Below, one piece after another: positions 1 through 64,000 of a DNA stretch of 64,000 nucleotides. This stretch comes from Crateriforma spongiae (lineage in GTDB: Bacteria > Planctomycetota > Planctomycetia > Pirellulales > Pirellulaceae). A program made the position numbers and the translations under genes. Under the pieces are notes generated by a model. That model worked only from the letters and a program-made list of their open reading frames with translations, made no database searches and was not told where the DNA came from. Every line of letters begins with the position of its first letter. Within the stretch, counting starts at the first letter, position 1. The stretch spans positions 1 to 64,000 of the forward strand of contig NZ_JAAXMS010000002.1 of NCBI RefSeq assembly GCF_012290005.1. The letters run 5' to 3'.

Positions 1-110
1 TGCCGCTTGGAACAGTCATTGGTGTCTTGACGCTTGTCGTTCTCATGCGCCCATCGGTGACTGACGGTTTTGTGTCAAAGAACGCTGAGCCGACTGCTGG
101 TGACGGATGA
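1..110 (+). CDS. C-terminal end of a membrane protein (partial)
   Basis: The frame starting at base 3 is open from the left edge to a TGA at 108-110. It encodes about 35 residues beginning PLGTVIGVLTLVVLMRPSV. This is a hydrophobic stretch followed by a short polar tail, as at the end of a multi-pass membrane protein. From memory, small planctomycete membrane proteins often end in a similar pattern (GTxxGxxTLxxLxRPxV), so this is probably the last membrane segment of such a protein. The start and most of the gene lie outside the window. Function cannot be given. Confidence 0.5.
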   Translation, partial: PLGTVIGVLTLVVLMRPSVTDGFVSKNAEPTAGDG

Positions 111-223
111 CCATGCGTCGCACCGGAGACGCGGTGGAAAGCTTCTTCGTGACATCAATATCCTCTCCTGCGTCCCTGTGTACGCGACCGTTGTCCGACT
201 GAAATCAAAATGTCGCCATCTTC

Positions 224-754
224 ATGAAATGCCCACAGTGCGAGACTCCACTAAGATTGGTGGCCGCGACGGAGGTCAACAATCAACCACCACGGGCAAC
301 GGTACTCCGCCGCTTCCGGATCATTGACCTGCTCGCTGTGACCGCCTTGGTAGCGTTGCACCTCGCTTCACTCCCCGCCGAAGTATCCAAAGGAGGATCG
401 GAGATTGCCGCCTTGCTTTATCTTTCGCCGACGGCGATCACATGCTTGATTCACCTTCGATTGCGCCTGAACATCTCCGCGGCGATCTTCGTGCATTACG
501 TCCTGACTATCGCATGGACGTTCCTGCACGCCGTGGGCCTTCACTACGCTACCAACGCATACAATCCGATGATGCGTTCTGGTCAACGCGTGGAGATGGC
601 CGTTTACTCGAACGCGTGGAACGACACTCTGGAGATGGCTGGATGGGCCATCGCATTTGCTGCTACCTATGGCGTCGTTTGCTACACTGCAGTATCTGCG
701 GCAATCAATTACGGTCCGTGTCCGGCGGGCGCGGGAACTGATAACAGCGGATAA
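224..754 (+). CDS. Small membrane protein with N-terminal CxxC motif
   Basis: A 176-residue protein that begins MKCPQCETPLRL, so one CxxC pair sits at the extreme N-terminus, as in half of a zinc ribbon. A short basic stretch with paired arginines follows. Then come about four hydrophobic segments: roughly residues 33-50, 62-80, 84-108 and 138-160. It looks like an inner-membrane protein with its N-terminus in the cytoplasm. I do not recognise a family with a known role. It lies downstream of the partial membrane protein at the left edge and upstream of another small membrane protein, all on the same strand. The hydrophobic pattern supports coding better than the overlapping frames do. Confidence 0.6.
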   Translation: MKCPQCETPLRLVAATEVNNQPPRATVLRRFRIIDLLAVTALVALHLASLPAEVSKGGSEIAALLYLSPTAITCLIHLRLRLNISAAIFVHYVLTIAWTFLHAVGLHYATNAYNPMMRSGQRVEMAVYSNAWNDTLEMAGWAIAFAATYGVVCYTAVSAAINYGPCPAGAGTDNSG

Positions 755-908
755 ATATCACATGTACCGGAACTGCGTTAGCACGTTTTCACACATGGAT
801 CACCAATCGTCCCGACCCGGTGATGCGGGACGTTGCAGACCGATTCCCGTTACGCATCCACCACAAGCCGTGCCCAAGTTCCACTATTCACACTGAAAGG
901 CAATCGAG

Positions 909-1151
909 ATGTCCAGCACAACAACCGAGTCTCGCCCATTCGTACCTGATCGCATTGTTGTTAGCCTTGCTCAACTTCTTGCATTTGTTGCTGCAGTTGC
1001 AATTTTTCCCATGTCCTTGCTCGCGACAATAAGATTTGCATCCTCGCCGTTTGAGGTCTTTATTGGCGTCGTTCTCGGTGGCGTACTTGCTTCTGTGATG
1101 GTAATCATTGGCATGGTCACGCCTTCGGCGATGGATATTCGACGGCCATGA
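909..1151 (+). CDS. Small two-segment membrane protein, unknown function
   Basis: An 80-residue protein starting MSSTTTESRPFVPDRIVVSL. It has two hydrophobic stretches, about residues 18-42 and 48-72, and a short basic tail. A purine-rich GAAAGG lies about 11 bases before the ATG and could serve as the ribosome binding site. The alternating hydrophobic segments and polar N-terminus look like a real small membrane protein rather than a chance frame. No family is recognised. It follows the CxxC membrane protein at 224-754 by about 150 bases on the same strand. Confidence 0.45.
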   Translation: MSSTTTESRPFVPDRIVVSLAQLLAFVAAVAIFPMSLLATIRFASSPFEVFIGVVLGGVLASVMVIIGMVTPSAMDIRRP

Positions 1152-1225
1152 CAAGGCTTGATCGACACGTCGCAGGACGCTTCTGGCTACCGGGAAACAT
1201 TTAAGGGGACGGGGGTCTTTTCGGT

Positions 1226-1501
1226 CTACGTGCTGCATTGGTGGTGCAACGGGCGACAACTCTGAGTCGCTTTGGCTCTAGCCGCGGGCCGATCTGTTTC
1301 GACGACGCCATCCAAAACTGGCGTCTTGCATTGCGGGTTGAAGCATTCCGTGCAGATCGCCAACGATGGATCGGGTCGCCGCTTACCCAGAGCGACAGGC
1401 GACGATGTTGGCCCGTATTGGCAGCAGTCGCAGAACACGGCTTGCCGGATCCCCATGACCCAGGGGCGATGAAAACGGACGTTGTCGCTACGTTCGGTCA
1501 A
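1226..1501 (-). CDS. Doubtful small Cys-rich frame (possible remnant)
   Basis: The stretch 1152-1513 has no convincing gene. This minus-strand frame is the only thing in it worth noting. It encodes two cysteine clusters, FCDCCQYG and ICTECFNPQC, spaced like a zinc ribbon, but the C-terminal third is low in character and looks like a frame that has run on. No good ribosome binding site precedes either ATG (1501 or 1456). It lies just downstream of ccoS on the same strand. It may be a small zinc-binding protein, a decayed one, or chance. Confidence 0.25.
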   Translation of the reverse strand: MTERSDNVRFHRPWVMGIRQAVFCDCCQYGPTSSPVALGKRRPDPSLAICTECFNPQCKTPVLDGVVETDRPAARAKATQSCRPLHHQCST

Positions 1502-1513
1502 TTAACCGGTGCG

Positions 1514-1702
1514 TTAACGTTTGGCGTCCGCCGAAGTAGCATCCTGCGGATCGCTGCTTGACGGCGCGTCATCGATCAACATCCGAATCGGGGGCGATTC
1601 CAAATCATCGAACTGCCCGCCACGGATACAGCGCACACAGGCCCAAAGAGCCGTGGCCCCCATGGCAATCGCGACCGGTAAGGCAATGAACAGGACACTC
1701 AT
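1514..1702 (-). CDS. ccoS: cbb3-type cytochrome oxidase assembly protein CcoS
   Basis: A 62-residue single-pass membrane protein beginning MSVLFIALPVAIAMGATALW. The family is short (about 50-70 residues), with one N-terminal membrane segment and the signature here of an aromatic/basic junction followed by GGQFDDLESPPIRML. The GQFDDLExPxxR(M/I)L block is typical of CcoS. CcoS is needed for haem/copper insertion into the cbb3 oxidase in the inner membrane. The start codon overlaps the ccoI stop by four bases (ATGA), so the two are translationally coupled. It is the last gene of the ccoNO-Q-P-G-fixH-safE-I-S cluster. The tail (residues 48-62) is Ser/Asp-rich and variable. Confidence 0.88.
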   Translation of the reverse strand: MSVLFIALPVAIAMGATALWACVRCIRGGQFDDLESPPIRMLIDDAPSSSDPQDATSADAKR

Positions 1703-4203
1703 TGGGGACAGACCTCGTTGTTCGTTTCGTCGGACTTGCGCTGCGACAAAGTCATTGCGATCACCGAAAGGGAACTGAGCGGCATCAACAATGCGGCCAA
1801 CAATGGGGTCACAAGACCGGCCATGGACAGAGCCACCGCCAGAAGGTTATAGCCGATCGAAACGGCGAAGTTGCGGCGGATGCTATGACGAGTTTTCTGG
1901 GATCCATCCATCAATCGGACCACTCCCATCAACGAACCATCGCCGATCATGACGGGTGCGGCCGTCAGGCTTGCCGAAGCACCACCACGTAAGGCAACGC
2001 CGACATCGGCCGCGGCCAAGGCGACCGCATCATTCAACCCATCGCCGACCATGACAACGGGGCCGTATCGCTTGGCCGATTCCACCGCCGCCAACTTGTC
2101 TTCGGGCAATAGACCGCCCAAAGCCTTTTCGTTGGCGATGCTGAGCGTGCTGGCAACGCGAGCCACGGTGGCGGCATCATCGCCTGACAGAATCCCGACC
2201 TGCCACCCCAAACGCTGCAACTTGGCCAACACGGCGGGCGATTCCTGGCGGATCTGATCGGCAATCCCCATCACGGCAACGATGTCGCCGTCGCGTGCGA
2301 CAAAGATCGGCGTGCTACCGCTGGATTCAATTTCGTCGACAAAACCTTGCAATGAATGCCCGTTTGGAAACTGCACCAAGCGACGATTTCCAATCATGTA
2401 GTCGTGTGATCCATCCCGTGCGGTGACGCCAAGTCCCGGACGATGGTTCACGTGTGCAATGAAACCATCGATGGATTCATCGGTTTCTATCGCCCCCGGT
2501 CGCCCACGTTGAACCGCCGCGGCAATCGGATGGTGCACGTGACGCTGAATCGCCCGTACGGCGTTCCAGTCACGATCGCTTCCGTACCAATGAGTCACTT
2601 TCATTCGCCCCTCGGTCAGCGTGCCGGTTTTATCGAAGAAGATGGTCCCCGGCTTCGCCAAGCGTTCCAAACAGTCACCCGCACGCACTAAGACCTTCTG
2701 CTTTGCCAAGCGGCCGACGGCCACCGCGACGGCCAACGGCGTGGCCAGTGCCAACGCACAAGGGCAGGCTACGATCAATAGTGCAACGACATTCGACACC
2801 GCTTGTGTGGAATCATGCATCACCCAGTAAACCCCGGTGATCATCGCCAGCATCAAAACGATGATGACGAACCATCCACCGATACGATTGGCCAACTGGA
2901 CGATTGGTGTTCGTGCGGCGGCGGCATCGGCGACGGCATCGGTGATGGCCGCCAGTCGCGTGTCGCCGCCCACCGCGGTGGCTTGAATCGTCAACGCCCC
3001 TTGGACGTTTTCCGTTCCCGCTTCGACGTGATCGCCTTCATCGACGGGAACCGGGACGGATTCACCGGTCAACAGTGAACGATCCAAGGTCGATGTCCCT
3101 TGGACGACCTGACCATCCACGGGAACGCTTTCACCCGCGTCGACACGAACACGATCGCCCACCATCACTTCGCTTAGCGGCACACGTTGCGCGACGCCAT
3201 CAGGGTCAATGCGATTGACGGCCACCGGGGACATCCGAATCAGGCCGGCGACCTCGTCCCCGGCGCGGCGCTGCTGTCGTGACTGGAGCCACCGGCCCGC
3301 CAACAAGAAAAAAACCAAACAGGCAATGCTGTCGAAATAGACATCGCGTTGGGAATCAAAAAGCCCATGCAAGCTTGCCAACAAACCGGCCGCCAAACCG
3401 ACGGCCACCGGCAAATCCATGTGTGGCGTTCGGGTCCGCAACGAAGCCCAGGCGCTTTGGAAAAACACACGACCGGGAAAAATAACTGCGACCACGCCAA
3501 GGCCGACGCCGGCGAATCGCAAGATTTGTTGATGGCTATCGGCGATCCCCGTAAAGCTTCCCGCATACAACGCGATCGCAACCCACATTGCGTTGGCGGC
3601 ACAAAACCCGGCCACCGCAAGATCGATCAACTGGCCATGACTTTCGCGCAGGTTGCGGTCGTCATCCCCATCGGAAAGCGGGGACAGGTGATACCCCAGT
3701 TTGGAAACCCGGTCGGCAATGTGGGACAGTTTCTGGCAACTGGGATCGAAAACTATTTCGATGGTCTGTTGATGATAGTTGACGCCCGAGCGAACCCAGC
3801 CGGGCACACGTTCCGGTGCACGTTCCAGCAGCCACACACAGGCGGCACAGTGCAAACCGTCGACCGCCAGTTTGCACTTCAACAGGGGAACTTGGTCATC
3901 GGAATCAACCACCAATGGCGCCGATCGTCCCATCAGCCGCGGATCATCCAGATCCGAGTAGTCGACCGATTCCGGTTCCCACGGAGCGTCACCGTCGACA
4001 TCACGCAGTTCGTAATACTGGTCCAGTCCCCAGCTTTGGATCAGCTCGTACGCCCCCTGACAACCGTGGCAACAAAAGACATTGCCGTTTGCATCAGCCG
4101 GCCGTCGCGTCGTAAGGCCACAGTGGATGCATTGACTGTCGGCCGAAGCATCGCGGTCCGCGGCACCGGTCGCATCGCCTGATTGCGAAATGATCGTCGA
4201 CAT
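1699..4203 (-). CDS. ccoI: Copper-translocating P-type ATPase CcoI
   Basis: An 834-residue P1B-type ATPase. In order it has: an N-terminal double-cysteine module (CIHCG ... FCCHGCQGAY, about residues 24-55) typical of the CcoI/FixI subgroup; a heavy-metal-associated domain with GLHCAACVW; paired membrane helices; the actuator motif TGES; the CPC metal site in ACPCALALATPLAV; DKTGTLT with the phosphorylated Asp; an HP pair (HHPIAAA); and GDGLNDAVAL. In cbb3 clusters this pump supplies copper for the oxidase. I place the start at the ATG at 4203, which has AAGG about 10 bases upstream; a TTG at 4221 would overlap the stop of the upstream gene. It overlaps ccoS by four bases. Cu+ specificity is inferred from context and the CPC motif. 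Confidence 0.93.
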   Translation of the reverse strand: MSTIISQSGDATGAADRDASADSQCIHCGLTTRRPADANGNVFCCHGCQGAYELIQSWGLDQYYELRDVDGDAPWEPESVDYSDLDDPRLMGRSAPLVVDSDDQVPLLKCKLAVDGLHCAACVWLLERAPERVPGWVRSGVNYHQQTIEIVFDPSCQKLSHIADRVSKLGYHLSPLSDGDDDRNLRESHGQLIDLAVAGFCAANAMWVAIALYAGSFTGIADSHQQILRFAGVGLGVVAVIFPGRVFFQSAWASLRTRTPHMDLPVAVGLAAGLLASLHGLFDSQRDVYFDSIACLVFFLLAGRWLQSRQQRRAGDEVAGLIRMSPVAVNRIDPDGVAQRVPLSEVMVGDRVRVDAGESVPVDGQVVQGTSTLDRSLLTGESVPVPVDEGDHVEAGTENVQGALTIQATAVGGDTRLAAITDAVADAAAARTPIVQLANRIGGWFVIIVLMLAMITGVYWVMHDSTQAVSNVVALLIVACPCALALATPLAVAVAVGRLAKQKVLVRAGDCLERLAKPGTIFFDKTGTLTEGRMKVTHWYGSDRDWNAVRAIQRHVHHPIAAAVQRGRPGAIETDESIDGFIAHVNHRPGLGVTARDGSHDYMIGNRRLVQFPNGHSLQGFVDEIESSGSTPIFVARDGDIVAVMGIADQIRQESPAVLAKLQRLGWQVGILSGDDAATVARVASTLSIANEKALGGLLPEDKLAAVESAKRYGPVVMVGDGLNDAVALAAADVGVALRGGASASLTAAPVMIGDGSLMGVVRLMDGSQKTRHSIRRNFAVSIGYNLLAVALSMAGLVTPLLAALLMPLSSLSVIAMTLSQRKSDETNNEVCPQ

Positions 4204-4217
4204 TGCGTCGTTGACCT

Positions 4218-4985
4218 TCAAGGCTCAGGGTGACAACACGGCAGCGGTTCGTCGTTGGTGGCGGACCAGACTTCCTGGGCACTGGGCTGGTCACCCAATC
4301 GCGGCGGTTGCATCGACGCCAAGTCCGCCGAAGCGCGACCGGTGGCGGTATACAGACCGGTCAGCACCAACAAGACCGCTGCAAGCATCGGCATGACCAC
4401 GCGAGACCGATTCATCAGCGTTCCGGCCCCGACAACCACGGCGGTCAGTGCGGGCAAGGTACCGATCCAGAATGCCGTCATCGTCGCCATCGCGCCGGGA
4501 ACCGTGCCGGCGCCCGCAGCCATCAGCACGAATAAATACAGCCAACCACAAGGCAGCCACGTCGTCAAAAGGCCGCCCAGATACGCTTTGCCGATCGGGC
4601 CACGCGATGCCAAAACCGGCTTGGCCTTTGAAAGCAGACCGGCAATTTTCGATGGTTTGATTTCCCGAGTGCCGGTCAATCGGTTGCGAGGAAGCAAACC
4701 GAAAATTCGCCACAACCCCATGCCGATCAATAACATCCCGGCCAACTTGGACGCCAGCATTTGGAATCCCGCGACATCACCACCGATCGTGATTGCGGAC
4801 CCCAAAAGCCCCGCCATCAGTCCGGCGGACAGGTACGTCGTCAAACGTCCCAGATGATAAGCCACCAGTGCCGTACCTCGGCTGCGGCCATCGGTCGCCC
4901 AGATCGCCAGTGGGCCACACATCCCGACGCAATGCAAACTGCCCAAGACACTGGCCAAAACGGTTGCCGCCAGGAAAGCCGTCAT
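4218..4985 (-). CDS. SafE/UreH-type membrane protein of the cbb3 assembly cluster
   Basis: A 255-residue multi-pass membrane protein starting MTAFLAATVLASVLGSLHCV. The first helix holds SLHCVGMCGPLA, the paired-cysteine (CxxxC) motif seen in the sulfite exporter TauE/SafE, or UreH-like, family that is regularly found beside ccoGHIS. About six hydrophobic segments are visible, with WLPCGWLY in the second half; this repeats the Cys-in-helix theme of DsbD-like transporters. Its likely role is handling copper or thiol redox during oxidase assembly, but this is inferred from gene neighbourhood. The start ATG overlaps the stop of fixH by four bases. The C-terminal tail holds CCHPEP, which might bind metal. 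Confidence 0.82.
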   Translation of the reverse strand: MTAFLAATVLASVLGSLHCVGMCGPLAIWATDGRSRGTALVAYHLGRLTTYLSAGLMAGLLGSAITIGGDVAGFQMLASKLAGMLLIGMGLWRIFGLLPRNRLTGTREIKPSKIAGLLSKAKPVLASRGPIGKAYLGGLLTTWLPCGWLYLFVLMAAGAGTVPGAMATMTAFWIGTLPALTAVVVGAGTLMNRSRVVMPMLAAVLLVLTGLYTATGRASADLASMQPPRLGDQPSAQEVWSATNDEPLPCCHPEP

Positions 4986-5509
4986 GACGATTGCTCCGAC
5001 GATGCCGGCCCTTGCAACAAGACTTGCCGCGATTCGACGTACCGTGCGCCGCTGTCATCGGTGACATCGATTTCGACTTGCCACCAACCGCCACGATCCA
5101 CGCATTCGGTGAACGCCAACGGGCTGTCTGCCGTCATCGATTCATCCAGGGAAAACTGCAGCACATCCCCGGCGCGGGCGTGATGGTAAATCGACACCGT
5201 ACCGGTTTGGATGGCCACCGGTTGGTCGTCTGCATCCAACAACTTCAACATCAGCCCGTTTCCGGACTGGCCCGCGGGAATCTCAGCGACCGTGAAGGTC
5301 CAGCCCAGTTTTTCCGATGTACGTTTTCGCTCCGCCTGTTTGTCCCAATCCAGCGCTTTTTGATAGTAGTCCGGGACCACCGCCACCGAACGATCGCCGG
5401 TGGCCAGAAAGATCGCCACGACCCCCAGGGCGACCTGCAGCGTCAACAAAGCGACGACCATTGATCCCCAACGCCACGCTGCTTTCGAATTGGCGTCATT
5501 TTTCACCAT
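4982..5509 (-). CDS. ccoH: FixH/CcoH family cbb3 assembly protein
   Basis: A 175-residue protein with one N-terminal membrane segment (about residues 14-36, after AAWRWG) and a periplasmic domain. The block SVAVVPDYYQKALDWDK just after the membrane segment is the FixH hallmark. The rest is a compact beta-rich domain. FixH/CcoH acts in maturation and stability of cbb3 oxidase, close to the CcoI copper pump. It sits between ccoG (22-base gap) and the SafE-like gene (4-base overlap), in the usual GHIS order with the SafE gene inserted. The C-terminus is Ser/Gln-rich. Confidence 0.88.
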   Translation of the reverse strand: MVKNDANSKAAWRWGSMVVALLTLQVALGVVAIFLATGDRSVAVVPDYYQKALDWDKQAERKRTSEKLGWTFTVAEIPAGQSGNGLMLKLLDADDQPVAIQTGTVSIYHHARAGDVLQFSLDESMTADSPLAFTECVDRGGWWQVEIDVTDDSGARYVESRQVLLQGPASSEQSS

Positions 5510-5531
5510 TGCAATCCACCTGTTCGCTTTC

Positions 5532-6938
5532 TCAGCGAGGTCCGAGCAGTTTTGTCGTCACGGTGCGTTGATTGCCCGCACCGTCGGTGATTTCGATTTC
5601 ACCGTCGCACTGGCCCGCCGGTCCAAACTTGGACGGAGGCACTTGTATCGTCAGCGGGATCAATTCCGTTTGACCGGGGTCCAGGTTGGCGCCGGAATTT
5701 TCTTGCTGCACCAACAAGGCTCCTTCGGGCCGAACGATTTGGAACTCATAGTCTTGATTGTCTTCGCTTCGATTCCACAGACGCAAGCGGAAGTTGTTCA
5801 CGATCTGGCCGTTGGCACCCCTTTGAAAGGGATTGCCCGCCGACCGGATCAATCGCGCGTCGAACGCAAACTTCGTTGACAACACCACGAAGAAGATCGA
5901 CAGCACGGCGACCAACGCCGCCGGGTACAACACCGTTCGCATCCGCAGAAACCGCAGCGGATTGCCCGCCATGGCGTCCTGGGAACTGTAGCGGATCAAC
6001 CCCTTGGGCAAACCAACGCGGTCCATCACGTCATCGCAGGCATCAATACACTGGGTGCAATTGATGCATTCCATCTGCAAGCCGTCACGAATATCAATGC
6101 CCGTTGGGCACACCACCACACACTGATTGCAATCCACACAATCGCCGGCACTACGTTCGGCGATCGGCAGACTGACATCACGCTTACCCTTCTTTCTCGG
6201 TTCGCCACGAGTTTCGTCATACGCGACGATCAAGCTGTGCCGATCCAACATCACCGATTGGAAACGTCCATAGGGACAGGCGATCAGACACATCTGTTCG
6301 CGAAAGAACAGAAAGTCGAACAGCATCAACCCCGTGGTCCCGAACATGACAACAAAAGCGATCGGATGCTGAAACGGGCTGCTTTGCATCCACTGTGCCA
6401 GACGTTCGGTACCAACAAAGTACGCCAGGAAGGTGTGGGCCAACGCCATACACAAAACAAGGTAAACCAGAAACCGCAGCACCGCCCGGATACCGGTCAC
6501 CTTTCGCTTGGGCTTTCCGCCACGTCCCAAGGTGCCTTCAAAAAAACGATCAATCGGTCGGAACACATACTCCATGTAGACCGTTTGCGGACATCCCCAT
6601 CCGCACCAAACGCGTCCTGTCAAAGCGGTCAACAAGACGATCGTGATCAGAATGGACACCAACAGCAACGCCAACAACACCGTGTCGGTTGGCAAAAACG
6701 TGTGTCCGGCCAGCACGAACTTACGTGCGGGAATGTCCAACAAGATCAGCGGCCGTCCGTTGATCCGTAAATGCGGCAACGCCACGAAAACGACGATCAA
6801 AACATAAGCCAAAATCTGTCGTCGACGCCACCATTGCCCCTTGGCCAACTTGGGACGCAGCCATCGACGTGACCCGTCGCCCTCCAACGTGCTTAGCACA
6901 TGTTCGGGCGCTTCCAACATTGGGGACGGGGCGTTCAT
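5532..6938 (-). CDS. ccoG: Cytochrome c oxidase accessory protein CcoG (FixG/RdxA)
   Basis: A 468-residue membrane iron-sulfur protein. Visible features are a cytoplasmic N-terminus, a membrane helix near residues 40-58, CGWGCPQTVYMEYVFRPIDR (the NapH/CcoG block), and further helices up to about residue 220. Two ferredoxin-type clusters follow, CVDCNQCVVVCPTGID and CINCTQCIDACDDVMDRVG, then a last helix (about 340-360) and a C-terminal immunoglobulin-like domain ending near GPR. CcoG is reported to act in Cu2+ reduction before copper delivery to cbb3 oxidase. The length matches the family (about 460-490). It is preceded by a 124-base gap after ccoP that contains two copies of ACCGGCGACCT. Confidence 0.93.
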   Translation of the reverse strand: MNAPSPMLEAPEHVLSTLEGDGSRRWLRPKLAKGQWWRRRQILAYVLIVVFVALPHLRINGRPLILLDIPARKFVLAGHTFLPTDTVLLALLLVSILITIVLLTALTGRVWCGWGCPQTVYMEYVFRPIDRFFEGTLGRGGKPKRKVTGIRAVLRFLVYLVLCMALAHTFLAYFVGTERLAQWMQSSPFQHPIAFVVMFGTTGLMLFDFLFFREQMCLIACPYGRFQSVMLDRHSLIVAYDETRGEPRKKGKRDVSLPIAERSAGDCVDCNQCVVVCPTGIDIRDGLQMECINCTQCIDACDDVMDRVGLPKGLIRYSSQDAMAGNPLRFLRMRTVLYPAALVAVLSIFFVVLSTKFAFDARLIRSAGNPFQRGANGQIVNNFRLRLWNRSEDNQDYEFQIVRPEGALLVQQENSGANLDPGQTELIPLTIQVPPSKFGPAGQCDGEIEITDGAGNQRTVTTKLLGPR

Positions 6939-7062
6939 GACTGTGTCTTACGACGAATATCAGATTTTCAAAACTTCGTTGATCGCCAACCGCATGCATT
7001 CGGAATCATTGCACGGTCGTTTACCGGCGACCTATCACTTACCGGCGACCTTAAGGTGATTG

Positions 7063-7692
7063 CTATTGGGCGTCGGGTTCCGCCGGCGGATCTGGCCAGG
7101 GCGCGATCACGTTTCCTTCGGGCGCTTTAGGATTCGCCGCTTCGGTCCCACGCATGCTGGCCACATAACTGGCGGCAAGCACCAGTTCGTTTGTACTTAA
7201 ACGATTTTTCCATGCCGGCATTGCACCAGCGGCGGCACCGTTTTGCAGCACACCAATGATGTCTTCAATCTCACGGACGTTCTTATAATGATCATCCGTC
7301 AGATTCGGGCCGACCAAACCGCCACCATCGGCGCCATGGCATGACTGACAATTCGTTTTGAAGACGACCTTACCGACCTGCAGCCAGTTGGGCTTGTACA
7401 GGAATTTCACCACGGTCTCACGATCCGCTTTCAATTCACCGATCTCGGCAAACTGAAGCTGCAAGTTCTTTGCGAGATCACGGTCATAGGAGGCCGCACG
7501 CGTCCGACTTTCCACACCACTGTGGAAATAGAAAAAGTAGGGCGGCGAAAACAACATCGTTCCGACGAACAACCACTTCCACCAACCCGGCAACGGGTTA
7601 TCGAATTCCTGGATGCCGTCGTAACTATGACCGGTCAACGGATCGTCCGGCACCGCGCCAGCATCGGGCGTCTCGGGGGTCACACTACTCAT
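7063..7692 (-). CDS. ccoP: cbb3 oxidase subunit CcoP, single-haem form
   Basis: A 209-residue protein. The N-terminal part has SYDGIQEFDNPLPGWWKWLF, the CcoP N-terminal block that includes the start of the only membrane helix. A periplasmic c-type cytochrome domain follows, with one haem site, CQSCH at residues 115-119. The probable axial Met is in GAMPAWKNRLS. Usual CcoP proteins carry two CxxCH sites and are about 290-310 residues. This one has a single site and is shorter, so it is a mono-haem variant. The ATG at 7692 has AAGGAT about 8 bases upstream; a GTG at 7695 is an alternative. The start overlaps the ccoQ stop region. Confidence 0.9.
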   Translation of the reverse strand: MSSVTPETPDAGAVPDDPLTGHSYDGIQEFDNPLPGWWKWLFVGTMLFSPPYFFYFHSGVESRTRAASYDRDLAKNLQLQFAEIGELKADRETVVKFLYKPNWLQVGKVVFKTNCQSCHGADGGGLVGPNLTDDHYKNVREIEDIIGVLQNGAAAGAMPAWKNRLSTNELVLAASYVASMRGTEAANPKAPEGNVIAPWPDPPAEPDAQ

Positions 7693-7864
7693 CACGAGGA
7701 TCCTTCACTTGATCGGAAAGTGGAATCGAAGCAAACCGGTCGGCCGACTTGCGTGACAGACGCAGCACGGCGAAGACCATCATTGCGAAGGCGACGACAA
7801 ACATTGCCAACGCGATCTCGGCGCAGTCGCTGTAGTCGACCGATCGAATCACGTCTTTCAACAT
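7685..7864 (-). CDS. ccoQ: CcoQ-like small cbb3 oxidase subunit
   Basis: A 59-residue protein starting MLKDVIRSVDYSDCAEIAL, with a single membrane helix (about residues 15-36, rich in Ala, Val, Met and Phe) and then an RLSRKSADRFASIPLSDQ tail. The size, single helix, following basic segment and DRFA..PL-type tail fit CcoQ. It lies between the catalytic subunit gene and ccoP, as expected. The same frame stays open further upstream to 8008, but that extension is Cys/Gly/Pro-rich and out of character, so I start at the ATG at 7864. It overlaps the start of ccoP. Confidence 0.75.
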   Translation of the reverse strand: MLKDVIRSVDYSDCAEIALAMFVVAFAMMVFAVLRLSRKSADRFASIPLSDQVKDPRDE

Positions 7865-8019
7865 GGCGATGAACTGGGGGGATGGGGCTAGGAGATAAAG
7901 TGAAAGTGTCAAACCGGCCGCCACCGCCCGAATATCTCGCCCGCCACCGAAAGGACAGGCGGGCATGCAACCCAAGGAAGCATCGCAATGGGGCAGGGCG
8001 GCAAGCATCGTTGACAGGA

Positions 8020-10428
8020 TCAGCCGGTGGCATCGGATTGCGGATCCGCTTGGCCGGCGGCGACTTCGGGAATCGCATCGACGTCTTCGGGGACTTCGCC
8101 CGGAGCGGGGCCATCGGTCTCCGCCGAATCATCCGCTTCTGGCGTCGCAAAAATGTCGGTGCCGATTCGCTGCAGATAGGCGATCAACGCGACGGCTTGT
8201 GTGTCATACGTCATCAATTCGCCGCGTTTGATCGGGCCGCCCTGCGAAACGATGTCCGCGGCCACCAATTCGGCTTGTTTGCGTGCAATCTCCGGAGCGT
8301 TGGTCAGCTCTTCATCGTACTGGGCACCCAACATGTGGGCCGCCCAAACACGATCGGTGATCTTGTCGAAATCGATGGCCGTATCCAGCAAGTGCACGTA
8401 CGACGGCATCACGGACGCCTCGTTGACACTTTGTGGGTCTTCCAAATGCAACCAGTGCCAAAGATTACTTTGCTTGCCGCCTTCGCGTGCCAAGTCGGGT
8501 CCGATCCGGCGACTGCCCCATTGGAACGGGTGGTCGTAAACGAATTCGCCCGGCTTGCTGTACTCGCCATAGCGTTTGGTTTCCGCAACCATCGGGCGGA
8601 TCATTTGCGAATGACAGTTGTAACAGCCTTCGGAAACGAAGATGTCGCGTCCGGCCAACTCCAGCGGCGTGTAAGGCTGAACGGTGGCGATCGTCGGAAC
8701 GTTGCTGCGGATCAAGAACGTCGGAATGATTTCGAACAAACTGGCGATCACAACGGCCAGGGTGACCAAGATGGTGAACCGAACCGGCAATCGTTCCCAA
8801 CGGCGGTGCCAACCCATTCGGCTCCATGTGTCCAATTTCTTGGCGGCTTCCAGCATCGGAGCGTCTTTGATCGCTTCGCTGACCTCGGCCGGCTCGCGAT
8901 AGTCCGCTTGCTTGGCCAAACGCGGTGCCTGATAGACCGGCACCTCATAGGTCGACGGACGGGACAACCAAGTCATGAAGTAGTTGACGACCATTAGCAC
9001 GACGCCGGCGACGAACAAGGCCCCGCCGACCACACGCAGCCACCACATCGGGGCGATCGATGAAATGGTTTCGACAAAGTCGGGGTAAACCAGTTGGCCG
9101 GTTTCGTCCATGGCACGCCACATCAGACCTTGGGTCAGACCGGCAATGTAGATCGGCACGATGTACATCAAGATTCCGATCGTCGAAATCCAGAAGTGCA
9201 GCGTGGCCGCTTTGACACTCCACAACTTGGTTTGGAACAACCGCGGGGCCAGCCAGTACAACATACCGAAGGTCATCATGCCGTTCCAACCAAGTGCACC
9301 GGAGTGCACGTGGGCGATGGTCCAGTCGGTGTAGTGGCTGAGCGCGTTGACGCTTTTCACGCTTAGCATGGGACCTTCGAAGGTCGACATTCCGTAGAAC
9401 GTCACTCCGACGACGAAGAACTTCAGCACCGGGTCAACGGCGACCTTCTGCCAAGCACCACGCAGGGTCAGCAGGCCGTTGATCATTCCGCCCCAAGACG
9501 GCATCCACAGCATGACGCTGAACAACATCCCCAGGGACGATGCCCATTCGGGCAGTGCGGTGTAGTGCAAGTGGTGCGGGCCTGCCCAAATGTAGATGAA
9601 CACCAACGACCAAAAGTGAAGGATGGACAGCTTGTAGCTGAACACCGGACGATTGGCCGCCTTGGGCAAGAAGTAATACATCAGGCCCAAAAACGGAGTG
9701 GTCAAGAAGAACGCCACCGCGTTGTGCCCGTACCACCACTGCATGAATGCGTCTTGGACGCCCGCGTAAACGCTATAGCTTTTGAAAGCCGCGATCGGCA
9801 CGACCAAGTTGTTGAAGACGTGCAAAACGGTCACGGTGACGATGGTTGCGATATAAAACCACAACGCCACGTACAAGTGCCGTTCGCGACGTTTGATCAA
9901 CGTCATGAAAAAGTTGACACCGAAAAAGCCCAGCCACACCACGGCAATCGCCAAGTCGATCGGCCATTCCAATTCGGCGTACTCGCGACTTTGCGTGATG
10001 CCCAGTGGCAACGTTACCGCCGCCGCGACGATGATCAGTTGCCAACCCCAAAAATGCAGACGACTGAGCACGTCGCTCCACATGCGTGCCTTGCACAGTC
10101 GCTGGGTGCTGTAGTAGATCGCCGCGAAAATCCCGTTGCCCGCAAAGGCAAAGATGGCCGCGTTGGTGTGCAGCGGTCGCAGACGACCAAAGGTCAGCCA
10201 TTCCAGGCCGACAAAGGCCTTGGGCAAAACCAGCAACAAGGCAACGACCAAACCGGCGATCGTCGCGATCAATCCCCAAACGATGGTCGCGACGGCAAAC
10301 TTGCGGGAAATATCGTCATCGTACGAAAACGATTCGATGTGCTCCGACGCACGCCCGGCGGATGTCTGGCCAGATTCAAACGGACCGGATGGGTCGCTCG
10401 GGTCTAGACTGGTCTCTGCGGTGGCCAC
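8020..10428 (-). CDS. ccoNO: Fused cbb3 oxidase catalytic subunit CcoN-CcoO
   Basis: A protein of about 802 residues joining two oxidase subunits. Residues about 40-510 are CcoN: a 12-helix haem-copper oxidase core with LRPLHTNAAIF, WWYGHNAVAF, GPHHLHYTALPEW and HVHSGALGWNG, which hold the haem and CuB histidines. After a linker, residues about 545-800 are CcoO: one membrane helix (FTILVTLAVVIASLFEIIP), then a mono-haem cytochrome c domain with CYNCH at residues 602-606 and MPSYVHL as the likely Met ligand region. The start is GTG at 10428 with GAGGA seven bases upstream. A longer frame from 10530 begins with uncharacteristic residues. The tail is acidic. It catalyses terminal O2 reduction in the inner membrane. 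CcoN and CcoO are separate proteins in proteobacteria. Confidence 0.92.
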   Translation of the reverse strand: MATAETSLDPSDPSGPFESGQTSAGRASEHIESFSYDDDISRKFAVATIVWGLIATIAGLVVALLLVLPKAFVGLEWLTFGRLRPLHTNAAIFAFAGNGIFAAIYYSTQRLCKARMWSDVLSRLHFWGWQLIIVAAAVTLPLGITQSREYAELEWPIDLAIAVVWLGFFGVNFFMTLIKRRERHLYVALWFYIATIVTVTVLHVFNNLVVPIAAFKSYSVYAGVQDAFMQWWYGHNAVAFFLTTPFLGLMYYFLPKAANRPVFSYKLSILHFWSLVFIYIWAGPHHLHYTALPEWASSLGMLFSVMLWMPSWGGMINGLLTLRGAWQKVAVDPVLKFFVVGVTFYGMSTFEGPMLSVKSVNALSHYTDWTIAHVHSGALGWNGMMTFGMLYWLAPRLFQTKLWSVKAATLHFWISTIGILMYIVPIYIAGLTQGLMWRAMDETGQLVYPDFVETISSIAPMWWLRVVGGALFVAGVVLMVVNYFMTWLSRPSTYEVPVYQAPRLAKQADYREPAEVSEAIKDAPMLEAAKKLDTWSRMGWHRRWERLPVRFTILVTLAVVIASLFEIIPTFLIRSNVPTIATVQPYTPLELAGRDIFVSEGCYNCHSQMIRPMVAETKRYGEYSKPGEFVYDHPFQWGSRRIGPDLAREGGKQSNLWHWLHLEDPQSVNEASVMPSYVHLLDTAIDFDKITDRVWAAHMLGAQYDEELTNAPEIARKQAELVAADIVSQGGPIKRGELMTYDTQAVALIAYLQRIGTDIFATPEADDSAETDGPAPGEVPEDVDAIPEVAAGQADPQSDATG

Positions 10429-10780
10429 CAAGTGATCCTCGACGAAGGGGACAATAGCAAGACAAAGGTTGATATCCAGTGTGGGAAAGCGTCCTTGAGA
10501 CGACTTGCCCGACGCGCCAAATTGACGCACGCAGTGGGCAATCAGGAAAGAATCCCAACGTCCGTTGCGATGATGGCGATAGTGTAACGATGTGACGTGA
10601 CGACTTCACCACAGTCTGTACTGTTATCTGCGATAGACGCAGCGGATTCACCCTCAAAACGAAAGTCAAATTGTCGCACCCCGCGGCATTTCGGCGCCTT
10701 TCGATGCGACAAATCGAACGTCCTGACTTTACCATCGTGTTGTCAGCCGATTCCTGACAAACCAGACCGACCGAGACAAC
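10429..10780. other. Divergent promoter region, ccoNO / K+ channel
   Basis: A 352-base gap between the divergent ccoNO and channel genes. It must hold both promoters. I see no clear FNR/ANR half-sites (TTGAT-N4-ATCAA) and no hairpin. The ccoNO ribosome binding site lies at its left edge. Confidence 0.4.
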
Positions 10781-11812
10781 ATGGCGCGCCCGGCCGCAAT
10801 CTTTCAATCTTCGGTAACGCCACTGGACCGTATTCGCAGCGGCGGCAAAATCCTTGCCGGCGTGGTCTTCATCGGCGTGCTGGGCTATCGGTACCTGGGA
10901 GGATACGGATGGTCCGATGCCGTTTGGATGGTCGTGATCACAATCAGCACGGTCGGCTATGGCGAGCACAGTCAATCCGACGCGTTGGTGAAATGGTTCA
11001 CCGTCTTGGTGATTGTGTTCGGAATGACCGCATCGGTTTACACGTTCGGCGGTCTGTTTTCGATGATACTGGAGGGCGAACTTGATCGCGTGATAGGACG
11101 CCAGCGAATGAATCGTGAAATCGCCAAACTGAACGGACATGTCATCGTTTGCGGCTACGGTCGGATGGGCCAACATCTGGTCGACGGTCTACGCCATGCT
11201 TCGCGATCGATGGTCATCATTGACATCGACGAAGAAGCCATTGCCGCCGCCAGCGAAGCGGGTCTTTTGACCCTGCACGGCGACGCGACCAACGACGACC
11301 TGTTGACGATGGCGGGGATCGCCAAGGCGGAAACACTGGTGATCACATTGCCCGATGACGCGGACAATGTTTTCATCACATTGACCGGCCGCGGTTTGAA
11401 TTCCAAATTCACCATCATCGCCCGCGCCGAGCAGGTCACCACCGAAAAGAAACTTCGCCAGGCGGGTGCCGATCGCGTGGTCATGCCGACGATCGTCGGC
11501 GCCAAACAGATGACGCGTCTGGTCGCCCGGCCGTCGACAGCCGATTTGATCGACGTGGTCACCGAGTCCAGTTTCAAAGACATCGATTTGGACGAAGTCC
11601 TGATACCAACGGGCAGCCCCATGTGTGGAAGGACCATTCGATCGATCGTTACGCTTCAGTCCCGCAACCTGTTGATCGTCGGAATCCAACGTGACGGTGC
11701 GGCCCTAAAGTTCAATCCCAACGGCGACGACCAGATCCACAGCGGTGAAACGCTTTTGATCCTGGGACACCCCGATAACATCCTGGCGTTTCGCCGGGAC
11801 ATCGCCGATTGA
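10781..11812 (+). CDS. Potassium channel with TrkA-type RCK domain
   Basis: A 343-residue two-helix K+ channel. Membrane helix 1 is about residues 24-42. A pore loop follows with the selectivity filter in TISTVGYGE, then helix 2 (about 70-92). The RCK/TrkA-N domain starts at HVIVCGYGRMGQHLVDGL (the GxGxxG nucleotide site), with the acidic IDID end of strand 2 and HGDATNDDLL. A TrkA-C-type domain closes the protein, ending in LLILGHPDNILAFRRDIAD. The order matches MthK/Kch-type ligand-gated channels of about 330-350 residues. The next gene follows at once on the same strand, so the two may be co-transcribed. Confidence 0.88.
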   Translation: MARPAAIFQSSVTPLDRIRSGGKILAGVVFIGVLGYRYLGGYGWSDAVWMVVITISTVGYGEHSQSDALVKWFTVLVIVFGMTASVYTFGGLFSMILEGELDRVIGRQRMNREIAKLNGHVIVCGYGRMGQHLVDGLRHASRSMVIIDIDEEAIAAASEAGLLTLHGDATNDDLLTMAGIAKAETLVITLPDDADNVFITLTGRGLNSKFTIIARAEQVTTEKKLRQAGADRVVMPTIVGAKQMTRLVARPSTADLIDVVTESSFKDIDLDEVLIPTGSPMCGRTIRSIVTLQSRNLLIVGIQRDGAALKFNPNGDDQIHSGETLLILGHPDNILAFRRDIAD

Positions 11813-11976
11813 CGCGACGCGGGATCGGTCGCGAAGACGCATCGCCGGCGGGCGAACAGGGCAGGGGACCGGCGCGATCGAATCTGGTATCCTTCGCGCA
11901 GCCTGGTTGTTCCGCCATCGCCATCCCCACGGCAGCGGACGGATCGAATTCGCGTGCCTCCTGTGCAAAAGCCGAT

Positions 11977-13092
11977 ATGGGACTGCTGATCTTTTACCTG
12001 TTCTTTGCGATCGGGTGCTCTTTCTATTGTTCGGTGGCCGAAGCCGTACTGCTGTCGATCACCCCGTCGTTCATTGCGACGCTGGGCCAGCAGAAACCAA
12101 AGGCCGCCAAACGCCTGGAAGATCTTAAAGACAATATTGATCGCCCGCTGGCGGCCATCCTCAGCCTGAACACCATTGCCCACACCATCGGTGCGGCCGG
12201 CGTGGGTGCCGAAGTGGTCCGGCTTTACGGGGACCAGTACCTGGCAGCCGCCAGCGCAGTGATGACGCTGTTGATCCTGGTGTTAAGCGAAATCATTCCC
12301 AAGACGATCGGGGCCCTGTACTGGCGGACGCTCGGGCCGATCGTGGCCACCAGCGTCCGCTGGCTGATTTGGATCCTGTATCCGCTGGTTTGGATGAGCG
12401 AGCGTTTGACACGGCTGCTTTCCGGCGGCAAGTCCCACCACACGCTGACTCGCGAAGAACTGTCAGCGATGGCCAAAATCGGTGCAAAACAAGGCGTTCT
12501 GGAAGCCAACGAACACCGCATTTTTGATTCGATGATTCGGTTTCCCCGCGTGACGGCACAAGAGGTCATGACGCCCCGCGCCGTGGTCCTAGCGGTCAGC
12601 GAATCGTCGACCGTGGCCGAAGCACTGGCCCTGGAATCGATCCTGTCGGTCTCTCGAATTCCCGTCTACGAAGGCACATTGGACCACGTGTCCGGATTCG
12701 TTTTGAAAGACGACCTGCTGTTGGCCCAGGCACGCGGCCAAGACACCGACCCAATCACCACTTATCGCCGTCCGCTGCTGACGGTTCGTGATGAAGTCCG
12801 GTTGCCACGCCTGCTGGACCAGTTGCTGCAGGGACGCCATCACATCGCCATCGTGGTCGATCAGTACGGCAGTGTCGTCGGCCTGGTCACGCTGGAAGAC
12901 ATCGTCGAAACTTTGCTGGACCTGGAAATCATCGACGAGCATGACCGCGAGGTGGACATGCAAAAACTGGCACGCCGTCGCTGGGAAAAACGCTTGAGCC
13001 AGAAAGAAAGCCAGGGCACGGCCGTGGTCCAGCCCAACATCGCAGAAACCGATGAAGACGCCGCCGGCCACGAAAACACGCCGGACGCATAG
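11977..13092 (+). CDS. CNNM/CorC-family membrane protein with CBS pair
   Basis: A 371-residue protein starting MGLLIFYLFFAIGCSFYCSV. Residues about 1-170 form the DUF21 (CNNM) membrane region, with SVAEAVLLS and the NTIAHTIGAAGVGA helix. HTLTREELSAMAKIG then leads into a CBS pair (MTPRAVVLAVSESSTVAEAL ... HIAIVVDQYGSVVGLVTLED). There is no clear CorC_HlyC domain at the C-terminus; the protein ends in a charged tail. Family members take part in Mg2+/Co2+ efflux or homeostasis. The frame is open from a TTG overlapping the channel gene stop at 11809, but the 56 extra residues are hydrophilic and featureless. I therefore use the ATG just before the first membrane helix. Confidence 0.82.
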   Translation: MGLLIFYLFFAIGCSFYCSVAEAVLLSITPSFIATLGQQKPKAAKRLEDLKDNIDRPLAAILSLNTIAHTIGAAGVGAEVVRLYGDQYLAAASAVMTLLILVLSEIIPKTIGALYWRTLGPIVATSVRWLIWILYPLVWMSERLTRLLSGGKSHHTLTREELSAMAKIGAKQGVLEANEHRIFDSMIRFPRVTAQEVMTPRAVVLAVSESSTVAEALALESILSVSRIPVYEGTLDHVSGFVLKDDLLLAQARGQDTDPITTYRRPLLTVRDEVRLPRLLDQLLQGRHHIAIVVDQYGSVVGLVTLEDIVETLLDLEIIDEHDREVDMQKLARRRWEKRLSQKESQGTAVVQPNIAETDEDAAGHENTPDA

Positions 13093-13124
13093 CTCTCCCC
13101 AACGGCACCGATCAGGGCCAGCGC

Positions 13125-13472
13125 TCAGATCGCTTCCGGACCGCGTTCGCCGGTTCGGATCCGGACACAATCGTCCATCGGCAAGACAAAGATTTTGCCG
13201 TCACCGATTTCACCGGTTTCGCTGGATCGCCCCCCGGCCAAAATTGCATCGACCGTCGGCTGAACAAAGTCTTCGTTGACGGCGATTTGCAGCTGGACTT
13301 TCCGCACCAGACTGACACCACCGGTCGACGGGCGGATCGCTGAGGTTTGACCTTTCTGGCGACCGAACCCCTGACAATCGACCACCGTCAATCGGTGCAC
13401 TTCCACGTTGGTCAACGCTTCTTTGACGGCATCCAGTTTGGTCGGCTGGATGATGGCAATGATCAGTTTCAC
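13125..13472 (-). CDS. glnK: P-II family signal protein with altered T-loop
   Basis: A 115-residue P-II trimer subunit starting MKLIIAIIQPTKLDAVKEAL. The B-loop region AILAGGRSSETGEIGDGKIF and the C-loop IRTGERG are as expected for ATP/ADP binding. The T-loop differs: after GFGRQKGQT it reads SAIRPSTGGVSLVRK, where GlnB/GlnK usually have an E(I/L)YRGAEY-type loop. So the Tyr used for uridylylation (Tyr51) is absent. It lies downstream of an ammonium transporter gene on the same strand, the classic partner blocked by GlnK. Regulation is then likely through nucleotide and 2-oxoglutarate binding alone, which is inference. It converges with the CBS protein gene with a 32-base gap. Confidence 0.9.
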   Translation of the reverse strand: MKLIIAIIQPTKLDAVKEALTNVEVHRLTVVDCQGFGRQKGQTSAIRPSTGGVSLVRKVQLQIAVNEDFVQPTVDAILAGGRSSETGEIGDGKIFVLPMDDCVRIRTGERGPEAI

Positions 13473-13844
13473 GTTCGATCAGGTCGTCGGAGAACAGGTC
13501 GTCGGAATGCACACCGGGCCGTTCGGATGCTGCCAATCAATGCCGAGACGGCTCGGACAATCGACCTCGGCTGGGCACAGGCCAGTCAATGGGCACGGGT
13601 GAAACAGTGGAAACCAGCGGGCATGGATCGGCAAGGGGACCGGGGGACCAAGCCATTCTTCCGGACCTTGCGATTCAAACTTACAAGCGTTGCTTTGATT
13701 CGCCGCAGTGCATGGGCCGTGAACACGCACGTCGGTCCCAACCGCGACGGATTCTCGGCAATGCCACCGGAAAGTTTTGGCCCGCCGACGCGATCGGTCC
13801 AGCCAACAGCAACAGTCGCCCCGGAAACGCGGATCATCCGTGCA

Positions 13845-13873
13845 TAAAAAAAGCCCGGCCTAGCGAGCCGAGC
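13845..13873 (-). terminator. Second hairpin terminator downstream of amt
   Basis: Arms GCCCGGC (13853-13859) and GCCGAGC (13867-13873) pair with one mismatch. On the minus strand they are followed by a run of eight T (13845-13852 as A on plus). It lies directly beyond the stronger hairpin at 13883-13930, giving a tandem terminator. Confidence 0.55.
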
Positions 13874-13882
13874 ATGAAAAAA

Positions 13883-13930
13883 CCCCGACCCGCATCGGAT
13901 GAGGCGGACATCCGATGCGGGAAACCGGGG
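13883..13930 (-). terminator. Strong hairpin terminator downstream of amt
   Basis: A perfect 13-base inverted repeat, CCCGCATCGGATG (13889-13901) and its complement (13909-13921), is extended by CCCC/GGGG at the base. Read on the minus strand it is followed by TTTTTT (13877-13882 as A on plus). It should end transcripts coming from amt before the P-II gene. Confidence 0.75.
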
Positions 13931-14148
13931 CCCTTCTGGCCCAGGCAAGAGCCGAGAAGTTCAAGCGAAACGTGTGGCCAAGGCCGTCACGTCTCGATGT
14001 TCAGCAAAACGGTTCGGTCGGAACCCGAACACTTATCAATTCCGTTGCACTTCGCGTGCGATAGAGCCCAACCGGGTGCCCCGCCGCCGTCGAATTCGAA
14101 TCGACCGGCGACGGGACGCGGTGGGTAGCTCCCATTATTCGCCTAGCC

Positions 14149-15660
14149 CTAGGCGATCGCCCCGCCGGCGACCGCATCGGACGGATAAGCGTGCATGCCG
14201 TGCTCGGAGATATCCAAGCCAGCTTGTTCTTCCTCAGGGCTGACTCGCAGCATCCCGATGGCTTTCAAAACACCGAAGACAACCGACATGGTGACGAAGG
14301 CCCAAACACAGATCACGACGGTCGCGATGACTTGAACCGTGATGAATCCGCCGCGGGTCATGTCGTCGGCCGGGATGTCGCCGAAGATGCCGGTGGCGAT
14401 TCCGCCCCAGACACCGCACAGACCGTGAACCGGCCATGCACCGACGGGATCGTCGATCTTCAGCTTGTCCAGCAGGACGATACCCAAGACGACCAGGGCA
14501 CCACCGATGCCGCCGATCACCAGAGCTTCGAACTGGCCGACGCGGTCACAGTTGGCCGTGATCGCCACCAAACCACCCAAAACGCCGTTCAACGCCATCG
14601 TCAGGTCGGGCTTGCCGAACAATCCCCAGCCCAAGATCATCGCCAACACTGCACCGGCCGAAGCCGCGATCGTGGTGGTCAGAGCGATGTAAGTGGTCGC
14701 TTCGGCGTTCATTGCACCGCTGTAGGTCAACTGGCTGCCGGGGTTGAATCCGTACCATCCGATCCACAGGATGAAGACGCCCAAAGCGGCGAACGCGATG
14801 TTGTGTCCGGGGATCGGAATACTCTTTCCGTCGGCACTGTAGCGGCCCAAACGCGGCCCCAAGAAAATTGCACCTGCCAGGCCGGCGAAGCCGCCGACCG
14901 CGTGCACCACGACGCTTCCGGCAAAGTCTTGGAAGCCCATGGCATCCAGGAAACCACCGCCCCACTTCCAGGCACCACTGATCGGATAGATCAAGCCCGT
15001 CAGAATCGCACTGTAAACCAAGTAGGCACCGAACTTCATCCGCCCGGCAACCGAACCCGAAACGATCGTTGCGGCCGTCGCGGCGAAAGCAACCTGGAAC
15101 AGGAAGTCAGCCGAGTTACTAGCGTAGGCACCATCGCTGTAGGTCGGTGCGGCGGCCCAAACTTCGGCACCGTCGACTTCTTCGACCTGGGCGTCACGGC
15201 TGATGAACGCCGACGGCGATCCCAGATAACCGTCCGCGATCCAGCTGCCCGGGTACATCAAGGAGTACCCAATGAACAGGTAAAGAAGAACGCCGACCGA
15301 GAGGTCCATAACGTTCTTGGCCAAAATGTTGACCGTGTTCTTGGCACTGTTCATCCCGACTTCGACCATGGCGAAGCCGGCCTGCATGAACAACACCAAC
15401 ACGGCACACACGAACATGATCAACGTATTGATCGTGTAATCGTTCGCATCGTCGTAGCTGAGGGCCGACACCTCATCACCGGCGTTCCAACCCGCCGGCG
15501 CTGAATCGGCGTCGCCGCCTGCGTCAGCTGCGTCGGCCTCCATGACCGAAGCGGCATCCTCCTGAGCCGAAGCAACTGTCGCAAGCGGCGCACCGACCCC
15601 CAACATCCCCACGAGGAGAGCGATCACGAGCCAATTGGCTCCAAACATGTTTCTCATCAA
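14149..15660 (-). CDS. amt: Ammonium transporter
   Basis: A 503-residue Amt protein. A signal-like N-terminus (MMRNMFGANWLVIALLVGML) is followed by an acidic Ala/Asp-rich linker to about residue 70. The Amt core begins at YTINTLIMFVCAVLVLFMQA. FAMVEVGM, GWYGFNPGS and HGLCGVWGGIATGIFG carry the conserved pore and twin-His region, and about 11 helices are visible. It moves NH4+/NH3 across the inner membrane and pairs with the downstream P-II gene. The C-terminal cytoplasmic part (SPEEEQAGLDISEHGMHAYP) is the segment that P-II proteins contact. The N-terminal extension makes it longer than E. coli AmtB (428), as in many Amt proteins that keep a leader. Confidence 0.93.
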   Translation of the reverse strand: MMRNMFGANWLVIALLVGMLGVGAPLATVASAQEDAASVMEADAADAGGDADSAPAGWNAGDEVSALSYDDANDYTINTLIMFVCAVLVLFMQAGFAMVEVGMNSAKNTVNILAKNVMDLSVGVLLYLFIGYSLMYPGSWIADGYLGSPSAFISRDAQVEEVDGAEVWAAAPTYSDGAYASNSADFLFQVAFAATAATIVSGSVAGRMKFGAYLVYSAILTGLIYPISGAWKWGGGFLDAMGFQDFAGSVVVHAVGGFAGLAGAIFLGPRLGRYSADGKSIPIPGHNIAFAALGVFILWIGWYGFNPGSQLTYSGAMNAEATTYIALTTTIAASAGAVLAMILGWGLFGKPDLTMALNGVLGGLVAITANCDRVGQFEALVIGGIGGALVVLGIVLLDKLKIDDPVGAWPVHGLCGVWGGIATGIFGDIPADDMTRGGFITVQVIATVVICVWAFVTMSVVFGVLKAIGMLRVSPEEEQAGLDISEHGMHAYPSDAVAGGAIA

Positions 15661-16267
15661 ATCTCGCCTTCAACACATGATGTGAATTGGTTGAAGCGAG
15701 CGGCACGAGTGAAGCCTTACGCTCGCTTCGAAAACAAAACGGATGAGCGAATCTCCGTCGATCCACACCGTCGGCCCCTGCCCGGGCCATCCATCGAATC
15801 GCTCGAAAGCCGACGACGGAAGTATCTTCTGATCAACGCTCGACGGTTCTGCTTGGCACGTTGCGAGCCACTGGGGTGTGCCAAATCAAAAAACGAATCA
15901 CAAGTCACTGAAGGCAAAGCACTTAGGTTTTTGAATTTTTTCTAAAGACCGTCCGAACAGCCCTCAGGAGCCTCCCCTCACTGCCCAAGCAACAGGCAGC
16001 ACCGCCCGCCCCGACGCCTAAAAAGCATGCACACCGGCACCGGCGGCCTGTGACATCTATTTGGACCCGCAAATCGCGGACTTTGCACTAATCGCTCCGA
16101 AGGGAAAAACGGACACCACAAACACAGAGCTGCTTAAGAAGTTGGCGGTCGGCCGCATCACCGGCTGGTCCTGACAAGCGGTGACGACGGACTTGATGGG
16201 CGCGTCCAGGCTGCCCCCCAACCGCCCGTCGGGCGAGACGATATGGCTCGGGGCCCCTGAACCCCAC
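15661..16267. other. Gene-free region upstream of amt
   Basis: About 600 bases between the amt start and the terminator of the first porin. The first 250 bases should hold the amt promoter. I see no reliable sigma-54 or other motif and no plausible small gene. Confidence 0.4.
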
Positions 16268-16308
16268 AAAAAAAGCCACCGTCCAGATCCGGAGATCTGG
16301 ACGGTGGC
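16268..16308 (-). terminator. Terminator of the first porin gene
   Basis: A perfect 15-base inverted repeat, GCCACCGTCCAGATC (16275-16289) with its complement at 16294-16308 and a 4-base loop. On the minus strand it is followed by seven T (16268-16274). It lies 73 bases past the porin stop. Confidence 0.9.
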
Positions 16309-16380
16309 CTGATTCATTCGATCGTTGCCGGTTCCAACCGGGCGAACAATTCTCGGGCAAGTCACCCGAGTGTCGGCAGC

Positions 16381-17685
16381 TTAGAACAAGAAGATCGTGT
16401 CGATGCCGAAGGTGAATTGATCGTCATCGCTGTTTTCCAGGATGTCGGTCGGATCGCCATCGACCCAGTCCCAACGAATTTCCGGACGAACCAGAACGTT
16501 GGCGTGCGGCTTGTAATTCACACCGCTGGTCAAGGCATAGATGTCGTTGTCGGTGTTGAACACGCCGGCGTCGGCTTGGTACCACTCGAAACGAGTTCCC
16601 ACGGCCCAGCAGTCGCTGAGGGTGTAGATCAGGTACTGGTTGATGCCGAAGGTGTCACGAACGGTCGCGCCGTCGATGTCTTCGGTGTCCAACAAGTCCG
16701 ACTGGAAGATGTACTGCAGATTGTCGCTGACCGCGTAGTCGGCGACGATCGAGTGCATGTATCCGTTTTCGCCACGACCGACGACACCATCGACAACGCG
16801 GTTGATGTTGCCATCGCCGAAACGTCCGCCAACGGTGGCGTAGGTGACCGTCAGGCTATCGGTCAGCCCGACCGAAACGCCGCCCAAGAAGGCATCACCA
16901 TTGTCTTCGAAACCACTGTCCCAGCCCAAGACGTATCCGCCCATCACGCTGACGTGATCGCCGACGTTGTAGGTCGCCAGTGCACCGGTGTGGGTGAACG
17001 GCTCGCTGTTGTACATCGTGTACGCGTGGCTGTAGAAGAAGTTGTCAGGGGCGGTAACGACTTCCCATCCGATGATGGTGTAGAAGTGACCGGCCTTGAC
17101 CGACAAATCGCCGTAGCCAGCTTCGACGTACAGCTGGGGCATGGCGTGACCGTAATCGGTCCCGTTGTCCCAGTCGTTGTCCCAGTGATTGTTGGAGATG
17201 CCGAACGCTTGGGTGTCTTGCGAGTCGGTACCGTAGACGTAATCGATGCGACCACCGATGTCGAAACCGTCGGAGGTATCGATCGCCTTTTCAGCGTACA
17301 ACCAAGCTTGGTGCAGCTGATATTCGTCCGGCCGACTGTTGAACAGCGGCAAAGCGGCGGTGTGGTAGCCCATTTGGACCCAACCACCGATGCTGAACCC
17401 TTCGTATTCACCGAACAGGGTGAAGGGATCGCCAAGATCGCATTCGCCACCGAGGCATCCACCGCCCAGGCCACAGCCGCTATCGCATCCGCTGTCACAG
17501 CCGTATGAAGGCAGTCCATCACAGCCGCCCATGTCGCAAGCCGACATGTCGACGTCACAGCCGGTTTCACAGTGTCCGACTTGTTGAACACCATTGTCTT
17601 GGTAGTAACCAGATTGCACTCCGGCGGCCGATGCGGTTGTTCCACAACAAATCGCGGCCAAGAGAGCGAGTTTGCTCAATTTCAT
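16381..17685 (-). CDS. Outer-membrane porin, Cys-rich N-terminus (copy 1)
   Basis: A 434-residue secreted beta-barrel protein starting MKLSKLALLAAICCGTTASA, a signal peptide. A Cys/Gly/Asp-rich segment follows (about residues 40-85) with the repeated motif GCDSGCDSGCG. The barrel then starts near FTLFGEYEGFSIGGWVQMGY and ends with the outer-membrane signature FTFGIDTIFLF, a C-terminal Phe after alternating hydrophobics. The pattern (SIGGWxQxGY, then RPDEYQLHQAWLYAEKAIDT) fits the planctomycete OmpL/BBP2-like porin group. I start at the ATG at 17685, preceded by GGGGAG; the frame is open further upstream but out of character. It is a tandem paralogue of the gene at 18383-19702 and ends in a strong terminator. 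Confidence 0.85.
   Translation of the reverse strand: MKLSKLALLAAICCGTTASAAGVQSGYYQDNGVQQVGHCETGCDVDMSACDMGGCDGLPSYGCDSGCDSGCGLGGGCLGGECDLGDPFTLFGEYEGFSIGGWVQMGYHTAALPLFNSRPDEYQLHQAWLYAEKAIDTSDGFDIGGRIDYVYGTDSQDTQAFGISNNHWDNDWDNGTDYGHAMPQLYVEAGYGDLSVKAGHFYTIIGWEVVTAPDNFFYSHAYTMYNSEPFTHTGALATYNVGDHVSVMGGYVLGWDSGFEDNGDAFLGGVSVGLTDSLTVTYATVGGRFGDGNINRVVDGVVGRGENGYMHSIVADYAVSDNLQYIFQSDLLDTEDIDGATVRDTFGINQYLIYTLSDCWAVGTRFEWYQADAGVFNTDNDIYALTSGVNYKPHANVLVRPEIRWDWVDGDPTDILENSDDDQFTFGIDTIFLF
16973..17124. repeat. 152-bp patch identical to 18984-19135
   Basis: By eye, every base of 16973-17124 matches 18984-19135. The patch lies in the middle of both porin genes (around KAGHFYTIIGWEVVTAPDNF). Flanking bases differ at a normal paralogue rate, so the two copies appear to be kept alike by gene conversion. 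Confidence 0.8.
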
Positions 17686-18382
17686 CCGTTGGACTCCCCA
17701 TCCATGTGTTTGGCAGCACGCAAAACAATCCGCATCAGGAAACCGATTCCTGGCCGCGGAATTCATCGCAACAACTGCCGGCCGCATTCCAGGACGTCGT
17801 GTCCTGTTTCACGGCGGGCCAGACCGGCGTCTTTCGTGTGGTCTCCACCTGAAAGAATCAACGTGATTCCTCAGCCACCGAATCGACGCCGGCGAATTTC
17901 CTAAGGAGCGTATCGACCGGGAAATTCGTCAAAGTTCATCGCAGTGTTGGAACTGGTGCGAACGATTTGTCCTTCACGGCCGGAATTTGGCAAGCTGTGC
18001 CGGTTAAGCGAAGTTTCCCTCGGCCCGATCGCGGATGCCGATCGCCCCGATCCATCGGCGCATAAAAAAACCGCGTGTCACCGGAGATGGATGACACGCG
18101 GTCGAAGATATCGGTCAGAGCTTTCTGTCGTTCCGGCCCGAGTTGCCTGATGGTCGGATCAGCAGGAATTCGTCGTGTGGAGAAGACGTTGAAGCTTCCT
18201 CCAGGCAGTTCAGTTGACAGCGACAAGACGCCGGGGCGGATGGGGAGTTTCACCGGTGGCGTTGCTTGCCACCGAACTCCTCGCGGCCGGACGCCCGGGC
18301 CGAAGACACCTGTGAAGGGTGGTTCGCCCGGGCCAAAGCCCACATTCCGTACACCTAGCCTCTGTATCTATGCCACTGGGGC
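17686..18382. other. Region between the two porin genes
   Basis: A 697-base gap holding the upstream region of porin copy 1 and the terminator of copy 2 (18064-18101). An open frame on the minus strand across the terminator looks like chance. No other feature is seen. Confidence 0.5.
18064..18101 (-). terminator. Terminator of the second porin gene
   Basis: Inverted repeat CCGCGTGTCA (18071-18080) and TGACACGCGG (18092-18101), with seven T following on the minus strand (18064-18070). It is about 280 bases past the stop of porin copy 2, leaving a long 3' untranslated region. Confidence 0.8.
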
Positions 18383-19702
18383 CTAGAACAGGAAGATCGT
18401 GTCCATACCGAAGGTGAACTGGTCGTCGTCATCGTTCTCCAGAATTCCGGTCGGATCGCCATCAACCCAGTCCCAGCGGACTTCGGGACGAATGATCACG
18501 TTGGCATTCGGCTTGTAGTTGATGCCGCTGGTCCAAGCGTAGACGTCGTTGTCGGTGTTGAACACGCCGGCGTCCGCTTGGTACCACTCGAAACGAGTTC
18601 CCAGAGCCCAGCAGTCGTTGATCGAGTAGATCAGGTACTGGTTGATGCCGAAGGTGTCACGAACGGTCGCGCCGTCGATGTCTTCGGTGTCCAACAGGTC
18701 CGACTGGAAGATGTACTGCAGATTGTCGCTGACCGCGTAGTCGGCGACGATCGAGTGCATGTATCCGTTTTCGCCACGACCGACCGTTGCTGGCGGTCCG
18801 GGATCGACGCGGTTGATGTTGCCATCACCGAAACGTCCGCCAACGGTCGCGTAGGTGACCGTCAGGTTGTCGGTCAGACCGGCCGAAATCCCGCCCAAGA
18901 AGGCATCGCCGTTGTCTTCGAAACCGCTGTCCCAGCCCAAGACGTATCCGCCGTAGAAGGTCAGGTCATCGGTCGCGTTGTACGTCGCCAGTGCACCGGT
19001 GTGGGTGAACGGCTCGCTGTTGTACATCGTGTACGCGTGGCTGTAGAAGAAGTTGTCAGGGGCGGTAACGACTTCCCATCCGATGATGGTGTAGAAGTGA
19101 CCGGCCTTGACCGACAAATCGCCGTAGCCAGCTTCAACGTACAACTGGGGCAGGGCGTGCCCGTAATCGGCACCGTTGTCCCAGCCGTTATCCCAGTGAT
19201 CGTTGGCGATACCAAACGCTTGGGTGTCTTGCGAATCGGTACCGTAGATGTAATCGATGCGACCACCGATATCGAAACCACACGAGGTGTCGATCGCCTT
19301 TTCGGCGTACAACCAAGCTTGGTGCAGCTGAACTTCATCGGGACGGCTGTTGAACAGCGGCAGGGCAGCCGTGTGGTAGCCCATTTGCAACCATCCGCCG
19401 ACCGAAATTCCGCCGTACTCGCCGAACAGCGTGAACGGATCGTCGTGGCAGCAGTCGCCACAAAGTCCCAGTCCGCCCAGGTTGCAGCCCAGCGAATCGC
19501 AGCCGCTGTCACATCCGCTGTCGCAACCCAGGTCGCATCCGACCGGTTCGCAACCACAGGTGATTTCGCCGCAAGGATCACAGCTGTCGCAGCTGTCGCT
19601 GAAGCAACCGACTTGAGCAATCGTGCCGTTGCCGGCCATAGCTTGCCCGGCAGTCAGGCCACAGGCCAACGCCGCCAGCATTGCAAGTTTAGAAAGTTTC
19701 AT
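18383..19702 (-). CDS. Outer-membrane porin, Cys-rich N-terminus (copy 2)
   Basis: A 439-residue paralogue of the porin at 16381-17685. The signal peptide is MKLSKLAMLAALACGLTAGQ. The Cys-rich segment is longer here (about residues 30-85), with SCDSCDPCGEITCGCEP and then GCDLGCDSGCDSGCDSLGC. The barrel is almost the same as copy 1 up to FTFGMDTIFLF. Differences cluster in the Cys-rich part and in one loop (NRVDPGPPATVGRGEN against NRVVDGVVGRGEN). The ATG at 19702 has GGGGAG about 12 bases upstream. The frame stays open far upstream to 20491, but those residues do not fit. It probably forms a diffusion pore in the outer membrane. The Cys-rich segment may cross-link or bind metal, which is inference. 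Confidence 0.85.
   Translation of the reverse strand: MKLSKLAMLAALACGLTAGQAMAGNGTIAQVGCFSDSCDSCDPCGEITCGCEPVGCDLGCDSGCDSGCDSLGCNLGGLGLCGDCCHDDPFTLFGEYGGISVGGWLQMGYHTAALPLFNSRPDEVQLHQAWLYAEKAIDTSCGFDIGGRIDYIYGTDSQDTQAFGIANDHWDNGWDNGADYGHALPQLYVEAGYGDLSVKAGHFYTIIGWEVVTAPDNFFYSHAYTMYNSEPFTHTGALATYNATDDLTFYGGYVLGWDSGFEDNGDAFLGGISAGLTDNLTVTYATVGGRFGDGNINRVDPGPPATVGRGENGYMHSIVADYAVSDNLQYIFQSDLLDTEDIDGATVRDTFGINQYLIYSINDCWALGTRFEWYQADAGVFNTDNDVYAWTSGINYKPNANVIIRPEVRWDWVDGDPTGILENDDDDQFTFGMDTIFLF
18984..19135. repeat. 152-bp patch identical to 16973-17124
   Basis: The second copy of the perfect match described at 16973-17124. The spacing between the copies is 2,011 bases, the period of the tandem porin duplication in this part. 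Confidence 0.8.
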
Positions 19703-20222
19703 TAGTTCCGAACTCCCCATTCGTGAAACGTAGTGGTCGCAGGGCACCTTCCGTGGCACCGGGTTCTGATCGCTCGATCGATCCCCGTTGGACCCTTCAC
19801 GCCCAGCTTTACGGGAAAGCCGTCGCGTCGGTCCGCGAGACAGTTGTCTCTTCGGCCAGCGGCCTGAATCACAAAGGCTGTCGGATGTGGTCCGTGACCT
19901 CGTTCGTCCGACATCGATGCAATTCTTTCCGCACCCTAACGTCAGGAATCCGTATCGACCTCCGACCGGACGCTTCAGGGATTTGTTCGAAAACTGAGCG
20001 ATGATTTGGCACCGGGCGGTTCGTTCAGTACGAGCTCCGTTGACCTTGCCGATTGATCCGATTTCATCGGTTTTTCCGAGCAGCCCCAGTCTGTTTCGGG
20101 GATCGATCGACCACACCACTCCCCCTTCCTGTCGCTCCGCCTTTCGGTGATTTCGTCGTTCGGGCAAACTGTTTGCCCTAGTATGCCGTTTGATCCCCAA
20201 TTTGATGCCCGAGTGATCGACC
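19703..20222. other. Divergent region, porin copy 2 / ftsY
   Basis: A 520-base gap between divergent genes. It should contain promoters for porin copy 2 and for ftsY. I see no conserved motif, hairpin or plausible small gene. Confidence 0.4.
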
Positions 20223-21212
20223 ATGGCCTTTTGGCGTTCCGAAAAGAAATCCGACAAGGAATCTTCCCAGCCGACCTCGTCCACCGACGACGGTGGATCG
20301 GGAGGATTGCTGTCTCGAATGCGGGGCGGGCTGCAAAAAACACGTCGCGTCCTGAACACGGACATCCGCGACCTGTTCAAAAGCGAAGGCAGCCTGGTCG
20401 ACGACGCCTTGCTGGAACAGCTTTTCGCCCGACTGGTCCGCACCGACATGGGCGGAGGCCCGGCGGCCAAGATCCGCGATGAAATCGCCAAACAGTACCG
20501 CGGACGTGTCGTTCAACTGGACGAAATCCTGCAGACCATTGCCGACCAGACTCGGCAGATGCTGGAACAAGAACACACCGACATTCAAACCGCCGACCAA
20601 CCGCCCACCGTGATCCTGGTCGTCGGCGTCAACGGAAGCGGAAAAACCACTTCCATCGGTAAACTTGCCAATCACTTTCACCAATCGGGCAAGAAGGTCG
20701 TCTTGGGAGCCGGCGATACATTCCGCGCCGCAGCGGTCGAGCAATTGGTGATCTGGTCCCAGCGAATCGGATGCGACATCGTTACCGGCAAACCCCAAGC
20801 CGATCCGGCCAGTGTCGCCTATCAAACCGTCCAGCAGGCCGTCGAAACCAACGCCGACATCGCCATCATCGATACGGCCGGTCGCCTGCAGACCCAAAGC
20901 AATCTGATGCAGGAACTGCAGAAGATTCGTACCGTGATCGGAAAGAAACTGGAAACCGCACCGCACGAGGTCTTGTTGGTGCTTGATGCGACCGCCGGTC
21001 AAAACGCGATCAGCCAAGCCAAAGGCTTCAGCGAAGCGGCCGGATGCACTGGCATCGTCCTGGCAAAGTTGGATGGTTCCGCCAAAGGCGGCGTGGTCCT
21101 GCCGATCCGCGAACAGTTCGGATTGCCGGTAAAGTTCGTCGGACTTGGGGAAGGCATCGACGATTTGGTGAAGTTCGACCCGGCGGCGTTCGCCGAAGGC
21201 TTGTTCAGCTGA
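20223..21212 (+). CDS. ftsY: Signal recognition particle receptor FtsY
   Basis: A 329-residue SRP GTPase. A short charged N-terminus (residues 1-30) leads into the helical N domain (about 30-115). The G domain follows: GVNGSGKTTSIGKLA (P-loop), GAGDTFRAAAVEQL, DTAGRLQTQSNLM (G3), LDATAGQNA, and LAKLDGSAKGG (G4/G5, LDGxAKGG). It docks the ribosome-SRP complex at the membrane and hydrolyses GTP together with Ffh. The long acidic A domain of E. coli FtsY is missing; only a short polar stretch precedes the N domain, as in many bacteria. miaE follows 81 bases later on the same strand. Confidence 0.96.
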   Translation: MAFWRSEKKSDKESSQPTSSTDDGGSGGLLSRMRGGLQKTRRVLNTDIRDLFKSEGSLVDDALLEQLFARLVRTDMGGGPAAKIRDEIAKQYRGRVVQLDEILQTIADQTRQMLEQEHTDIQTADQPPTVILVVGVNGSGKTTSIGKLANHFHQSGKKVVLGAGDTFRAAAVEQLVIWSQRIGCDIVTGKPQADPASVAYQTVQQAVETNADIAIIDTAGRLQTQSNLMQELQKIRTVIGKKLETAPHEVLLVLDATAGQNAISQAKGFSEAAGCTGIVLAKLDGSAKGGVVLPIREQFGLPVKFVGLGEGIDDLVKFDPAAFAEGLFS

Positions 21213-21293
21213 TCCGTTCAATGGCGGGCGAAGGGACGCCTGAAAACACGATCTTGATTTCTTTGACGCTTATCCATCGGCGACTCTTTCATC

Positions 21294-21875
21294 ATGCTTC
21301 ACCTGCAATCCGAATCGGCAAAGCGTTGGTTGGCCCAAGTCGACCAATCGCTAGACGAGATTTTGATCGATCATGCCCACTGTGAACGCAAAGCCGCCTC
21401 GACGGCGATGAACTTGATGAACGCGTACACGGACAATCGGCCGCTGTGCGTGGAGATGACTCGCATCGTCGAAGAAGAACTCGAACACTTTCATATGGTG
21501 TTGGACGTCCTGGATGCTCGAGGCATCCCGTTTCGCCGACTGGCGTCGGGCCCTTACGGCCGCAAGCTGAACCAATTGGTCCGTCCCAGTGAACCGCTGC
21601 GTGCGGTCGATCGTTTGCTGGTCGCTTCGCTAATCGAGGCGCGTAGTTGCGAACGGTTCCGCTTGCTGGCTGACCATGTTCGGCAGCGTGACAGCGAATT
21701 GGCCGACTTTTACGCCGGCCTGTTTGAAAGCGAAGCCCGGCATCACACCACCTACGTGCAAATCGCCGAGCATTTCCAACCTCGCGACGATGTCCGCCAG
21801 CGGTTGGACGAATTATCGGCCCAAGAAGCCGAGATCATCGCCGGCGGCTGCGACCTGCCACGAATGCACAGCTGA
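21294..21875 (+). CDS. miaE: tRNA-(ms2io6A)-hydroxylase-like protein MiaE
   Basis: A 193-residue all-helical ferritin-like di-iron protein. Carboxylate/His ligands typical of MiaE are visible: DHAHCERKAASTAMNLM (ExxH-like), EEELEHFHMV (ExxxxH) and LIEARSCERFRLL, then FYAGLFESEARHHTTYVQIA. MiaE hydroxylates the isopentenyl side chain of ms2i6A at position 37 of some tRNAs, using O2. The length matches the family (about 190-250). It follows ftsY closely but the two are not functionally linked. Confidence 0.88.
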   Translation: MLHLQSESAKRWLAQVDQSLDEILIDHAHCERKAASTAMNLMNAYTDNRPLCVEMTRIVEEELEHFHMVLDVLDARGIPFRRLASGPYGRKLNQLVRPSEPLRAVDRLLVASLIEARSCERFRLLADHVRQRDSELADFYAGLFESEARHHTTYVQIAEHFQPRDDVRQRLDELSAQEAEIIAGGCDLPRMHS

Positions 21876-22453
21876 CGCGCGCGACCCCATTGCTGAATCC
21901 AGCGGACTGACACATCGCCAGCACAACGGATCCATCACCGATGTCCGATGGACGTCCGACCAAATGTCCATCCCATAGCCGGACACCCTTTGTTGGGTAG
22001 TGCGGAATGTCCACGCAAGCGATGTGTGGTGTTTCACATGATATCGCTTGAGATCCATCGACCCGCCAGCACGGATCGCCGGACGCATGCCCGGACTACG
22101 TTTCACGATCCAACCTCAGCTTTGATGAATCCGTGAAAAGGATCCGTTGAACCGACACGCCAATGACTTTGGCGGCGCGACGCCGTACCGTTGATGTGCC
22201 GGACGATCCGACGCGAATCGGTATCGTCTTTTTGTCGAACAACATCAACCAACGCTTCAGGGACACCGAAGCGTTTTCGTCGATGGAAGTTGACCAAGCA
22301 TTCGCTGCGTATCCAAGGCAAATCATCGCCGCGTCCCGTGCCGCGGTGGTGTTTGATCAGTGAATCGCATCGTCGACATCCATGACCAACCGGAGGATCC
22401 GGTTTCCTATTTTTCAGACCACCCGGTCCGTGCGAAAAATGGAGTACCGCATC
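21876..22453. other. Gene-free region between miaE and a secreted protein
   Basis: A 578-base stretch. Several short frames are open on both strands, but none has a ribosome binding site or a protein-like composition. I see no tRNA-like cloverleaf and no terminator with a T-tract. Confidence 0.4.
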
Positions 22454-23593
22454 ATGCCATCGGTTTCCCCGTCCACTTTGCCGCCATCGTTTGGATCATT
22501 GTCCGCGATCGCATTGGTCACCTTGCTTTCACCAGGCTGGCTTCCGATCGACGTCGTCGACGCATCGGACACCCGCCCCGTCCAGTTTGACCTGCACCCG
22601 GTCGTCGCCGCGCACACCGTCGACCCAAACGATGCATCGGTCGTACAGATTCAGCTGAAAGTATCGTCGATCGTCCCGTCGATTCATGATCGCCCGATGG
22701 ACCAATGGACGCTGCGGTTGATCCCACGAAACGACCGGTTGGTCGTCCGAGACTATTCACCGCAAACATCCGGTGCCAGTCATCTGGATGGATCGATCGA
22801 CGTCAAAGTGACCGAGGAAGACAGCGAATCATTCGGTCTTGCCAGCGTGGTCAGCTATGGCCCGGCCAGCGCTGATGCGGGCGTGGACAACATCAACAAG
22901 ACGATCGAATCACGATCGTTTCGGGAACTTCCTCAACTGCGTGCGATCACCGCGGCGGGAACCATTCGACACGGGCGCGGCGTTTACTACCAGTTGCGTC
23001 ATGACCGCCAACAGATCTTGGAAGGTGAAAAGTGCTTCACCGTGACGTACCAGGTACCGAACGATTGGCAGGCCGGACTATTCGACGTCTTCATCGAAGC
23101 CAAACGTCAAACGCGTCCGTTTGGTCGATTCGAAACGGTCGAAAGAACCGTTGCGGCGCAGCACTTTACCGTCGCCGCATATCGGCCCGACAATCAAGTT
23201 GCAAAGGAATGGGCATACGATTTGTTCCATGCCGAAGCTGAACTTCGCAATGCCACCACGCAATGGCAACAGATGCGTAATCAAAGCGGCGGCTTCCCCG
23301 CGATGCTGCAAAGCCTGGCATCCACCATGGATCATCTAGCCAACGCGTCCGATGGTGCACGTCATCACGATCGCGACCAGTGGCTGGAGGGACTATTGCA
23401 AGCCGACGTCGACCCCTACACCAATCCCGCCGTGCGTCGATTGCCCGTCGATTTGCGTGTGTTGGCAATCGCCTACTGCGACAAACGCGACGAACTGTCG
23501 GCCATTGAAACGCAGCCCGTCGACACCCCTTCGTCACAAGCTGAGCGTCTGGTGTCCAATCGAACCGACGGGGCATCCGACCGAGGGAACTGA
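22454..23593 (+). CDS. Secreted protein of unknown function
   Basis: A 379-residue protein starting MPSVSPSTLPPSFGSLSAIA, with a hydrophobic stretch ending near LLSPGW that can serve as a signal peptide. GGAG lies 9 bases before this ATG; two upstream ATGs (22382, 22439) in the same frame have no such site. The mature part looks beta-rich in the first 230 residues. It is followed by a helical segment (EWAYDLFHAEAELRNATTQW) and a Ser/Asp-rich tail. No known family is recognised. A short zinc-ribbon gene lies just downstream on the other strand, 16 bases away. Confidence 0.6.
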   Translation: MPSVSPSTLPPSFGSLSAIALVTLLSPGWLPIDVVDASDTRPVQFDLHPVVAAHTVDPNDASVVQIQLKVSSIVPSIHDRPMDQWTLRLIPRNDRLVVRDYSPQTSGASHLDGSIDVKVTEEDSESFGLASVVSYGPASADAGVDNINKTIESRSFRELPQLRAITAAGTIRHGRGVYYQLRHDRQQILEGEKCFTVTYQVPNDWQAGLFDVFIEAKRQTRPFGRFETVERTVAAQHFTVAAYRPDNQVAKEWAYDLFHAEAELRNATTQWQQMRNQSGGFPAMLQSLASTMDHLANASDGARHHDRDQWLEGLLQADVDPYTNPAVRRLPVDLRVLAIAYCDKRDELSAIETQPVDTPSSQAERLVSNRTDGASDRGN

Positions 23594-23609
23594 TACCGGT
23601 GTCGTCGAT

Positions 23610-23912
23610 TCAGTTGTTGCTGAAACCGAGCGCAAAGCTCAATTCACGTCCCAGCGGGTTTCGACGGAATTGCTCGTAACAATCGCCGCACAGATCAAAG
23701 CTCTCGCGATGGCCGGTGGCGTTGTCATCACCGCAATCACACGGAGGTGCCGTTTCCAAGATCTCGTTCAATTCCGAAAGATGGTCGACTTCGTCGCACA
23801 GCGGTGCGAACGACTCTTCACGAACAGGTTTGATCTCCAGCTGGACCACAAACCGAACGTCGTCAATGGAATCAATTTCTCGTTTGCATCGATCGCACGT
23901 GTAATGAATCAT
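23610..23912 (-). CDS. Small zinc-ribbon-like protein
   Basis: A 100-residue protein starting MIHYTCDRCKREIDSIDDVR. Cysteines come as CDRC (residues 6-9), then CDCGDD and CGDCYEQF near residues 72-92, which could form a four-cysteine zinc site. The middle is acidic. The first ATG is at 23912; a TTG lies five codons earlier. Proteins of this size and pattern are common in planctomycetes, from memory, without an assigned role. It converges with the secreted protein gene at 22454-23593. Confidence 0.6.
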   Translation of the reverse strand: MIHYTCDRCKREIDSIDDVRFVVQLEIKPVREESFAPLCDEVDHLSELNEILETAPPCDCGDDNATGHRESFDLCGDCYEQFRRNPLGRELSFALGFSNN

Positions 23913-24073
23913 CGATGGCAGGTCCAACCGTGGGAATGAAAAGTTGGCGTCTGGGGCACGCCGGAAATGAAATCTCGGTGAATCCTATGATTTCATATTA
24001 GTAGCAGCACAACGGCGATCGCAAGTCAGTTCGTGTGTTTCTGGAAGTAGCATTTTTGTGTCTTGACACCACC

Positions 24074-24871
24074 TTAGCGATTCGTTTTAGCGTCGAGAGG
24101 TTGGGGCGTCAGTTCGATCAACATGCCCGGCAGGAAGTTCTCCTCCAGATCGTCCAGACTTCGTTCATCCAAAATCTTGAAGTCGATCCCGCGATCCGTC
24201 GACTGTTCGCGCAACCGTTTTATGGCTGACACGTTTCCATAGACGACAAGGCAACGTCCGCCAGGGCGCAATCGCTTGGGCAAACCTTGCAACAGAGAAT
24301 CCATCAGTGCGAACCCCGGATCATAAAACGCATGATCCAGATCTTCATGAATGGTTCCGTCTTCCCAAGGCGGGTTCGACAAAATCACATCGAATGCTTC
24401 GTCATCACGAAGGACGTCAAAAGCCCCTTGCGACGATTTGGGCACCAATCGCAGTTGCAAATTTTTTTCCGTCTCCAGCATGGCCGCGTTGTATCTCGCA
24501 TTGGCGATGGCCGCCGGATTGACGTCGGTCGCCAGCACAGAATCAGCGCCATTTTGCAAACAGACGATCGCCAACAACCCGGTGCCGGTGCCGATTTCCA
24601 GCACGTCGCGACCGTTGACCAAGTTGTCGTCGATGATCATTCGCCGCAGCGAAATCGTGTCATCGGGTTCCCAAAACACGTTTTCAAATTGGACGATATC
24701 GCCGAACGCGACGTCGTCGATTTCCCAAACTTGGCGGACGACGTGATCGGTATCCAAATCCTTTCGATTCGGCCGACATCCCGTCGCAATCAGAACGAAC
24801 GCGATGAAGACGGGTGCGATCCAATTGGTCGCGACGGCAAACCGAAAAAACGAACAAGCGAGGCGTGGCAT
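24074..24871 (-). CDS. Class I methyltransferase with lipoprotein-like leader
   Basis: A 265-residue protein. The catalytic part has a Rossmann methyltransferase fold: VLEIGTGTGLLAIVCLQNG (SAM motif I), LATDVNPAAIANARYNAA, then DVILSNPPWEDG, whose NPPW is the signature of N-methyltransferases acting on Gln/Asn, Lys or N6-adenine (the PrmA, PrmC/HemK and RsmC/RlmG group). A short C-terminal domain follows. The N-terminus is odd: MPRLACSFFRFAVATNWIAP, then FIAFVLIATGCRPNRKD, which reads as a signal peptide with a lipobox (IATGC). The ATG at 24871 is used; a TTG lies three codons earlier. It follows the DUF11 lipoprotein gene by 132 bases on the same strand. Substrate unknown. Confidence 0.7.
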   Translation of the reverse strand: MPRLACSFFRFAVATNWIAPVFIAFVLIATGCRPNRKDLDTDHVVRQVWEIDDVAFGDIVQFENVFWEPDDTISLRRMIIDDNLVNGRDVLEIGTGTGLLAIVCLQNGADSVLATDVNPAAIANARYNAAMLETEKNLQLRLVPKSSQGAFDVLRDDEAFDVILSNPPWEDGTIHEDLDHAFYDPGFALMDSLLQGLPKRLRPGGRCLVVYGNVSAIKRLREQSTDRGIDFKILDERSLDDLEENFLPGMLIELTPQPLDAKTNR

Positions 24872-25003
24872 ACGGTGCAATCGGACGGGTCACGATCTAT
24901 CGGTCACACGGGTCGCAGCCATCCGACGCAGGGATGATGCGACCGCTGAAACGTTCCCGATAGTTTATCGGACCCGGAAGGCGAGCGTATGCCGGCGGGA
25001 TTC

Positions 25004-26431
25004 CTAGCGAACGCGACACTTGAATCGCAGGATTGCGGATTCGCCGACGGCAAGTTCGTCGCGAATGGTCCAAATCAGTTGTGCCGATTCGACATCGTTT
25101 TGCACGACTTCGAAGTCCGCTTCACAACTGGCCGATTGGCTGCCGTCGATGTAGGCCAAGCGAGTCGTCAAATTGTCGGTCACCGTCACATGGCTGACCG
25201 GACCGTCACCGACGTTGTCGACACGAAGTGCGAATTCAACGATGTCGCCGGGTTGGGCGTGATGCTTGTCGGCAAACTTGCCGATCACCAAACGGCCATC
25301 GCCAAAGTCGTACTCGGTGAAGCCACGCGGCGTTTGCGAACGGTTCAGCACCGGGGGCTTCAAGTCCTGGACAGCGACTTCCACCGATTCTTCGATGGAC
25401 CAAGCGATCGCGGCTGTCGCGGCTTGTTCCAGCAAAGCCAAATCTGCGTCACGCAGTTCGGTCAGATCCAACACACGAATGTTGGCCAAGACGGCAAACA
25501 CGTCGGCGGTCAAGATCGGTTGCAACACCGCATCGACAGGAACACCACGGTTGCGGTCACGCATTGCGTCGATCCGCCGAGCCGTGTCGGCCATGCCGAT
25601 TTCCGTGGTATCGGTAACGACCAAACCGGGTTGATCCAAGTTCATCCGTTCCGGCCCCACGGGTTGGGCGACGCCTACCGCGCCGGTAACCCGTCCACCT
25701 GCCGATGCACCGGTCACCCGCCGCACCGAGGCGAAACGTGGTGCGTACAAACAAACACGATTGCTTTCGGCGAATTCAATTTGTCCGTGACGGTTCGTGA
25801 AGTGCACGACCGTGTCTTCGGGGTCCAAGGCCGCAATCGTGTCGTCTTGACGAAGGAACGCTTTGGCGTTGGCGTCACCGCCATCGCATAAGAATTCTTG
25901 AGGATCGATTCCATAGGCGTTGTACATCGCCGGCGGCGCGGTATATCCGTGCGGCTGGCAAACGGTGCATGCGTTGTTTCCACACTCGGTGCAGGCTTGG
26001 CCTGTCGCACAAGCGTTGCATTGTCCGCAGGGCTGCCCCAGTGTCGACTGGCATTCATCCATTGGCAAATCGGTCAGCGAAGCCGTGTATCCGACCTGTC
26101 GCACGTCGGCCGCCGTTTGACGTTGATTCGTGGGCGCCGAAGCAGCCATTCCGGTGGTAGCCGTCGCCATCGTGTTCGTTGCCGGCGTGTTCGTTTCCGG
26201 CGCATTTGCAACGGGTGTACCGGGCTGACCCGATGATTGAGCTTCCGTTTCAGTTGCCGGCGAAAACACCCGCATGTTTTGGGGCAGGGCACAGCCGGTG
26301 GTCGCACAAGCAACAGCGCCACAGGCAATCCAACGCATCCATCGCCGCATCGTGATGGCGTGGGACGTCAATCGGCCGGGGACGCTAAACCGTTCGTTGG
26401 CAGAATCGTTCATCGTCGGAAGCTTCATCAT
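25004..26431 (-). CDS. DUF11-type repeat lipoprotein
   Basis: A 475-residue protein. The N-terminus reaches WIACGAVACATTGCALPQN, a lipobox around ATTGC, so it is probably a lipoprotein. A Thr/Ala/Pro-rich linker follows. A cysteine-rich segment (QPCGQCNACATGQACTECG, around residues 130-160) comes next, then a central domain. The C-terminal DUF11-like immunoglobulin fold has HHAQPGDIVEFALRVDNVGD and VTVTDNLTTRLAYIDGS, the GDxVxFxxxVxNxGxxxxxxVxVxDxLP pattern. DUF11 proteins occur on planctomycete surfaces. The start ATG overlaps the stop of the upstream gene by four bases, so the two are translationally coupled. Upstream residues before the lipobox are unusually long (about 45). Confidence 0.72.
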   Translation of the reverse strand: MMKLPTMNDSANERFSVPGRLTSHAITMRRWMRWIACGAVACATTGCALPQNMRVFSPATETEAQSSGQPGTPVANAPETNTPATNTMATATTGMAASAPTNQRQTAADVRQVGYTASLTDLPMDECQSTLGQPCGQCNACATGQACTECGNNACTVCQPHGYTAPPAMYNAYGIDPQEFLCDGGDANAKAFLRQDDTIAALDPEDTVVHFTNRHGQIEFAESNRVCLYAPRFASVRRVTGASAGGRVTGAVGVAQPVGPERMNLDQPGLVVTDTTEIGMADTARRIDAMRDRNRGVPVDAVLQPILTADVFAVLANIRVLDLTELRDADLALLEQAATAAIAWSIEESVEVAVQDLKPPVLNRSQTPRGFTEYDFGDGRLVIGKFADKHHAQPGDIVEFALRVDNVGDGPVSHVTVTDNLTTRLAYIDGSQSASCEADFEVVQNDVESAQLIWTIRDELAVGESAILRFKCRVR

Positions 26432-27198
26432 GGAACGGGTTCGACTTCGGGCTGATAGATCGGCGCCCAGGTCGGATCACCGAAAAAGAACTGAGGCACC
26501 AGGACGGGCGACGACGGCGGTGCCAGCGTGCCGATGCGAACGATGGCGACCGGGCGTCCGAATCGGTCGGCGACTTCCAAAGGGTCATGCGGCAGACCGA
26601 CATCAATGACGCGTCCGGTGTCCGGCTTTTCTTGTTCGGCGAACGCGGTTTGCGGGTCTTCCAGATAGATCACTTTGGTCACCATCCGGCCGGCCATGGC
26701 CTCGTCGATATCGGCTCGGTCCAAGACGATCTGGATCGGATAGGTCGTTTCTAATCCCGGCGGCGGATAGGTCCGATCGATCACTTCGACGCTGGGGTAC
26801 AGTTCGGCGCCCTCGGCATCGGGCAATCCCGTCATTCGCATCCGATAGACCCGGCCGATTTGCAATCCCGCCATCAGATGGTCTTCGGGCGAAACAAAGG
26901 TGCCGCCTTGGCTTAGTGCGAACTGGACTCCGTCGGGTCCGGTAAACGCGACCGGTTGAAAGTAGCCGGCGATCGGTCCGTGGCCCAAACTGCGGCCGTA
27001 ACCGATCATGCCAGGTTGGGCGTCGGCGCTGAACACACGATGCTGGCCGGCCGACGACAAGTATTGCGACGGATCGGTGGCGTTTGCGTTCAAGCCAATC
27101 GCCACCAAGCTGAACAAGCAAACGATCCCTGCCGCCCAACAGCGGATGCCGCCGCGGCGACGATCCGAGTCGCGATGCAGACTGATGTCGTGGTGCAT
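26428..27198 (-). CDS. Secreted protein, paralogue of the 27343-28689 product
   Basis: A 256-residue protein starting MHHDISLHRDSDRRRGGIRC, with a signal peptide core CWAAGIVCLFSLVAIGLNAN. AAGGGA lies about 8 bases before this ATG; the frame is open upstream across a terminator, which argues against the earlier starts. The domain with GPDGVQFAL, YRMRMTGLPDAEGAELYPSV, MAGRMVTKVIYLEDPQ and FGRPVAIVRIGTL matches the core of the next upstream protein (YRLKLTNIPGREGVELYPTV, VTKVIYLPDPE, ILAIIRLGD). The two are paralogues. Function unknown. It is coupled to the DUF11 gene downstream. Confidence 0.68.
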   Translation of the reverse strand: MHHDISLHRDSDRRRGGIRCWAAGIVCLFSLVAIGLNANATDPSQYLSSAGQHRVFSADAQPGMIGYGRSLGHGPIAGYFQPVAFTGPDGVQFALSQGGTFVSPEDHLMAGLQIGRVYRMRMTGLPDAEGAELYPSVEVIDRTYPPPGLETTYPIQIVLDRADIDEAMAGRMVTKVIYLEDPQTAFAEQEKPDTGRVIDVGLPHDPLEVADRFGRPVAIVRIGTLAPPSSPVLVPQFFFGDPTWAPIYQPEVEPVP

Positions 27199-27269
27199 CC
27201 CAGTCCCTTGTGTCTCGTGGCCGGAGCGAATCATTCGGCCGGGCCGATCAAGCATCAATTGGTTTCGAT

Positions 27270-27308
27270 AAAAAAACGCGGCGTAGCGGTCGATCGCCAC
27301 ACCGCGTT
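27270..27308 (-). terminator. Terminator between the two paralogous secreted-protein genes
   Basis: Outer arms AACGCGG (27275-27281) and CCGCGTT (27302-27308), with a further inner pair GCG/CGC, followed on the minus strand by a run of seven T (27270-27276). It lies 35 bases past the stop of the lipoprotein gene at 27343. Confidence 0.7.
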
Positions 27309-27342
27309 GATTCGGTTGTCACGTTGAACTGTCTGACCAGAA

Positions 27343-28689
27343 TTACTGGTTACAGTTCGGATCTACTTCTTGGCTGGCTTTGTAGTGCAGCGGTCGACCG
27401 GCAGGCATACCGGGGTGGATGTTCTGTTCGGTGATCCGCACGCGGCTGACCGGGTTCGGATAACTCATACCGGGTTGCTGACGCACGTTCATCTTCAGGT
27501 GTTCCACCGGTCGCGGAATGTGCATCGGCGTGTGGTTCTTGATGGTGTGCTTCTTCAAGCCGGCCGGTGCACCCAACGGAATGTGGGGCGGTCCGGGCAA
27601 TCCGATCGGGGTCCCGGTCATCGGCATGCCGTATTGCGGAGCGTTGTAGCCGGCGACCATCCCGGGCAGCGAAGGTGCGGTCGGGGCACAGGTGCCGTCG
27701 GCCGAACATCCACAGCCATCGGTCATGGCCGGTGCAAACGGAGCGGGCAATCCGGCAATCGGGGCACCCAAGCCGGGTCCGCCAAATCCGCCGGCCGATC
27801 CGCCAGCCATTTCGATGTCTTTGTCACCCAAGCGGATGATGGCAAGGATCGAACCGCGGTTGTCCGCTTCGACGATCGGGTCGATGCCAGGATCCAATCG
27901 GGTGCTGACCAGCGTGTCGATGCCGGCCAGGGCGGGTCCTTGGAACTCCGGATCCGGCAGGTAGATGACTTTGGTCACAAAGTTGCCGGTCAAGACTTGG
28001 TCAAAGTCTTCATCGGTGAACTGCAGCGGGATCGAATTGTGCGCCAGGTAGGCACCGGTTCGGGGATTACCGTACGCCAATTCAACGGTCGGATACAGTT
28101 CAACGCCTTCACGTCCGGGGATGTTCGTCAGCTTCAGACGATACAGTCCGCCTTGCGGAAAGTTCTGGCGTGCCGGAACGATCAGCGGTTCGCTGTCGAA
28201 CATGCCGGCACCGCTGGCGTCATATCGGACTTGCATCCCGTCGGGACGTCCGAAAGTAACTTGAACGGTCGCGGGCACGGGCATCGGCATCGCCGGGCCG
28301 CCGCCCATCATGACGCCGCCGCCTTGTGGGATGTTGGTGCCGCCGATGCCGCACAGGCCGGGGCCCGGTGCGGGACCGCAGCCGGCCGGACCGCATTCGG
28401 ATCCGACGTTGTAGCTGGCTTGGGCAATCGTGCCGTTGCCGCTGTCTTCAATCTTGGCCAAGTTCGCGGCAGCATCGTTTTCACTGGCTGCCAATGCGGG
28501 TCCCGGTGCCGGTGCGGTGGCACCATACATCGGTGGTGCCAACACGCCGGGGCCTGGGCCGCCGACGCCCGGACCGGGCTGCATCAACCGCTGCTCGGGC
28601 GGCAGGTTGTGGCGAACCGGCACGCATCCGGTGGCGAGCACCGCCGCGGCCGCCAGCAGCGACAAATGGGTGACGGATCGTTTCATCAT
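27343..28689 (-). CDS. Pro/Gly-rich secreted lipoprotein
   Basis: A protein of about 448 residues starting MMKRSVTHLSLLAAAAVLAT, then GCVPVRHN: a clear lipoprotein leader with lipobox around LATGC. GGGGGG lies right before the ATGs at 28689/28686. A Pro/Gly-rich linker (GPGVGGPGPGVLAPPMYG) and Gly/Pro-rich stretches flank a core domain (about residues 140-300) that is shared with the protein at 26428-27198. The C-terminal region is Pro/Gly/Met-rich and ends around GRPLHYKASQEVDPNCNQ. Several cysteines are present (SECGPAGCGPAPGPGLCG; DGCGCSADGTC). It probably sits in the cell envelope. No known function. Confidence 0.7.
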   Translation of the reverse strand: MMKRSVTHLSLLAAAAVLATGCVPVRHNLPPEQRLMQPGPGVGGPGPGVLAPPMYGATAPAPGPALAASENDAAANLAKIEDSGNGTIAQASYNVGSECGPAGCGPAPGPGLCGIGGTNIPQGGGVMMGGGPAMPMPVPATVQVTFGRPDGMQVRYDASGAGMFDSEPLIVPARQNFPQGGLYRLKLTNIPGREGVELYPTVELAYGNPRTGAYLAHNSIPLQFTDEDFDQVLTGNFVTKVIYLPDPEFQGPALAGIDTLVSTRLDPGIDPIVEADNRGSILAIIRLGDKDIEMAGGSAGGFGGPGLGAPIAGLPAPFAPAMTDGCGCSADGTCAPTAPSLPGMVAGYNAPQYGMPMTGTPIGLPGPPHIPLGAPAGLKKHTIKNHTPMHIPRPVEHLKMNVRQQPGMSYPNPVSRVRITEQNIHPGMPAGRPLHYKASQEVDPNCNQ

Positions 28690-28972
28690 TTCCCCCCGAT
28701 AAATCGGTTTCAGTTCCTTGGGTCGCAGCCGAAGCCGCTCGCGTTGACGCACACGTCCATCCATGAATCGCGAGCCACGTCGGTGGTGACAATGGTGTGA
28801 ATCTGATCCGGCTGGACTTGAGGGCGAAGGAATCACTAACCTCCACCGACGCATCACAGACCGGCTGCTTGGGACAGCATCGGCATCAAGCCCGCGGTTT
28901 CTTTGATAAAACCGGCACAACCGCCCCATGAAGATCCATCCGCACAGAAGTCATGACGCCGATGACCCGTCC

Positions 28973-30013
28973 ATGAAACACGGATCTGTTTCACCGGCAC
29001 GCATCGCATCCCTGTCTTGGCTCGTTTTCGCCGCCCTTGGTTTCGTTTGGGTGACGCCGGCTTCTTCGCGTGCCGCCGAAAGCGCATCGGCCACGTCGCT
29101 GTCGCATCCGGTCGCACACGCCGGCACCGAAAATGCGTCGGCGGGCATCCCAAACCGCTCCGATCCCGGTGCGACCAAGGTCATCGACCAAGTGCTGAAA
29201 CGCTTGATGTACGGCCCGGCCTTTAACGCGCAAATCCGCAAACGCGTCTGGACCTCCGGACGCGAAGTCATTGGCGTCGGTCTGTACGAACAAGCGGGGC
29301 AGGGCACCGGTCACTACAACCTGCAAGTCACCATGCACGACGGGGCGGGCAAACACACGTTGCAACAAATCAGCGACGGCCGCCTGGCGTGGACCCGAAC
29401 CGAGATCGCCGGCAGTGTGGTTCTAAAGCGGGTCGACGTACGCATCCTGCAACAACGCATCCGCGACGCCGGTATCCAAGTCGATCCGGCACCCCATTTG
29501 GTCGTCGGCGGCTTGGTCGAATTGGTCGAATCGATTCAACGCGACTACGACCTGACGCTGCAATCCGGCAAATTCAAACTGAAATCCAGCCAGGACGATG
29601 GCGACGACGAACAAACGTTCCTGGTGCTTAGCGGTGAACTGAAAAGTGACGTCCGAGAAACGATTTTGAAATCCAGCGGCCGCGACCAATGGCCATCCTT
29701 GTGCCCGACATCGATGCGGATGCTGATTGCCACCCAAGGCGACACAGAAACGGACTTCGGGCGCGGTCTGCCTCGACGCATCTATTTCTTCAGCGATCCG
29801 CCACCGGCGGAAACGAAAGAGGGTGAAGCCGCACCCACCACGGCACCGGACGCCAACGTCGTCGCACCGGGTCATTTGATCAGCCTGATCGAACTGTACG
29901 CCCTCAAGCCGATCACGGCGCCGTCGCCGGACCGTTTCAGTTTTGAAAGCCAAGACCAAAACAATCACTACGTCAACGAAACGCAGCGTTACTTAAAACG
30001 TTACGGGCTGTGA
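28973..30013 (+). CDS. Secreted protein of unknown function
   Basis: A 346-residue protein. From the ATG at 28973 it starts MKHGSVSPARIASLSWLVFA and has a signal peptide ending near SSRAAES. An upstream ATG at 28928 would add 15 residues before the signal. The mature protein is alpha/beta with KVIDQVLKRLMYGPAFNAQI and VIGVGLYEQAGQGTGHYNLQ near the start. The layout hints at an outer-membrane lipoprotein-carrier-like fold (LolA-type, long beta strands), but I cannot support that firmly. The gene is divergent from the lipoprotein at 27343-28689 and convergent with the repeat protein at 30135-30833. Confidence 0.62.
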   Translation: MKHGSVSPARIASLSWLVFAALGFVWVTPASSRAAESASATSLSHPVAHAGTENASAGIPNRSDPGATKVIDQVLKRLMYGPAFNAQIRKRVWTSGREVIGVGLYEQAGQGTGHYNLQVTMHDGAGKHTLQQISDGRLAWTRTEIAGSVVLKRVDVRILQQRIRDAGIQVDPAPHLVVGGLVELVESIQRDYDLTLQSGKFKLKSSQDDGDDEQTFLVLSGELKSDVRETILKSSGRDQWPSLCPTSMRMLIATQGDTETDFGRGLPRRIYFFSDPPPAETKEGEAAPTTAPDANVVAPGHLISLIELYALKPITAPSPDRFSFESQDQNNHYVNETQRYLKRYGL

Positions 30014-30051
30014 ACGTCGATTGAGATAACGCCGTCACGCGATAATTCCGC

Positions 30052-30092
30052 AAAAAAACGGCGAAGCATCGCGATGGTGCGATGCCCCGCCG
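30052..30092 (-). terminator. Terminator of the Gly/Ala/Asn-rich secreted protein gene
   Basis: Nested arms CGGCG/CGCCG (30059-30063, 30088-30092) and GCATCGC/GCGATGC (30066-30072, 30079-30085), with seven T on the minus strand (30052-30058). Confidence 0.8.
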
Positions 30093-30134
30093 TCGGGAAC
30101 TGATTCAAGTTTTTGATTCGTTGTTCGTCCCGGA

Positions 30135-30833
30135 TCAGGGACCAAAGTGGTACGCGTTGCTGATGCTTTGGCCGCCGAAGATGGCTCCCGCGTTCGCCGA
30201 TGCGCCGGAGGATCGGAAGCCGCCGACGCCCACGCTGTAGGCACCGCTGTTGCTGATCGCACGGCCGCCGAACATCGCATTGGATCGTGCCGATCCGTTG
30301 GCCACCCCAACGCCGTAGTCGACGGCACTGATGGCGGTGTTGTTGGCCACCGCACGTCCGCCCCAGCGTCCGCGAGCGACCGCACTACCATTGGCGATCG
30401 AAACGCCGCCGGTTGTGAACGCACCGCTCATGCTGTTGGCACTAGCATTACCGTACGCCCGAGCCGAATCGTTGGCGATCGCGGTGCCGTAGTTCGACGC
30501 GGCAATCGCGTTGCTGTTGGACCGTGCGTTCCAGCCGTTGGCGACGCTGCGACCGTTGGCAATCGCCACACCACCGTTGCTGGCGGCGATCGCGTTGCCC
30601 GTCGCACGTCCGCCGTTGTATCCCGATCCGGTCATCCGTGCGTTGGCGTACCCGCCGTTGGATGCCGCGGCAGATGCGTTCAGTCGAACGTTTCCGCTGC
30701 CCGATGCCGACGACCGGGCGACACCGCCGGTGGAGTAAGCACTGGATGTAACTTGAGCCGATGCGTCGTCGGCGACGATCGAGACGGTGGTGGCGGCGGC
30801 AAGGATCGCGAAGGTTTTGAAGAAGCGTTTCAT
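30135..30833 (-). CDS. Secreted Gly/Ala/Ser/Asn repeat protein
   Basis: A 232-residue protein starting MKRFFKTFAILAAATTVSIV, with a signal peptide ending at DDASAQ. AGGAGT lies 9 bases before the ATG. The mature part is almost entirely Gly, Ala, Ser and Asn with regular imperfect repeats such as SNGGVAIANGRSVANG, SNYGTAIANDSARAYGNA and TGGVSIANGSAVARGR. Small side chains recur every second or third residue, which suggests a beta-solenoid or stacked fold, by inference. No cysteine is present and few charged residues. It is followed by a strong terminator. A second low-complexity secreted protein (31902-32402) and a PDZ protein lie upstream on the same strand. No known family. Confidence 0.65.
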   Translation of the reverse strand: MKRFFKTFAILAAATTVSIVADDASAQVTSSAYSTGGVARSSASGSGNVRLNASAAASNGGYANARMTGSGYNGGRATGNAIAASNGGVAIANGRSVANGWNARSNSNAIAASNYGTAIANDSARAYGNASANSMSGAFTTGGVSIANGSAVARGRWGGRAVANNTAISAVDYGVGVANGSARSNAMFGGRAISNSGAYSVGVGGFRSSGASANAGAIFGGQSISNAYHFGP

Positions 30834-31174
30834 CGGTCGGTGACTCCTGATGGTTCTGTCCGACACTGCGGACAAATCTGAAATGGTGAAGTTGCGGCCG
30901 CGACTATCGTTTGTCGCCGGCCCACGTTTCACACAGCGGGCGCGAAACTCCCAAGGGGACAAACCTTTTTGATTTTTTGTGCCATGCTGATCTGCATGGC
31001 GTTTGACCATCACATCCGGCACGCGAAGCCCCGAGCAAGACGCTGACCCAACGAAAAAAGGCCGATGCCGTGTCCTTCCCTTATTTGGGCAAGACACGAC
31101 ACCGGCCGATGAACGTCCGACCGTGATGGCGGACGGTGATTGGTCGATTGAGGTGTGCGTTCGTTGATATCGAA
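30834..31174. other. Region between the repeat protein and the PDZ protein genes
   Basis: A 341-base gap. The right part holds the PDZ gene terminator (31054-31107). The left part should hold the promoter of the repeat-protein gene. Nothing else is seen. Confidence 0.4.
31054..31107 (-). terminator. Terminator of the PDZ protein gene
   Basis: Long arms GGCCGATGCCGTGTC and GACACGACACCGGCC pair with two imperfect positions around a 17-base loop. Six T follow on the minus strand (31054-31059). Confidence 0.65.
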
Positions 31175-31837
31175 TCAGTAGCTGACGCTGTTTCTAAGCT
31201 GCCGCGCCACGTCGGCGGGCAAAGCTTCGATCTTGCGATCGACTTCACCAGCGGTACCGCTAAGCCGGATTTGTTTCGGCCCCTCATCGGTCGATACAGT
31301 CGCGTCGATGCGGATGTGTCCGTTCATATTACTGACCGACACGCTGTGGACTGACGACTGGGTGTCTTCGATCAAAGGACGATGGCGGATCGTTGTCGAT
31401 CGTACGCCGTCCTCGGTCAAAACGGTCAATCGCATGCCGGGGGTGACCGGCGGCATTTCGCAAACGTCACGCAGCACGTGTCCGTCCAACGTCAACAGAA
31501 CCATGTGCGGCTGAATTCCGGCCTGATAGGCGGGTGACCCGGCAACCACATCGACCACCAGCAATCCGCCGCCAGAGGTCAATGACTCGTGACAACCGCG
31601 GAATAAATTGGGAACGGTCGTCAGTTGCAGCCCCCACGATTCGGCGGCCGCGTCGTGAGGACGATGATCAGTTGGGTCATCGTCCTCGGCCATCGCAGCG
31701 GCGGGAACTTGCGACATCACTTGCCGACGGATGCCATCGACGTTCACGTTGCCTTGGGAATCGAACAACGGCGTTTGGCCACAGCACATCGACACCAACG
31801 AAAGGGCAGCGACGGAAAGCAGAGTCAGGCGAATCAT
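31175..31837 (-). CDS. Secreted PDZ-domain protein
   Basis: A 220-residue protein starting MIRLTLLSVAALSLVSMCCG, a signal peptide. AAGGAAA lies 9 bases before the ATG. A PDZ-like core follows: GGGLLVVDVVAGSPAYQAGI, then QPHMVLLTLDGHVLRDVCEM and MRLTVLTEDG. The first 75 residues are acidic, and the C-terminus has a short helical end (EVDRKIEALPADVARQLRN). No protease domain is attached. It may bind C-termini of other envelope proteins. It lies between two genes for Gly-rich secreted proteins on the same strand. Confidence 0.72.
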   Translation of the reverse strand: MIRLTLLSVAALSLVSMCCGQTPLFDSQGNVNVDGIRRQVMSQVPAAAMAEDDDPTDHRPHDAAAESWGLQLTTVPNLFRGCHESLTSGGGLLVVDVVAGSPAYQAGIQPHMVLLTLDGHVLRDVCEMPPVTPGMRLTVLTEDGVRSTTIRHRPLIEDTQSSVHSVSVSNMNGHIRIDATVSTDEGPKQIRLSGTAGEVDRKIEALPADVARQLRNSVSY

Positions 31838-31901
31838 GATTGGTTTCCTTAATTGAGTGTTTTTGGGTCAGATGTATTCGGATCGGGGTCGGCTGGCCGG
31901 A

Positions 31902-32402
31902 TTACCAGCGACGGAAGAAATTGCGAGTCTTGGAATGGCTGAATGCGCGGGTTCGGTTCCCGAAACCGGTCGCCGTGCTGCCGCCGCCCATGTTGCCGAA
32001 TCCATGATTCGTTTGGCCGCCGACGATGACGCGAGAATTTCCGCCGGTCGATTGCACGCCGCCGTGGCTGACGTGCGTTCCTCCGCGACCGATCGACAGG
32101 TTGAAGTTGTGCCCAAGACCGACTCCGCCACTGTTAACCCCAATCGAATGGGACAATGACAAACCGTTGGGGCCCGCACCGATCGCCAAGCCGCGTCCCA
32201 TGCTGCCGCCGGGTCCGACGCGAGATTCCGTGTCGGTATGGGTCCACTGGCCGCTGGCGGACGCATCCGCCCCGGCGAATCCCGGACCGACATCAACGAT
32301 CGTTCCGGCACTTTGTGCTGATGCGGCGGTGGCGATCACCGCGACGGCGGCAATCGAAAGGGTCAAACGACAAACAGTGGCGAAAACATTGGAAGCACGC
32401 AT
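31902..32402 (-). CDS. Secreted Gly/Ser-rich protein
   Basis: A 166-residue protein starting MRASNVFATVCRLTLSIAAV, with a signal peptide ending at ATAASAQ. The mature part is Gly/Ser/Asn-rich with alternating small and polar residues: GPGGSMGRGLAIGAGPNGLS, VNSGGVGLGHNFNLSIG. It ends with a basic aromatic tail, SKTRNFFRRW. GGAG lies about 8 bases before the ATG; the frame is open upstream, but a leader peptide only fits from here. Its style matches the repeat protein at 30135-30833 without clear sequence identity. No known family. Confidence 0.6.
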   Translation of the reverse strand: MRASNVFATVCRLTLSIAAVAVIATAASAQSAGTIVDVGPGFAGADASASGQWTHTDTESRVGPGGSMGRGLAIGAGPNGLSLSHSIGVNSGGVGLGHNFNLSIGRGGTHVSHGGVQSTGGNSRVIVGGQTNHGFGNMGGGSTATGFGNRTRAFSHSKTRNFFRRW

Positions 32403-32525
32403 GGGATAGTCTCCGGGTGACAGAGTGTTTGGTGGTGGTGAACACTCCTCCTGGCGAGACCCGGTCCGCCAAGGGGACAAGACCGGCGGAAAAATCGTGA
32501 AACTTCTTCAAGAAACACGTGTGCT

Positions 32526-32535
32526 CCCCCCCCCC
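32526..32535. repeat. Ten-base poly-C tract
   Basis: An uninterrupted run of ten C at 32526-32535, between the kinase gene stop (32625) and the Gly/Ser-rich gene start (32402), about 125 bases upstream of that start on the minus strand. Such a tract can change length by slippage. Confidence 0.8.
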
Positions 32536-32624
32536 TGCCAAAGAACGCCCAGCAGGCCAGATTCGCCCGTATTTCGGCCGTTTTCTGATCCTTGAAACGG
32601 TATTCGTGCTCAGCGGGCGCGAAA

Positions 32625-34922
32625 TCACCCCTGGTCGCTGACCACCACAATCCAGCCGGTGTCGGCCACGTCATCGGGTCGGCCGTGAATGATCACCGGT
32701 TCGGTCGCGACCACCCGAGGCCGACCGTCGATGGGATCAGCCACCTCGGTCACCATCACTTCCTGATCATGCGAATTCCCGCGATTCAGGTCCCGCATTC
32801 TGATCCGGCGTCCACGCAAAGCTTGCTGGACCCATGCGTCTTCCATATATCGTGGCGGATCGTCTTCGTTTTGCAGTCCCAATTCGGGATGCTGTAACAG
32901 CAACCCGCGACGTTTCTGGTACTGATCCACCCGTGTGTCGACCAACCACGTGTTGTCTCGCATGGCAAAATCGCCCAGTTCAACCGCCATCCCGATGACG
33001 CCGATTCGCCGACGATCGGTCTGCTCGGCAGGCCCGTCATAGATGGGGACGGCAAAGGCCACCTTCAAGGTGTGCGAATTGGTGCTTTTGTAGGCGGCAC
33101 ACATGTGAACGATGCGTCCGGCCAGCGGACCGACGTCCCGAGCCTCCTCCGGTGTCAGGTCGTACCCCAGCCCGTGAAAGTAATCACGATGTCGATAGCT
33201 GCGACCAATACTGGGCTCTCGTTTGACCCGAGCGATCTGAATCCCCTGAACACTTTGCACGTACCAGGACTCTGTCTTCACCGCGTTCTGATGTTCGATG
33301 AATCGATCCTGCAACCAGTTCTGAAGCTCCGGCTGCTCCGGTGCAAGTTCCTGTAGCACCACGGCACCAGCCCCACGTTCGGGATCAGGCGAAGCGGTTT
33401 TGATTTTGCGATTCAGTTCGACGACCAAGTCTCGCAAGACGCCCGATGACGCCTCGGATTCCAAAATCCGCCAACGCAAATCGATTTGATTGCCGATCGA
33501 TTGCGCCAAGAACTGTGCACTCGCCCCGAGAGATGCCCGCCGTGATTGTTCGGCATTGTTCCGTGATTGTTCGGCATTGTTCCTTGCTTCATCCGCCAAA
33601 CGTTCCGCGGCTTCGGCAGCTTTACGCGCGAAAGTCTCCCGTGTCGCATAAGCCCCCAAGGTCAAGAACGCGAAGGCCGAAAACACCCCAAACAGCACCA
33701 ATGCGATCAATGCAATCTGGGTCGCCACCCGATGCCGCCGGGCCAAACGAAACAATCGTCCGAACCAAGTTTCGCGATGAGCCGATACGGGGTCGTCGGC
33801 TAAAAACGCCTCCACGTCCTCGGCCATCTTCAGCGCGGTGGGATAACGATCGGCGGGCTGCAGAGACATCGCTTTGTGGGCGATCGCGGCCAGGGCCGCC
33901 GGCACGGCACCGCGAACGTCTTTGACCGGTCGAATCCGTCCGTCGATCACTTTTTCTTTGATCTCGACCACCGATTCGCCATCCACCGGCGTCGTCCCAC
34001 ACAGAATTTTGTATAGCGTGGCTCCCAGGCTATAGATGTCGCTGGCCGGGGTCGGGGCCAGCTTCGACGCCTGTTCGGGGCTCATATACGCCGGCGTTCC
34101 CGCACCGAGCCCGGACGTGCTGCTGTCACCCGATTGCACGGGCATCAGTGTGTTTTCCCCACTTTGACGAAACGGTTCATCGCGGACGACGGGAATCGCC
34201 AAGCCCCAGTCGACGACGATCGTTTCCCCGTATTTGCCCAACATCACATTGGCGGGTTTGATATCGCGGTGGACGATGCCACGGTTGTGGGCATAGGCAA
34301 CCGTCTTGCAGACCGAAACAAAATGATTCAACAACAATCGATAGCGCCGGTCGGTTTCCAGCGGGTTGGTTTTCGATTCATCGTCACGGCTGTGCAACGA
34401 AGCGATCAAGTCGTCCATCGATTGGCCGTCGATAAAACGCATCGCATAGAAAGGGTCACCATCGGTCGTCCGCCCCACGCCGTACAACGGAATCACACCG
34501 GGGTGTTCCAGCCGCGCGGTCACCTCGGCTTCTAACAGAAACCGTTCACGACAAACCTCATCGGCAACCAAGTGCTTGTGCAAAAACTTCACAGCCACAC
34601 GCCGGTGTGCCGTCATGTCTTCGCCGACATAAACCGCGCCCAAGCCGCCGCGTTGTAAGAACTCCAGTTCCTCGATCGTCGTCCGCACCGGCAACGTCGC
34701 ATCAGACCAATCCGACATCGGCATGCCTTGACCGATGCGTCCATCGATCTCCGCCAACCGCGCGATCTTGTCACGAACCTCGGCGATCAAATCCGGATGT
34801 GATCGACACAGTTCCTCGACACTCAAATCGGTGCCGTTCTCCTGAGCTTCCTCCCACACGTCCAACAGCTCATCGATCACCTGCTGTCGTGATTCGTCGT
34901 CGTTTTCGGAGGGCACGTTCAT
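32625..34922 (-). CDS. Membrane Ser/Thr kinase with extracytoplasmic Cache sensor
   Basis: A 765-residue receptor kinase. An N-terminal acidic helical region comes first. The kinase domain follows (about residues 70-380): RGGLGAVYVGED (Gly loop), VAVKFLHKHL (Lys), VHRDIKPANVMLG (catalytic loop), VVDWGLAIP (DWG in place of DFG) and GTPAYMSPEQASK. One membrane helix (about 405-430) precedes a coiled coil with a perfect seven-residue duplication (NNAEQSR twice). The extracytoplasmic part shows RSYRHRDYFHG, a motif typical of dCache sensors. The ATG at 34922 shares one base with the sigma factor stop (TGATG), so the two genes are translationally coupled. It probably reads a ligand and feeds the sigma factor beside it. 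Confidence 0.9.
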   Translation of the reverse strand: MNVPSENDDESRQQVIDELLDVWEEAQENGTDLSVEELCRSHPDLIAEVRDKIARLAEIDGRIGQGMPMSDWSDATLPVRTTIEELEFLQRGGLGAVYVGEDMTAHRRVAVKFLHKHLVADEVCRERFLLEAEVTARLEHPGVIPLYGVGRTTDGDPFYAMRFIDGQSMDDLIASLHSRDDESKTNPLETDRRYRLLLNHFVSVCKTVAYAHNRGIVHRDIKPANVMLGKYGETIVVDWGLAIPVVRDEPFRQSGENTLMPVQSGDSSTSGLGAGTPAYMSPEQASKLAPTPASDIYSLGATLYKILCGTTPVDGESVVEIKEKVIDGRIRPVKDVRGAVPAALAAIAHKAMSLQPADRYPTALKMAEDVEAFLADDPVSAHRETWFGRLFRLARRHRVATQIALIALVLFGVFSAFAFLTLGAYATRETFARKAAEAAERLADEARNNAEQSRNNAEQSRRASLGASAQFLAQSIGNQIDLRWRILESEASSGVLRDLVVELNRKIKTASPDPERGAGAVVLQELAPEQPELQNWLQDRFIEHQNAVKTESWYVQSVQGIQIARVKREPSIGRSYRHRDYFHGLGYDLTPEEARDVGPLAGRIVHMCAAYKSTNSHTLKVAFAVPIYDGPAEQTDRRRIGVIGMAVELGDFAMRDNTWLVDTRVDQYQKRRGLLLQHPELGLQNEDDPPRYMEDAWVQQALRGRRIRMRDLNRGNSHDQEVMVTEVADPIDGRPRVVATEPVIIHGRPDDVADTGWIVVVSDQG
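33542..33583. repeat. Tandem 21-bp duplication within the kinase gene
   Basis: The unit from 33542 to 33562 is repeated exactly at 33563-33583 and codes for two NNAEQSR heptads. Being one heptad long, it extends the coiled coil between membrane helix and sensor without a shift of frame or phase. Confidence 0.85.
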
Positions 34923-35566
34923 CACAACGCGATGCTTTGGCGTGTCGAATCGCTCAGCTTTTCATGCAACATCAGCCTTGCCGAACGCCACAGCCGCTTG
35001 ATGGTTCGCGTCGATGTTCCCAGCAGCTCGGCCGCCTCGTCCTGTTTCAGCTCGTGGTACCACAACAATTCGAACACCTCGCGTTCCTTGCCCGGCAGTC
35101 GATCGACGCATTCGTGAAAATCGCTCCAGGCTTGCAATTCCGCGGGATTGGCGGCGGCGTCACCGGGATCGAACGCCATCGCGCGACCGTCACCGTCGTC
35201 CTGGTTGCCGGCCTGGGTCACATGATGGGCGCCCTGACCTTGGGGGCCCCGGTAATGACGGCACAGGTCGATCAATTCGCGGCGGATCTGCAATGCGGCC
35301 AATCGAAAGAAATGGCGTGCGTCTTCGATCTTCGTCGACGACATGGCTTGGTAAAGACGCATCGACGCATTTTGAAAGACATCCTCGGTCTGTTCCCACC
35401 GTCCGACGCCACGAAAATCGCGTTTCATTTTGGTGGTCAGACGCATCAGACGTTCCTGCGTCAAATTCAACAGTTCGCCTCGAACGGCGGTGTCACCATC
35501 GCGGAGCAATTCAAGACAGCGTTCGACGGCGATCGTTTGTTCACCACGGGCAGAATCATCGGGCAT
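34922..35566 (-). CDS. ECF-type sigma-70 factor
   Basis: A 214-residue sigma factor. Region 2 is seen in RWEQTEDVFQNASMRLYQAM, with the DxFQ core. Region 4 has VDRLPGKEREVFELLWYHEL and a helix-turn-helix, KQDEAAELLGTSTRTIKRLW. A linker of about 40 residues separates them. It belongs with the planctomycete ECF factors that sit next to Ser/Thr kinase genes. The kinase gene follows with a one-base start/stop overlap. It is divergent from the PDZ gene at 35865; the 298 bases between (35567-35864) must carry both promoters. No anti-sigma gene is present, so the kinase is the likely regulator. Confidence 0.88.
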   Translation of the reverse strand: MPDDSARGEQTIAVERCLELLRDGDTAVRGELLNLTQERLMRLTTKMKRDFRGVGRWEQTEDVFQNASMRLYQAMSSTKIEDARHFFRLAALQIRRELIDLCRHYRGPQGQGAHHVTQAGNQDDGDGRAMAFDPGDAAANPAELQAWSDFHECVDRLPGKEREVFELLWYHELKQDEAAELLGTSTRTIKRLWRSARLMLHEKLSDSTRQSIAL

Positions 35567-35864
35567 TTCGTCGTGGTCCCTTTGCGTCAGTCATCCGATT
35601 CTTTCGGATTTCGGAAACGATTTTTGCCCCTCACAGTCGCACGCGGCTCGCACGGTTGCTCGCATTTCACACGTTTGCGCTCGGCACAATCGTACCACCA
35701 AGCCGAACCGTTGATGCCTGGAAACGGGGCGGAGACAGATTCGAGAGATTTTTTTGGCGATCCGGTGTCCCTTTTTTCCGGTCACGTCCGCTGGGTGTAA
35801 GTGTTCCGGCAATCAAACACGCCGACTGGACCACTTCACTTCGAAACCATTTGGGAACCGACCG

Positions 35865-36347
35865 ATGAAAACGCTGACCACCTGCACCGCCGTCCTTGCC
35901 GCCCTGATCACCTTCACCACCGCCAGTGCCGACCAACGCGTCTTGGTTCAGCCCAATCCGGGCACCGGACCGGCCGCCAGCTATTTCCTGGGCGTGTACA
36001 CCGAAACCGTCGCGGTCACGCTTCCCGGCGGTCCCGTCGGCCCGGTTGCCGCCGCTCAAGTCGGCGTCCGAGTCGTCCCGTCACCCGGCCCTGGTCCTGT
36101 TCACTACGTCCAGCGTGTGACGGGAGTCGTCCCGGGGTCGCCGGCCGCCCACATCGGCTTGGAACCCGGCGATCAGCTGGTCACCGGAAACGGTCGACCG
36201 CTGACGTGCCGAAACGCTCTGATCCAAGCCGTGAATCAAAGCGGGGGCCAGTTGAACTTGGTCGTGATCAATGTTCGCACGGGACAGCCGATGAACTTGA
36301 CCGCTTACCCGCGTTACCAAGGCGGCCCGGTGGCGCTGAACCGTTGA
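35865..36347 (+). CDS. Small secreted PDZ-domain protein
   Basis: A 160-residue protein starting MKTLTTCTAVLAALITFTTA, with a signal peptide ending at TASADQ. The first mature segment (residues 22-60) contains YFLGVYTETV. A PDZ core follows: VTGVVPGSPAAHIGLEPGDQ, LVTGNGRPLTCRNALIQAVN and LVVINVRTGQPMNL. It has no catalytic domain. It stands alone between two signalling modules that point away from it on either side, and it ends in a strong terminator. A role as a periplasmic sensor or binding factor is possible, which is inference. Confidence 0.75.
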   Translation: MKTLTTCTAVLAALITFTTASADQRVLVQPNPGTGPAASYFLGVYTETVAVTLPGGPVGPVAAAQVGVRVVPSPGPGPVHYVQRVTGVVPGSPAAHIGLEPGDQLVTGNGRPLTCRNALIQAVNQSGGQLNLVVINVRTGQPMNLTAYPRYQGGPVALNR

Positions 36348-36418
36348 AGCCCAACGCCGTTGAAACCCCGAACCGCTTCAGCACGAACATCACCTGCCTT
36401 GACGACTGTGTTTCACCC

Positions 36419-36455
36419 AGCCAAGACCGCGGATCCCGCGATCTTGGCTTTTTTT
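36419..36455 (+). terminator. Terminator of the small PDZ protein gene
   Basis: Arms AGCCAAGA-CCGCGG and CCGCG-ATCTTGGCT (36419-36449) with a short loop are followed by seven T (36449-36455) on the plus strand, 72 bases past the stop. Confidence 0.88.
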
Positions 36456-36502
36456 GTGTCAAATGCGATTCGACGGCGTGTGTAAGTTGTTGGTCCCCAC
36501 CG

Positions 36503-37111
36503 ATGTCCACGACGACCACGCCCACGATGAATCTGCCCGAAACCCGCGCCAGCCTGCTGATCCGCCTGCGTGACCGCGACGACGCGGCCGCTTGGCAGGA
36601 ATTCGTGCAGATCTATCGGCCGGTGATCGTGCGGGTCGCCACCGCCAAAGGCATCCAACGGGCCGACGCCGATGACTTGGCCCAACAAGTCCTGATGTCG
36701 GTTTGTGGTGCCATCGATCGGTTCGATCACACTTCGAATCAAGCCAAATTCCGAACCTGGCTGCGTCGGATCGCCGACAACGCCACTTTGAACGCGTTGA
36801 CACGCGGTCGGCCGGATCGCGGCAGCGGTGACAGTGCGTTGCAACGGTGGCTGGATCAACACCCCGATCCGGACCCCGGTGATTCGCGCATGCTGCAAAC
36901 CGAACTACATCGCGAACACTTCCAGGCTGCCGCCCGCGCCGTGCGAGGCGAATTCAGCGACGCGACCTGGCAATCGTTCTGGCGAACCGCCGTGCTGGGA
37001 GAAAACATCGACGACGTGGCCGACGCTTTGGGACGCACCAAGGGAAGCGTGTACGCATCCCGCAGCCGCGTCATGCGACGCATCCGTGAAAAGGTCGAAC
37101 CATGGCAGTGA
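36503..37111 (+). CDS. ECF-type sigma-70 factor (second module)
   Basis: A 202-residue sigma factor starting MSTTTTPTMNLPETRASLLI. Region 2: DDAAAWQEFVQIYRPVIVRV and ADADDLAQQVLMSVCGAIDR. Region 4: DATWQSFWRTAVLGENIDDV, then ADALGRTKGSVYASRSRVMR. The WxxFVxxYxPxI and DADDLxQxV blocks mark the planctomycete ECF type linked to kinases carrying an anti-sigma-like domain. The ATG at 36503 is chosen because the upstream extension runs through the PDZ gene and its terminator. The kinase gene starts 10 bases before this stop, so they are co-translated. Confidence 0.9.
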   Translation: MSTTTTPTMNLPETRASLLIRLRDRDDAAAWQEFVQIYRPVIVRVATAKGIQRADADDLAQQVLMSVCGAIDRFDHTSNQAKFRTWLRRIADNATLNALTRGRPDRGSGDSALQRWLDQHPDPDPGDSRMLQTELHREHFQAAARAVRGEFSDATWQSFWRTAVLGENIDDVADALGRTKGSVYASRSRVMRRIREKVEPWQ

Positions 37112-38448
37112 ATCCTTCCGTCCCACCACCCGATCCCTCGGTGAACGAATGCAACCGGGAAATGATCGAAGCCTTTCTAAGCGATCAGCTTGGCCAACAA
37201 GACGTTCTCCGTTTCGAAGCCCACTTGGAAACGTGTGACCAATGTCGACGTCAATTGGATCAAACCGCCGCGGATGATTCTTATTGGACCGATGCGCGGT
37301 CGCTGCTGTCGGATTTGGATTTCCAAGTCGACCCGGCGCCCGACCTTAGCTTTTTGCAACCAACCGACGATCCCGACATGTTGGGCCGATTGGGAACGCT
37401 GGAAATCAGCGGTGTGATCGGCACCGGTGGAATGGGCATCGTACTGAAAGCCTTGGATCGATCGCTGAATCGATTCGTCGCGGTCAAAGTCTTGGCCCCA
37501 CACTTGGCATCCAGCGCCGCGGCTAGAACTCGATTCACACGCGAAGCCCAGGCGGCCGCCGCGGTGGTCCACGACAACGTGATCGCAATCCACGGTGTTG
37601 AAACGTCTGGCACGCTGCCCTACCTAACGATGCCGTATGTGAAGGGTGAATCACTGCAACGTCGCATCGATCGGCTGGGTCCACTTCCCATCGAAGAAAT
37701 CCTGCGAATCGGAATGCAGATCGCTCGCGGTCTTGCCGCCGCCCACCAACAAGGTTTGATCCACCGCGACATCAAGCCATCGAACATCCTGTTACCGCAC
37801 GACGTTCAACGCGTCGTCATCACGGATTTCGGCCTGGCAAGAACGGTCGACGACGCCACGCTGACACGCAGCGGTGTGATCGCAGGCACCCCACAGTTCA
37901 TGTCGCCCGAACAAGCCCGTGGTGACACGATCGATCCACGCTCGGACCTTTTTTCACTGGGCAGCGTGGTGTACGCGATGGCCAGCGGTCGGCCACCGTT
38001 CCGCGCCGATTCCCCCTACGCGATCATCCGCCGCATCGTTGATGACGGTGCCAAACCGCTGCGCCAAATCGATCCGTCGCTTCCCGCTTGGTTCGAAAAC
38101 TTGGTCGAACGACTGCACGCCAAGGATCCAGACAGACGGATTTCATCGGCAGAACAAGCCGCGGAACTTTTCAAAGCATGCCTGGCTCACGTTCAAAATG
38201 ACACCGCACCTTTGCCCCCGGCACTACTGGCGCCATTGCCAAACGCTGGCCAGCGCTGGCGGCCATTCCGCTGGCTTGTGTCAGCGATCGCTGCGGCACT
38301 GATTGTGATCACGATTTGGTTTTTCTTTGACCGCACCGGAACACAACTCGATCGCCAAACTGGATCCGCCAGTGATTCATTCGTCGAAAGTGACCGGCTG
38401 TTACTGCAAGTTGAATCGGAGATCGATCAAATGCTTGAAGAATTTTGA
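37102..38448 (+). CDS. Ser/Thr kinase with N-terminal zinc anti-sigma-like domain
   Basis: A 448-residue protein. Residues about 15-55 form a zinc-finger domain with AHLETCDQCRRQLD (HxxxCxxC), the ZAS anti-sigma signature. The kinase domain (about 105-375) has GTGGMGIVLKALD (Gly loop), VAVKVLAPHL (Lys), LIHRDIKPSNILL (catalytic loop), ITDFGLART (DFG) and GTPQFMSPEQARG. A single membrane helix (about 391-412) and a short extracytoplasmic tail follow. The protein thus joins a candidate anti-sigma domain to a kinase. It overlaps the sigma gene by 10 bases. The likely scheme is that the zinc domain holds the sigma factor and kinase activity releases it, which is inference. Confidence 0.9.
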   Translation: MAVNPSVPPPDPSVNECNREMIEAFLSDQLGQQDVLRFEAHLETCDQCRRQLDQTAADDSYWTDARSLLSDLDFQVDPAPDLSFLQPTDDPDMLGRLGTLEISGVIGTGGMGIVLKALDRSLNRFVAVKVLAPHLASSAAARTRFTREAQAAAAVVHDNVIAIHGVETSGTLPYLTMPYVKGESLQRRIDRLGPLPIEEILRIGMQIARGLAAAHQQGLIHRDIKPSNILLPHDVQRVVITDFGLARTVDDATLTRSGVIAGTPQFMSPEQARGDTIDPRSDLFSLGSVVYAMASGRPPFRADSPYAIIRRIVDDGAKPLRQIDPSLPAWFENLVERLHAKDPDRRISSAEQAAELFKACLAHVQNDTAPLPPALLAPLPNAGQRWRPFRWLVSAIAAALIVITIWFFFDRTGTQLDRQTGSASDSFVESDRLLLQVESEIDQMLEEF

Positions 38449-38518
38449 CCGTGAATGATCCACGCTGACTTCGCAATACACTCCATTCCCTCGGCCATCT
38501 GTTTGAAAGGCTGTTTTG

Positions 38519-40111
38519 ATGAACCGAATTCCAATACGAATCGCCGTATACCTCTCGTTCTGCATGCTCTTGGCTGCACAGGGGTACGCACAGGAAACGG
38601 ACTCCGTTCCCATTTACATTGACAGCGTCAAATCCGATTCGAAGACGTCGTTGTCGCAGCAACTGGTTCCCGATCCGCTTGCCAGCGACTTGGATTCCGA
38701 GATCAAAAAAGCTGAACTGTTGATGAAACTGAAGCAAGACGAGCTTCAAGCGGCCCAGAGTGCTGCTGAGCTCGTTGATAAGAAGATGCAGAATTTTGAG
38801 ACCAAACGCAGTGAAGCATTTGCCTCACATGACAAGCGTCGACAGGCTCTGCTCGATCGACTCCGTGACATTGAAGATGAAATAGCCCAAAACGACCCTG
38901 TCGGATCCCCGATGGGCAATGTCATTCAATCCGCCAAAAACAACCTGCAATCGCATGACCAGGCAAAGAAAAAGCTGGACGAGTCTTTCGATTCAATGCT
39001 ATTGGAGTTGCGACAAGATGAAACACAATCGCGATTGGCGTTGCGTCAGGCGGAAACTGAATTGGAATTTGCCAAACTGCAGCTTGCATCGGTGAAGAAG
39101 GAAGCCGATCGACGCAAGAAAACGTCTGGCACCGCGGCGAAGAAACCCGAGAAGGACGCACCGCCGGAAGTCTTGTCCGACGTCGACCTGGCTCAAGAAG
39201 ACTTGGCCGATTGCCGAATGCACATCGTCGGCTTGTACCGCGCCGCCGATGACCGCAGCAGCGATGAAGTTTTCGTCGATGTCAAACCGCTGGATCACCC
39301 CAGCGTGATCGTCGTTTCGTCCTATATGGAAGTGCTTTGGCGGATTCGAATCGCCAAAGACTCCGACGTCAAATTGGTCATCGCAACGGGATACTTTGCA
39401 CAAGATCTGACACTGACCACCGACAGCAAACAGGTTCCGGTGTTGAACCTTTCCTACTTTCGCCAAGACAAACAACCACAACGCCGCGGACTTTGGGCGT
39501 ATGCGTATTCCTGGACAACCGACGAAGGACGCAAAATGGCCCGGATGCTGTACGACATCACCGGCCTGACTGCCAGCAGTTTCCAAGGCATGGAAAGCGC
39601 CCGATTGGTCCAGATCGACGGTGTCCGAGGCAAACTGACCAACCGTCAAGCCAAAGAACCGATCCCCGGCTTGCTGACCGACGCGGAACGCATGGCCGAA
39701 CCGGTGGAATTTCCCGACGAGGCCGACGCCTCCGATTCGCCACCGGGCAAGGTCGAATCCGACATCGACGAACTGTATGCCGCCGAGGCCAGTGCGAAGA
39801 TTGCCATTCGCAAGACGCAAGACAAGATTGCCGAGATTCGCGAGCAACTGGAAAACATCGACACAGAAATTGGGGATCTGACCCGTCAACTGACCGGTTC
39901 TGGAAAACAAGACCCAGCCACCGTCGACCAACTTCGCCAAGCGGTTCGCAAACAGTTTCAATTGCGTCAGCAAGAACAAGAACAGCGTGTCCAGACAGCC
40001 GGCATGAAGTTGCAACTGGTCGAAATTCGTCGCATGCTAAGACAGCGAGACGAGGACACGATTGTTGATCGGACGGTTGAAGCCATCCTTGATCGACGAA
40101 AGAAACCATAG
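38519..40111 (+). CDS. Secreted coiled-coil protein of unknown function
   Basis: A 530-residue protein starting MNRIPIRIAVYLSFCMLLAA, a signal peptide. The ATG at 38519 is used; a TTG directly before it is the only earlier codon. AAAGG lies about 9 bases upstream. Residues about 60-200 are a long coiled coil (LLMKLKQDELQAAQSAAELV), a central domain follows (YMEVLWRIRIAKDSDVKLVI), and the C-terminus is again coiled coil (KTQDKIAEIREQLENIDTEI). The architecture suggests an envelope structural or adaptor protein. No known family. It sits 70 bases downstream of the kinase gene on the same strand and may be part of the same transcript. Confidence 0.62.
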   Translation: MNRIPIRIAVYLSFCMLLAAQGYAQETDSVPIYIDSVKSDSKTSLSQQLVPDPLASDLDSEIKKAELLMKLKQDELQAAQSAAELVDKKMQNFETKRSEAFASHDKRRQALLDRLRDIEDEIAQNDPVGSPMGNVIQSAKNNLQSHDQAKKKLDESFDSMLLELRQDETQSRLALRQAETELEFAKLQLASVKKEADRRKKTSGTAAKKPEKDAPPEVLSDVDLAQEDLADCRMHIVGLYRAADDRSSDEVFVDVKPLDHPSVIVVSSYMEVLWRIRIAKDSDVKLVIATGYFAQDLTLTTDSKQVPVLNLSYFRQDKQPQRRGLWAYAYSWTTDEGRKMARMLYDITGLTASSFQGMESARLVQIDGVRGKLTNRQAKEPIPGLLTDAERMAEPVEFPDEADASDSPPGKVESDIDELYAAEASAKIAIRKTQDKIAEIREQLENIDTEIGDLTRQLTGSGKQDPATVDQLRQAVRKQFQLRQQEQEQRVQTAGMKLQLVEIRRMLRQRDEDTIVDRTVEAILDRRKKP

Positions 40112-40122
40112 TCGTCGGACAC

Positions 40123-40160
40123 AAAAAAAGCCGGGATCACATCGCATTGCGATCCCGGCT
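40123..40160 (-). terminator. Terminator of the large PVC haem protein gene
   Basis: Arms AGCCGGGATC (40129-40138) and GATCCCGGCT (40151-40160) with a 12-base loop. Seven T follow on the minus strand (40123-40129 as A on plus). It is 28 bases past the stop of the gene at 40189 and just past the convergent gene ending at 40111. Confidence 0.88.
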
Positions 40161-40188
40161 GAACAGCCAACATTCCGGCTTGTCGTAC

Positions 40189-43100
40189 CTAATTCTTGAT
40201 CTTGGCTCTTCGTTTCAGCTGATTCAGCTTCTTTCGGCCGCCCTGGTTCACTTCGGTGACAAAGCGGACCAGATCCAAAAACTCCTGGCGGGTCTTCAGC
40301 GTGTTTGCCAACCCAGTCGGCATGGTCGAATTCTTGGACTCGATCACGTCGTCGACATCGTCGATCAAGATCTCACGCGGCTTGCCCTGATCGGCCGCGA
40401 TACTGATGACGATCTTGTCGTCGGTTTCCTCGATCAGGAATCCGGACAGAATCGCGCCGTCCAGCGTGATGACATTGACGGTTCGATAGCCCTCAAGAAT
40501 CTTGTCCGACGGCTTCAAGATTGATTCGATGACGTGCTGGGCGGTTACTTCATCGCGGGACACCGTCAATTGCGGTCCCAGTTGATAGCCTTGGCCGACG
40601 TCGTGGCAAGTCGCACAGGCGGTCTTTTCCCAGTAGAAAAGTTTCGCCCCTCGAATCGCATCCCCTTCGGCTGCGGCGTCACGCACCAAGTCAGCGATGG
40701 GTTCGGCCAACAACGCCTTTTCCAATTCGCTGCCGGCCACCTGATCTTCGATCAGCTCGGGTCGGCTGCCTTCGGGGAACGGATGCATTTCCAGCAATTC
40801 TTCGGGGCTATAAAAGCGTTGTCGATCGCTGGTCGCCGCCCGAATCTGTTTCACCTGTTCCGGCGTGATCTCGCTGGCATCGTTCCCCCAACTATTGCGG
40901 ACGTAGGTCAGCACGCTGGCAATTTCAGCGTCGGTGAACATGTTCCCGATCGCCGTCATTGGCGGCACCCCTTGGGTCGTTTCAAAGATCTTGCCGCGGA
41001 CACGAATCTTGCCCCAAATGCCGTGCAGCGTCAGCTTGATCAGACGTTCCGGATCACCGTTGATCCACTCACTGCCCGCCAGCGGCGGATAGATGCGAAC
41101 GACGCCTTCGCCGTTGTCACGGTGACATGCATAGCAAGAACCTTCTTCGAAAAAGACTTGTTGGCCCAATTTGTAGGTCCGCGCAAACGCTTTGTCTTTG
41201 AACTTTGGCGATTTGGTGCGGTAATCCTTGGGCTTCATCGCACCTTCCAGCTTGCTAGCCAAAAGCTGTTCGAAATCCACCGACAAACTGTCCGGGTCCA
41301 CCGAACTTGAATCAACGGCCTGTTCGACGAAGGGCTTCAGTGTCCACATCGCACTATTCAGTGCATTACGGATCCAGCGATCGGTCGGTTGCGACGCGAC
41401 GACCAACAAGATGTCGGCACCGGCTTTTCCGCCCATCCATGTTCCGGCGGACAAAGCTTCCAGGCGAACCCGCGGATGGGTGTCTTTGGCCGCCTGCATC
41501 AGATACGTCTCGGGCTGATCCAGCAGATGCAAACAATGCCGAACGACACGAACGGCTGCGGATCGAACGCGATGATCATCGGCATTCAGGCACCGCTGCA
41601 ACAGCTCGGTCGACGGAGCATGTTGGCCCCAGGTTGCCCACAACGATTCCAAGACCAAACGATCGTCACCGGCGTTGGCGTCGGCGAACTGCATCGCCAC
41701 GTTCAACACGTCTTGTCGATCACGGCCGCGCAATTCGCGATGGGAACGCTTCCGAGCATTCAGCTCGGGCAGTTTCATGTTTTCGAACAGTTGTTGAATC
41801 GTCGCGCCGGCCACCTGCGGCGGATCAACCAACGGACGCTGCTTGTGAGTGATGCGATAGATCCGGCCATATTCGGAATTCCGCAGCGGATCACGCGCGC
41901 TGTGTTGCATGTGACCGATCAGCGTGTTGTGCCAATCGATGAAGTACAGACTGCCGTCGGGAGCCACTTCCAGGTCACACGGACGAAAGTTGCCGTCGGT
42001 CGATTCGATCAAGTTTTGACGAAACTTGCCTTTGATTTCAGCACCATCTTCGACCGTGTTGTATTGCTTGATTCCCAAGAACCCGATCGTGTTGGCGTAC
42101 AGATAGTCGCCTTGCACGTCGTCGGGAAAATGTCGGCTGTGCAAGAATTCCGATCCCGAGGTCGGCCGTGTGTGGTGTTCGTAGTTGAACTTCGAAACCT
42201 TCGGCACCTCCATCGAATGCGGAATGTTCATCGAATAGCCCAGCATCCAATACTGTGAACCACCCGATGCGTCGTTGACGAACGTTTGCCCATACTCGTC
42301 ATGGGCGACGCCCCACGGGTTGGAAACGTCGGTTTGCATCACGCGTTCGACTTTCCACGAATTGGGATCGAACCGCCAAACGCCGCCGTCGGTCATCCGT
42401 TGGGGGCCCCAAGGCGTTTCGACTTGGCTGTGCAAAAACCGACCTTCGCACATGTAGATGCCGTTGCCGTTGTCCACATCAAAAGCGGAAATCGCGTGGT
42501 GCGTGTCGTGAGGATCGAATCCGTCCAGCAACGTCACCATTTCGTCGGCGTGATCATCACCATCGGTGTCCTTCAACAAAACTAGAAACGGTTCCTGCGA
42601 AAGGTAGACGCCTTCGGGTGCCAGTTCGAATCCGATCGGCATGTGCAAACCGTCCGCGAAGACGATTTCCTTATCGGCACGCCCGTCGCCATCGGTGTCT
42701 TCGTAAATCAGAATTTTGTCGTTGGGTTTGGCGTCGCCCGGTTTGTAGTGCGGATAACTGGGCAGCGTCGAAACCCACAGTCGTCCCTGGTTGTCGAAAC
42801 GCATTTGGGCTGGATTCCCCAGGTTCGGAAAATCTTGTTCCGACGCGAACAACGAAACGTCGTAACCTTCCGGCAGCGTGAACGTTTTCATCGCTTCGGT
42901 TTCGGGATCCAGATAGTCCAGCGTTCCGTTCTTTGCGCTTGCCCGGTAATTGGTTTCCACGGTCGACAAGGGACGTGTGATCGAATCGTCGACTTCGATG
43001 GTGGACGATTTTCCTTGTGCAATCGCCCACAAATTGCGATCGCGCAAGACGGTCATCTGGCGGATCTTTTCGATCTCCTCGGGATAGTTGAAATTCCCGT

Positions 43101-44142
43101 ACGGTGCCCAGCGGCGACCGTAGGCGTGAACGCCGTTGAGCATGCGGTAATCATTTCGCCAGAACCATGCCTTGTCTTTGACCGCTTGATACAACAGCGA
43201 ATCGGTTTCCGGGACTTGTGCATCGGTCCCAAACAACTGTTGCATGATGACCGGTGCCAGTTTTCGATAACCGGCCTCGGACAGATGGACGCCGTTGATC
43301 GTCAGCGGTTGGTCGGAGGTGGTGAACCACTGCAGCGTGGGTGAGAACAAATCCAGATACCCGACCTGCATTTCACCGGCAACCTGTGCGACGGCATCGG
43401 CATAATTACGCAGCAACAAATTTCTTTCGTCCGCATCGGGCAGGTTGAACTCGCTCAACTGCTGCATCGCAATCGGACTGGCCAAAACCAGACGCGGTGG
43501 TTGATCGGCGTTTTGACGATAGGAACGCGATCGCGTGTGCTGGACAAACGCCCGTAATTCGTTCTTGAAGTTTTCGATCCCTTCGGTGCCGTCGAACGAC
43601 TCGTTGAATCCAAAAAAGGCAACGATGGTGTCGGCTCCGACAATGGTCAGCCATTCGTCGGGACTGGGATAGTGACCTTCGCCTAAGTGAGCTTTGATTT
43701 CCGGTCGAAATTGGCTGGCTCCCGGAAACGCCCAAGGATCATCGCGCCCCGCTTCGGGCCGAAACCCGGGCGTGTGCCCCGGATAGCCCATGTTTCGAAA
43801 CGTCAATTCGGCCTGGGGAAACTTTTGATAAAGCGATGCTTCAAAGGCATTGAACAATTCCATCCGCGCGGCCAATCCGTTGCCCAAAAACACGATCGTT
43901 TCGCCGTCACGCGGCTGAAGCGGCAAGGTGACCGCATCGGCGATCTCTTTGACGGGCGACGGTTGCAGGTATTCGGGACGCACACGTTTGGTTTGCTGCG
44001 TTTCATTGTCGGTGACGGTCGTGATCACGTCGGGGCCCCAATCACCATCGATCACGCCGTCCTGTGCGGTGGCCGGGTGAACGGATGAAAGGAAAGCCAC
44101 CACGAACAACAACGTTGGCAGGGCGCAAGAGAGCTTTGGCAT
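40189..44142 (-). CDS. PVC-type haem-binding protein: SGNH-like, propeller, HEAT, two cytochrome domains
   Basis: A 1317-residue secreted protein starting MPKLSCALPTLLFVVAFLSS (signal peptide). In order: an SGNH/GDSL-hydrolase-like domain (about residues 50-330; FLGNGLAARM, FFGFNESFDG, NGVHLSEAGY); a propeller of the membrane-bound dehydrogenase type (about 400-800; DGRADKEIVFADGLHMPIGF); HEAT-like helices (about 860-1000); a cytochrome c domain with CYACH; and the C-terminal PVC haem domain with CATCH and LGPQLTVSRDEVTAQHVIES. The N-terminal domain lacks the catalytic Ser and Asp of SGNH enzymes. The cytochrome domains suggest oxidation of a carbohydrate-like substrate, which is inference. 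Very large multi-domain proteins of this kind are characteristic of planctomycetes. Confidence 0.88.
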   Translation of the reverse strand: MPKLSCALPTLLFVVAFLSSVHPATAQDGVIDGDWGPDVITTVTDNETQQTKRVRPEYLQPSPVKEIADAVTLPLQPRDGETIVFLGNGLAARMELFNAFEASLYQKFPQAELTFRNMGYPGHTPGFRPEAGRDDPWAFPGASQFRPEIKAHLGEGHYPSPDEWLTIVGADTIVAFFGFNESFDGTEGIENFKNELRAFVQHTRSRSYRQNADQPPRLVLASPIAMQQLSEFNLPDADERNLLLRNYADAVAQVAGEMQVGYLDLFSPTLQWFTTSDQPLTINGVHLSEAGYRKLAPVIMQQLFGTDAQVPETDSLLYQAVKDKAWFWRNDYRMLNGVHAYGRRWAPYGNFNYPEEIEKIRQMTVLRDRNLWAIAQGKSSTIEVDDSITRPLSTVETNYRASAKNGTLDYLDPETEAMKTFTLPEGYDVSLFASEQDFPNLGNPAQMRFDNQGRLWVSTLPSYPHYKPGDAKPNDKILIYEDTDGDGRADKEIVFADGLHMPIGFELAPEGVYLSQEPFLVLLKDTDGDDHADEMVTLLDGFDPHDTHHAISAFDVDNGNGIYMCEGRFLHSQVETPWGPQRMTDGGVWRFDPNSWKVERVMQTDVSNPWGVAHDEYGQTFVNDASGGSQYWMLGYSMNIPHSMEVPKVSKFNYEHHTRPTSGSEFLHSRHFPDDVQGDYLYANTIGFLGIKQYNTVEDGAEIKGKFRQNLIESTDGNFRPCDLEVAPDGSLYFIDWHNTLIGHMQHSARDPLRNSEYGRIYRITHKQRPLVDPPQVAGATIQQLFENMKLPELNARKRSHRELRGRDRQDVLNVAMQFADANAGDDRLVLESLWATWGQHAPSTELLQRCLNADDHRVRSAAVRVVRHCLHLLDQPETYLMQAAKDTHPRVRLEALSAGTWMGGKAGADILLVVASQPTDRWIRNALNSAMWTLKPFVEQAVDSSSVDPDSLSVDFEQLLASKLEGAMKPKDYRTKSPKFKDKAFARTYKLGQQVFFEEGSCYACHRDNGEGVVRIYPPLAGSEWINGDPERLIKLTLHGIWGKIRVRGKIFETTQGVPPMTAIGNMFTDAEIASVLTYVRNSWGNDASEITPEQVKQIRAATSDRQRFYSPEELLEMHPFPEGSRPELIEDQVAGSELEKALLAEPIADLVRDAAAEGDAIRGAKLFYWEKTACATCHDVGQGYQLGPQLTVSRDEVTAQHVIESILKPSDKILEGYRTVNVITLDGAILSGFLIEETDDKIVISIAADQGKPREILIDDVDDVIESKNSTMPTGLANTLKTRQEFLDLVRFVTEVNQGGRKKLNQLKRRAKIKN

Positions 44143-44454
44143 GTCGCAGAAAAAGCCGTGCAAGGAGGGATTCGGAATGGGCCGGCCGCCAGGTAGGGCC
44201 ACGCGGAAGACGCAGCAGCGGCGTTGGGGGAAAGAGAAAGCCCCGTGAACTGAGTATAGTTGACCAACCGGATCCGCGTCATATCACCGCACACGATTCC
44301 GGGGCCGACACATGCGGCAACGCTGGGGAGGTTTATCTTGCATCAACTGGCGGACGTGCGGGTCCACCAAACGCTGGATCATCCGTCCCCAGAATCCGGG
44401 CCGGGTCGCCTCCTGCCAGCATTGATCATGCGTCCACCGTCGTCACGCAGCAGA
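44143..44454. other. Intergenic region between DUF3500 and large haem protein genes
   Basis: A 312-base gap on the upstream side of the large haem protein gene. It should hold that gene's promoter. I see no hairpin with a T-tract and no plausible small gene. Confidence 0.4.
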
Positions 44455-45633
44455 TCATTCACCGTGATGATGGGAATGGTAGTGCTGGCGCAACAAATCT
44501 TTTCCGTAGTCGTTGCCGTTGGGTGTCCGCAGAACGGCGTGAATGTGATCACGCGTGGGGCGGTCGGTGCGGAACGGTGCGACACGACGTTGATGATCAA
44601 ACTCGATCAGGACAACGGGGCTTTGAATGCGATAGTAGAAAACGCTGTCCGCCTTGGTATCGCCGATCCACGCAAAGTACGTTTGGTCCAGGTGCGACTT
44701 GACTTCATCCATTTTAATTTCGGCATGGCCGTCGCGCATGGTCCCAACAAAAGATTGGACGACTTCAATCAACAGGTCGCGTTGTTTTTGATCCAGCTTC
44801 GAAGCTTCGATGCCGGCATAATCAATATTCACGTTGTCGCGATACGCTTGGGCCAATGCATTGTTTCCCGGTTTGGCTTCTGACAAGATCGCTTTGGATT
44901 GCTGGTCCGCATCCAAGGCTTGAATCAATTGCAATGCCTTGTCTTGCTGTTCTTGCAAGACAACCGTACCCGCAAATTCGCCGCTGACCGCCCGCACCGG
45001 TTCGCTGCCGACGAATACAGGCGACATCACGACTTGGTCGCCCAGAACGAAGTAGTTGATGATCAGGTGGTGTCCGTCGATCTGCCATCCCCAGGGCTCG
45101 GTTTCCGACGGCGTTCCCATGATCGTGATCCAATACAGCCAGCGACCATATTCGTCATAGTTGTCCGCCAACTCCGCCAGGGTGCCATTCAGCTTCATGA
45201 TATCCTTGGACAACTCCAGACCTTTGGCACTCAAGCTGGCCTGTAACAATCCGAACGCATGATCGCGTTGATGTTCGTCCATTTCATCAAAGCCGACTCC
45301 CTGCCGCTTTGGAAAGTGACGGTTGTCCCATTGCCGCCACTCGGCATCATCCACGGGAAAGGTCGTCTTTTCACGTTGCTCGGCGCTTAGCGATGCCAGA
45401 AACGCGTTGGCCGCATCAACCACTGGTTTGGTGCTGACACCGGTGGATTCGATTTTGAACACATCGGGTTGGATCTTTCCGCCTGCGGTGACACCGCGAA
45501 ACGGTTCATCCACCGCTGCGTTGCCACCGCCGCGCATCGGTCGGCGACGACCTTGTTGGGAATACGCAGTGACAGCGATCCCGACAAGACAGACGACCAA
45601 CAAACCGAAAGCGATGACATGACGAATTTTCAC
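44455..45633 (-). CDS. Secreted DUF3500 protein
   Basis: A 392-residue protein. I start at the GTG at 45633, which has AGAAGG six bases upstream and gives MKIRHVIAFGLLVVCLVGIA, a signal peptide. The frame is open further upstream but reads as noise. DUF3500 features: TFPVDDAEWRQWDNRHFPKR, YGRWLYWITIMGTPSETEPW, GWQIDGHHLIINYFVLGDQV, and a C-terminal VLRTPNGNDYGKDLLRQHY. The family is widespread in bacteria with an unknown activity; many conserved His, Trp and acidic residues suggest an enzyme. The C-terminus ends in HSHHHGE. It lies between an EF-hand gene and the large haem protein gene on the same strand. Confidence 0.85.
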   Translation of the reverse strand: MKIRHVIAFGLLVVCLVGIAVTAYSQQGRRRPMRGGGNAAVDEPFRGVTAGGKIQPDVFKIESTGVSTKPVVDAANAFLASLSAEQREKTTFPVDDAEWRQWDNRHFPKRQGVGFDEMDEHQRDHAFGLLQASLSAKGLELSKDIMKLNGTLAELADNYDEYGRWLYWITIMGTPSETEPWGWQIDGHHLIINYFVLGDQVVMSPVFVGSEPVRAVSGEFAGTVVLQEQQDKALQLIQALDADQQSKAILSEAKPGNNALAQAYRDNVNIDYAGIEASKLDQKQRDLLIEVVQSFVGTMRDGHAEIKMDEVKSHLDQTYFAWIGDTKADSVFYYRIQSPVVLIEFDHQRRVAPFRTDRPTRDHIHAVLRTPNGNDYGKDLLRQHYHSHHHGE

Positions 45634-45789
45634 GGTAAACCTTCTTGATCCAGAACAAACGACCGAGGCAATAAACACACAACGCCCATTGTGGGCTATT
45701 GCCAGATTACGGTATGGCCGAGCCGGGCGGGAATTCTGTTTGCGAAAAGACAGGTGCGATGCAACGCAGTTTGTCCATTTCCCGGCCAT

Positions 45790-45826
45790 CGATTGCGTGG
45801 GAACCGCGATGGTTCCCGCGCAATCG
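45790..45826. repeat. 16-bp inverted repeat without T-tract
   Basis: CGATTGCGTGGGAACC (45790-45805) and GGTTCCCGCGCAATCG (45811-45826) pair with one G-U (or G-T) position around a 5-base loop. It lies between the EF-hand stop (45908) and the DUF3500 start (45633), both on the minus strand. No T-run follows on either strand, so it may act as an RNA stabiliser, an operator or a non-canonical terminator. Confidence 0.7.
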
Positions 45827-45907
45827 GATCGAAACATCTCTCAGTGAATCAAGGCTGCTTTGCCGCTGCATCGAAGCGTCTTACGATCACTTCGATTCGG
45901 GCGTTGA

Positions 45908-46777
45908 TCAGTTGGGACGTTGTGGTCGACCACCCGCCCGGCCGCCTTGTCCGCGAGGTCCGCCTTCGCCACCAAACCCTGGTCCACCGCGTCCATCGGG
46001 CCCACCGGGTCCACGACGCATCAGTTGTTCGGCTGCCTTGGCCAATTCACCGGCGTCCAGTTTTCCGTCGCCATCGGCATCAAACTCCATCGCCTCGCGT
46101 ACGAACTGATCGGGGCTGGGAGGTCCACCGCGTTCGCCACCACGTTCGCCACCAGGGCCACCCGGTCCTGGGCCACCCGGTCCTGGGCCACGGCCGCCGC
46201 GATTTCCGGGACCGGCTCCCGCCGACGCCTTGTCCAACTCATCCTGGTCCAGCACGCCGTCTTTATTGGCGTCATAGCGATCAAGCGCCATTTGCATACG
46301 AGCCGGCAATTCGTCTTTGCTAACTTTGCCGTCACCGTTTTCATCGAAACTCATGATGCGGCTGACGAACCCGCCACCATCACCACGCCCATCGGGCCCA
46401 CGTCCTCCCGGACCGCCGCCGCCGGGACCACGTCCGTCAGGACCACCGAAGGATCGCGGACCCATCGGATCAAATTCGTCATTGGACAGCCGACCGTCCC
46501 CATTACGATCCAACTTCTTCAGTGCATCGACGGCCTTTTGAATCTCCGCACCGGAAATGACATGATCGCCATCGGTGTCCAATGCTTCGGCGATCGCATT
46601 GGGTGGCGGTCCGCCGGGACCACCAAAGTCGGGTCCGCCACGGCCGGGACCACCAAAACCTTGGCCACCGAAACCAGGGCCACCTTGCCCACGCCCACCG
46701 GGCGGCTGTGCTTGGATCGCTGAAGTGACAAGAACCGCCAACACGGATGCCATGACAAGGGGCAGGGTGAATTTCAC
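45908..46777 (-). CDS. Secreted EF-hand protein, Gly/Pro-rich
   Basis: A 289-residue protein with a GTG start at 46777 (AGGAGA nine bases upstream), giving the signal peptide MKFTLPLVMASVLAVLVTSA. Five EF-hand loops are visible: DTDGDHVISGAE, DRNGDGRLSNDE, DENGDGKVSKDE, DANKDGVLDQDE and DADGDGKLDAGE, each with acidic residues at positions 1, 3, 5 and 12. They are joined by Gly/Pro/Arg-rich linkers, including direct repeats near 46157-46193 coding for GPGGPG units. It likely binds Ca2+ outside the cytoplasm. Its mix of EF hands and Gly-rich linkers is common in planctomycete surface proteins, from memory. Confidence 0.82.
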   Translation of the reverse strand: MKFTLPLVMASVLAVLVTSAIQAQPPGGRGQGGPGFGGQGFGGPGRGGPDFGGPGGPPPNAIAEALDTDGDHVISGAEIQKAVDALKKLDRNGDGRLSNDEFDPMGPRSFGGPDGRGPGGGGPGGRGPDGRGDGGGFVSRIMSFDENGDGKVSKDELPARMQMALDRYDANKDGVLDQDELDKASAGAGPGNRGGRGPGPGGPGPGGPGGERGGERGGPPSPDQFVREAMEFDADGDGKLDAGELAKAAEQLMRRGPGGPDGRGGPGFGGEGGPRGQGGRAGGRPQRPN

Positions 46778-46905
46778 GACAAGGATCTCCTAGTTTCGAA
46801 ATGTTGAATCACCGTGGATCGGCGACGGACTGATTCCGCCGGCCGAATCTTCCCCGATAACAAAGATGGGAAAGTCGGATCTTTTCGAGACAACGACCGT
46901 CGAAA

Positions 46906-46919
46906 ACGATGATCATCGT
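46906..46919. repeat. 14-bp perfect palindrome
   Basis: ACGATGATCATCGT at 46906-46919 reads the same on both strands. It lies about 130 bases upstream of the EF-hand gene start and 75 bases from the Gfo/Idh stop. It could be an operator, although nothing else supports this. Confidence 0.5.
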
Positions 46920-46993
46920 CTCGTCATCGATTCATGCGTCGAAAACCGGAAGTTCGGGCCAAGGTTCAGCGACTTTTTCTAATCCTGGCTTTG

Positions 46994-48307
46994 TCAGACT
47001 TCCCAGCCGGGTCGATAGGTCTTGCTGATGTACTGATTCGCCTGGGAATCATTGGTCACCTTCAAATTATCCGCGTCCCACTGGATCGCCCCGCCCGTAC
47101 GATAAGCAACATTGCCCAACAACACCGTTTCAGTCAGCGGACCGGAATAGTCAAAGTTGCATGTGGTGGGCGTGCCGTCCTTGCATGCCTTGATCCACTC
47201 AGCGTGGTGACCAATCGAATCGGGGATCGACGGCTCGGGCGGCTGGAAATCAGCGAACTTGTCTTCCGGTAACAACTGGTACTGACCGTAAGTGGCCACC
47301 ATTTTTCCTTCGGTACCGACAAACATGATGCCGGAGCCGGGTACCGCATGACCATCGATTTCTTTCGGCGCATGGTTTCCGTCGTACCAGATCAATTCCA
47401 ACGGACCGTGCTGATCGCTGGCAGCGAATTGATACTTCACCGTCAAACCCAGCGGGCAGGTTTCCGGATGCGGCGGTTCGCCTTCGGCCTGGATGTGTTC
47501 GGGATACTTCAGCCCCAATGCCCAAAACGGCAAATCCATGTAGTGACATCCCATGTCACCCAAGGTGCCTTGGCCGAATTCCCACCAACGTCGCCACTGG
47601 GCCGGATGATATTGACCTTTGGCATAGGGACGCATCGCAGCGGGGCCGATCCACAGGTCCCAATCCAATTGCGGCGGAACCGGATCGGCGGTCGAGGGTA
47701 ATTCACCGCCGCCCCAAGCTTTGTTGACCCAAACATGCACTTGGGTAACATCGCCGATCGCGCCACTGCGGATGATCTCCACCACGCGTCGATAGTTTGA
47801 ACCGGCGTGAATCTGCGTTCCCATTTGCGTCGCAACTCCTTTGCGCCGCGCCGCGTTGGTGATCTTACGTGCTTCGGCCACTGTGTGCGTCAACGGTTTT
47901 TCACAGTAGCAGTGCAAACCGGATTCGATCGCGCGGATCGCAGCGGGGGCGTGATGATGGTCACTTGCCCCGATGACGATCGCGTCGGCTTGATCCGCCA
48001 TTGCGTCAATCATCTCTCGATAATCGCGAAAGGTCGCGGCGTTGGGGAAATCCGCATGCGCTTTGTCCAAGTAGTTTTGGTCGACATCACACAACCCGAC
48101 GATTTCCTGGTTGCGGACTTCGCGAATGTTGGCTGCGGCCCGGTTCGCGGTCCCCACGCAAAGCAATCGCAAACGTTGACCAGCAGAATTGGATTCTTCG
48201 GCGGCAACCTGCCCCCATACCCCACCGGCGATGATCCCTCCGGCCATGGCGGACAACATGTCACGGCGATCAATCGTTGACGTCATTGGATGAATCGGTT
48301 TGGTCAT
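46994..48307 (-). CDS. Gfo/Idh/MocA-family oxidoreductase, Tat leader
   Basis: A 437-residue protein starting MTKPIHPMTSTIDRRDMLSA, a twin-arginine leader (DRRDM then a hydrophobic stretch). GGAG lies 8 bases before the ATG. The N-terminal NAD(P)-binding domain has RLLCVGTANRAAANIREV and later CYCEKPLTHTVAEA, the EKP motif. The C-terminal part is the usual alpha/beta domain (VGTEGKMVATYGQYQLLPED). Planctomycetes have many such oxidoreductases, which act on sugars or inositol-like substrates after export. The substrate is not known. It is divergent from the transporter at 48478. Confidence 0.85.
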   Translation of the reverse strand: MTKPIHPMTSTIDRRDMLSAMAGGIIAGGVWGQVAAEESNSAGQRLRLLCVGTANRAAANIREVRNQEIVGLCDVDQNYLDKAHADFPNAATFRDYREMIDAMADQADAIVIGASDHHHAPAAIRAIESGLHCYCEKPLTHTVAEARKITNAARRKGVATQMGTQIHAGSNYRRVVEIIRSGAIGDVTQVHVWVNKAWGGGELPSTADPVPPQLDWDLWIGPAAMRPYAKGQYHPAQWRRWWEFGQGTLGDMGCHYMDLPFWALGLKYPEHIQAEGEPPHPETCPLGLTVKYQFAASDQHGPLELIWYDGNHAPKEIDGHAVPGSGIMFVGTEGKMVATYGQYQLLPEDKFADFQPPEPSIPDSIGHHAEWIKACKDGTPTTCNFDYSGPLTETVLLGNVAYRTGGAIQWDADNLKVTNDSQANQYISKTYRPGWEV

Positions 48308-48477
48308 CGGTGCGGCTCCAAGGCGTGCAGAAATGGACACCCGCAGTTTATCCCCATCGGCGTGATCGTTGTTCCGCTGTCACGACCTGACAACAGCGAT
48401 GTGTGATGGATCACCCCAGATGCCGCGTGAATGCCGGCCACAGGGCGCCTTGGTGGCTTTGGTGTAAAACGTCGTTC

Positions 48478-49899
48478 ATGACATCCCGTGATTCGCAAAG
48501 TGAACCGACGCCTCCTGCCCCCCGGGCAACACCCCAAACCGGTGGGATAATGGGACCCTGGCGCTCTCGGATTCACGTCGGCGAAGGTGCCAGCGTCGCT
48601 TGGGCAACGACATGGTTCTTTTTCATCCTGCTTAGCTATTCCATCGTGCGGCCGCTTCGCGAAACGATGGGCGCGATCGTCGGTCCACAAGGCTTGCAAG
48701 GTCTGATGCTGATCACCTTTGGGGTCATGCTGGTGGCTGTTCCCGCTTATGCCGCATTGGTCGCACGGCTTCCCCGACGCTGGGTCGTCCGGATCGTCTT
48801 TCACTTCTTTTGTGTTTGTCTGCTTCTTTTCTCCATCGGTTTACAGTCCGGCAGCGAAACGCTTCGATCTTGGACCGCTTGGGTCTTCTTCATTTGGGTG
48901 AATGTCTTCGCCTTGGTCGCGACCAGTGTTTTTTGGTCGGTGTTGGCCGACTTGTTTTCAAACCGACAGGGCAAACGTCTGTTTGGCATGATCGCCGCTG
49001 GTGGAACCGTCGGTGCGATCACGGGTTCTTTTTTGACCAGTCAACTTGCCGCTTCCACGTCGACCAGCTTGATTCTGTTGTTGCCCTTGGCGGCAATCCA
49101 GTGTGGTTTGTGGTGTGCATGGCGACTGGAAAAACAAACGGATTGTTTGCATCGCTCGGATCCCGATCGCGAACAGCATCGCGACGACGGACGTCCCACC
49201 GGCGGCGGCCTGCTGACGGGCATTGCGAGGGTGCTATCGTCTGGCTATCTGGCATCGATCTGCGGCTTCTTGGTGTTGATCCAAGCCGGCGGAACGATGC
49301 TGTATTTCCAGCAAGCAGAAATCGTGGCGCAACAGGTGGCCGACGACGGCCAGAAAACGCAGCTGTTCGCTTACATCGATTTGGGAACCCAAACGCTGAC
49401 GCTGCTGTTGCAGATCGTTTTCGCCGGTCCGATCTTACGCCGTCTCGGGGTCAGCGTGGCCCTGGTGTTATTGCCGCTGGTTTACGGGCTCGGTTTTTCC
49501 GCCTTGGCAGTGTCGCAAACGCTGCCGATCTTGGTGGTGACGATGATTGCCTGTCGTTCGACCGCCTATGGAATCGCGGTTCCCGCCCGCGAAGTGCTTT
49601 TCACCGTGGTCAGCCGCGAAGACAAATACAAATCGAAGAACTTCATCGACACGGTGGTGCTACGAGGAGGCGACGCGCTGACCGGGCAAATCTTCGGTTC
49701 GCTTCGAAACTTCGCCGGGTTCGGATTGGCAACGTTAAACATCTGTGCCATTCCGATCGCAATCGGATGGGGCGTGTTGGCGTGGAATTTGGGCCGACAA
49801 CAACGGCGTCTGGCACAACAGACACATGGCAACCCTAGTGACCATCTAGCCCCGGACGATCAAGGATCGAACAAGCAGTCAGGCCCAGGTCAACGGTGA
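48478..49899 (+). CDS. ATP/ADP translocase-like transporter
   Basis: A 473-residue protein from the ATG at 48478 (an ATG at 48403 would add a Cys/Trp-rich stretch that does not fit). About 11-12 membrane helices are visible. LSYSIVRPLRETMGAIVGPQ near the first helix is the block seen in nucleotide transporters of the Tlc/NTT type (PLRD/PLRE). FGMIAAGGTVGAITGSFLTS and DTVVLRGGDALTGQIFGSL also fit that family. NTT proteins exchange ATP for ADP in intracellular bacteria and plastids; free-living members have been noted in planctomycetes. Substrate is not clear here. The 3' end overlaps the convergent gene at 49879 by 21 bases. Confidence 0.7.
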   Translation: MTSRDSQSEPTPPAPRATPQTGGIMGPWRSRIHVGEGASVAWATTWFFFILLSYSIVRPLRETMGAIVGPQGLQGLMLITFGVMLVAVPAYAALVARLPRRWVVRIVFHFFCVCLLLFSIGLQSGSETLRSWTAWVFFIWVNVFALVATSVFWSVLADLFSNRQGKRLFGMIAAGGTVGAITGSFLTSQLAASTSTSLILLLPLAAIQCGLWCAWRLEKQTDCLHRSDPDREQHRDDGRPTGGGLLTGIARVLSSGYLASICGFLVLIQAGGTMLYFQQAEIVAQQVADDGQKTQLFAYIDLGTQTLTLLLQIVFAGPILRRLGVSVALVLLPLVYGLGFSALAVSQTLPILVVTMIACRSTAYGIAVPAREVLFTVVSREDKYKSKNFIDTVVLRGGDALTGQIFGSLRNFAGFGLATLNICAIPIAIGWGVLAWNLGRQQRRLAQQTHGNPSDHLAPDDQGSNKQSGPGQR

Positions 49900-51273
49900 G
49901 CTTCCGACCGGCAGATCCACACAAACGATCAATTTGTCGCGTTCAAGCAAGCACGATCCGGGCTTCAGCGCCCGGCGATCGTTGACACGATTCAGTGGCT
50001 GCTTCCGATCACCGAACCAAAACCGATCTGCGGCCACGCCGTCCAACTGAACGGTGAAGTCGCTTGTCGCATGGACGGCGTCGAACTGATAGCCACCTGG
50101 AACGGGCCGGATGGTGGTGCATTGTTTGGCCGCCCAGTACGACGCGATCTCGCTGACCTTCATCCAGTGAATCTGATCACCGTAGTGTTCCGCTAGCGAA
50201 AGAACGTTTTGCTGAAACGCTTGGAAACCAGACTTCGTCCCGTTGCAGTACATCCCCGGCCAGTGACACAGCATCACGGCGGGCTGCCGCCGCTGAATCA
50301 GTTCGGCCATCCGGCCGGATTGTCCATCACGTGTCACGTATCGATCCGGTTCCGATTGACCATCACCCTGCCAACCGCCGTACCAATCCCCCGTCCCCGC
50401 GGGAACGTTGACGGTGACGTTCGACATATCTCCATCGGCACCTACAAACTCCAGCTCCGGTTCAGTGCCTTGTTCGCCCTGACGCACATACTTGAAGTAG
50501 TGCGGCAAAGATGCACCAAAAACATCTCGCACCGCTTGGTGGGTTGCGATCGGCAACTTTCGCTTCACGTGATTGCCAAAACCGCCCGGCGTTGTGATTC
50601 CCTGACAGGGAAGATCGCAGTTTTTCAAGATCCGAAGTGCGTAGGCCAAATACTCGGTCAGGTGATCCACGCTGACATCGTTCTGAGGGAACGAGTTTTC
50701 CATCGTCCCGTCATTGATCGCTTCGATCGGACGTCCGGTGCGCAGATCAAGCACGCGTGTGTGCGAGATCATTTCCGGGTGAATGTCCCAATTCGGCAAC
50801 ATCAGCGTACGAACCAAATCCAAGCTGTCGCGCAACTGACGTCTGGACCAACCGGGCAACATTCGATCCATCCAACCGACGCAAGCGGGGTAGGGCACCA
50901 CGCTGTACTTTCCCTTCACCCCATGTTCGGCACACCAATGACCGAACTCGCGAACAAAGTCGTCGGGAATTTCCGCCGGCCAAGTCCGCCAGGGTTTCCG
51001 GTATTCCGCACGCCCCGGCCAGGCGGTTGCAAATTGCGGCGTGCAGAAATAGCCCATGTTCACCAAGCAAGTCGAGTCATCAATGATGAACGACACCGGC
51101 ACTCGGTCCCGCGGCAGAAGGACCTGCGGGCTGGTCGAACTAGGCGCGTCAGCGGCGGGTGAATCGGCTTGCGTCTGTCCCGATGCGGCCAAACACGTTA
51201 CCGCGGATGCCGCAATAAAACCGCGACGATCCGTGCGACCGTTCCGAATCAGCGTCAAACGCGAAGCGTCCAT
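49879..51273 (-). CDS. Tat-exported polysaccharide-deacetylase-like protein
   Basis: A 464-residue protein from the ATG at 51273, with AGGAGA eight bases upstream. The leader MDASRLTLIRNGRTDRRGFI then AASAVTCLAASGQTQA is a Tat signal. The core has FIIDDSTCLVNMGYFC and GVKGKYSVVPYP near the N-terminal side, GITTPGGFGNHV and PAVMLCHWPGMYC further on. This pattern suggests a carbohydrate esterase 4 (NodB)-like barrel, with the DD of FIIDDS as the metal-site pair. The fit is partial: no clear HxxxH is seen after it. The C-terminus is a small beta domain (YQFDAVHATSDFTVQLDGVA). Substrate unknown. It overlaps the transporter gene tail to tail. Confidence 0.62.
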   Translation of the reverse strand: MDASRLTLIRNGRTDRRGFIAASAVTCLAASGQTQADSPAADAPSSTSPQVLLPRDRVPVSFIIDDSTCLVNMGYFCTPQFATAWPGRAEYRKPWRTWPAEIPDDFVREFGHWCAEHGVKGKYSVVPYPACVGWMDRMLPGWSRRQLRDSLDLVRTLMLPNWDIHPEMISHTRVLDLRTGRPIEAINDGTMENSFPQNDVSVDHLTEYLAYALRILKNCDLPCQGITTPGGFGNHVKRKLPIATHQAVRDVFGASLPHYFKYVRQGEQGTEPELEFVGADGDMSNVTVNVPAGTGDWYGGWQGDGQSEPDRYVTRDGQSGRMAELIQRRQPAVMLCHWPGMYCNGTKSGFQAFQQNVLSLAEHYGDQIHWMKVSEIASYWAAKQCTTIRPVPGGYQFDAVHATSDFTVQLDGVAADRFWFGDRKQPLNRVNDRRALKPGSCLLERDKLIVCVDLPVGSSPLTWA

Positions 51274-51411
51274 CCGAAGTTCTCCTGGTGGGTCAGACGA
51301 TTTTTTTGCCAGTGGCGCGCCCCGAGGTGCTAGCCTTTCCTGCCCAATGGCAGGGGGCATCCTGTCCAGCGTTTTGCACGTACCGTTCACGCGCCAACCA
51401 CAGAGCATACC

Positions 51412-53112
51412 GTGTCCAACAAATTTGATGATTTTGAGGACTCCCAATCCGAACAAGGACTCCGACGTCTGCTGAACCCGGCAAACCTGGGCAGTGCGGC
51501 TGTTCTCATCGCCGGTGGACTGATCGGGCTGGCGGCCTGGGTGTTTCTGTTCTGCCGGATCGAAGTCCCCAGTCGACATATCGCCGTCTTGACCAAAAAG
51601 ACGGGCGACGACCTGACCAATGAAACGGAAATCGTCAGCGCCGCTGACTTCGGGAAGTTCAAAGGCATCCAAGAAAAGGTGCTGACCGAAGGACGCTATT
51701 TCTACAACCCATGGAGTTGGGATTGGGATGTCGTTCCGCAGGTGGAGATCCCTGAAAACCGATTGGGCGTTCGCATTCGCTTGTATGGCGACGATCTGGG
51801 TTACGGCAACTTGATCGCCGATACGGAATCGAAAAAGGGCATTTCAACCGAAGTCTTGCGACCGGGACGCTATCCGATCAACGGCGTCGTCTACGAAGTC
51901 GGAAAAGATCCCAATCCGTTTCGTGACAACTACATCGAACTGATCGAATTGCACGAGCCCGTGGTCATCCCGGCCGGATTCAAAGGCGTGGTCACGCTCC
52001 TGTCTGCGCCACTTGCCGATGACCCGAACCAATTGATTGTTGAAGAGGGTCGCCGAGGCGTTCAGCAGAAAACCTTGGATCCCGGTGTCTACTACATCAA
52101 CCCGTACGTCCAACGTGTTTCTCTGGTCGACTGCCGCAGCCAGCGGTTCAACCTTAGCACCGGCGGCGAAATGGGCTTTCCCAGTCGAGACGGATTCTGG
52201 GTCAAACTGGACGGCCGAATCGAGTTCCGCGTCAATCCTGATCGGGCCGCCGAAGTCTTTGTGACCTACAACGATTCGGACAACGATGACGGCCTGGACG
52301 CAAGAGTCGAACAGGAAATCATTCAAAAGATCATTCTGCCCAACGCTCGATCTTTCTGCCGACTTCGCGGTAGTGATAACTCCGGCCGCGATTTCATCTT
52401 GGGCGAAAAGCGTTTGCAGTTTCAAAAGGATTTCCAAAAAGAACTGGAACAAACCTGTGAGCAACAGGGAATCGAAATCGTTCAAGCGTTGATCACACGT
52501 ATCAGCCCGCCGCAACAGATCGCATTGCCCGTGCGTGAACGTCAAATCGCCGTTCAGCAGGCCGCACAGTATCAAAAAGAAATCGAGCAACAGGCCAGCG
52601 AACAACAGTTGCGAATGGAACAAGAACTGGTCAAACGCAAGGAGGTGTTGGTCGAAGCCGATCGAGAGGTCGTGACGCTGACCACCGAAGCCCAGCGACA
52701 GCAGGACGTCGCCGTGATCGAAGCCAACCAACGCAAAAAGGTTGCCGAAACGGAATTGTCGGCTGCCAATGACCAAGCCGAAGCCGTCCGAGCACGCGGG
52801 GTCGCCGCGGCCGACGTGATCAAGTTTGGCAACGAAGCGGAAGCAGCCGGATGGGCCAAGGCCGTGGAGGCCTATGGTGGCAGCGGCGACGAGTACGCAC
52901 GCTGGGTGATGCTTCGCAAGATGGCTCCCGCGTTCCGCAAGATGATGGTCAACACGGCGGACAGTCCGTTGATGAACATCTTTGACGAATTCAACCAGAT
53001 CCCCGATTCGGCGAATACGGAACCGGACAGTGCCGTCACTCGGGACACTCCATCGAACCAACCGTCCAAACAACGCGACGAAACCCTGACCAAAGCCGGA
53101 GAAGACCAGTGA
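51412..53112 (+). CDS. SPFH/band 7 family membrane protein (1)
   Basis: A 566-residue protein with a GTG start at 51412. One membrane helix is at residues about 26-48 (AAVLIAGGLIGLAAWVFLFC). A large band-7 region follows with LDPGVYYINPYVQRVSLVDC and DGFWVKLDGRIEFRVNPDRA, and a preceding extra beta-rich part (about 60-190) with VLTEGRYFYNPWSWDWDVVP, a repeat of the GxYxxNPxxW theme. A long coiled coil (about 385-470; KEIEQQASEQQLRMEQELVK) and a polar tail end the protein. SPFH proteins form large rings or scaffolds in membranes. Its stop overlaps the start of the next SPFH gene by four bases. Confidence 0.85.
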   Translation: MSNKFDDFEDSQSEQGLRRLLNPANLGSAAVLIAGGLIGLAAWVFLFCRIEVPSRHIAVLTKKTGDDLTNETEIVSAADFGKFKGIQEKVLTEGRYFYNPWSWDWDVVPQVEIPENRLGVRIRLYGDDLGYGNLIADTESKKGISTEVLRPGRYPINGVVYEVGKDPNPFRDNYIELIELHEPVVIPAGFKGVVTLLSAPLADDPNQLIVEEGRRGVQQKTLDPGVYYINPYVQRVSLVDCRSQRFNLSTGGEMGFPSRDGFWVKLDGRIEFRVNPDRAAEVFVTYNDSDNDDGLDARVEQEIIQKIILPNARSFCRLRGSDNSGRDFILGEKRLQFQKDFQKELEQTCEQQGIEIVQALITRISPPQQIALPVRERQIAVQQAAQYQKEIEQQASEQQLRMEQELVKRKEVLVEADREVVTLTTEAQRQQDVAVIEANQRKKVAETELSAANDQAEAVRARGVAAADVIKFGNEAEAAGWAKAVEAYGGSGDEYARWVMLRKMAPAFRKMMVNTADSPLMNIFDEFNQIPDSANTEPDSAVTRDTPSNQPSKQRDETLTKAGEDQ

Positions 53113-54692
53113 ACTTTCGCATGGCAAAATCGTCCATCGGATTGATCTTTAGCAGCTTGTGGGTCGTGCTGGGATTGTTCCTTGCATTCCAGTGGTTCGT
53201 CTGTCGCAAATATGTCCCGGAGGGCCATAGCTTGCTGCTGCGTTACAAAGGCCCGCTCGTGTTACCAGCCAGTGAACCGGAGCCGGGTCGATTGTCACGT
53301 GGCAACGAAGTCGGTGTGCATGAGCAAATGCGTGGCCCCGGCCGGCACTTCTTCAACCCGATCTACTGGGAACGACGAATCGTTCCGGACATCGTCATCG
53401 GACCTGGCGAAATTGGAGTCGTGACCAGCAAAATTGGTGAACCGTTACCGCCAGGTGAATTCCTGGTCGACGGCGATCTGCAGGGCGAAAACCGAGCCCG
53501 ACATCAAGGCATCTTGCGCAAGGTATTCGGACCTGGTCGCTATCGTGCCAATCCGTACGCCTACGAGTTCAAGATTGTCGAAACGGAGGTCACCAACTTC
53601 AGCAGCCAGGAAAAAATCAGTGGCTGGGTGGAAATCCCGACTGGTTTTGTCGGCGTCGTCACGATGCAAGCCGGCAATCAGGCTCTGGGAATCAGCCCGG
53701 GCACCCAGGACAATGTCCTGCAGCCGGGTCTGTATCCGATCAACCCTCGGGAACAACAAATCGATGTGATTAAAGTCGGATACACCGAAGCCAGTATCCA
53801 GGTCGAAAATCAGTTGGACAACCAAGGCAACATTTTGTTTGACGAACAGGGTGAACCGTTGGCCGTTGCCGACACGGGAATCAACTTTCCCAGCAACGAT
53901 GGCTTTGACATCCAACTGGACTTCAGCGCGATCTGGGGTGTCATGCCCGAAAACGCCCCGGAAATAGTGCGTCTATTCGGGAATATCGAAGCCGTTCGGC
54001 AAAAGGTGATCGAACCGCAAAGTGAAAGCATCTGCCGGAACAACGGATCCAAAATGGGTGCGGTCGAGTTGCTGGTGGGCGAATCACGCGAAGCGTTTCA
54101 GACGTCCGTCAGTGACGAGTTCAAGAATGTCTTGGACGACAAGCATATCTCGCTGCTGTACGGGTTGGTGCGTCACATCTATATCCCCCAAAACGTCCGC
54201 GAACCGATTCAGAAGGGCTACGTTTCCGAAGAACTTCGTCTGACTCGTGACGAAGAAACCAAAACGGCACGTATCGAAGCCAACTTGCGGGAAGCCGAAC
54301 GAAAGGTGGAATTGGAAGCCGAAAGGATCCGAGTCGAAACCGAACGCTTGAAAGCCAGCGTGATGGCCGAGGGCGAAAAGAAGGCACGCGAAATCGAAGC
54401 GGAAACCAAACAGTTGGTCGCCGCCATCGATCGGGAAACGGCCGACTTGGACGCTCAGAAGACGGTCGTCTTGGGGCGTGCCGACGCCGAAGCGGAACAA
54501 ATGTCCAAAGAGGCCGAAGCGGACAAATTCCGCTTGGCGGTTGAAGCGTTTGGTTCGCCTACCGCGTACAACAAGTGGCAATTTGCGGAAGAATTGCCGG
54601 AAGCCCTGGATCTGCAGCTGTTTTATGCCGGCGAAGGAACGCTGTGGACGGACTTGAAGGGCGTCCAGCCCACACTGCCATTGAACAAGTAG
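53109..54692 (+). CDS. SPFH/band 7 family membrane protein (2)
   Basis: A 527-residue paralogue of the preceding protein, with a GTG start overlapping that stop (GTGA). One membrane helix (about residues 9-30), then the doubled GxHFFNPIYWERR and GRYRANPYAYEFKI motifs and a band-7 core (LQPGLYPINPREQQIDVIKV; DGFDIQLDFSAIWGVMPENA). A long charged coiled coil (about 375-460; REAERKVELEAERIRVETER) precedes the end. The two proteins are likely co-expressed and may assemble into one mixed ring, as known for HflK/HflC and other SPFH pairs. No NfeD or protease gene is nearby. A lipoprotein thioredoxin gene follows 245 bases on. Confidence 0.85.
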   Translation: MNFRMAKSSIGLIFSSLWVVLGLFLAFQWFVCRKYVPEGHSLLLRYKGPLVLPASEPEPGRLSRGNEVGVHEQMRGPGRHFFNPIYWERRIVPDIVIGPGEIGVVTSKIGEPLPPGEFLVDGDLQGENRARHQGILRKVFGPGRYRANPYAYEFKIVETEVTNFSSQEKISGWVEIPTGFVGVVTMQAGNQALGISPGTQDNVLQPGLYPINPREQQIDVIKVGYTEASIQVENQLDNQGNILFDEQGEPLAVADTGINFPSNDGFDIQLDFSAIWGVMPENAPEIVRLFGNIEAVRQKVIEPQSESICRNNGSKMGAVELLVGESREAFQTSVSDEFKNVLDDKHISLLYGLVRHIYIPQNVREPIQKGYVSEELRLTRDEETKTARIEANLREAERKVELEAERIRVETERLKASVMAEGEKKAREIEAETKQLVAAIDRETADLDAQKTVVLGRADAEAEQMSKEAEADKFRLAVEAFGSPTAYNKWQFAEELPEALDLQLFYAGEGTLWTDLKGVQPTLPLNK

Positions 54693-54937
54693 GATTCGCG
54701 GACACGCCCACCGCCGGCACGGGTTAAAAATCGCCGCAGCCACCGAGGGACGCGGCCGCTATAGTGAGTCCACGAAGTGCAAGACGGCGGTTCAGGACGA
54801 ATCGCCGCCCGCCCGTGACGGTAGACTCGGCCGCTCGGTCATTCCATTGACAGGGCGTTTGACGTCCGCCTTACCCCCAATCCTTGATGTCCGGTTCGGG
54901 CATCTTTTCCCTGGCCCTGTTCGGCAAGACTGTTTCC

Positions 54938-55354
54938 ATGAGATCCGTTCTGACCACCATTGCTTTGTCATCACTGATCATCGCTCCCGTTGCCATGATG
55001 GCCGGATGCAATTCAGAAACAGCGGTGGTGGAAATGGACGACGAAACAACCATCACCCCTGACGCATTTGAAGCCACCGTGAACCAAGACCAACTGGTTC
55101 TGGTGAAGTTTGGGGCTCCCTGGTGCGGCCCCTGCCGGATGATCGACGAAGAATTGCCGAAACTGGCCGGGGGCATGGGTTCCGACTTGGAAATCCTGCG
55201 AATCAATGTCGACAACAACCCCGACTTGGCAAGCGAATACGGCGCCACGTCGATTCCCAAGATGGTGCTGTTCCGTAACGGCTCGGTCGTCAGCGATCGG
55301 GTCGGTTACATGTCGGCCGGTGAATTGGAATCCTGGATCAGCAACGTCCAATAG
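54938..55354 (+). CDS. Lipoprotein thioredoxin
   Basis: A 138-residue protein starting MRSVLTTIALSSLIIAPVAM, with a lipobox at MMAGCNS. The thioredoxin fold follows: VLVKFGAPWCGPCRMIDEEL with the WCGPC active site, INVDNNPDLASEYGATSIPK with the cis-Pro (IPK) and a C-terminal helix. It likely reduces disulfides outside the cytoplasm, anchored in the membrane. The earlier ATG at 54884 would put a second short hydrophobic stretch before the lipoprotein signal, so the later start fits better. It shares its strand with the SPFH pair upstream. Confidence 0.88.
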   Translation: MRSVLTTIALSSLIIAPVAMMAGCNSETAVVEMDDETTITPDAFEATVNQDQLVLVKFGAPWCGPCRMIDEELPKLAGGMGSDLEILRINVDNNPDLASEYGATSIPKMVLFRNGSVVSDRVGYMSAGELESWISNVQ

Positions 55355-55399
55355 CCCCGCCGCCGTCAATGGCGGGCCGCGTCGCTTTAACGCCCGTCT

Positions 55400-57196
55400 C
55401 TATTTCGCTTGGCCGGTTGGTTCCGGTTCGCCCAGGACAATCTGGGCCTCTTGATCGGCCGTCACTGTGAAACGCCGAGCGACACTTCGCTCCGGCGTTT
55501 TCGTTTGGACCGTCACTGTGTGGTCGCCGTGAAAAACGCGAACGACACATTCGCCAGTGCCATCGGTCACCGCCGTTTCATCGGTCCACCAACGGTCCAA
55601 CACCAGTTTCTGCCAAACCTTTCCGTTGGGTTTGATCGTCCAATCGGTTCGGTACATCGCGCCGCGGGGGCGCCACATGTCGCCTTCCCAAAAACCCCAC
55701 GTCGTAAGTCCCGTCGTGGACGGGTGCGCAAAAATCGCCGTCATGAAGTCTTCGGTGAACTCAGCCTGAGTCACCACGTCATCGGTGTCCACGTCGAATT
55801 CGGTGACTTCGATTGGTAAACCAAAATCATCCAACCGATCCAAGACTTCCCAAATCTGCTGCGGCGTCACAAGACTTTCGGTGAAGTGTCCCTGGACGCC
55901 GATGCCTTCGACAGCGCCCCCGTCGGCCATAATTTGCTTGATCGTGCGAATGTACTGGTCCAGGTATTCCTGACGCTTGGCCCCTCCGGTCAACAAGCCG
56001 TACTCATTGATGAACCAGCGAACATCGGGACGCCGACGATTCGCGAGTTTAAAGACTTCGGCATAAAACTCATGACCCAAGACGTCTCCGACCAGTTCAT
56101 CGTCACGCAATTCATTGATCGCGTCCCAGACGAAACACTTCAAATGCCGTGTCTGGTCCAGGGCATCTTCCATCGCAGTGACCACCTGCGCACGAAACAG
56201 CGCCGCATTCTGGCGATCGGCGACGACGCGTTCTGGGATGTAGCGGGGATACAGCAACAGGTGCGTCTTCAGTTCCAAATCCGTCGACGCCGCCCAGCGA
56301 GCAACGGCATTGCTTCGATCCAAGCCCTCGGGCGAATCCGTTCCCCAGTCGGCCCAGTAACGTGGCAGAGTCACGCGATTGAAATTGTGTAGGGTTTCAC
56401 GGCGAAAGCGTTGTCCGGCATCGTCGTTGCGATTGGGCACATCTCCAACAAACGTGCCAAAAGTATAAGCGTGTTTTTGTTGGCGAATCGTCACCGTGCA
56501 GTCGGGGACCGGGTTTCCAAGAGTATCGGTCACTCGGATACGAAGATCACTTTGGCGGTGCCGGCGAATCCGATCGTCGGCCAGTTGCTTCCATGTCGGG
56601 TCCGCAAAACGGCCAGGGTAAAACAGCTTTTGTTTGGGCAACAACGCATCGGGAGCCTGACCGTGACGACGAAACTTCAGATCACGAATCTCCAGTTGCT
56701 GTTGATGAGCGGCCAGTTGCAGTGAGGCGCGGAACTGATCGGCTGAAAAGTCCTGTTCGGCGCGAAAGTTAATCGCGAAATCATGCCAGACATTCGGCAC
56801 GGCCAAAGTGCGAAATCCATTGTTTGCTTGAATCGCGCGCCAAGGATCATCTTTAGAAACCGTCACATGGATGGTTCCAGAATTCTGATTGCCCGCGCTA
56901 ACGGTTCGCGCTGAAAAGCAAACCGAAAAAGCTTCGCCTTTGCCAATGGGATGACCGATCATGGGCGACTGCAGTTGAATCGCCCAGGCGTCCAGTCCGT
57001 CACGTGGCGAATCCACTTTCAAGACCCCGCCGGATCGCAGCACACTGCCTGCGTTGGGCCGGACAACCGTGGCAAACGTGTCTTGGCGGGCAATCAGTGC
57101 CGAATCTTGAGCGGATACCGACAACGGCCAGTTGGCAAACAGAACCAGCACCGAAATCCAAGCATGCAAACGCGTGCGGAAAACCCAAGAGAACAT
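55400..57196 (-). CDS. GH10 endo-1,4-beta-xylanase-like glycoside hydrolase
   Basis: A 598-residue secreted enzyme from the ATG at 57196, with a signal peptide (MFSWVFRTRLHAWISVLVLF) ending near SVSAQD. Residues about 35-185 form a carbohydrate-binding-like beta sandwich. The GH10 barrel then runs to about residue 520. The acid/base Glu is in CFVWDAINELRDD; the nucleophile Glu in LPIEVTEFDVDTDD (the xTExD motif). HAYTFGTFVG and VEGIGVQGHF also match. A C-terminal beta domain ends the protein. GH10 enzymes cut xylan or related beta-1,4 glycans. A TTG at 57211 is an alternative start. It is convergent with the thioredoxin gene. Confidence 0.88.
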   Translation of the reverse strand: MFSWVFRTRLHAWISVLVLFANWPLSVSAQDSALIARQDTFATVVRPNAGSVLRSGGVLKVDSPRDGLDAWAIQLQSPMIGHPIGKGEAFSVCFSARTVSAGNQNSGTIHVTVSKDDPWRAIQANNGFRTLAVPNVWHDFAINFRAEQDFSADQFRASLQLAAHQQQLEIRDLKFRRHGQAPDALLPKQKLFYPGRFADPTWKQLADDRIRRHRQSDLRIRVTDTLGNPVPDCTVTIRQQKHAYTFGTFVGDVPNRNDDAGQRFRRETLHNFNRVTLPRYWADWGTDSPEGLDRSNAVARWAASTDLELKTHLLLYPRYIPERVVADRQNAALFRAQVVTAMEDALDQTRHLKCFVWDAINELRDDELVGDVLGHEFYAEVFKLANRRRPDVRWFINEYGLLTGGAKRQEYLDQYIRTIKQIMADGGAVEGIGVQGHFTESLVTPQQIWEVLDRLDDFGLPIEVTEFDVDTDDVVTQAEFTEDFMTAIFAHPSTTGLTTWGFWEGDMWRPRGAMYRTDWTIKPNGKVWQKLVLDRWWTDETAVTDGTGECVVRVFHGDHTVTVQTKTPERSVARRFTVTADQEAQIVLGEPEPTGQAK

Positions 57197-57396
57197 AGTC
57201 GTGCTCGGCAACCAGAAAGATGCGAATCAACGTGGACGGTCGGAAACATCCCATTGAAGTCCACAATCACCTGCGACGCCATGGTGCGACGATGCGGTGC
57301 TTCCTTTCGTCCATCTGCGTGGCCGCCGGCTCGATCGATCCAAGGACAATGTCGTGGCGTTGACCGCCATTGCGAACGAGATTGCCCCCGCCTGAA

Positions 57397-57417
57397 CCCA
57401 CCACGATTTTTGGTGGG
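57397..57417 (-). terminator. Hairpin just past the lipoprotein gene
   Basis: CCCACCA (57397-57403) and TGGTGGG (57411-57417) pair around a short A/T-rich loop, 9 bases past the stop at 57427. No T-tract follows on the minus strand, so termination is uncertain. Confidence 0.4.
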
Positions 57418-57426
57418 ATCACCGGC

Positions 57427-58056
57427 TTAGCGACGGATGGACAACCATGGCAACCACCCCAACCGTGCTCGATCGATTCGATTGGCGGAATGTTGAATGG
57501 TTCCAGAGTAGTAGGGACCGGTTCCCAGACACTTGCGATATTCCTGGTAGCCGTCGGCACGCATCATCCCGGAATGCCAAATGGCGGCACCACTTTCTTT
57601 TTCCCAGGCGAACATCGAAAGCTTGGCGACACCGTATTGGGTGCCGCGAATGCAAAGATGGACATCGGGCAACGCATCCACATCGGTGATGCCGATATCG
57701 TCGTACTGCGAATCCGTACCGTACGCAGCCAAGCCTGCTTCCACGACAACGTCCGCGTCGTCGCTGGAATCCACCAGACGAACGCCCTGGGAAATCATCT
57801 GTTCCCGAATGCGATACGTGACATACCCGTCCTTTTCCGCCCCAAGCGATCGGGTATCCAAGTAGCAACGACGTCCCAGAAGAGGCTGAAAGTCAAAAGA
57901 GCAGACAACCGAATCCACCGACGAACTGAGCAACAATTGCTGTGATCCGGTTGCCGACGTATCGGTGCTGTGAACGATCGAACGACAGCCGCCACACGCC
58001 GCGGCCGACAGCAACAGCGGCAGGATCACCCATCGACGTCGTCTTGGTGATGCCAT
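57427..58056 (-). CDS. Lipoprotein of unknown function
   Basis: A 209-residue protein starting MASPRRRRWVILPLLLSAAA, then CGGCRS: a lipoprotein leader. GGAG lies about 7 bases before the ATG at 58056; an ATG at 58068 is a second choice. The mature part has YLDTRSLGAEKDGYVTYRIR and a pattern of acidic loop and helix (VRLVDSSDDADVVVEAGLAA), then SMFAWEKESGAAIWHSGMMR, as in planctomycete lipoproteins of the DUF6655 type, which I recall only loosely. Envelope-located by its signal. No role can be given. It lies downstream of metH on the same strand, with a hairpin between. Confidence 0.65.
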   Translation of the reverse strand: MASPRRRRWVILPLLLSAAACGGCRSIVHSTDTSATGSQQLLLSSSVDSVVCSFDFQPLLGRRCYLDTRSLGAEKDGYVTYRIREQMISQGVRLVDSSDDADVVVEAGLAAYGTDSQYDDIGITDVDALPDVHLCIRGTQYGVAKLSMFAWEKESGAAIWHSGMMRADGYQEYRKCLGTGPYYSGTIQHSANRIDRARLGWLPWLSIRR

Positions 58057-58151
58057 TCCAATCTCCATCCCTGTTCGGTCGCTCCGGCGGCGCGGCCGGT
58101 CGAACATCATCGTTCCGATGCGATCGTCCACACTGAACGGGCGTCGCCCAT

Positions 58152-58183
58152 CGGCCCTATCACCGGCCCCATCCATAGGGCCG
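58152..58183. repeat. Inverted repeat between metH and the lipoprotein gene
   Basis: CGGCCCTAT (58152-58160) and ATAGGGCCG (58175-58183) pair perfectly around a 14-base loop, about 100 bases past the metH stop. No T-run follows. It could be a terminator of an unusual type or an RNA-processing site. Confidence 0.5.
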
Positions 58184-58286
58184 CCGTTACAGGCAACTTC
58201 GGTCGCATCGATCCGATCATCGAAGCTTGCCGAAGCCAACCGGCAAACTTTTCCCAATGATCATGACCCGTCGGTATATCCAACGC

Positions 58287-61200
58287 TTAGGAGGCGTTCG
58301 GATCGTAGGCCAAGTTCGGCGCGAGCCAGCGTTCCACCTCGTCCAGTGGCAAGCCTTTGCGTTTGGCATAGCTTTCGACTTGGTCACGAGTCACGCGATC
58401 CACCGTAAAGTACCGCGACTGTGGGTGGGCAAAGTACAGTCCTGACACACTGGCGGCCGGTGTCATTGCAAAACTGCTGGTCAGTTCCACGCCGGTGTTC
58501 TTTTCGGCGTCCAGCAAGTCGAACAGCGTTCGCTTTTCCGTGTGATCGGGACAAGCGGGGTAGCCCGCGGCGGGGCGGATTCCGCGATACTTTTCGGCGA
58601 TCAGGTCGTCATTGGACAGATCTTCCTCGGCACCGTATCCCCATTCACGTCGCACCTTGTGGTGCAAACATTCGGCGAATGCTTCGGCCAAACGATCGGC
58701 GACGGCCTGAACGATGATCGCGCTTTCATCGTCCAATTCTTGCTTGAACTTCATCGCCAGTTCGTTGGCGCCGATGCCGGCGGTCACGACAAATCCACCG
58801 ATGTAGTCTTTGCGTCCGCTGTCGACGGGTGCGACGTAGTCGGCCAACGATCGGAAATCGTTTTGGCCACGACGTTCCCATTGTTGACGCAGGAAATGGA
58901 AACGTGCTTTTTCTGATTTTCGGTCATCGTCCTCGTAAAGCACGACGTCGTCGCCGTCGCTGGCCGCCGGCCAGAACGCATAGGCCGCTTTTGCGGTCAA
59001 CGTCTTGTCGGCGATGACACGATCCAGCATTGCATTGGCCTTTTCAAAGACCTCGCGGGCGATCTCGCCGACCGTTTCGTCCTTCAAGATCTTGGGATAC
59101 TTCCCTTTCAATTCCCAAGTTTGAAAATAAGGCGACCAGTCGATGAATTCTCGTAGCGTGGCCAACGGGAAGTCATCCAACACCTTCACACCGGTGAAAT
59201 CCGGTTGATCAATACGCACCGTGGACCAGTCGGTTGCGAATCGTTTTTCAAACGCCGTTTGGTAAGGGACCAACGTTTGTTGACGTTCACGAAAGCTGCT
59301 GACCAATTCCTGTTGCAGCTTCGTGTTGGATTGCACGAATTCGTCGTGCATGTCATCGCTGATCAGTTTTTCCACGACTCCGACGCTGCGACTGGCATCG
59401 GCGACATGGATGACCGGTTGGTCGTATGCGGGCGCAATCTTGACCGCGGTGTGCTTGGCACTGGTCGTTGCGCCGCCGATCAGCAAGGGCAGGTTCATTT
59501 GACGGCGTTTCATTTCTCGTGCCACGTGAACCATTTCGTCCAAGCTTGGCGTGATCAACCCCGACAAACCGATCATGTCGGCGGAGTGCTTGATCGCTTC
59601 GTCCAGAATGGTGTCGCAATCGACCATCACGCCCAAGTCGATCACTCTGTAGTTATTGCACTGCAGCACCACGCCGACGATGTTCTTTCCGATGTCGTGA
59701 ACGTCACCTTTGACGGTCGCGATCAAGAACGTACCGCGATCGGACGCTTCCGCTTGCCCGGCCTGTTCCTTTTCCTCTTCCATGAAAGGTTCCAGGTAGG
59801 CCACGGCTTTTTTCATCACCCGCGCGGACTTGACCACCTGGGGCAAAAACATTTTGCCTTCACCGAACAGGTCGCCGACGACCTGCATACCGTCCATCAA
59901 GGGGCCTTCGATGACTTGCAAGCAACGATCGTATTGCTGACGTGCTTCTTCGGTGTCTTCGACGATGAACTTGTCGATTCCCTTGATCAATGCATGTTTG
60001 ATCCGTTCGGTCACGTTATTTTCGCGCCACGATAAATCTTCGCCGGCCTTTTTCTTTCCGCTGCCTTTGACGGTTTCAGCGAATTCCAACATCCGGTCGG
60101 TCGCGTCGGATCGACGATTCAGCAACACATCTTCCACATGCTCCAGAAGATCTTTGGGGATTTCCTCATAGACCTCCAATTGCCCGGCATTGACGATGCC
60201 CATGTCCAGCCCCGCACGAACGGCGTGATACAAGAACGCGCTGTGCATTGCTTCCCGCACACGATCGTTACCACGGAAACTGAAGCTGATGTTGCTGACG
60301 CCGCCGCTGGTTTTTGCTCCGGGACATTCTGTTTTGATTCGCCGAACTGCGTTAATGAAATCGACGGCGTAGTTGTTGTGTTCCTCGATCCCCGTCGCCA
60401 CCGTCAGGATGTTGGGGTCAAAAATGATGTCTTCCGGGGGAAAGTCTGCTTGCTGGGTTAGCAAGTCATAGGCCCGTTTGCAGATCCGCACTTTGCTTTC
60501 TTCGTCCGCCGCCTGGCCTTGTTCGTCAAAGGCCATCACCACAGCCGCGGCACCGTACTGACGAACCAGCTTGGCTTGCCGCAAAAACTCTTCTTCGCCG
60601 ACCTTCAGGGAGATCGAATTGACGATGGCCTTGCCTTGGACGTTTTGCAGTCCGGCCTCCAAGACCTCCCAGCGGCTGCTGTCGACCATCACCGGGACCG
60701 CGGCCACGACATCATCGCCGGAGATCAAACGCAGGAACCGGGTCATCGCTTCGACGCCATCCAACAAGGCATCATCGAAGTTGATGTCGATGATCGTCGC
60801 GCCGTTTTGAACCTGCTCGCGAGCCACTTCGACCGCTTCGTCGTAGTTTTCGTCGCGGATCAACCGTGCGAATTTTCGACTGCCCGTCACGTTGGTGCGT
60901 TCACCAATCATGGTGAACGGGATCTCCGGGCGCATCACCATCGGCAACTGACCGGACAGACGTGTCCAGACTGGTCCCGTGGATTCTTGCTTTGGCTTAC
61001 ACGTTCGGACACGCTCGCTCATCGCGCGGATGTGATCCGGGGTGGTGCCACAGCATCCGCCCAAAATGTTGATCCACCCGTTGTCGGCATACTCGCCGAC
61101 AATGTCCGCCATGGCTTTGGGGCCCAAATCGAATTCCCCCATGTCGTTGGGCAAACCCGCGTTGGGGTGACAGGAAATAGGCAACCCCGTGGCCTGTGAC

Positions 61201-61994
61201 ATCTGTTCGACGTGCGGGCGCATCACATCGGGTCCCAACGCACAATTCATCCCGATCGACAACAGCGGAAAATGTCCCAGCGACGTCACGAACGCTTCGA
61301 CACTTTGGCCCGACACAAACGTTCGGCCGCCCTTGTCGAAGGTGCCCGACACCATCACCGGCACACGGCGCGCACCGCTGTCGAAAGCATCGCGAATCGC
61401 AAACAAGCACGCTTTCAAGTTCAGCGTATCGATCGCAGTTTCGGGCAACAGGATGTCGACCCCCGCGTCGATCAGCGAATCAACTTGGGCCCGATAGCTG
61501 TCCCGCATCTCATTGAACGTCGTGTCGCGGTGGGCCGGATCATCGACGCGTGTGCTGATCGCAGTTTGACGCGTGGTCGGACCGATCGAACCGGCCACAA
61601 AACGCGGTCGGTCTGGCGTACGTTCATTCCATTGGTCCGTCGCACGGCGCGCGCAAGCCACCGCGGCATGGTTGATTTCGTCGACCAATTCGACTGGCAA
61701 ATCGAATTCGATCATGCCGACCGGCGAAGCACCGAAGGAGTTGGTTTCCACGATATCCGCGCCGGCTTCCAAATACGCCAAATGGATATCTGTGATCGCG
61801 TCAGGATGCGTCAGGCACAACAGGTCTGAAAAGTTCTTCAGATCCTTGTGATGGTCGGCGAATCGATCGCCACGAACCGCCGCCTCGTCCAACTGCAACC
61901 GCTGAATCATGGTGCCCATTGCACCATCGAGCATCAAAATGCGGTCTCGAACCAAGTCGGGCAGAAGAGTCGTCGCGGAGGATAACTGCAGCAT
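58287..61994 (-). CDS. metH: Cobalamin-dependent methionine synthase MetH
   Basis: A 1235-residue enzyme, close to E. coli MetH (1227). In order: the homocysteine domain (about 1-330) with [18 protein letters not shown] and [11 protein letters not shown] giving the zinc-binding cysteines; the folate domain (about 350-620) with [15 protein letters not shown]; the cobalamin cap and binding domains (about 650-890) with [19 protein letters not shown] (the DxHxxG B12-ligand motif); and the reactivation domain (about 920-1235) with [19 protein letters not shown]. It makes methionine from homocysteine and 5-methyltetrahydrofolate. I use the ATG at 61994, which aligns with the family; a GTG at 62027 would add 11 residues. 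Neither has a clear ribosome binding site. Confidence 0.96.
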
Positions 61995-62356
61995 ATCGAA
62001 TGCAAATTTTTTTGGGGCGTGAAACACGAATCAGTCCGGCCGGTCATTGCAAACCGTGCAAAGACGCGGACATACGGGCCGCAGCTAACGGCCGTCCGAC
62101 AGGGGGTGTCCGGCACAGGTGGGCGCCATCGCGGTGGCTGCCTCCGAATCCATCCTGGGGACATCTTCCACACCCACGCATTGTGAAACAAGCCGCATGG
62201 GCAGGTTCGCGCGGTTTCCACCTTGTGGGAATCGCTTCGCTTTGGCTATTCCGCAAATTCTGTCATACCCGAACAGTTCCTTTAAGCCTCAATACCCGAT
62301 TTGTCGATTCAGACAACGGGAAATGCCGCCGCTGCCAGCTTTTGCAGGATGCATCC
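61995..62356. other. metH leader / divergent promoter region
   Basis: A 362-base gap between divergent metH and the acidic membrane protein gene. On the metH strand it holds several short pairing blocks. Two are faintly like cobalamin riboswitch cores: GGTGGAAACC (complement of 62213-62222) and AGCCACCG (complement of 62132-62139). The canonical B12 box is not present, so I do not call a riboswitch. Confidence 0.35.
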
Positions 62357-63784
62357 ATGACCGCCTCGCCGTCCAGCCGCCCGAAGCGACCGTTGGGCTC
62401 TCAGCCCTCCGTTCACTTTCATCGGGTCAAGACGCAGACCGCCGAGCCGTTGCCACCCGTTCTGTTCCGGCTTCGCAGTCTGTTGGTCAGCCGCACAACG
62501 GCGGAAGCCGATCGTCTGGACGACCAAGAACGCGTGGATGAAACCGTTCGCTTCGACGCCGCGAGCCCCGCGACGGACGCCAATACTGGCGAACAGCACC
62601 GCTTTCAGGGCTGGACGTCCGACCAAGCCGATCCCACGGACGTGAGCGCACCGACAACTGCAGGTGACGCTTCATCCCGCGCGGACGACACAGACACAGA
62701 CACAGACACCGACGTCCCGCAAACCGTTTTCCAGATTCGTTTCGACGATCCCCACGAAGACGTCCCCACGGCACACAGTGCTGACCGTACGGCATCGACC
62801 GAACACAACGGCAGCGATTCAAACGAGACCGAATCAGCCGTTGATGACGTACAGAACTCGCAAAGCACCGCCGGTGATGTCGACGCGGACCAACCGGCGG
62901 ACGACCAACGCTGGGCTCTGCCAATCAACATCGGAGCGTTGACAGAACGATACGGCGCCAAACTGGCCGTTGCGGCTGTCTTGGTTGCACTGGCGTCGGC
63001 CACCTATTTCGCCGGCCATCGCACACAGGACTTGGAACAAAAAGACTTGGACCTGATCGCCGTCGGCGATGCGGACATCCAAGAGATCTCCACCGGTGTG
63101 CCAGAAGGCCCGGCCATTGCCGACACCCAATCGGGTCGCCCATCGGATGATCTATCCGCGCCGTCCAAGATCAATCGTCCCTTTGAATCGTCCATCGCCG
63201 CCGCACCGTCGACCGACGATGAACTGGAGGTTTCGGCGGCCACACCCGGCGATTTCACGTCCGATCCGGTGGGCCAAGCGTTGGCACGCCAAGCTTCACC
63301 GGACGCTAACGATGATGGAACCATGGCAATGGACCAACTGTCGATGACCGGTGACGGGATGATCACGCAACCCACATCCGCATCCCCAGCGACGATGAAT
63401 CGCAGTGATGCAGGCATCCGCGCGGCGAGTGGCGGAACTTCTGCTCCCACGCCGTCGGCCACCCCGAACGCGATCTCCGACTGGACTCGCTATCTGCCCG
63501 GCGCGTTGCCGGTCAACGCGGGCAATTCGGGGACGGGTGCGATCCAAGAAAACCCGTATCAAGCCGCGTTGCCCGGTGGTTCCGCCAACACCACTTCGCC
63601 CGCGACGACCACCCCGAATGACCCGATGTCGGTGTATCAAAACTACCTGGGCACGGTGTCCACCGGCGCCCCCGCGGCGGGCAACTCGGTCAATCGCGAT
63701 GTGACGGGGGCAAACACGCCCGATGCCGAACAGATCCCACGAACCGCGGTCAATCCCTACGCCAACGCTTACCCCGTCCGATAA
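62357..63784 (+). CDS. Acidic single-pass membrane protein, unknown function
   Basis: A 475-residue protein starting MTASPSSRPKRPLGSQPSVH. Residues about 50-190 are acidic, with a run of Asp-Thr pairs (DDTDTDTDTDV) coded by a hexanucleotide repeat. One membrane helix (about 200-222; LAVAAVLVALASATYFAG) follows, then a Ser/Pro/Asn/Thr-rich extracytoplasmic part with little predicted fold (PATTTPNDPMSVYQNYLG), ending in AVNPYANAYPVR. No known domain. The frame is open to 61919, but the upstream codons read as noise, so I start at the ATG at 62357. The gene cut by the right edge follows 108 bases later on the same strand. Confidence 0.65.
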   Translation: MTASPSSRPKRPLGSQPSVHFHRVKTQTAEPLPPVLFRLRSLLVSRTTAEADRLDDQERVDETVRFDAASPATDANTGEQHRFQGWTSDQADPTDVSAPTTAGDASSRADDTDTDTDTDVPQTVFQIRFDDPHEDVPTAHSADRTASTEHNGSDSNETESAVDDVQNSQSTAGDVDADQPADDQRWALPINIGALTERYGAKLAVAAVLVALASATYFAGHRTQDLEQKDLDLIAVGDADIQEISTGVPEGPAIADTQSGRPSDDLSAPSKINRPFESSIAAAPSTDDELEVSAATPGDFTSDPVGQALARQASPDANDDGTMAMDQLSMTGDGMITQPTSASPATMNRSDAGIRAASGGTSAPTPSATPNAISDWTRYLPGALPVNAGNSGTGAIQENPYQAALPGGSANTTSPATTTPNDPMSVYQNYLGTVSTGAPAAGNSVNRDVTGANTPDAEQIPRTAVNPYANAYPVR

Positions 63785-63891
63785 GCGTTCCTGTTCGATC
63801 AACAAGCCCGGCGGCCGAACGATGAACCGCCGGTGAAAAAGATTGCACAAACCTTTGTTTCAACCCTTCGACGGAAATCCTTTGGATTCTT

Positions 63892-64000
63892 ATGAGCAAT
63901 ATTGACCAAGCGTTCGTCAAGGCGTTCGCCCGCCGTCAAACGGCCGAAGTGAATCAAGCCGAAAATCCGGTCGAAGTTCCCACGCTGAAACGCTCGTCGG
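63892..64000 (+). CDS. N-terminal end of a protein cut by the window edge (partial)
   Basis: The frame starts at the ATG at 63892 and is open to the right edge, coding for MSNIDQAFVKAFARRQTAEV and a polar stretch. From memory, planctomycete exopolysaccharide tyrosine kinases (CpsD/CapB-like) can begin in this style, but 36 residues cannot decide it. It follows the acidic membrane protein by 108 bases on the same strand, so the two may form an operon. Confidence 0.45.
   Translation, partial: MSNIDQAFVKAFARRQTAEVNQAENPVEVPTLKRSS

Follow-up and report, generated by a model that had tools for sequence, protein, structure and literature searches.

Two adjacent planctomycete genes encode SPFH proteins with three tandem SPFH1-type modules: candidate subunits of a membrane-anchored half-cage

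Organization of the gene pair

The window, a 64,000-nucleotide stretch of the Crateriforma spongiae genome, contains two adjacent genes, here called A and B, in which Pfam recognizes a single Band_7 domain per protein, starting at residue 210 of A and 175 of B; the N-terminal part before it is unannotated.

Both genes are intact open reading frames. They have GTG starts, encode 566 and 527 residues and overlap by four bases, as had been read from the DNA in the original prediction. The long coiled coils predicted in both proteins are likewise present in the structural models. The parts follow one another in the same order in A and B: transmembrane helix, three modules (M1, M2 and M3), SPFH2 core, long helix and cap. 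All features lie on the forward strand.

51412–53112, +: gene A, 566-aa SPFH protein (ORF and translation; Band_7 110.3 bits, cut-off 23.6)
51478–51552, +: A, N-terminal transmembrane helix, residues 23–47 (AlphaFold2 helix 23–47; hydropathy peak 2.41 at residue 30)
51559–51744, +: A, module 1, SPFH1-type, motif GRYFYNP (module HMM, E 1e-21)
51745–51969, +: A, module 2, motif GRYPING, with an insert present in some relatives only (module HMM, E 3e-15; alignment)
51970–52161, +: A, module 3, the SPFH1 half of the SPFH domain, motif GVYYINP (module HMM, E 7e-20; many ordinary SPFH structures align from about residue 183)
52162–52512, +: A, SPFH2 core, residues 251–367 (solved SPFH domains, e.g. 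8gn9, Z 12.0, rmsd 2.2, 104 aligned)
52513–52875, +: A, long coiled-coil helix, residues 368–488 (DSSP of the AlphaFold2 model)
52876–53016, +: A, cap region, ending SPLMNIF (A cap profile against B cap profile, E 6e-11; tail alignment)
53109–53112, +: GTGA overlap of the A stop and the B start (sequence)
53109–54692, +: gene B, 527-aa SPFH protein (ORF and translation; Band_7 79.3 bits, cut-off 23.6)
53118–53198, +: B, N-terminal transmembrane helix, residues 4–30 (AlphaFold2 helix 4–30; hydropathy peak 2.24)
53211–53396, +: B, module 1, motif GRHFFNP (module HMM, E 2e-12)
53397–53636, +: B, module 2, motif GRYRANP (module HMM, E 3e-22)
53637–53798, +: B, module 3, the SPFH1 half, motif GLYPINP (module HMM, E 4e-13)
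53880–54188, +: B, SPFH2 core, residues 258–360 (8gn9, Z 12.6, rmsd 1.9, 105 aligned)
54189–54551, +: B, long coiled-coil helix, residues 361–481 (DSSP of the AlphaFold2 model)
54552–54671, +: B, cap region, motif GEGTLWTDL (G-x-GT-(L/F)-W-x-D in 30 of 31 B rows, lost in L090)

Three SPFH1-type modules in each protein

It had been proposed that both proteins carry an extra N-terminal beta-rich part and, with it, a doubled GxYxxNP module. The beta-rich part is present, but it holds two modules rather than one, and each protein has three homologous modules in all. Since many solved SPFH proteins align from about residue 183 of A, M3 is the SPFH1 half of a normal SPFH domain, and the supposed doubled module is therefore a tripled SPFH1.

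A pooled module HMM, built from 179 segments that include those of the window proteins, locates three modules in A (residues 50–111, 111–163 and 186–245), in B (35–96, 96–163 and 174–228; domain E-values of the six 2e-12 to 3e-22) and in nearly every listed full-length relative. Profiles of the individual modules, compared apart from the pooled HMM, match each other within A (A1–A2 1e-18, A1–A3 3e-11, A2–A3 6e-14) and within B (B1–B2 7e-17, B1–B3 1e-7, B2–B3 1e-16), while comparisons of A with B modules give E-values from 4e-10 to 3e-24. Control profiles of the SPFH2, coiled-coil and cap regions do not match the modules (probability <3%). By profile comparison, the likeness of M1, M2 and M3 as homologous tandem copies within each protein is far beyond chance. 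An alignment of 30 A rows and 31 B rows, window included, gives the pattern common to the three stretches of each protein, VPxG..GVV....G..L..G..LA..GxKGI...VL.PGrY..NPY.Y.V. No described case of this architecture was found in the accessible parts of the open-licence literature searched on SPFH proteins and flotillins, vaults and planctomycetes.

Predicted structure and relation to other SPFH families

AlphaFold2 models were calculated from a ten-row alignment and are of moderate confidence (pLDDT 71.5 for A and 72.2 for B; pTM 0.50 and 0.47, respectively). In the module region the confidence is mostly 67–89 per ten-residue block, with the exception of one low loop block in B; the C-terminal tails of both models have low confidence. 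Each module of the A model has three main strands. The best Foldseek matches are SPFH cages, with E-values of 2.1e-12 (A) and 5.1e-12 (B), and the matches listed comprise prohibitin, erlin, HflK/C, stomatin, flotillin and vault chains.

Membership of the SPFH superfamily is clear from the Band_7 scores, and the order SPFH1, SPFH2 and long helix behind a membrane anchor is found by models, fold search and hydropathy. Assignment to a known family was rejected in two cases. Against the NCBIfam models for HflK and HflC, A scores 19.8 and 11.4 bits (cut-offs 159.4 and 134.4), and B is listed by neither at E ≤ 1. Against the FloT model A scores 28.3 bits (cut-off 700), and B is not listed at E ≤ 1; the proteins are thus not the ordinary flotillins that the original prediction had named as its counter-case.

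HflK and HflC have one SPFH1 module, and their subunits alternate. They resemble A and B as a transmembrane-anchored SPFH gene pair with coiled coils, but their structures match A and B only from about M3. Prohibitin PHB1/2 and Erlin1/2 give the highest VIA Z-scores for A (8rrh 14.8, 9o9u 13.3); they differ in having the order TM–SPFH1–SPFH2–coiled coil with one SPFH1, and their alignments begin at residue 155 of A or later and at residue 146 of B or later. The paralogues of Erlin1/2 and of PHB1/2 alternate in solved structures, according to the accessible part of one report (PMC12624060). SPFH11a/b, compared by description only, are two SPFH genes described as always adjacent and probably derived by duplication; in the part of that account available, SPFH11b is said to be without a coiled coil, whereas A and B both have one (Hinderhofer 2009).

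The pair could be an ordinary divergent HflK/HflC or flotillin-type scaffold, with the extra modules as a spacer that has no role of its own and with FtsH modulated by the complex as it is by HflK/C. The N-terminal transmembrane helix, the adjacent genes and the SPFH domain with its coiled coil are indeed as in HflK/C, there is a weak HflK model score, and prohibitin and HflK/C are among the top structural matches. We nevertheless consider this reading unlikely: the HflK and FloT scores are far below cut-off, the same genome has other such scorers (another adjacent SPFH pair and one further protein with HflK-type scores, and one FloT-type protein, all also below cut-off), and no FtsH-type gene is present among the window neighbours scanned.

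Paralogy, pairing and distribution

In a maximum-likelihood tree of 72 proteins, rooted at the midpoint, including 11 single-gene relatives and leaving out the G181 and G161 genes described below, the A clade (30 rows, 100/99) is sister to the B clade (31 rows, 100/98), each with an ultrafast bootstrap of 100%. The 11 single-gene relatives fall apart from both clades. Judged by eye, the branching within the two clades is broadly parallel. On this sequence tree, a single old duplication gave rise to A and B as paralogues.

A match to A is found at E ≤ 0.001 in 88 of the 294 genomes of a phylum sample, and at E ≤ 1e-45 in 41 (hand count). B adjoins A in 35 of these 41 planctomycete genomes (hand count). 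Of the six exceptions, G181 has a chimera and G161 a lone gene with four modules, G173 and G280 are cut by contig ends, and G286 and G260 belong to one genus: in G286 there is an A for which no B was found, and in G260 B is on a separate contig from A. In the window's family, A is found at E ≤ 1e-40 in 15 of 119 genomes, and B follows A in all 12 regions fetched from 11 of these 15, one region probably being from the same genome as locus L008. The pair is thus patchy in its distribution but usually kept together. The A/B order is constant where the two are adjacent, and the gene ends overlap in some cases; when ORFs are taken from the first start, the four-base overlap occurs in seven pairs besides that of the window.

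A hetero-ring of the two proteins, as suggested originally, is the best-supported idea because A and B form sister clades, their order is constant where they adjoin, and solved paired SPFH proteins alternate. It is to be set against the chimera, the lone four-module gene and the lone A of G286, which mean that single-gene forms exist. Alternatively, A and B may each build a homo-oligomeric cage of its own and be co-produced for reasons of stoichiometry or regulation. This is improbable: these same three cases suggest that one gene can suffice, and the single-gene relatives are presumably homomers, but old duplicates have been kept adjacent with their order unchanged.

A second, divergent A/B pair lies at L132:5963–9850 (G333), in a genome that already has one.

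Topology and proposed assembly

HflK and HflC have the N-terminus inside and a periplasmic body. In A, the mean number of K+R residues is 3.1 before the transmembrane helix and 1.6 after it; in B the values are 3.2 and 1.9. The count before the helix exceeds that after it in 19 of 30 A rows (5 reverse, 6 ties) and in 18 of 30 B rows (4 reverse, 8 ties), a moderate bias obtained with a simple hydropathy rule by which one of the 31 B rows was dropped. The enrichment before the helix suggests an inside N-terminus, and the body of A and B is probably periplasmic.

In our favoured interpretation, which we hold to be probable, the paralogues A and B are the two kinds of subunit in a hetero-oligomeric, membrane-anchored and probably periplasmic SPFH half-cage, whose wall is lengthened by two extra SPFH1 modules. 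The N-terminal helix would hold each subunit in the membrane. The three tandem modules would lie next to the membrane and form the wall; SPFH2 would make up the shoulder and the long helices the dome, with a ring of C-terminal segments closing it. A and B are expected to alternate in the ring. From vault dimensions, the wall would be some 5–6 nm taller than that of HflK/C. By analogy with proposals for other SPFH cages, such a cage may fence off a patch of membrane, and sequester and regulate membrane-protein clients there. The single-gene cases (G181, G161 and G286), the split contigs of G260 and the lack of a neighbour that points to a function weigh against this half-cage model, as do the moderate confidence of the models, the modest Z-scores of the vault alignments and the moderate charge bias.

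Gene neighbourhood

Upstream of the pair are a gene for an MFS transporter and a 596-aa ORF without a Pfam match, and downstream are genes for a thioredoxin, a GH10 enzyme and a DUF6655 protein; a GFO/IDH/MocA protein is also among the window neighbours scanned with Pfam. A tblastn search with the MFS, unassigned, thioredoxin and GH10 products gave matches only in G304, a genome of the same genus. The predicted lack of a neighbouring protease or NfeD was confirmed for the window neighbours scanned with Pfam and for 20 proteins in other loci, a statement that covers neighbours with Pfam matches, some others matching no Pfam family.

In related genomes the A/B pairing recurs, without a widely conserved partner gene. 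When the ORFs of 31 loci and the window end were clustered, no family besides A and B was present in more than 6 of the 32 regions. The commonest neighbour cluster is a protein kinase (6 of 32 regions), two members of which, beside the pair at L080:11074–12249 and L082:10555–11703, are confirmed by Pfam; two more clusters recur in four regions each. The members of another cluster, in five regions, resemble antisense shadow ORFs over A and B.

In R. europaea (L010:11486–15518), MoxR, DUF58 and VWA/BatA genes follow B. In the rumen bacterium RUG14841 (L011:3388–6283) a DUF58 ORF starts 15 bases after B and is followed by a VWA gene. These genes have no tblastn match in the other loci searched, and the link, seen in two loci of distant genomes, is a lead rather than a rule.

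Comparison with the major vault protein

The major vault protein (MVP), which assembles into a closed 78-mer, resembles the models of A and B in having tandem three-stranded beta modules followed by an SPFH shoulder, a long cap helix and a cap ring. It differs in having nine repeats and no membrane anchor, compared with three modules, a transmembrane helix and two paralogous subunits. No other solved SPFH protein is known to carry beta modules in front. Each MVP repeat is described as an antiparallel sheet of three strands in the accessible part of one study (PMC13347060). Vault chain 9r86 is found by Foldseek with E-values of 5.5e-11 (A) and 2.1e-11 (B). In VIA, 10 of the 50 matches listed for A and 9 of the 50 for B start ahead of residue 100, every one of these 19 being vault MVP; the remaining listed matches begin at residue 144 or later, ordinary SPFH cages aligning from about M3 onward. 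Among the matches listed, MVP chains are thus the only ones that cover M1 and M2. Residues 49–490 of A align with residues 323–770 of MVP in 9bw5 (Z 10.1) and B aligns likewise (Z 9.8–11.4), the MVP side starting at residue 321–323 in 7 of the 10 early A matches and 6 of the 9 early B matches. On these models, the closest solved match listed for the whole module array is the eukaryotic vault particle.

The vault alignments have Z-scores of 9.1–11.4, lower than those of prohibitin and erlin and in the range where the tool warns of a mere common arrangement, and rmsd values of 37–73 Å on models of moderate quality. The models are long and bent, which accounts for the high rmsd; what the match shows is that order and type of fold are alike, not that the structures superpose. 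Moreover, as MVP is the sole such solved protein known to us, an aligner that follows the chain may extend into the modules.

At the level of sequence, Pfam Vault repeat and MVP_shoulder models give no match to A or B at E ≤ 1, and none to 21 module regions at E ≤ 10. PF01505 is over its cut-off in none of the 294 phylum-sample genomes, with sub-threshold matches at E ≤ 0.1 in 22. When a profile of the 21 regions, each with three modules, was searched against the PDB, no MVP was among the matches at E ≤ 10 (the best were enolase, 0.12, and prohibitin, 0.23), and the module HMM does not match human MVP. With full-length profiles, A 351–486 is aligned weakly with human MVP 630–767 (probability 11%) and B 339–476 with 625–764 (2%), in the expected register and mostly within the coiled coil.

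For comparison with single MVP repeats, assumed residue boundaries of R1 to R9 were used. Of these, the placing of D383 in R8 and of R474 in R9 agrees with the text of the study cited above (PMC13347060). In hhalign the module profile scores within 100 shuffles each for all of R1–R9, the score being reached by 2 shuffles for R8, 3 for R3, 5 each for R2 and R7, and 17 to 64 for the other five. When the profile was broadened and 60 shuffles were used, R1–R9 taken as a whole was borderline (17.2 against a shuffle maximum of 16.3), and the scores of single repeats are reached by one shuffle each for R3 and R7 and by 6 to 33 for the other seven; the sensitivity of this test is poor, as two of four ordinary SPFH proteins from the same genome score above their shuffles. 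With no significant match and poor sensitivity, the sequences neither establish nor refute homology of the modules and the vault repeats.

Single-gene relatives and module number

A/B-type proteins have three modules, and the single-gene relatives mostly three (e.g. L093, L097 and L104) or four (L098, L100–L102 and L163–L166). One single-gene SPFH protein, at L092:6340–8385 on the reverse strand (G109), has five; that genome also has the A/B pair of L090 and, at L163, a single gene with four modules. Among distant relatives, L099 and L103 have no module at the cut-off of the module HMM, L140 has one only, in a 376-aa frame, and L167 has none listed in the HMM scan. Proteobacterial plasmid proteins of Novosphingobium (L118), Rhizobium (L119) and Paraburkholderia (L120) match the same module HMM, with four modules in all three examined out of 67 matching records. 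They differ from A and B in being encoded by a single gene, in their C-terminus and in falling into a separate clade with other single-gene forms; their annotation reads 'flotillin family protein' or 'SPFH domain-containing protein', and one of the stretches has none.

Two further single genes are related to the pair itself. The lone gene of G161 (L168:1036–2745, reverse strand) encodes four modules of marked regularity and has a tail, GEGTFWTD, like that of B. It sits near the base of the A/B split; when a quick tree was made from the SPFH2-helix part, it branched at the base of the B side (support 0.85). In G181 one 545-aa gene (L081:7218–8855) combines the module half of A with the SPFH2, helix and cap half of B. 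Comparison of its DNA with G238 places the junction within 36 bases at the conserved FPSxDGFPI motif, which is common to the paralogues, consistent with a chimera formed by recombination between them.

Whether MVP originated in prokaryotes is left undecided in the accessible text of a 2021 review, where putative homologues in bacteria are mentioned along with band 7 proteins (PMC7916137). We tentatively raise the possibility that the vault wall is a tandem SPFH1 array, and that the bacterial proteins with three (A, B and some single genes), four (G161, the plasmid-borne and several planctomycete single genes) and five modules (G109) are membrane-anchored half-vaults; they would then either be left over from successive stages in which a membrane-bound SPFH half-cage grew into a vault, or have arisen in parallel by the same growth. 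The A/B pair may then show how half-cages grow into vaults. Bacterial proteins with such stacks of three to five SPFH1-type modules, anchored in the membrane, would allow structural tests of how the vault wall arose. In natural cages, the height of the wall may be set by the number of modules.

In some relatives M3 is broken by a long insertion, in the B genes of L085 (6062–8728), L088 (6751–9963) and L111 (6642–9863) and likewise in the A gene of L105 (5314–7296); these repeated M3 insertions look as if they decorated the wall.
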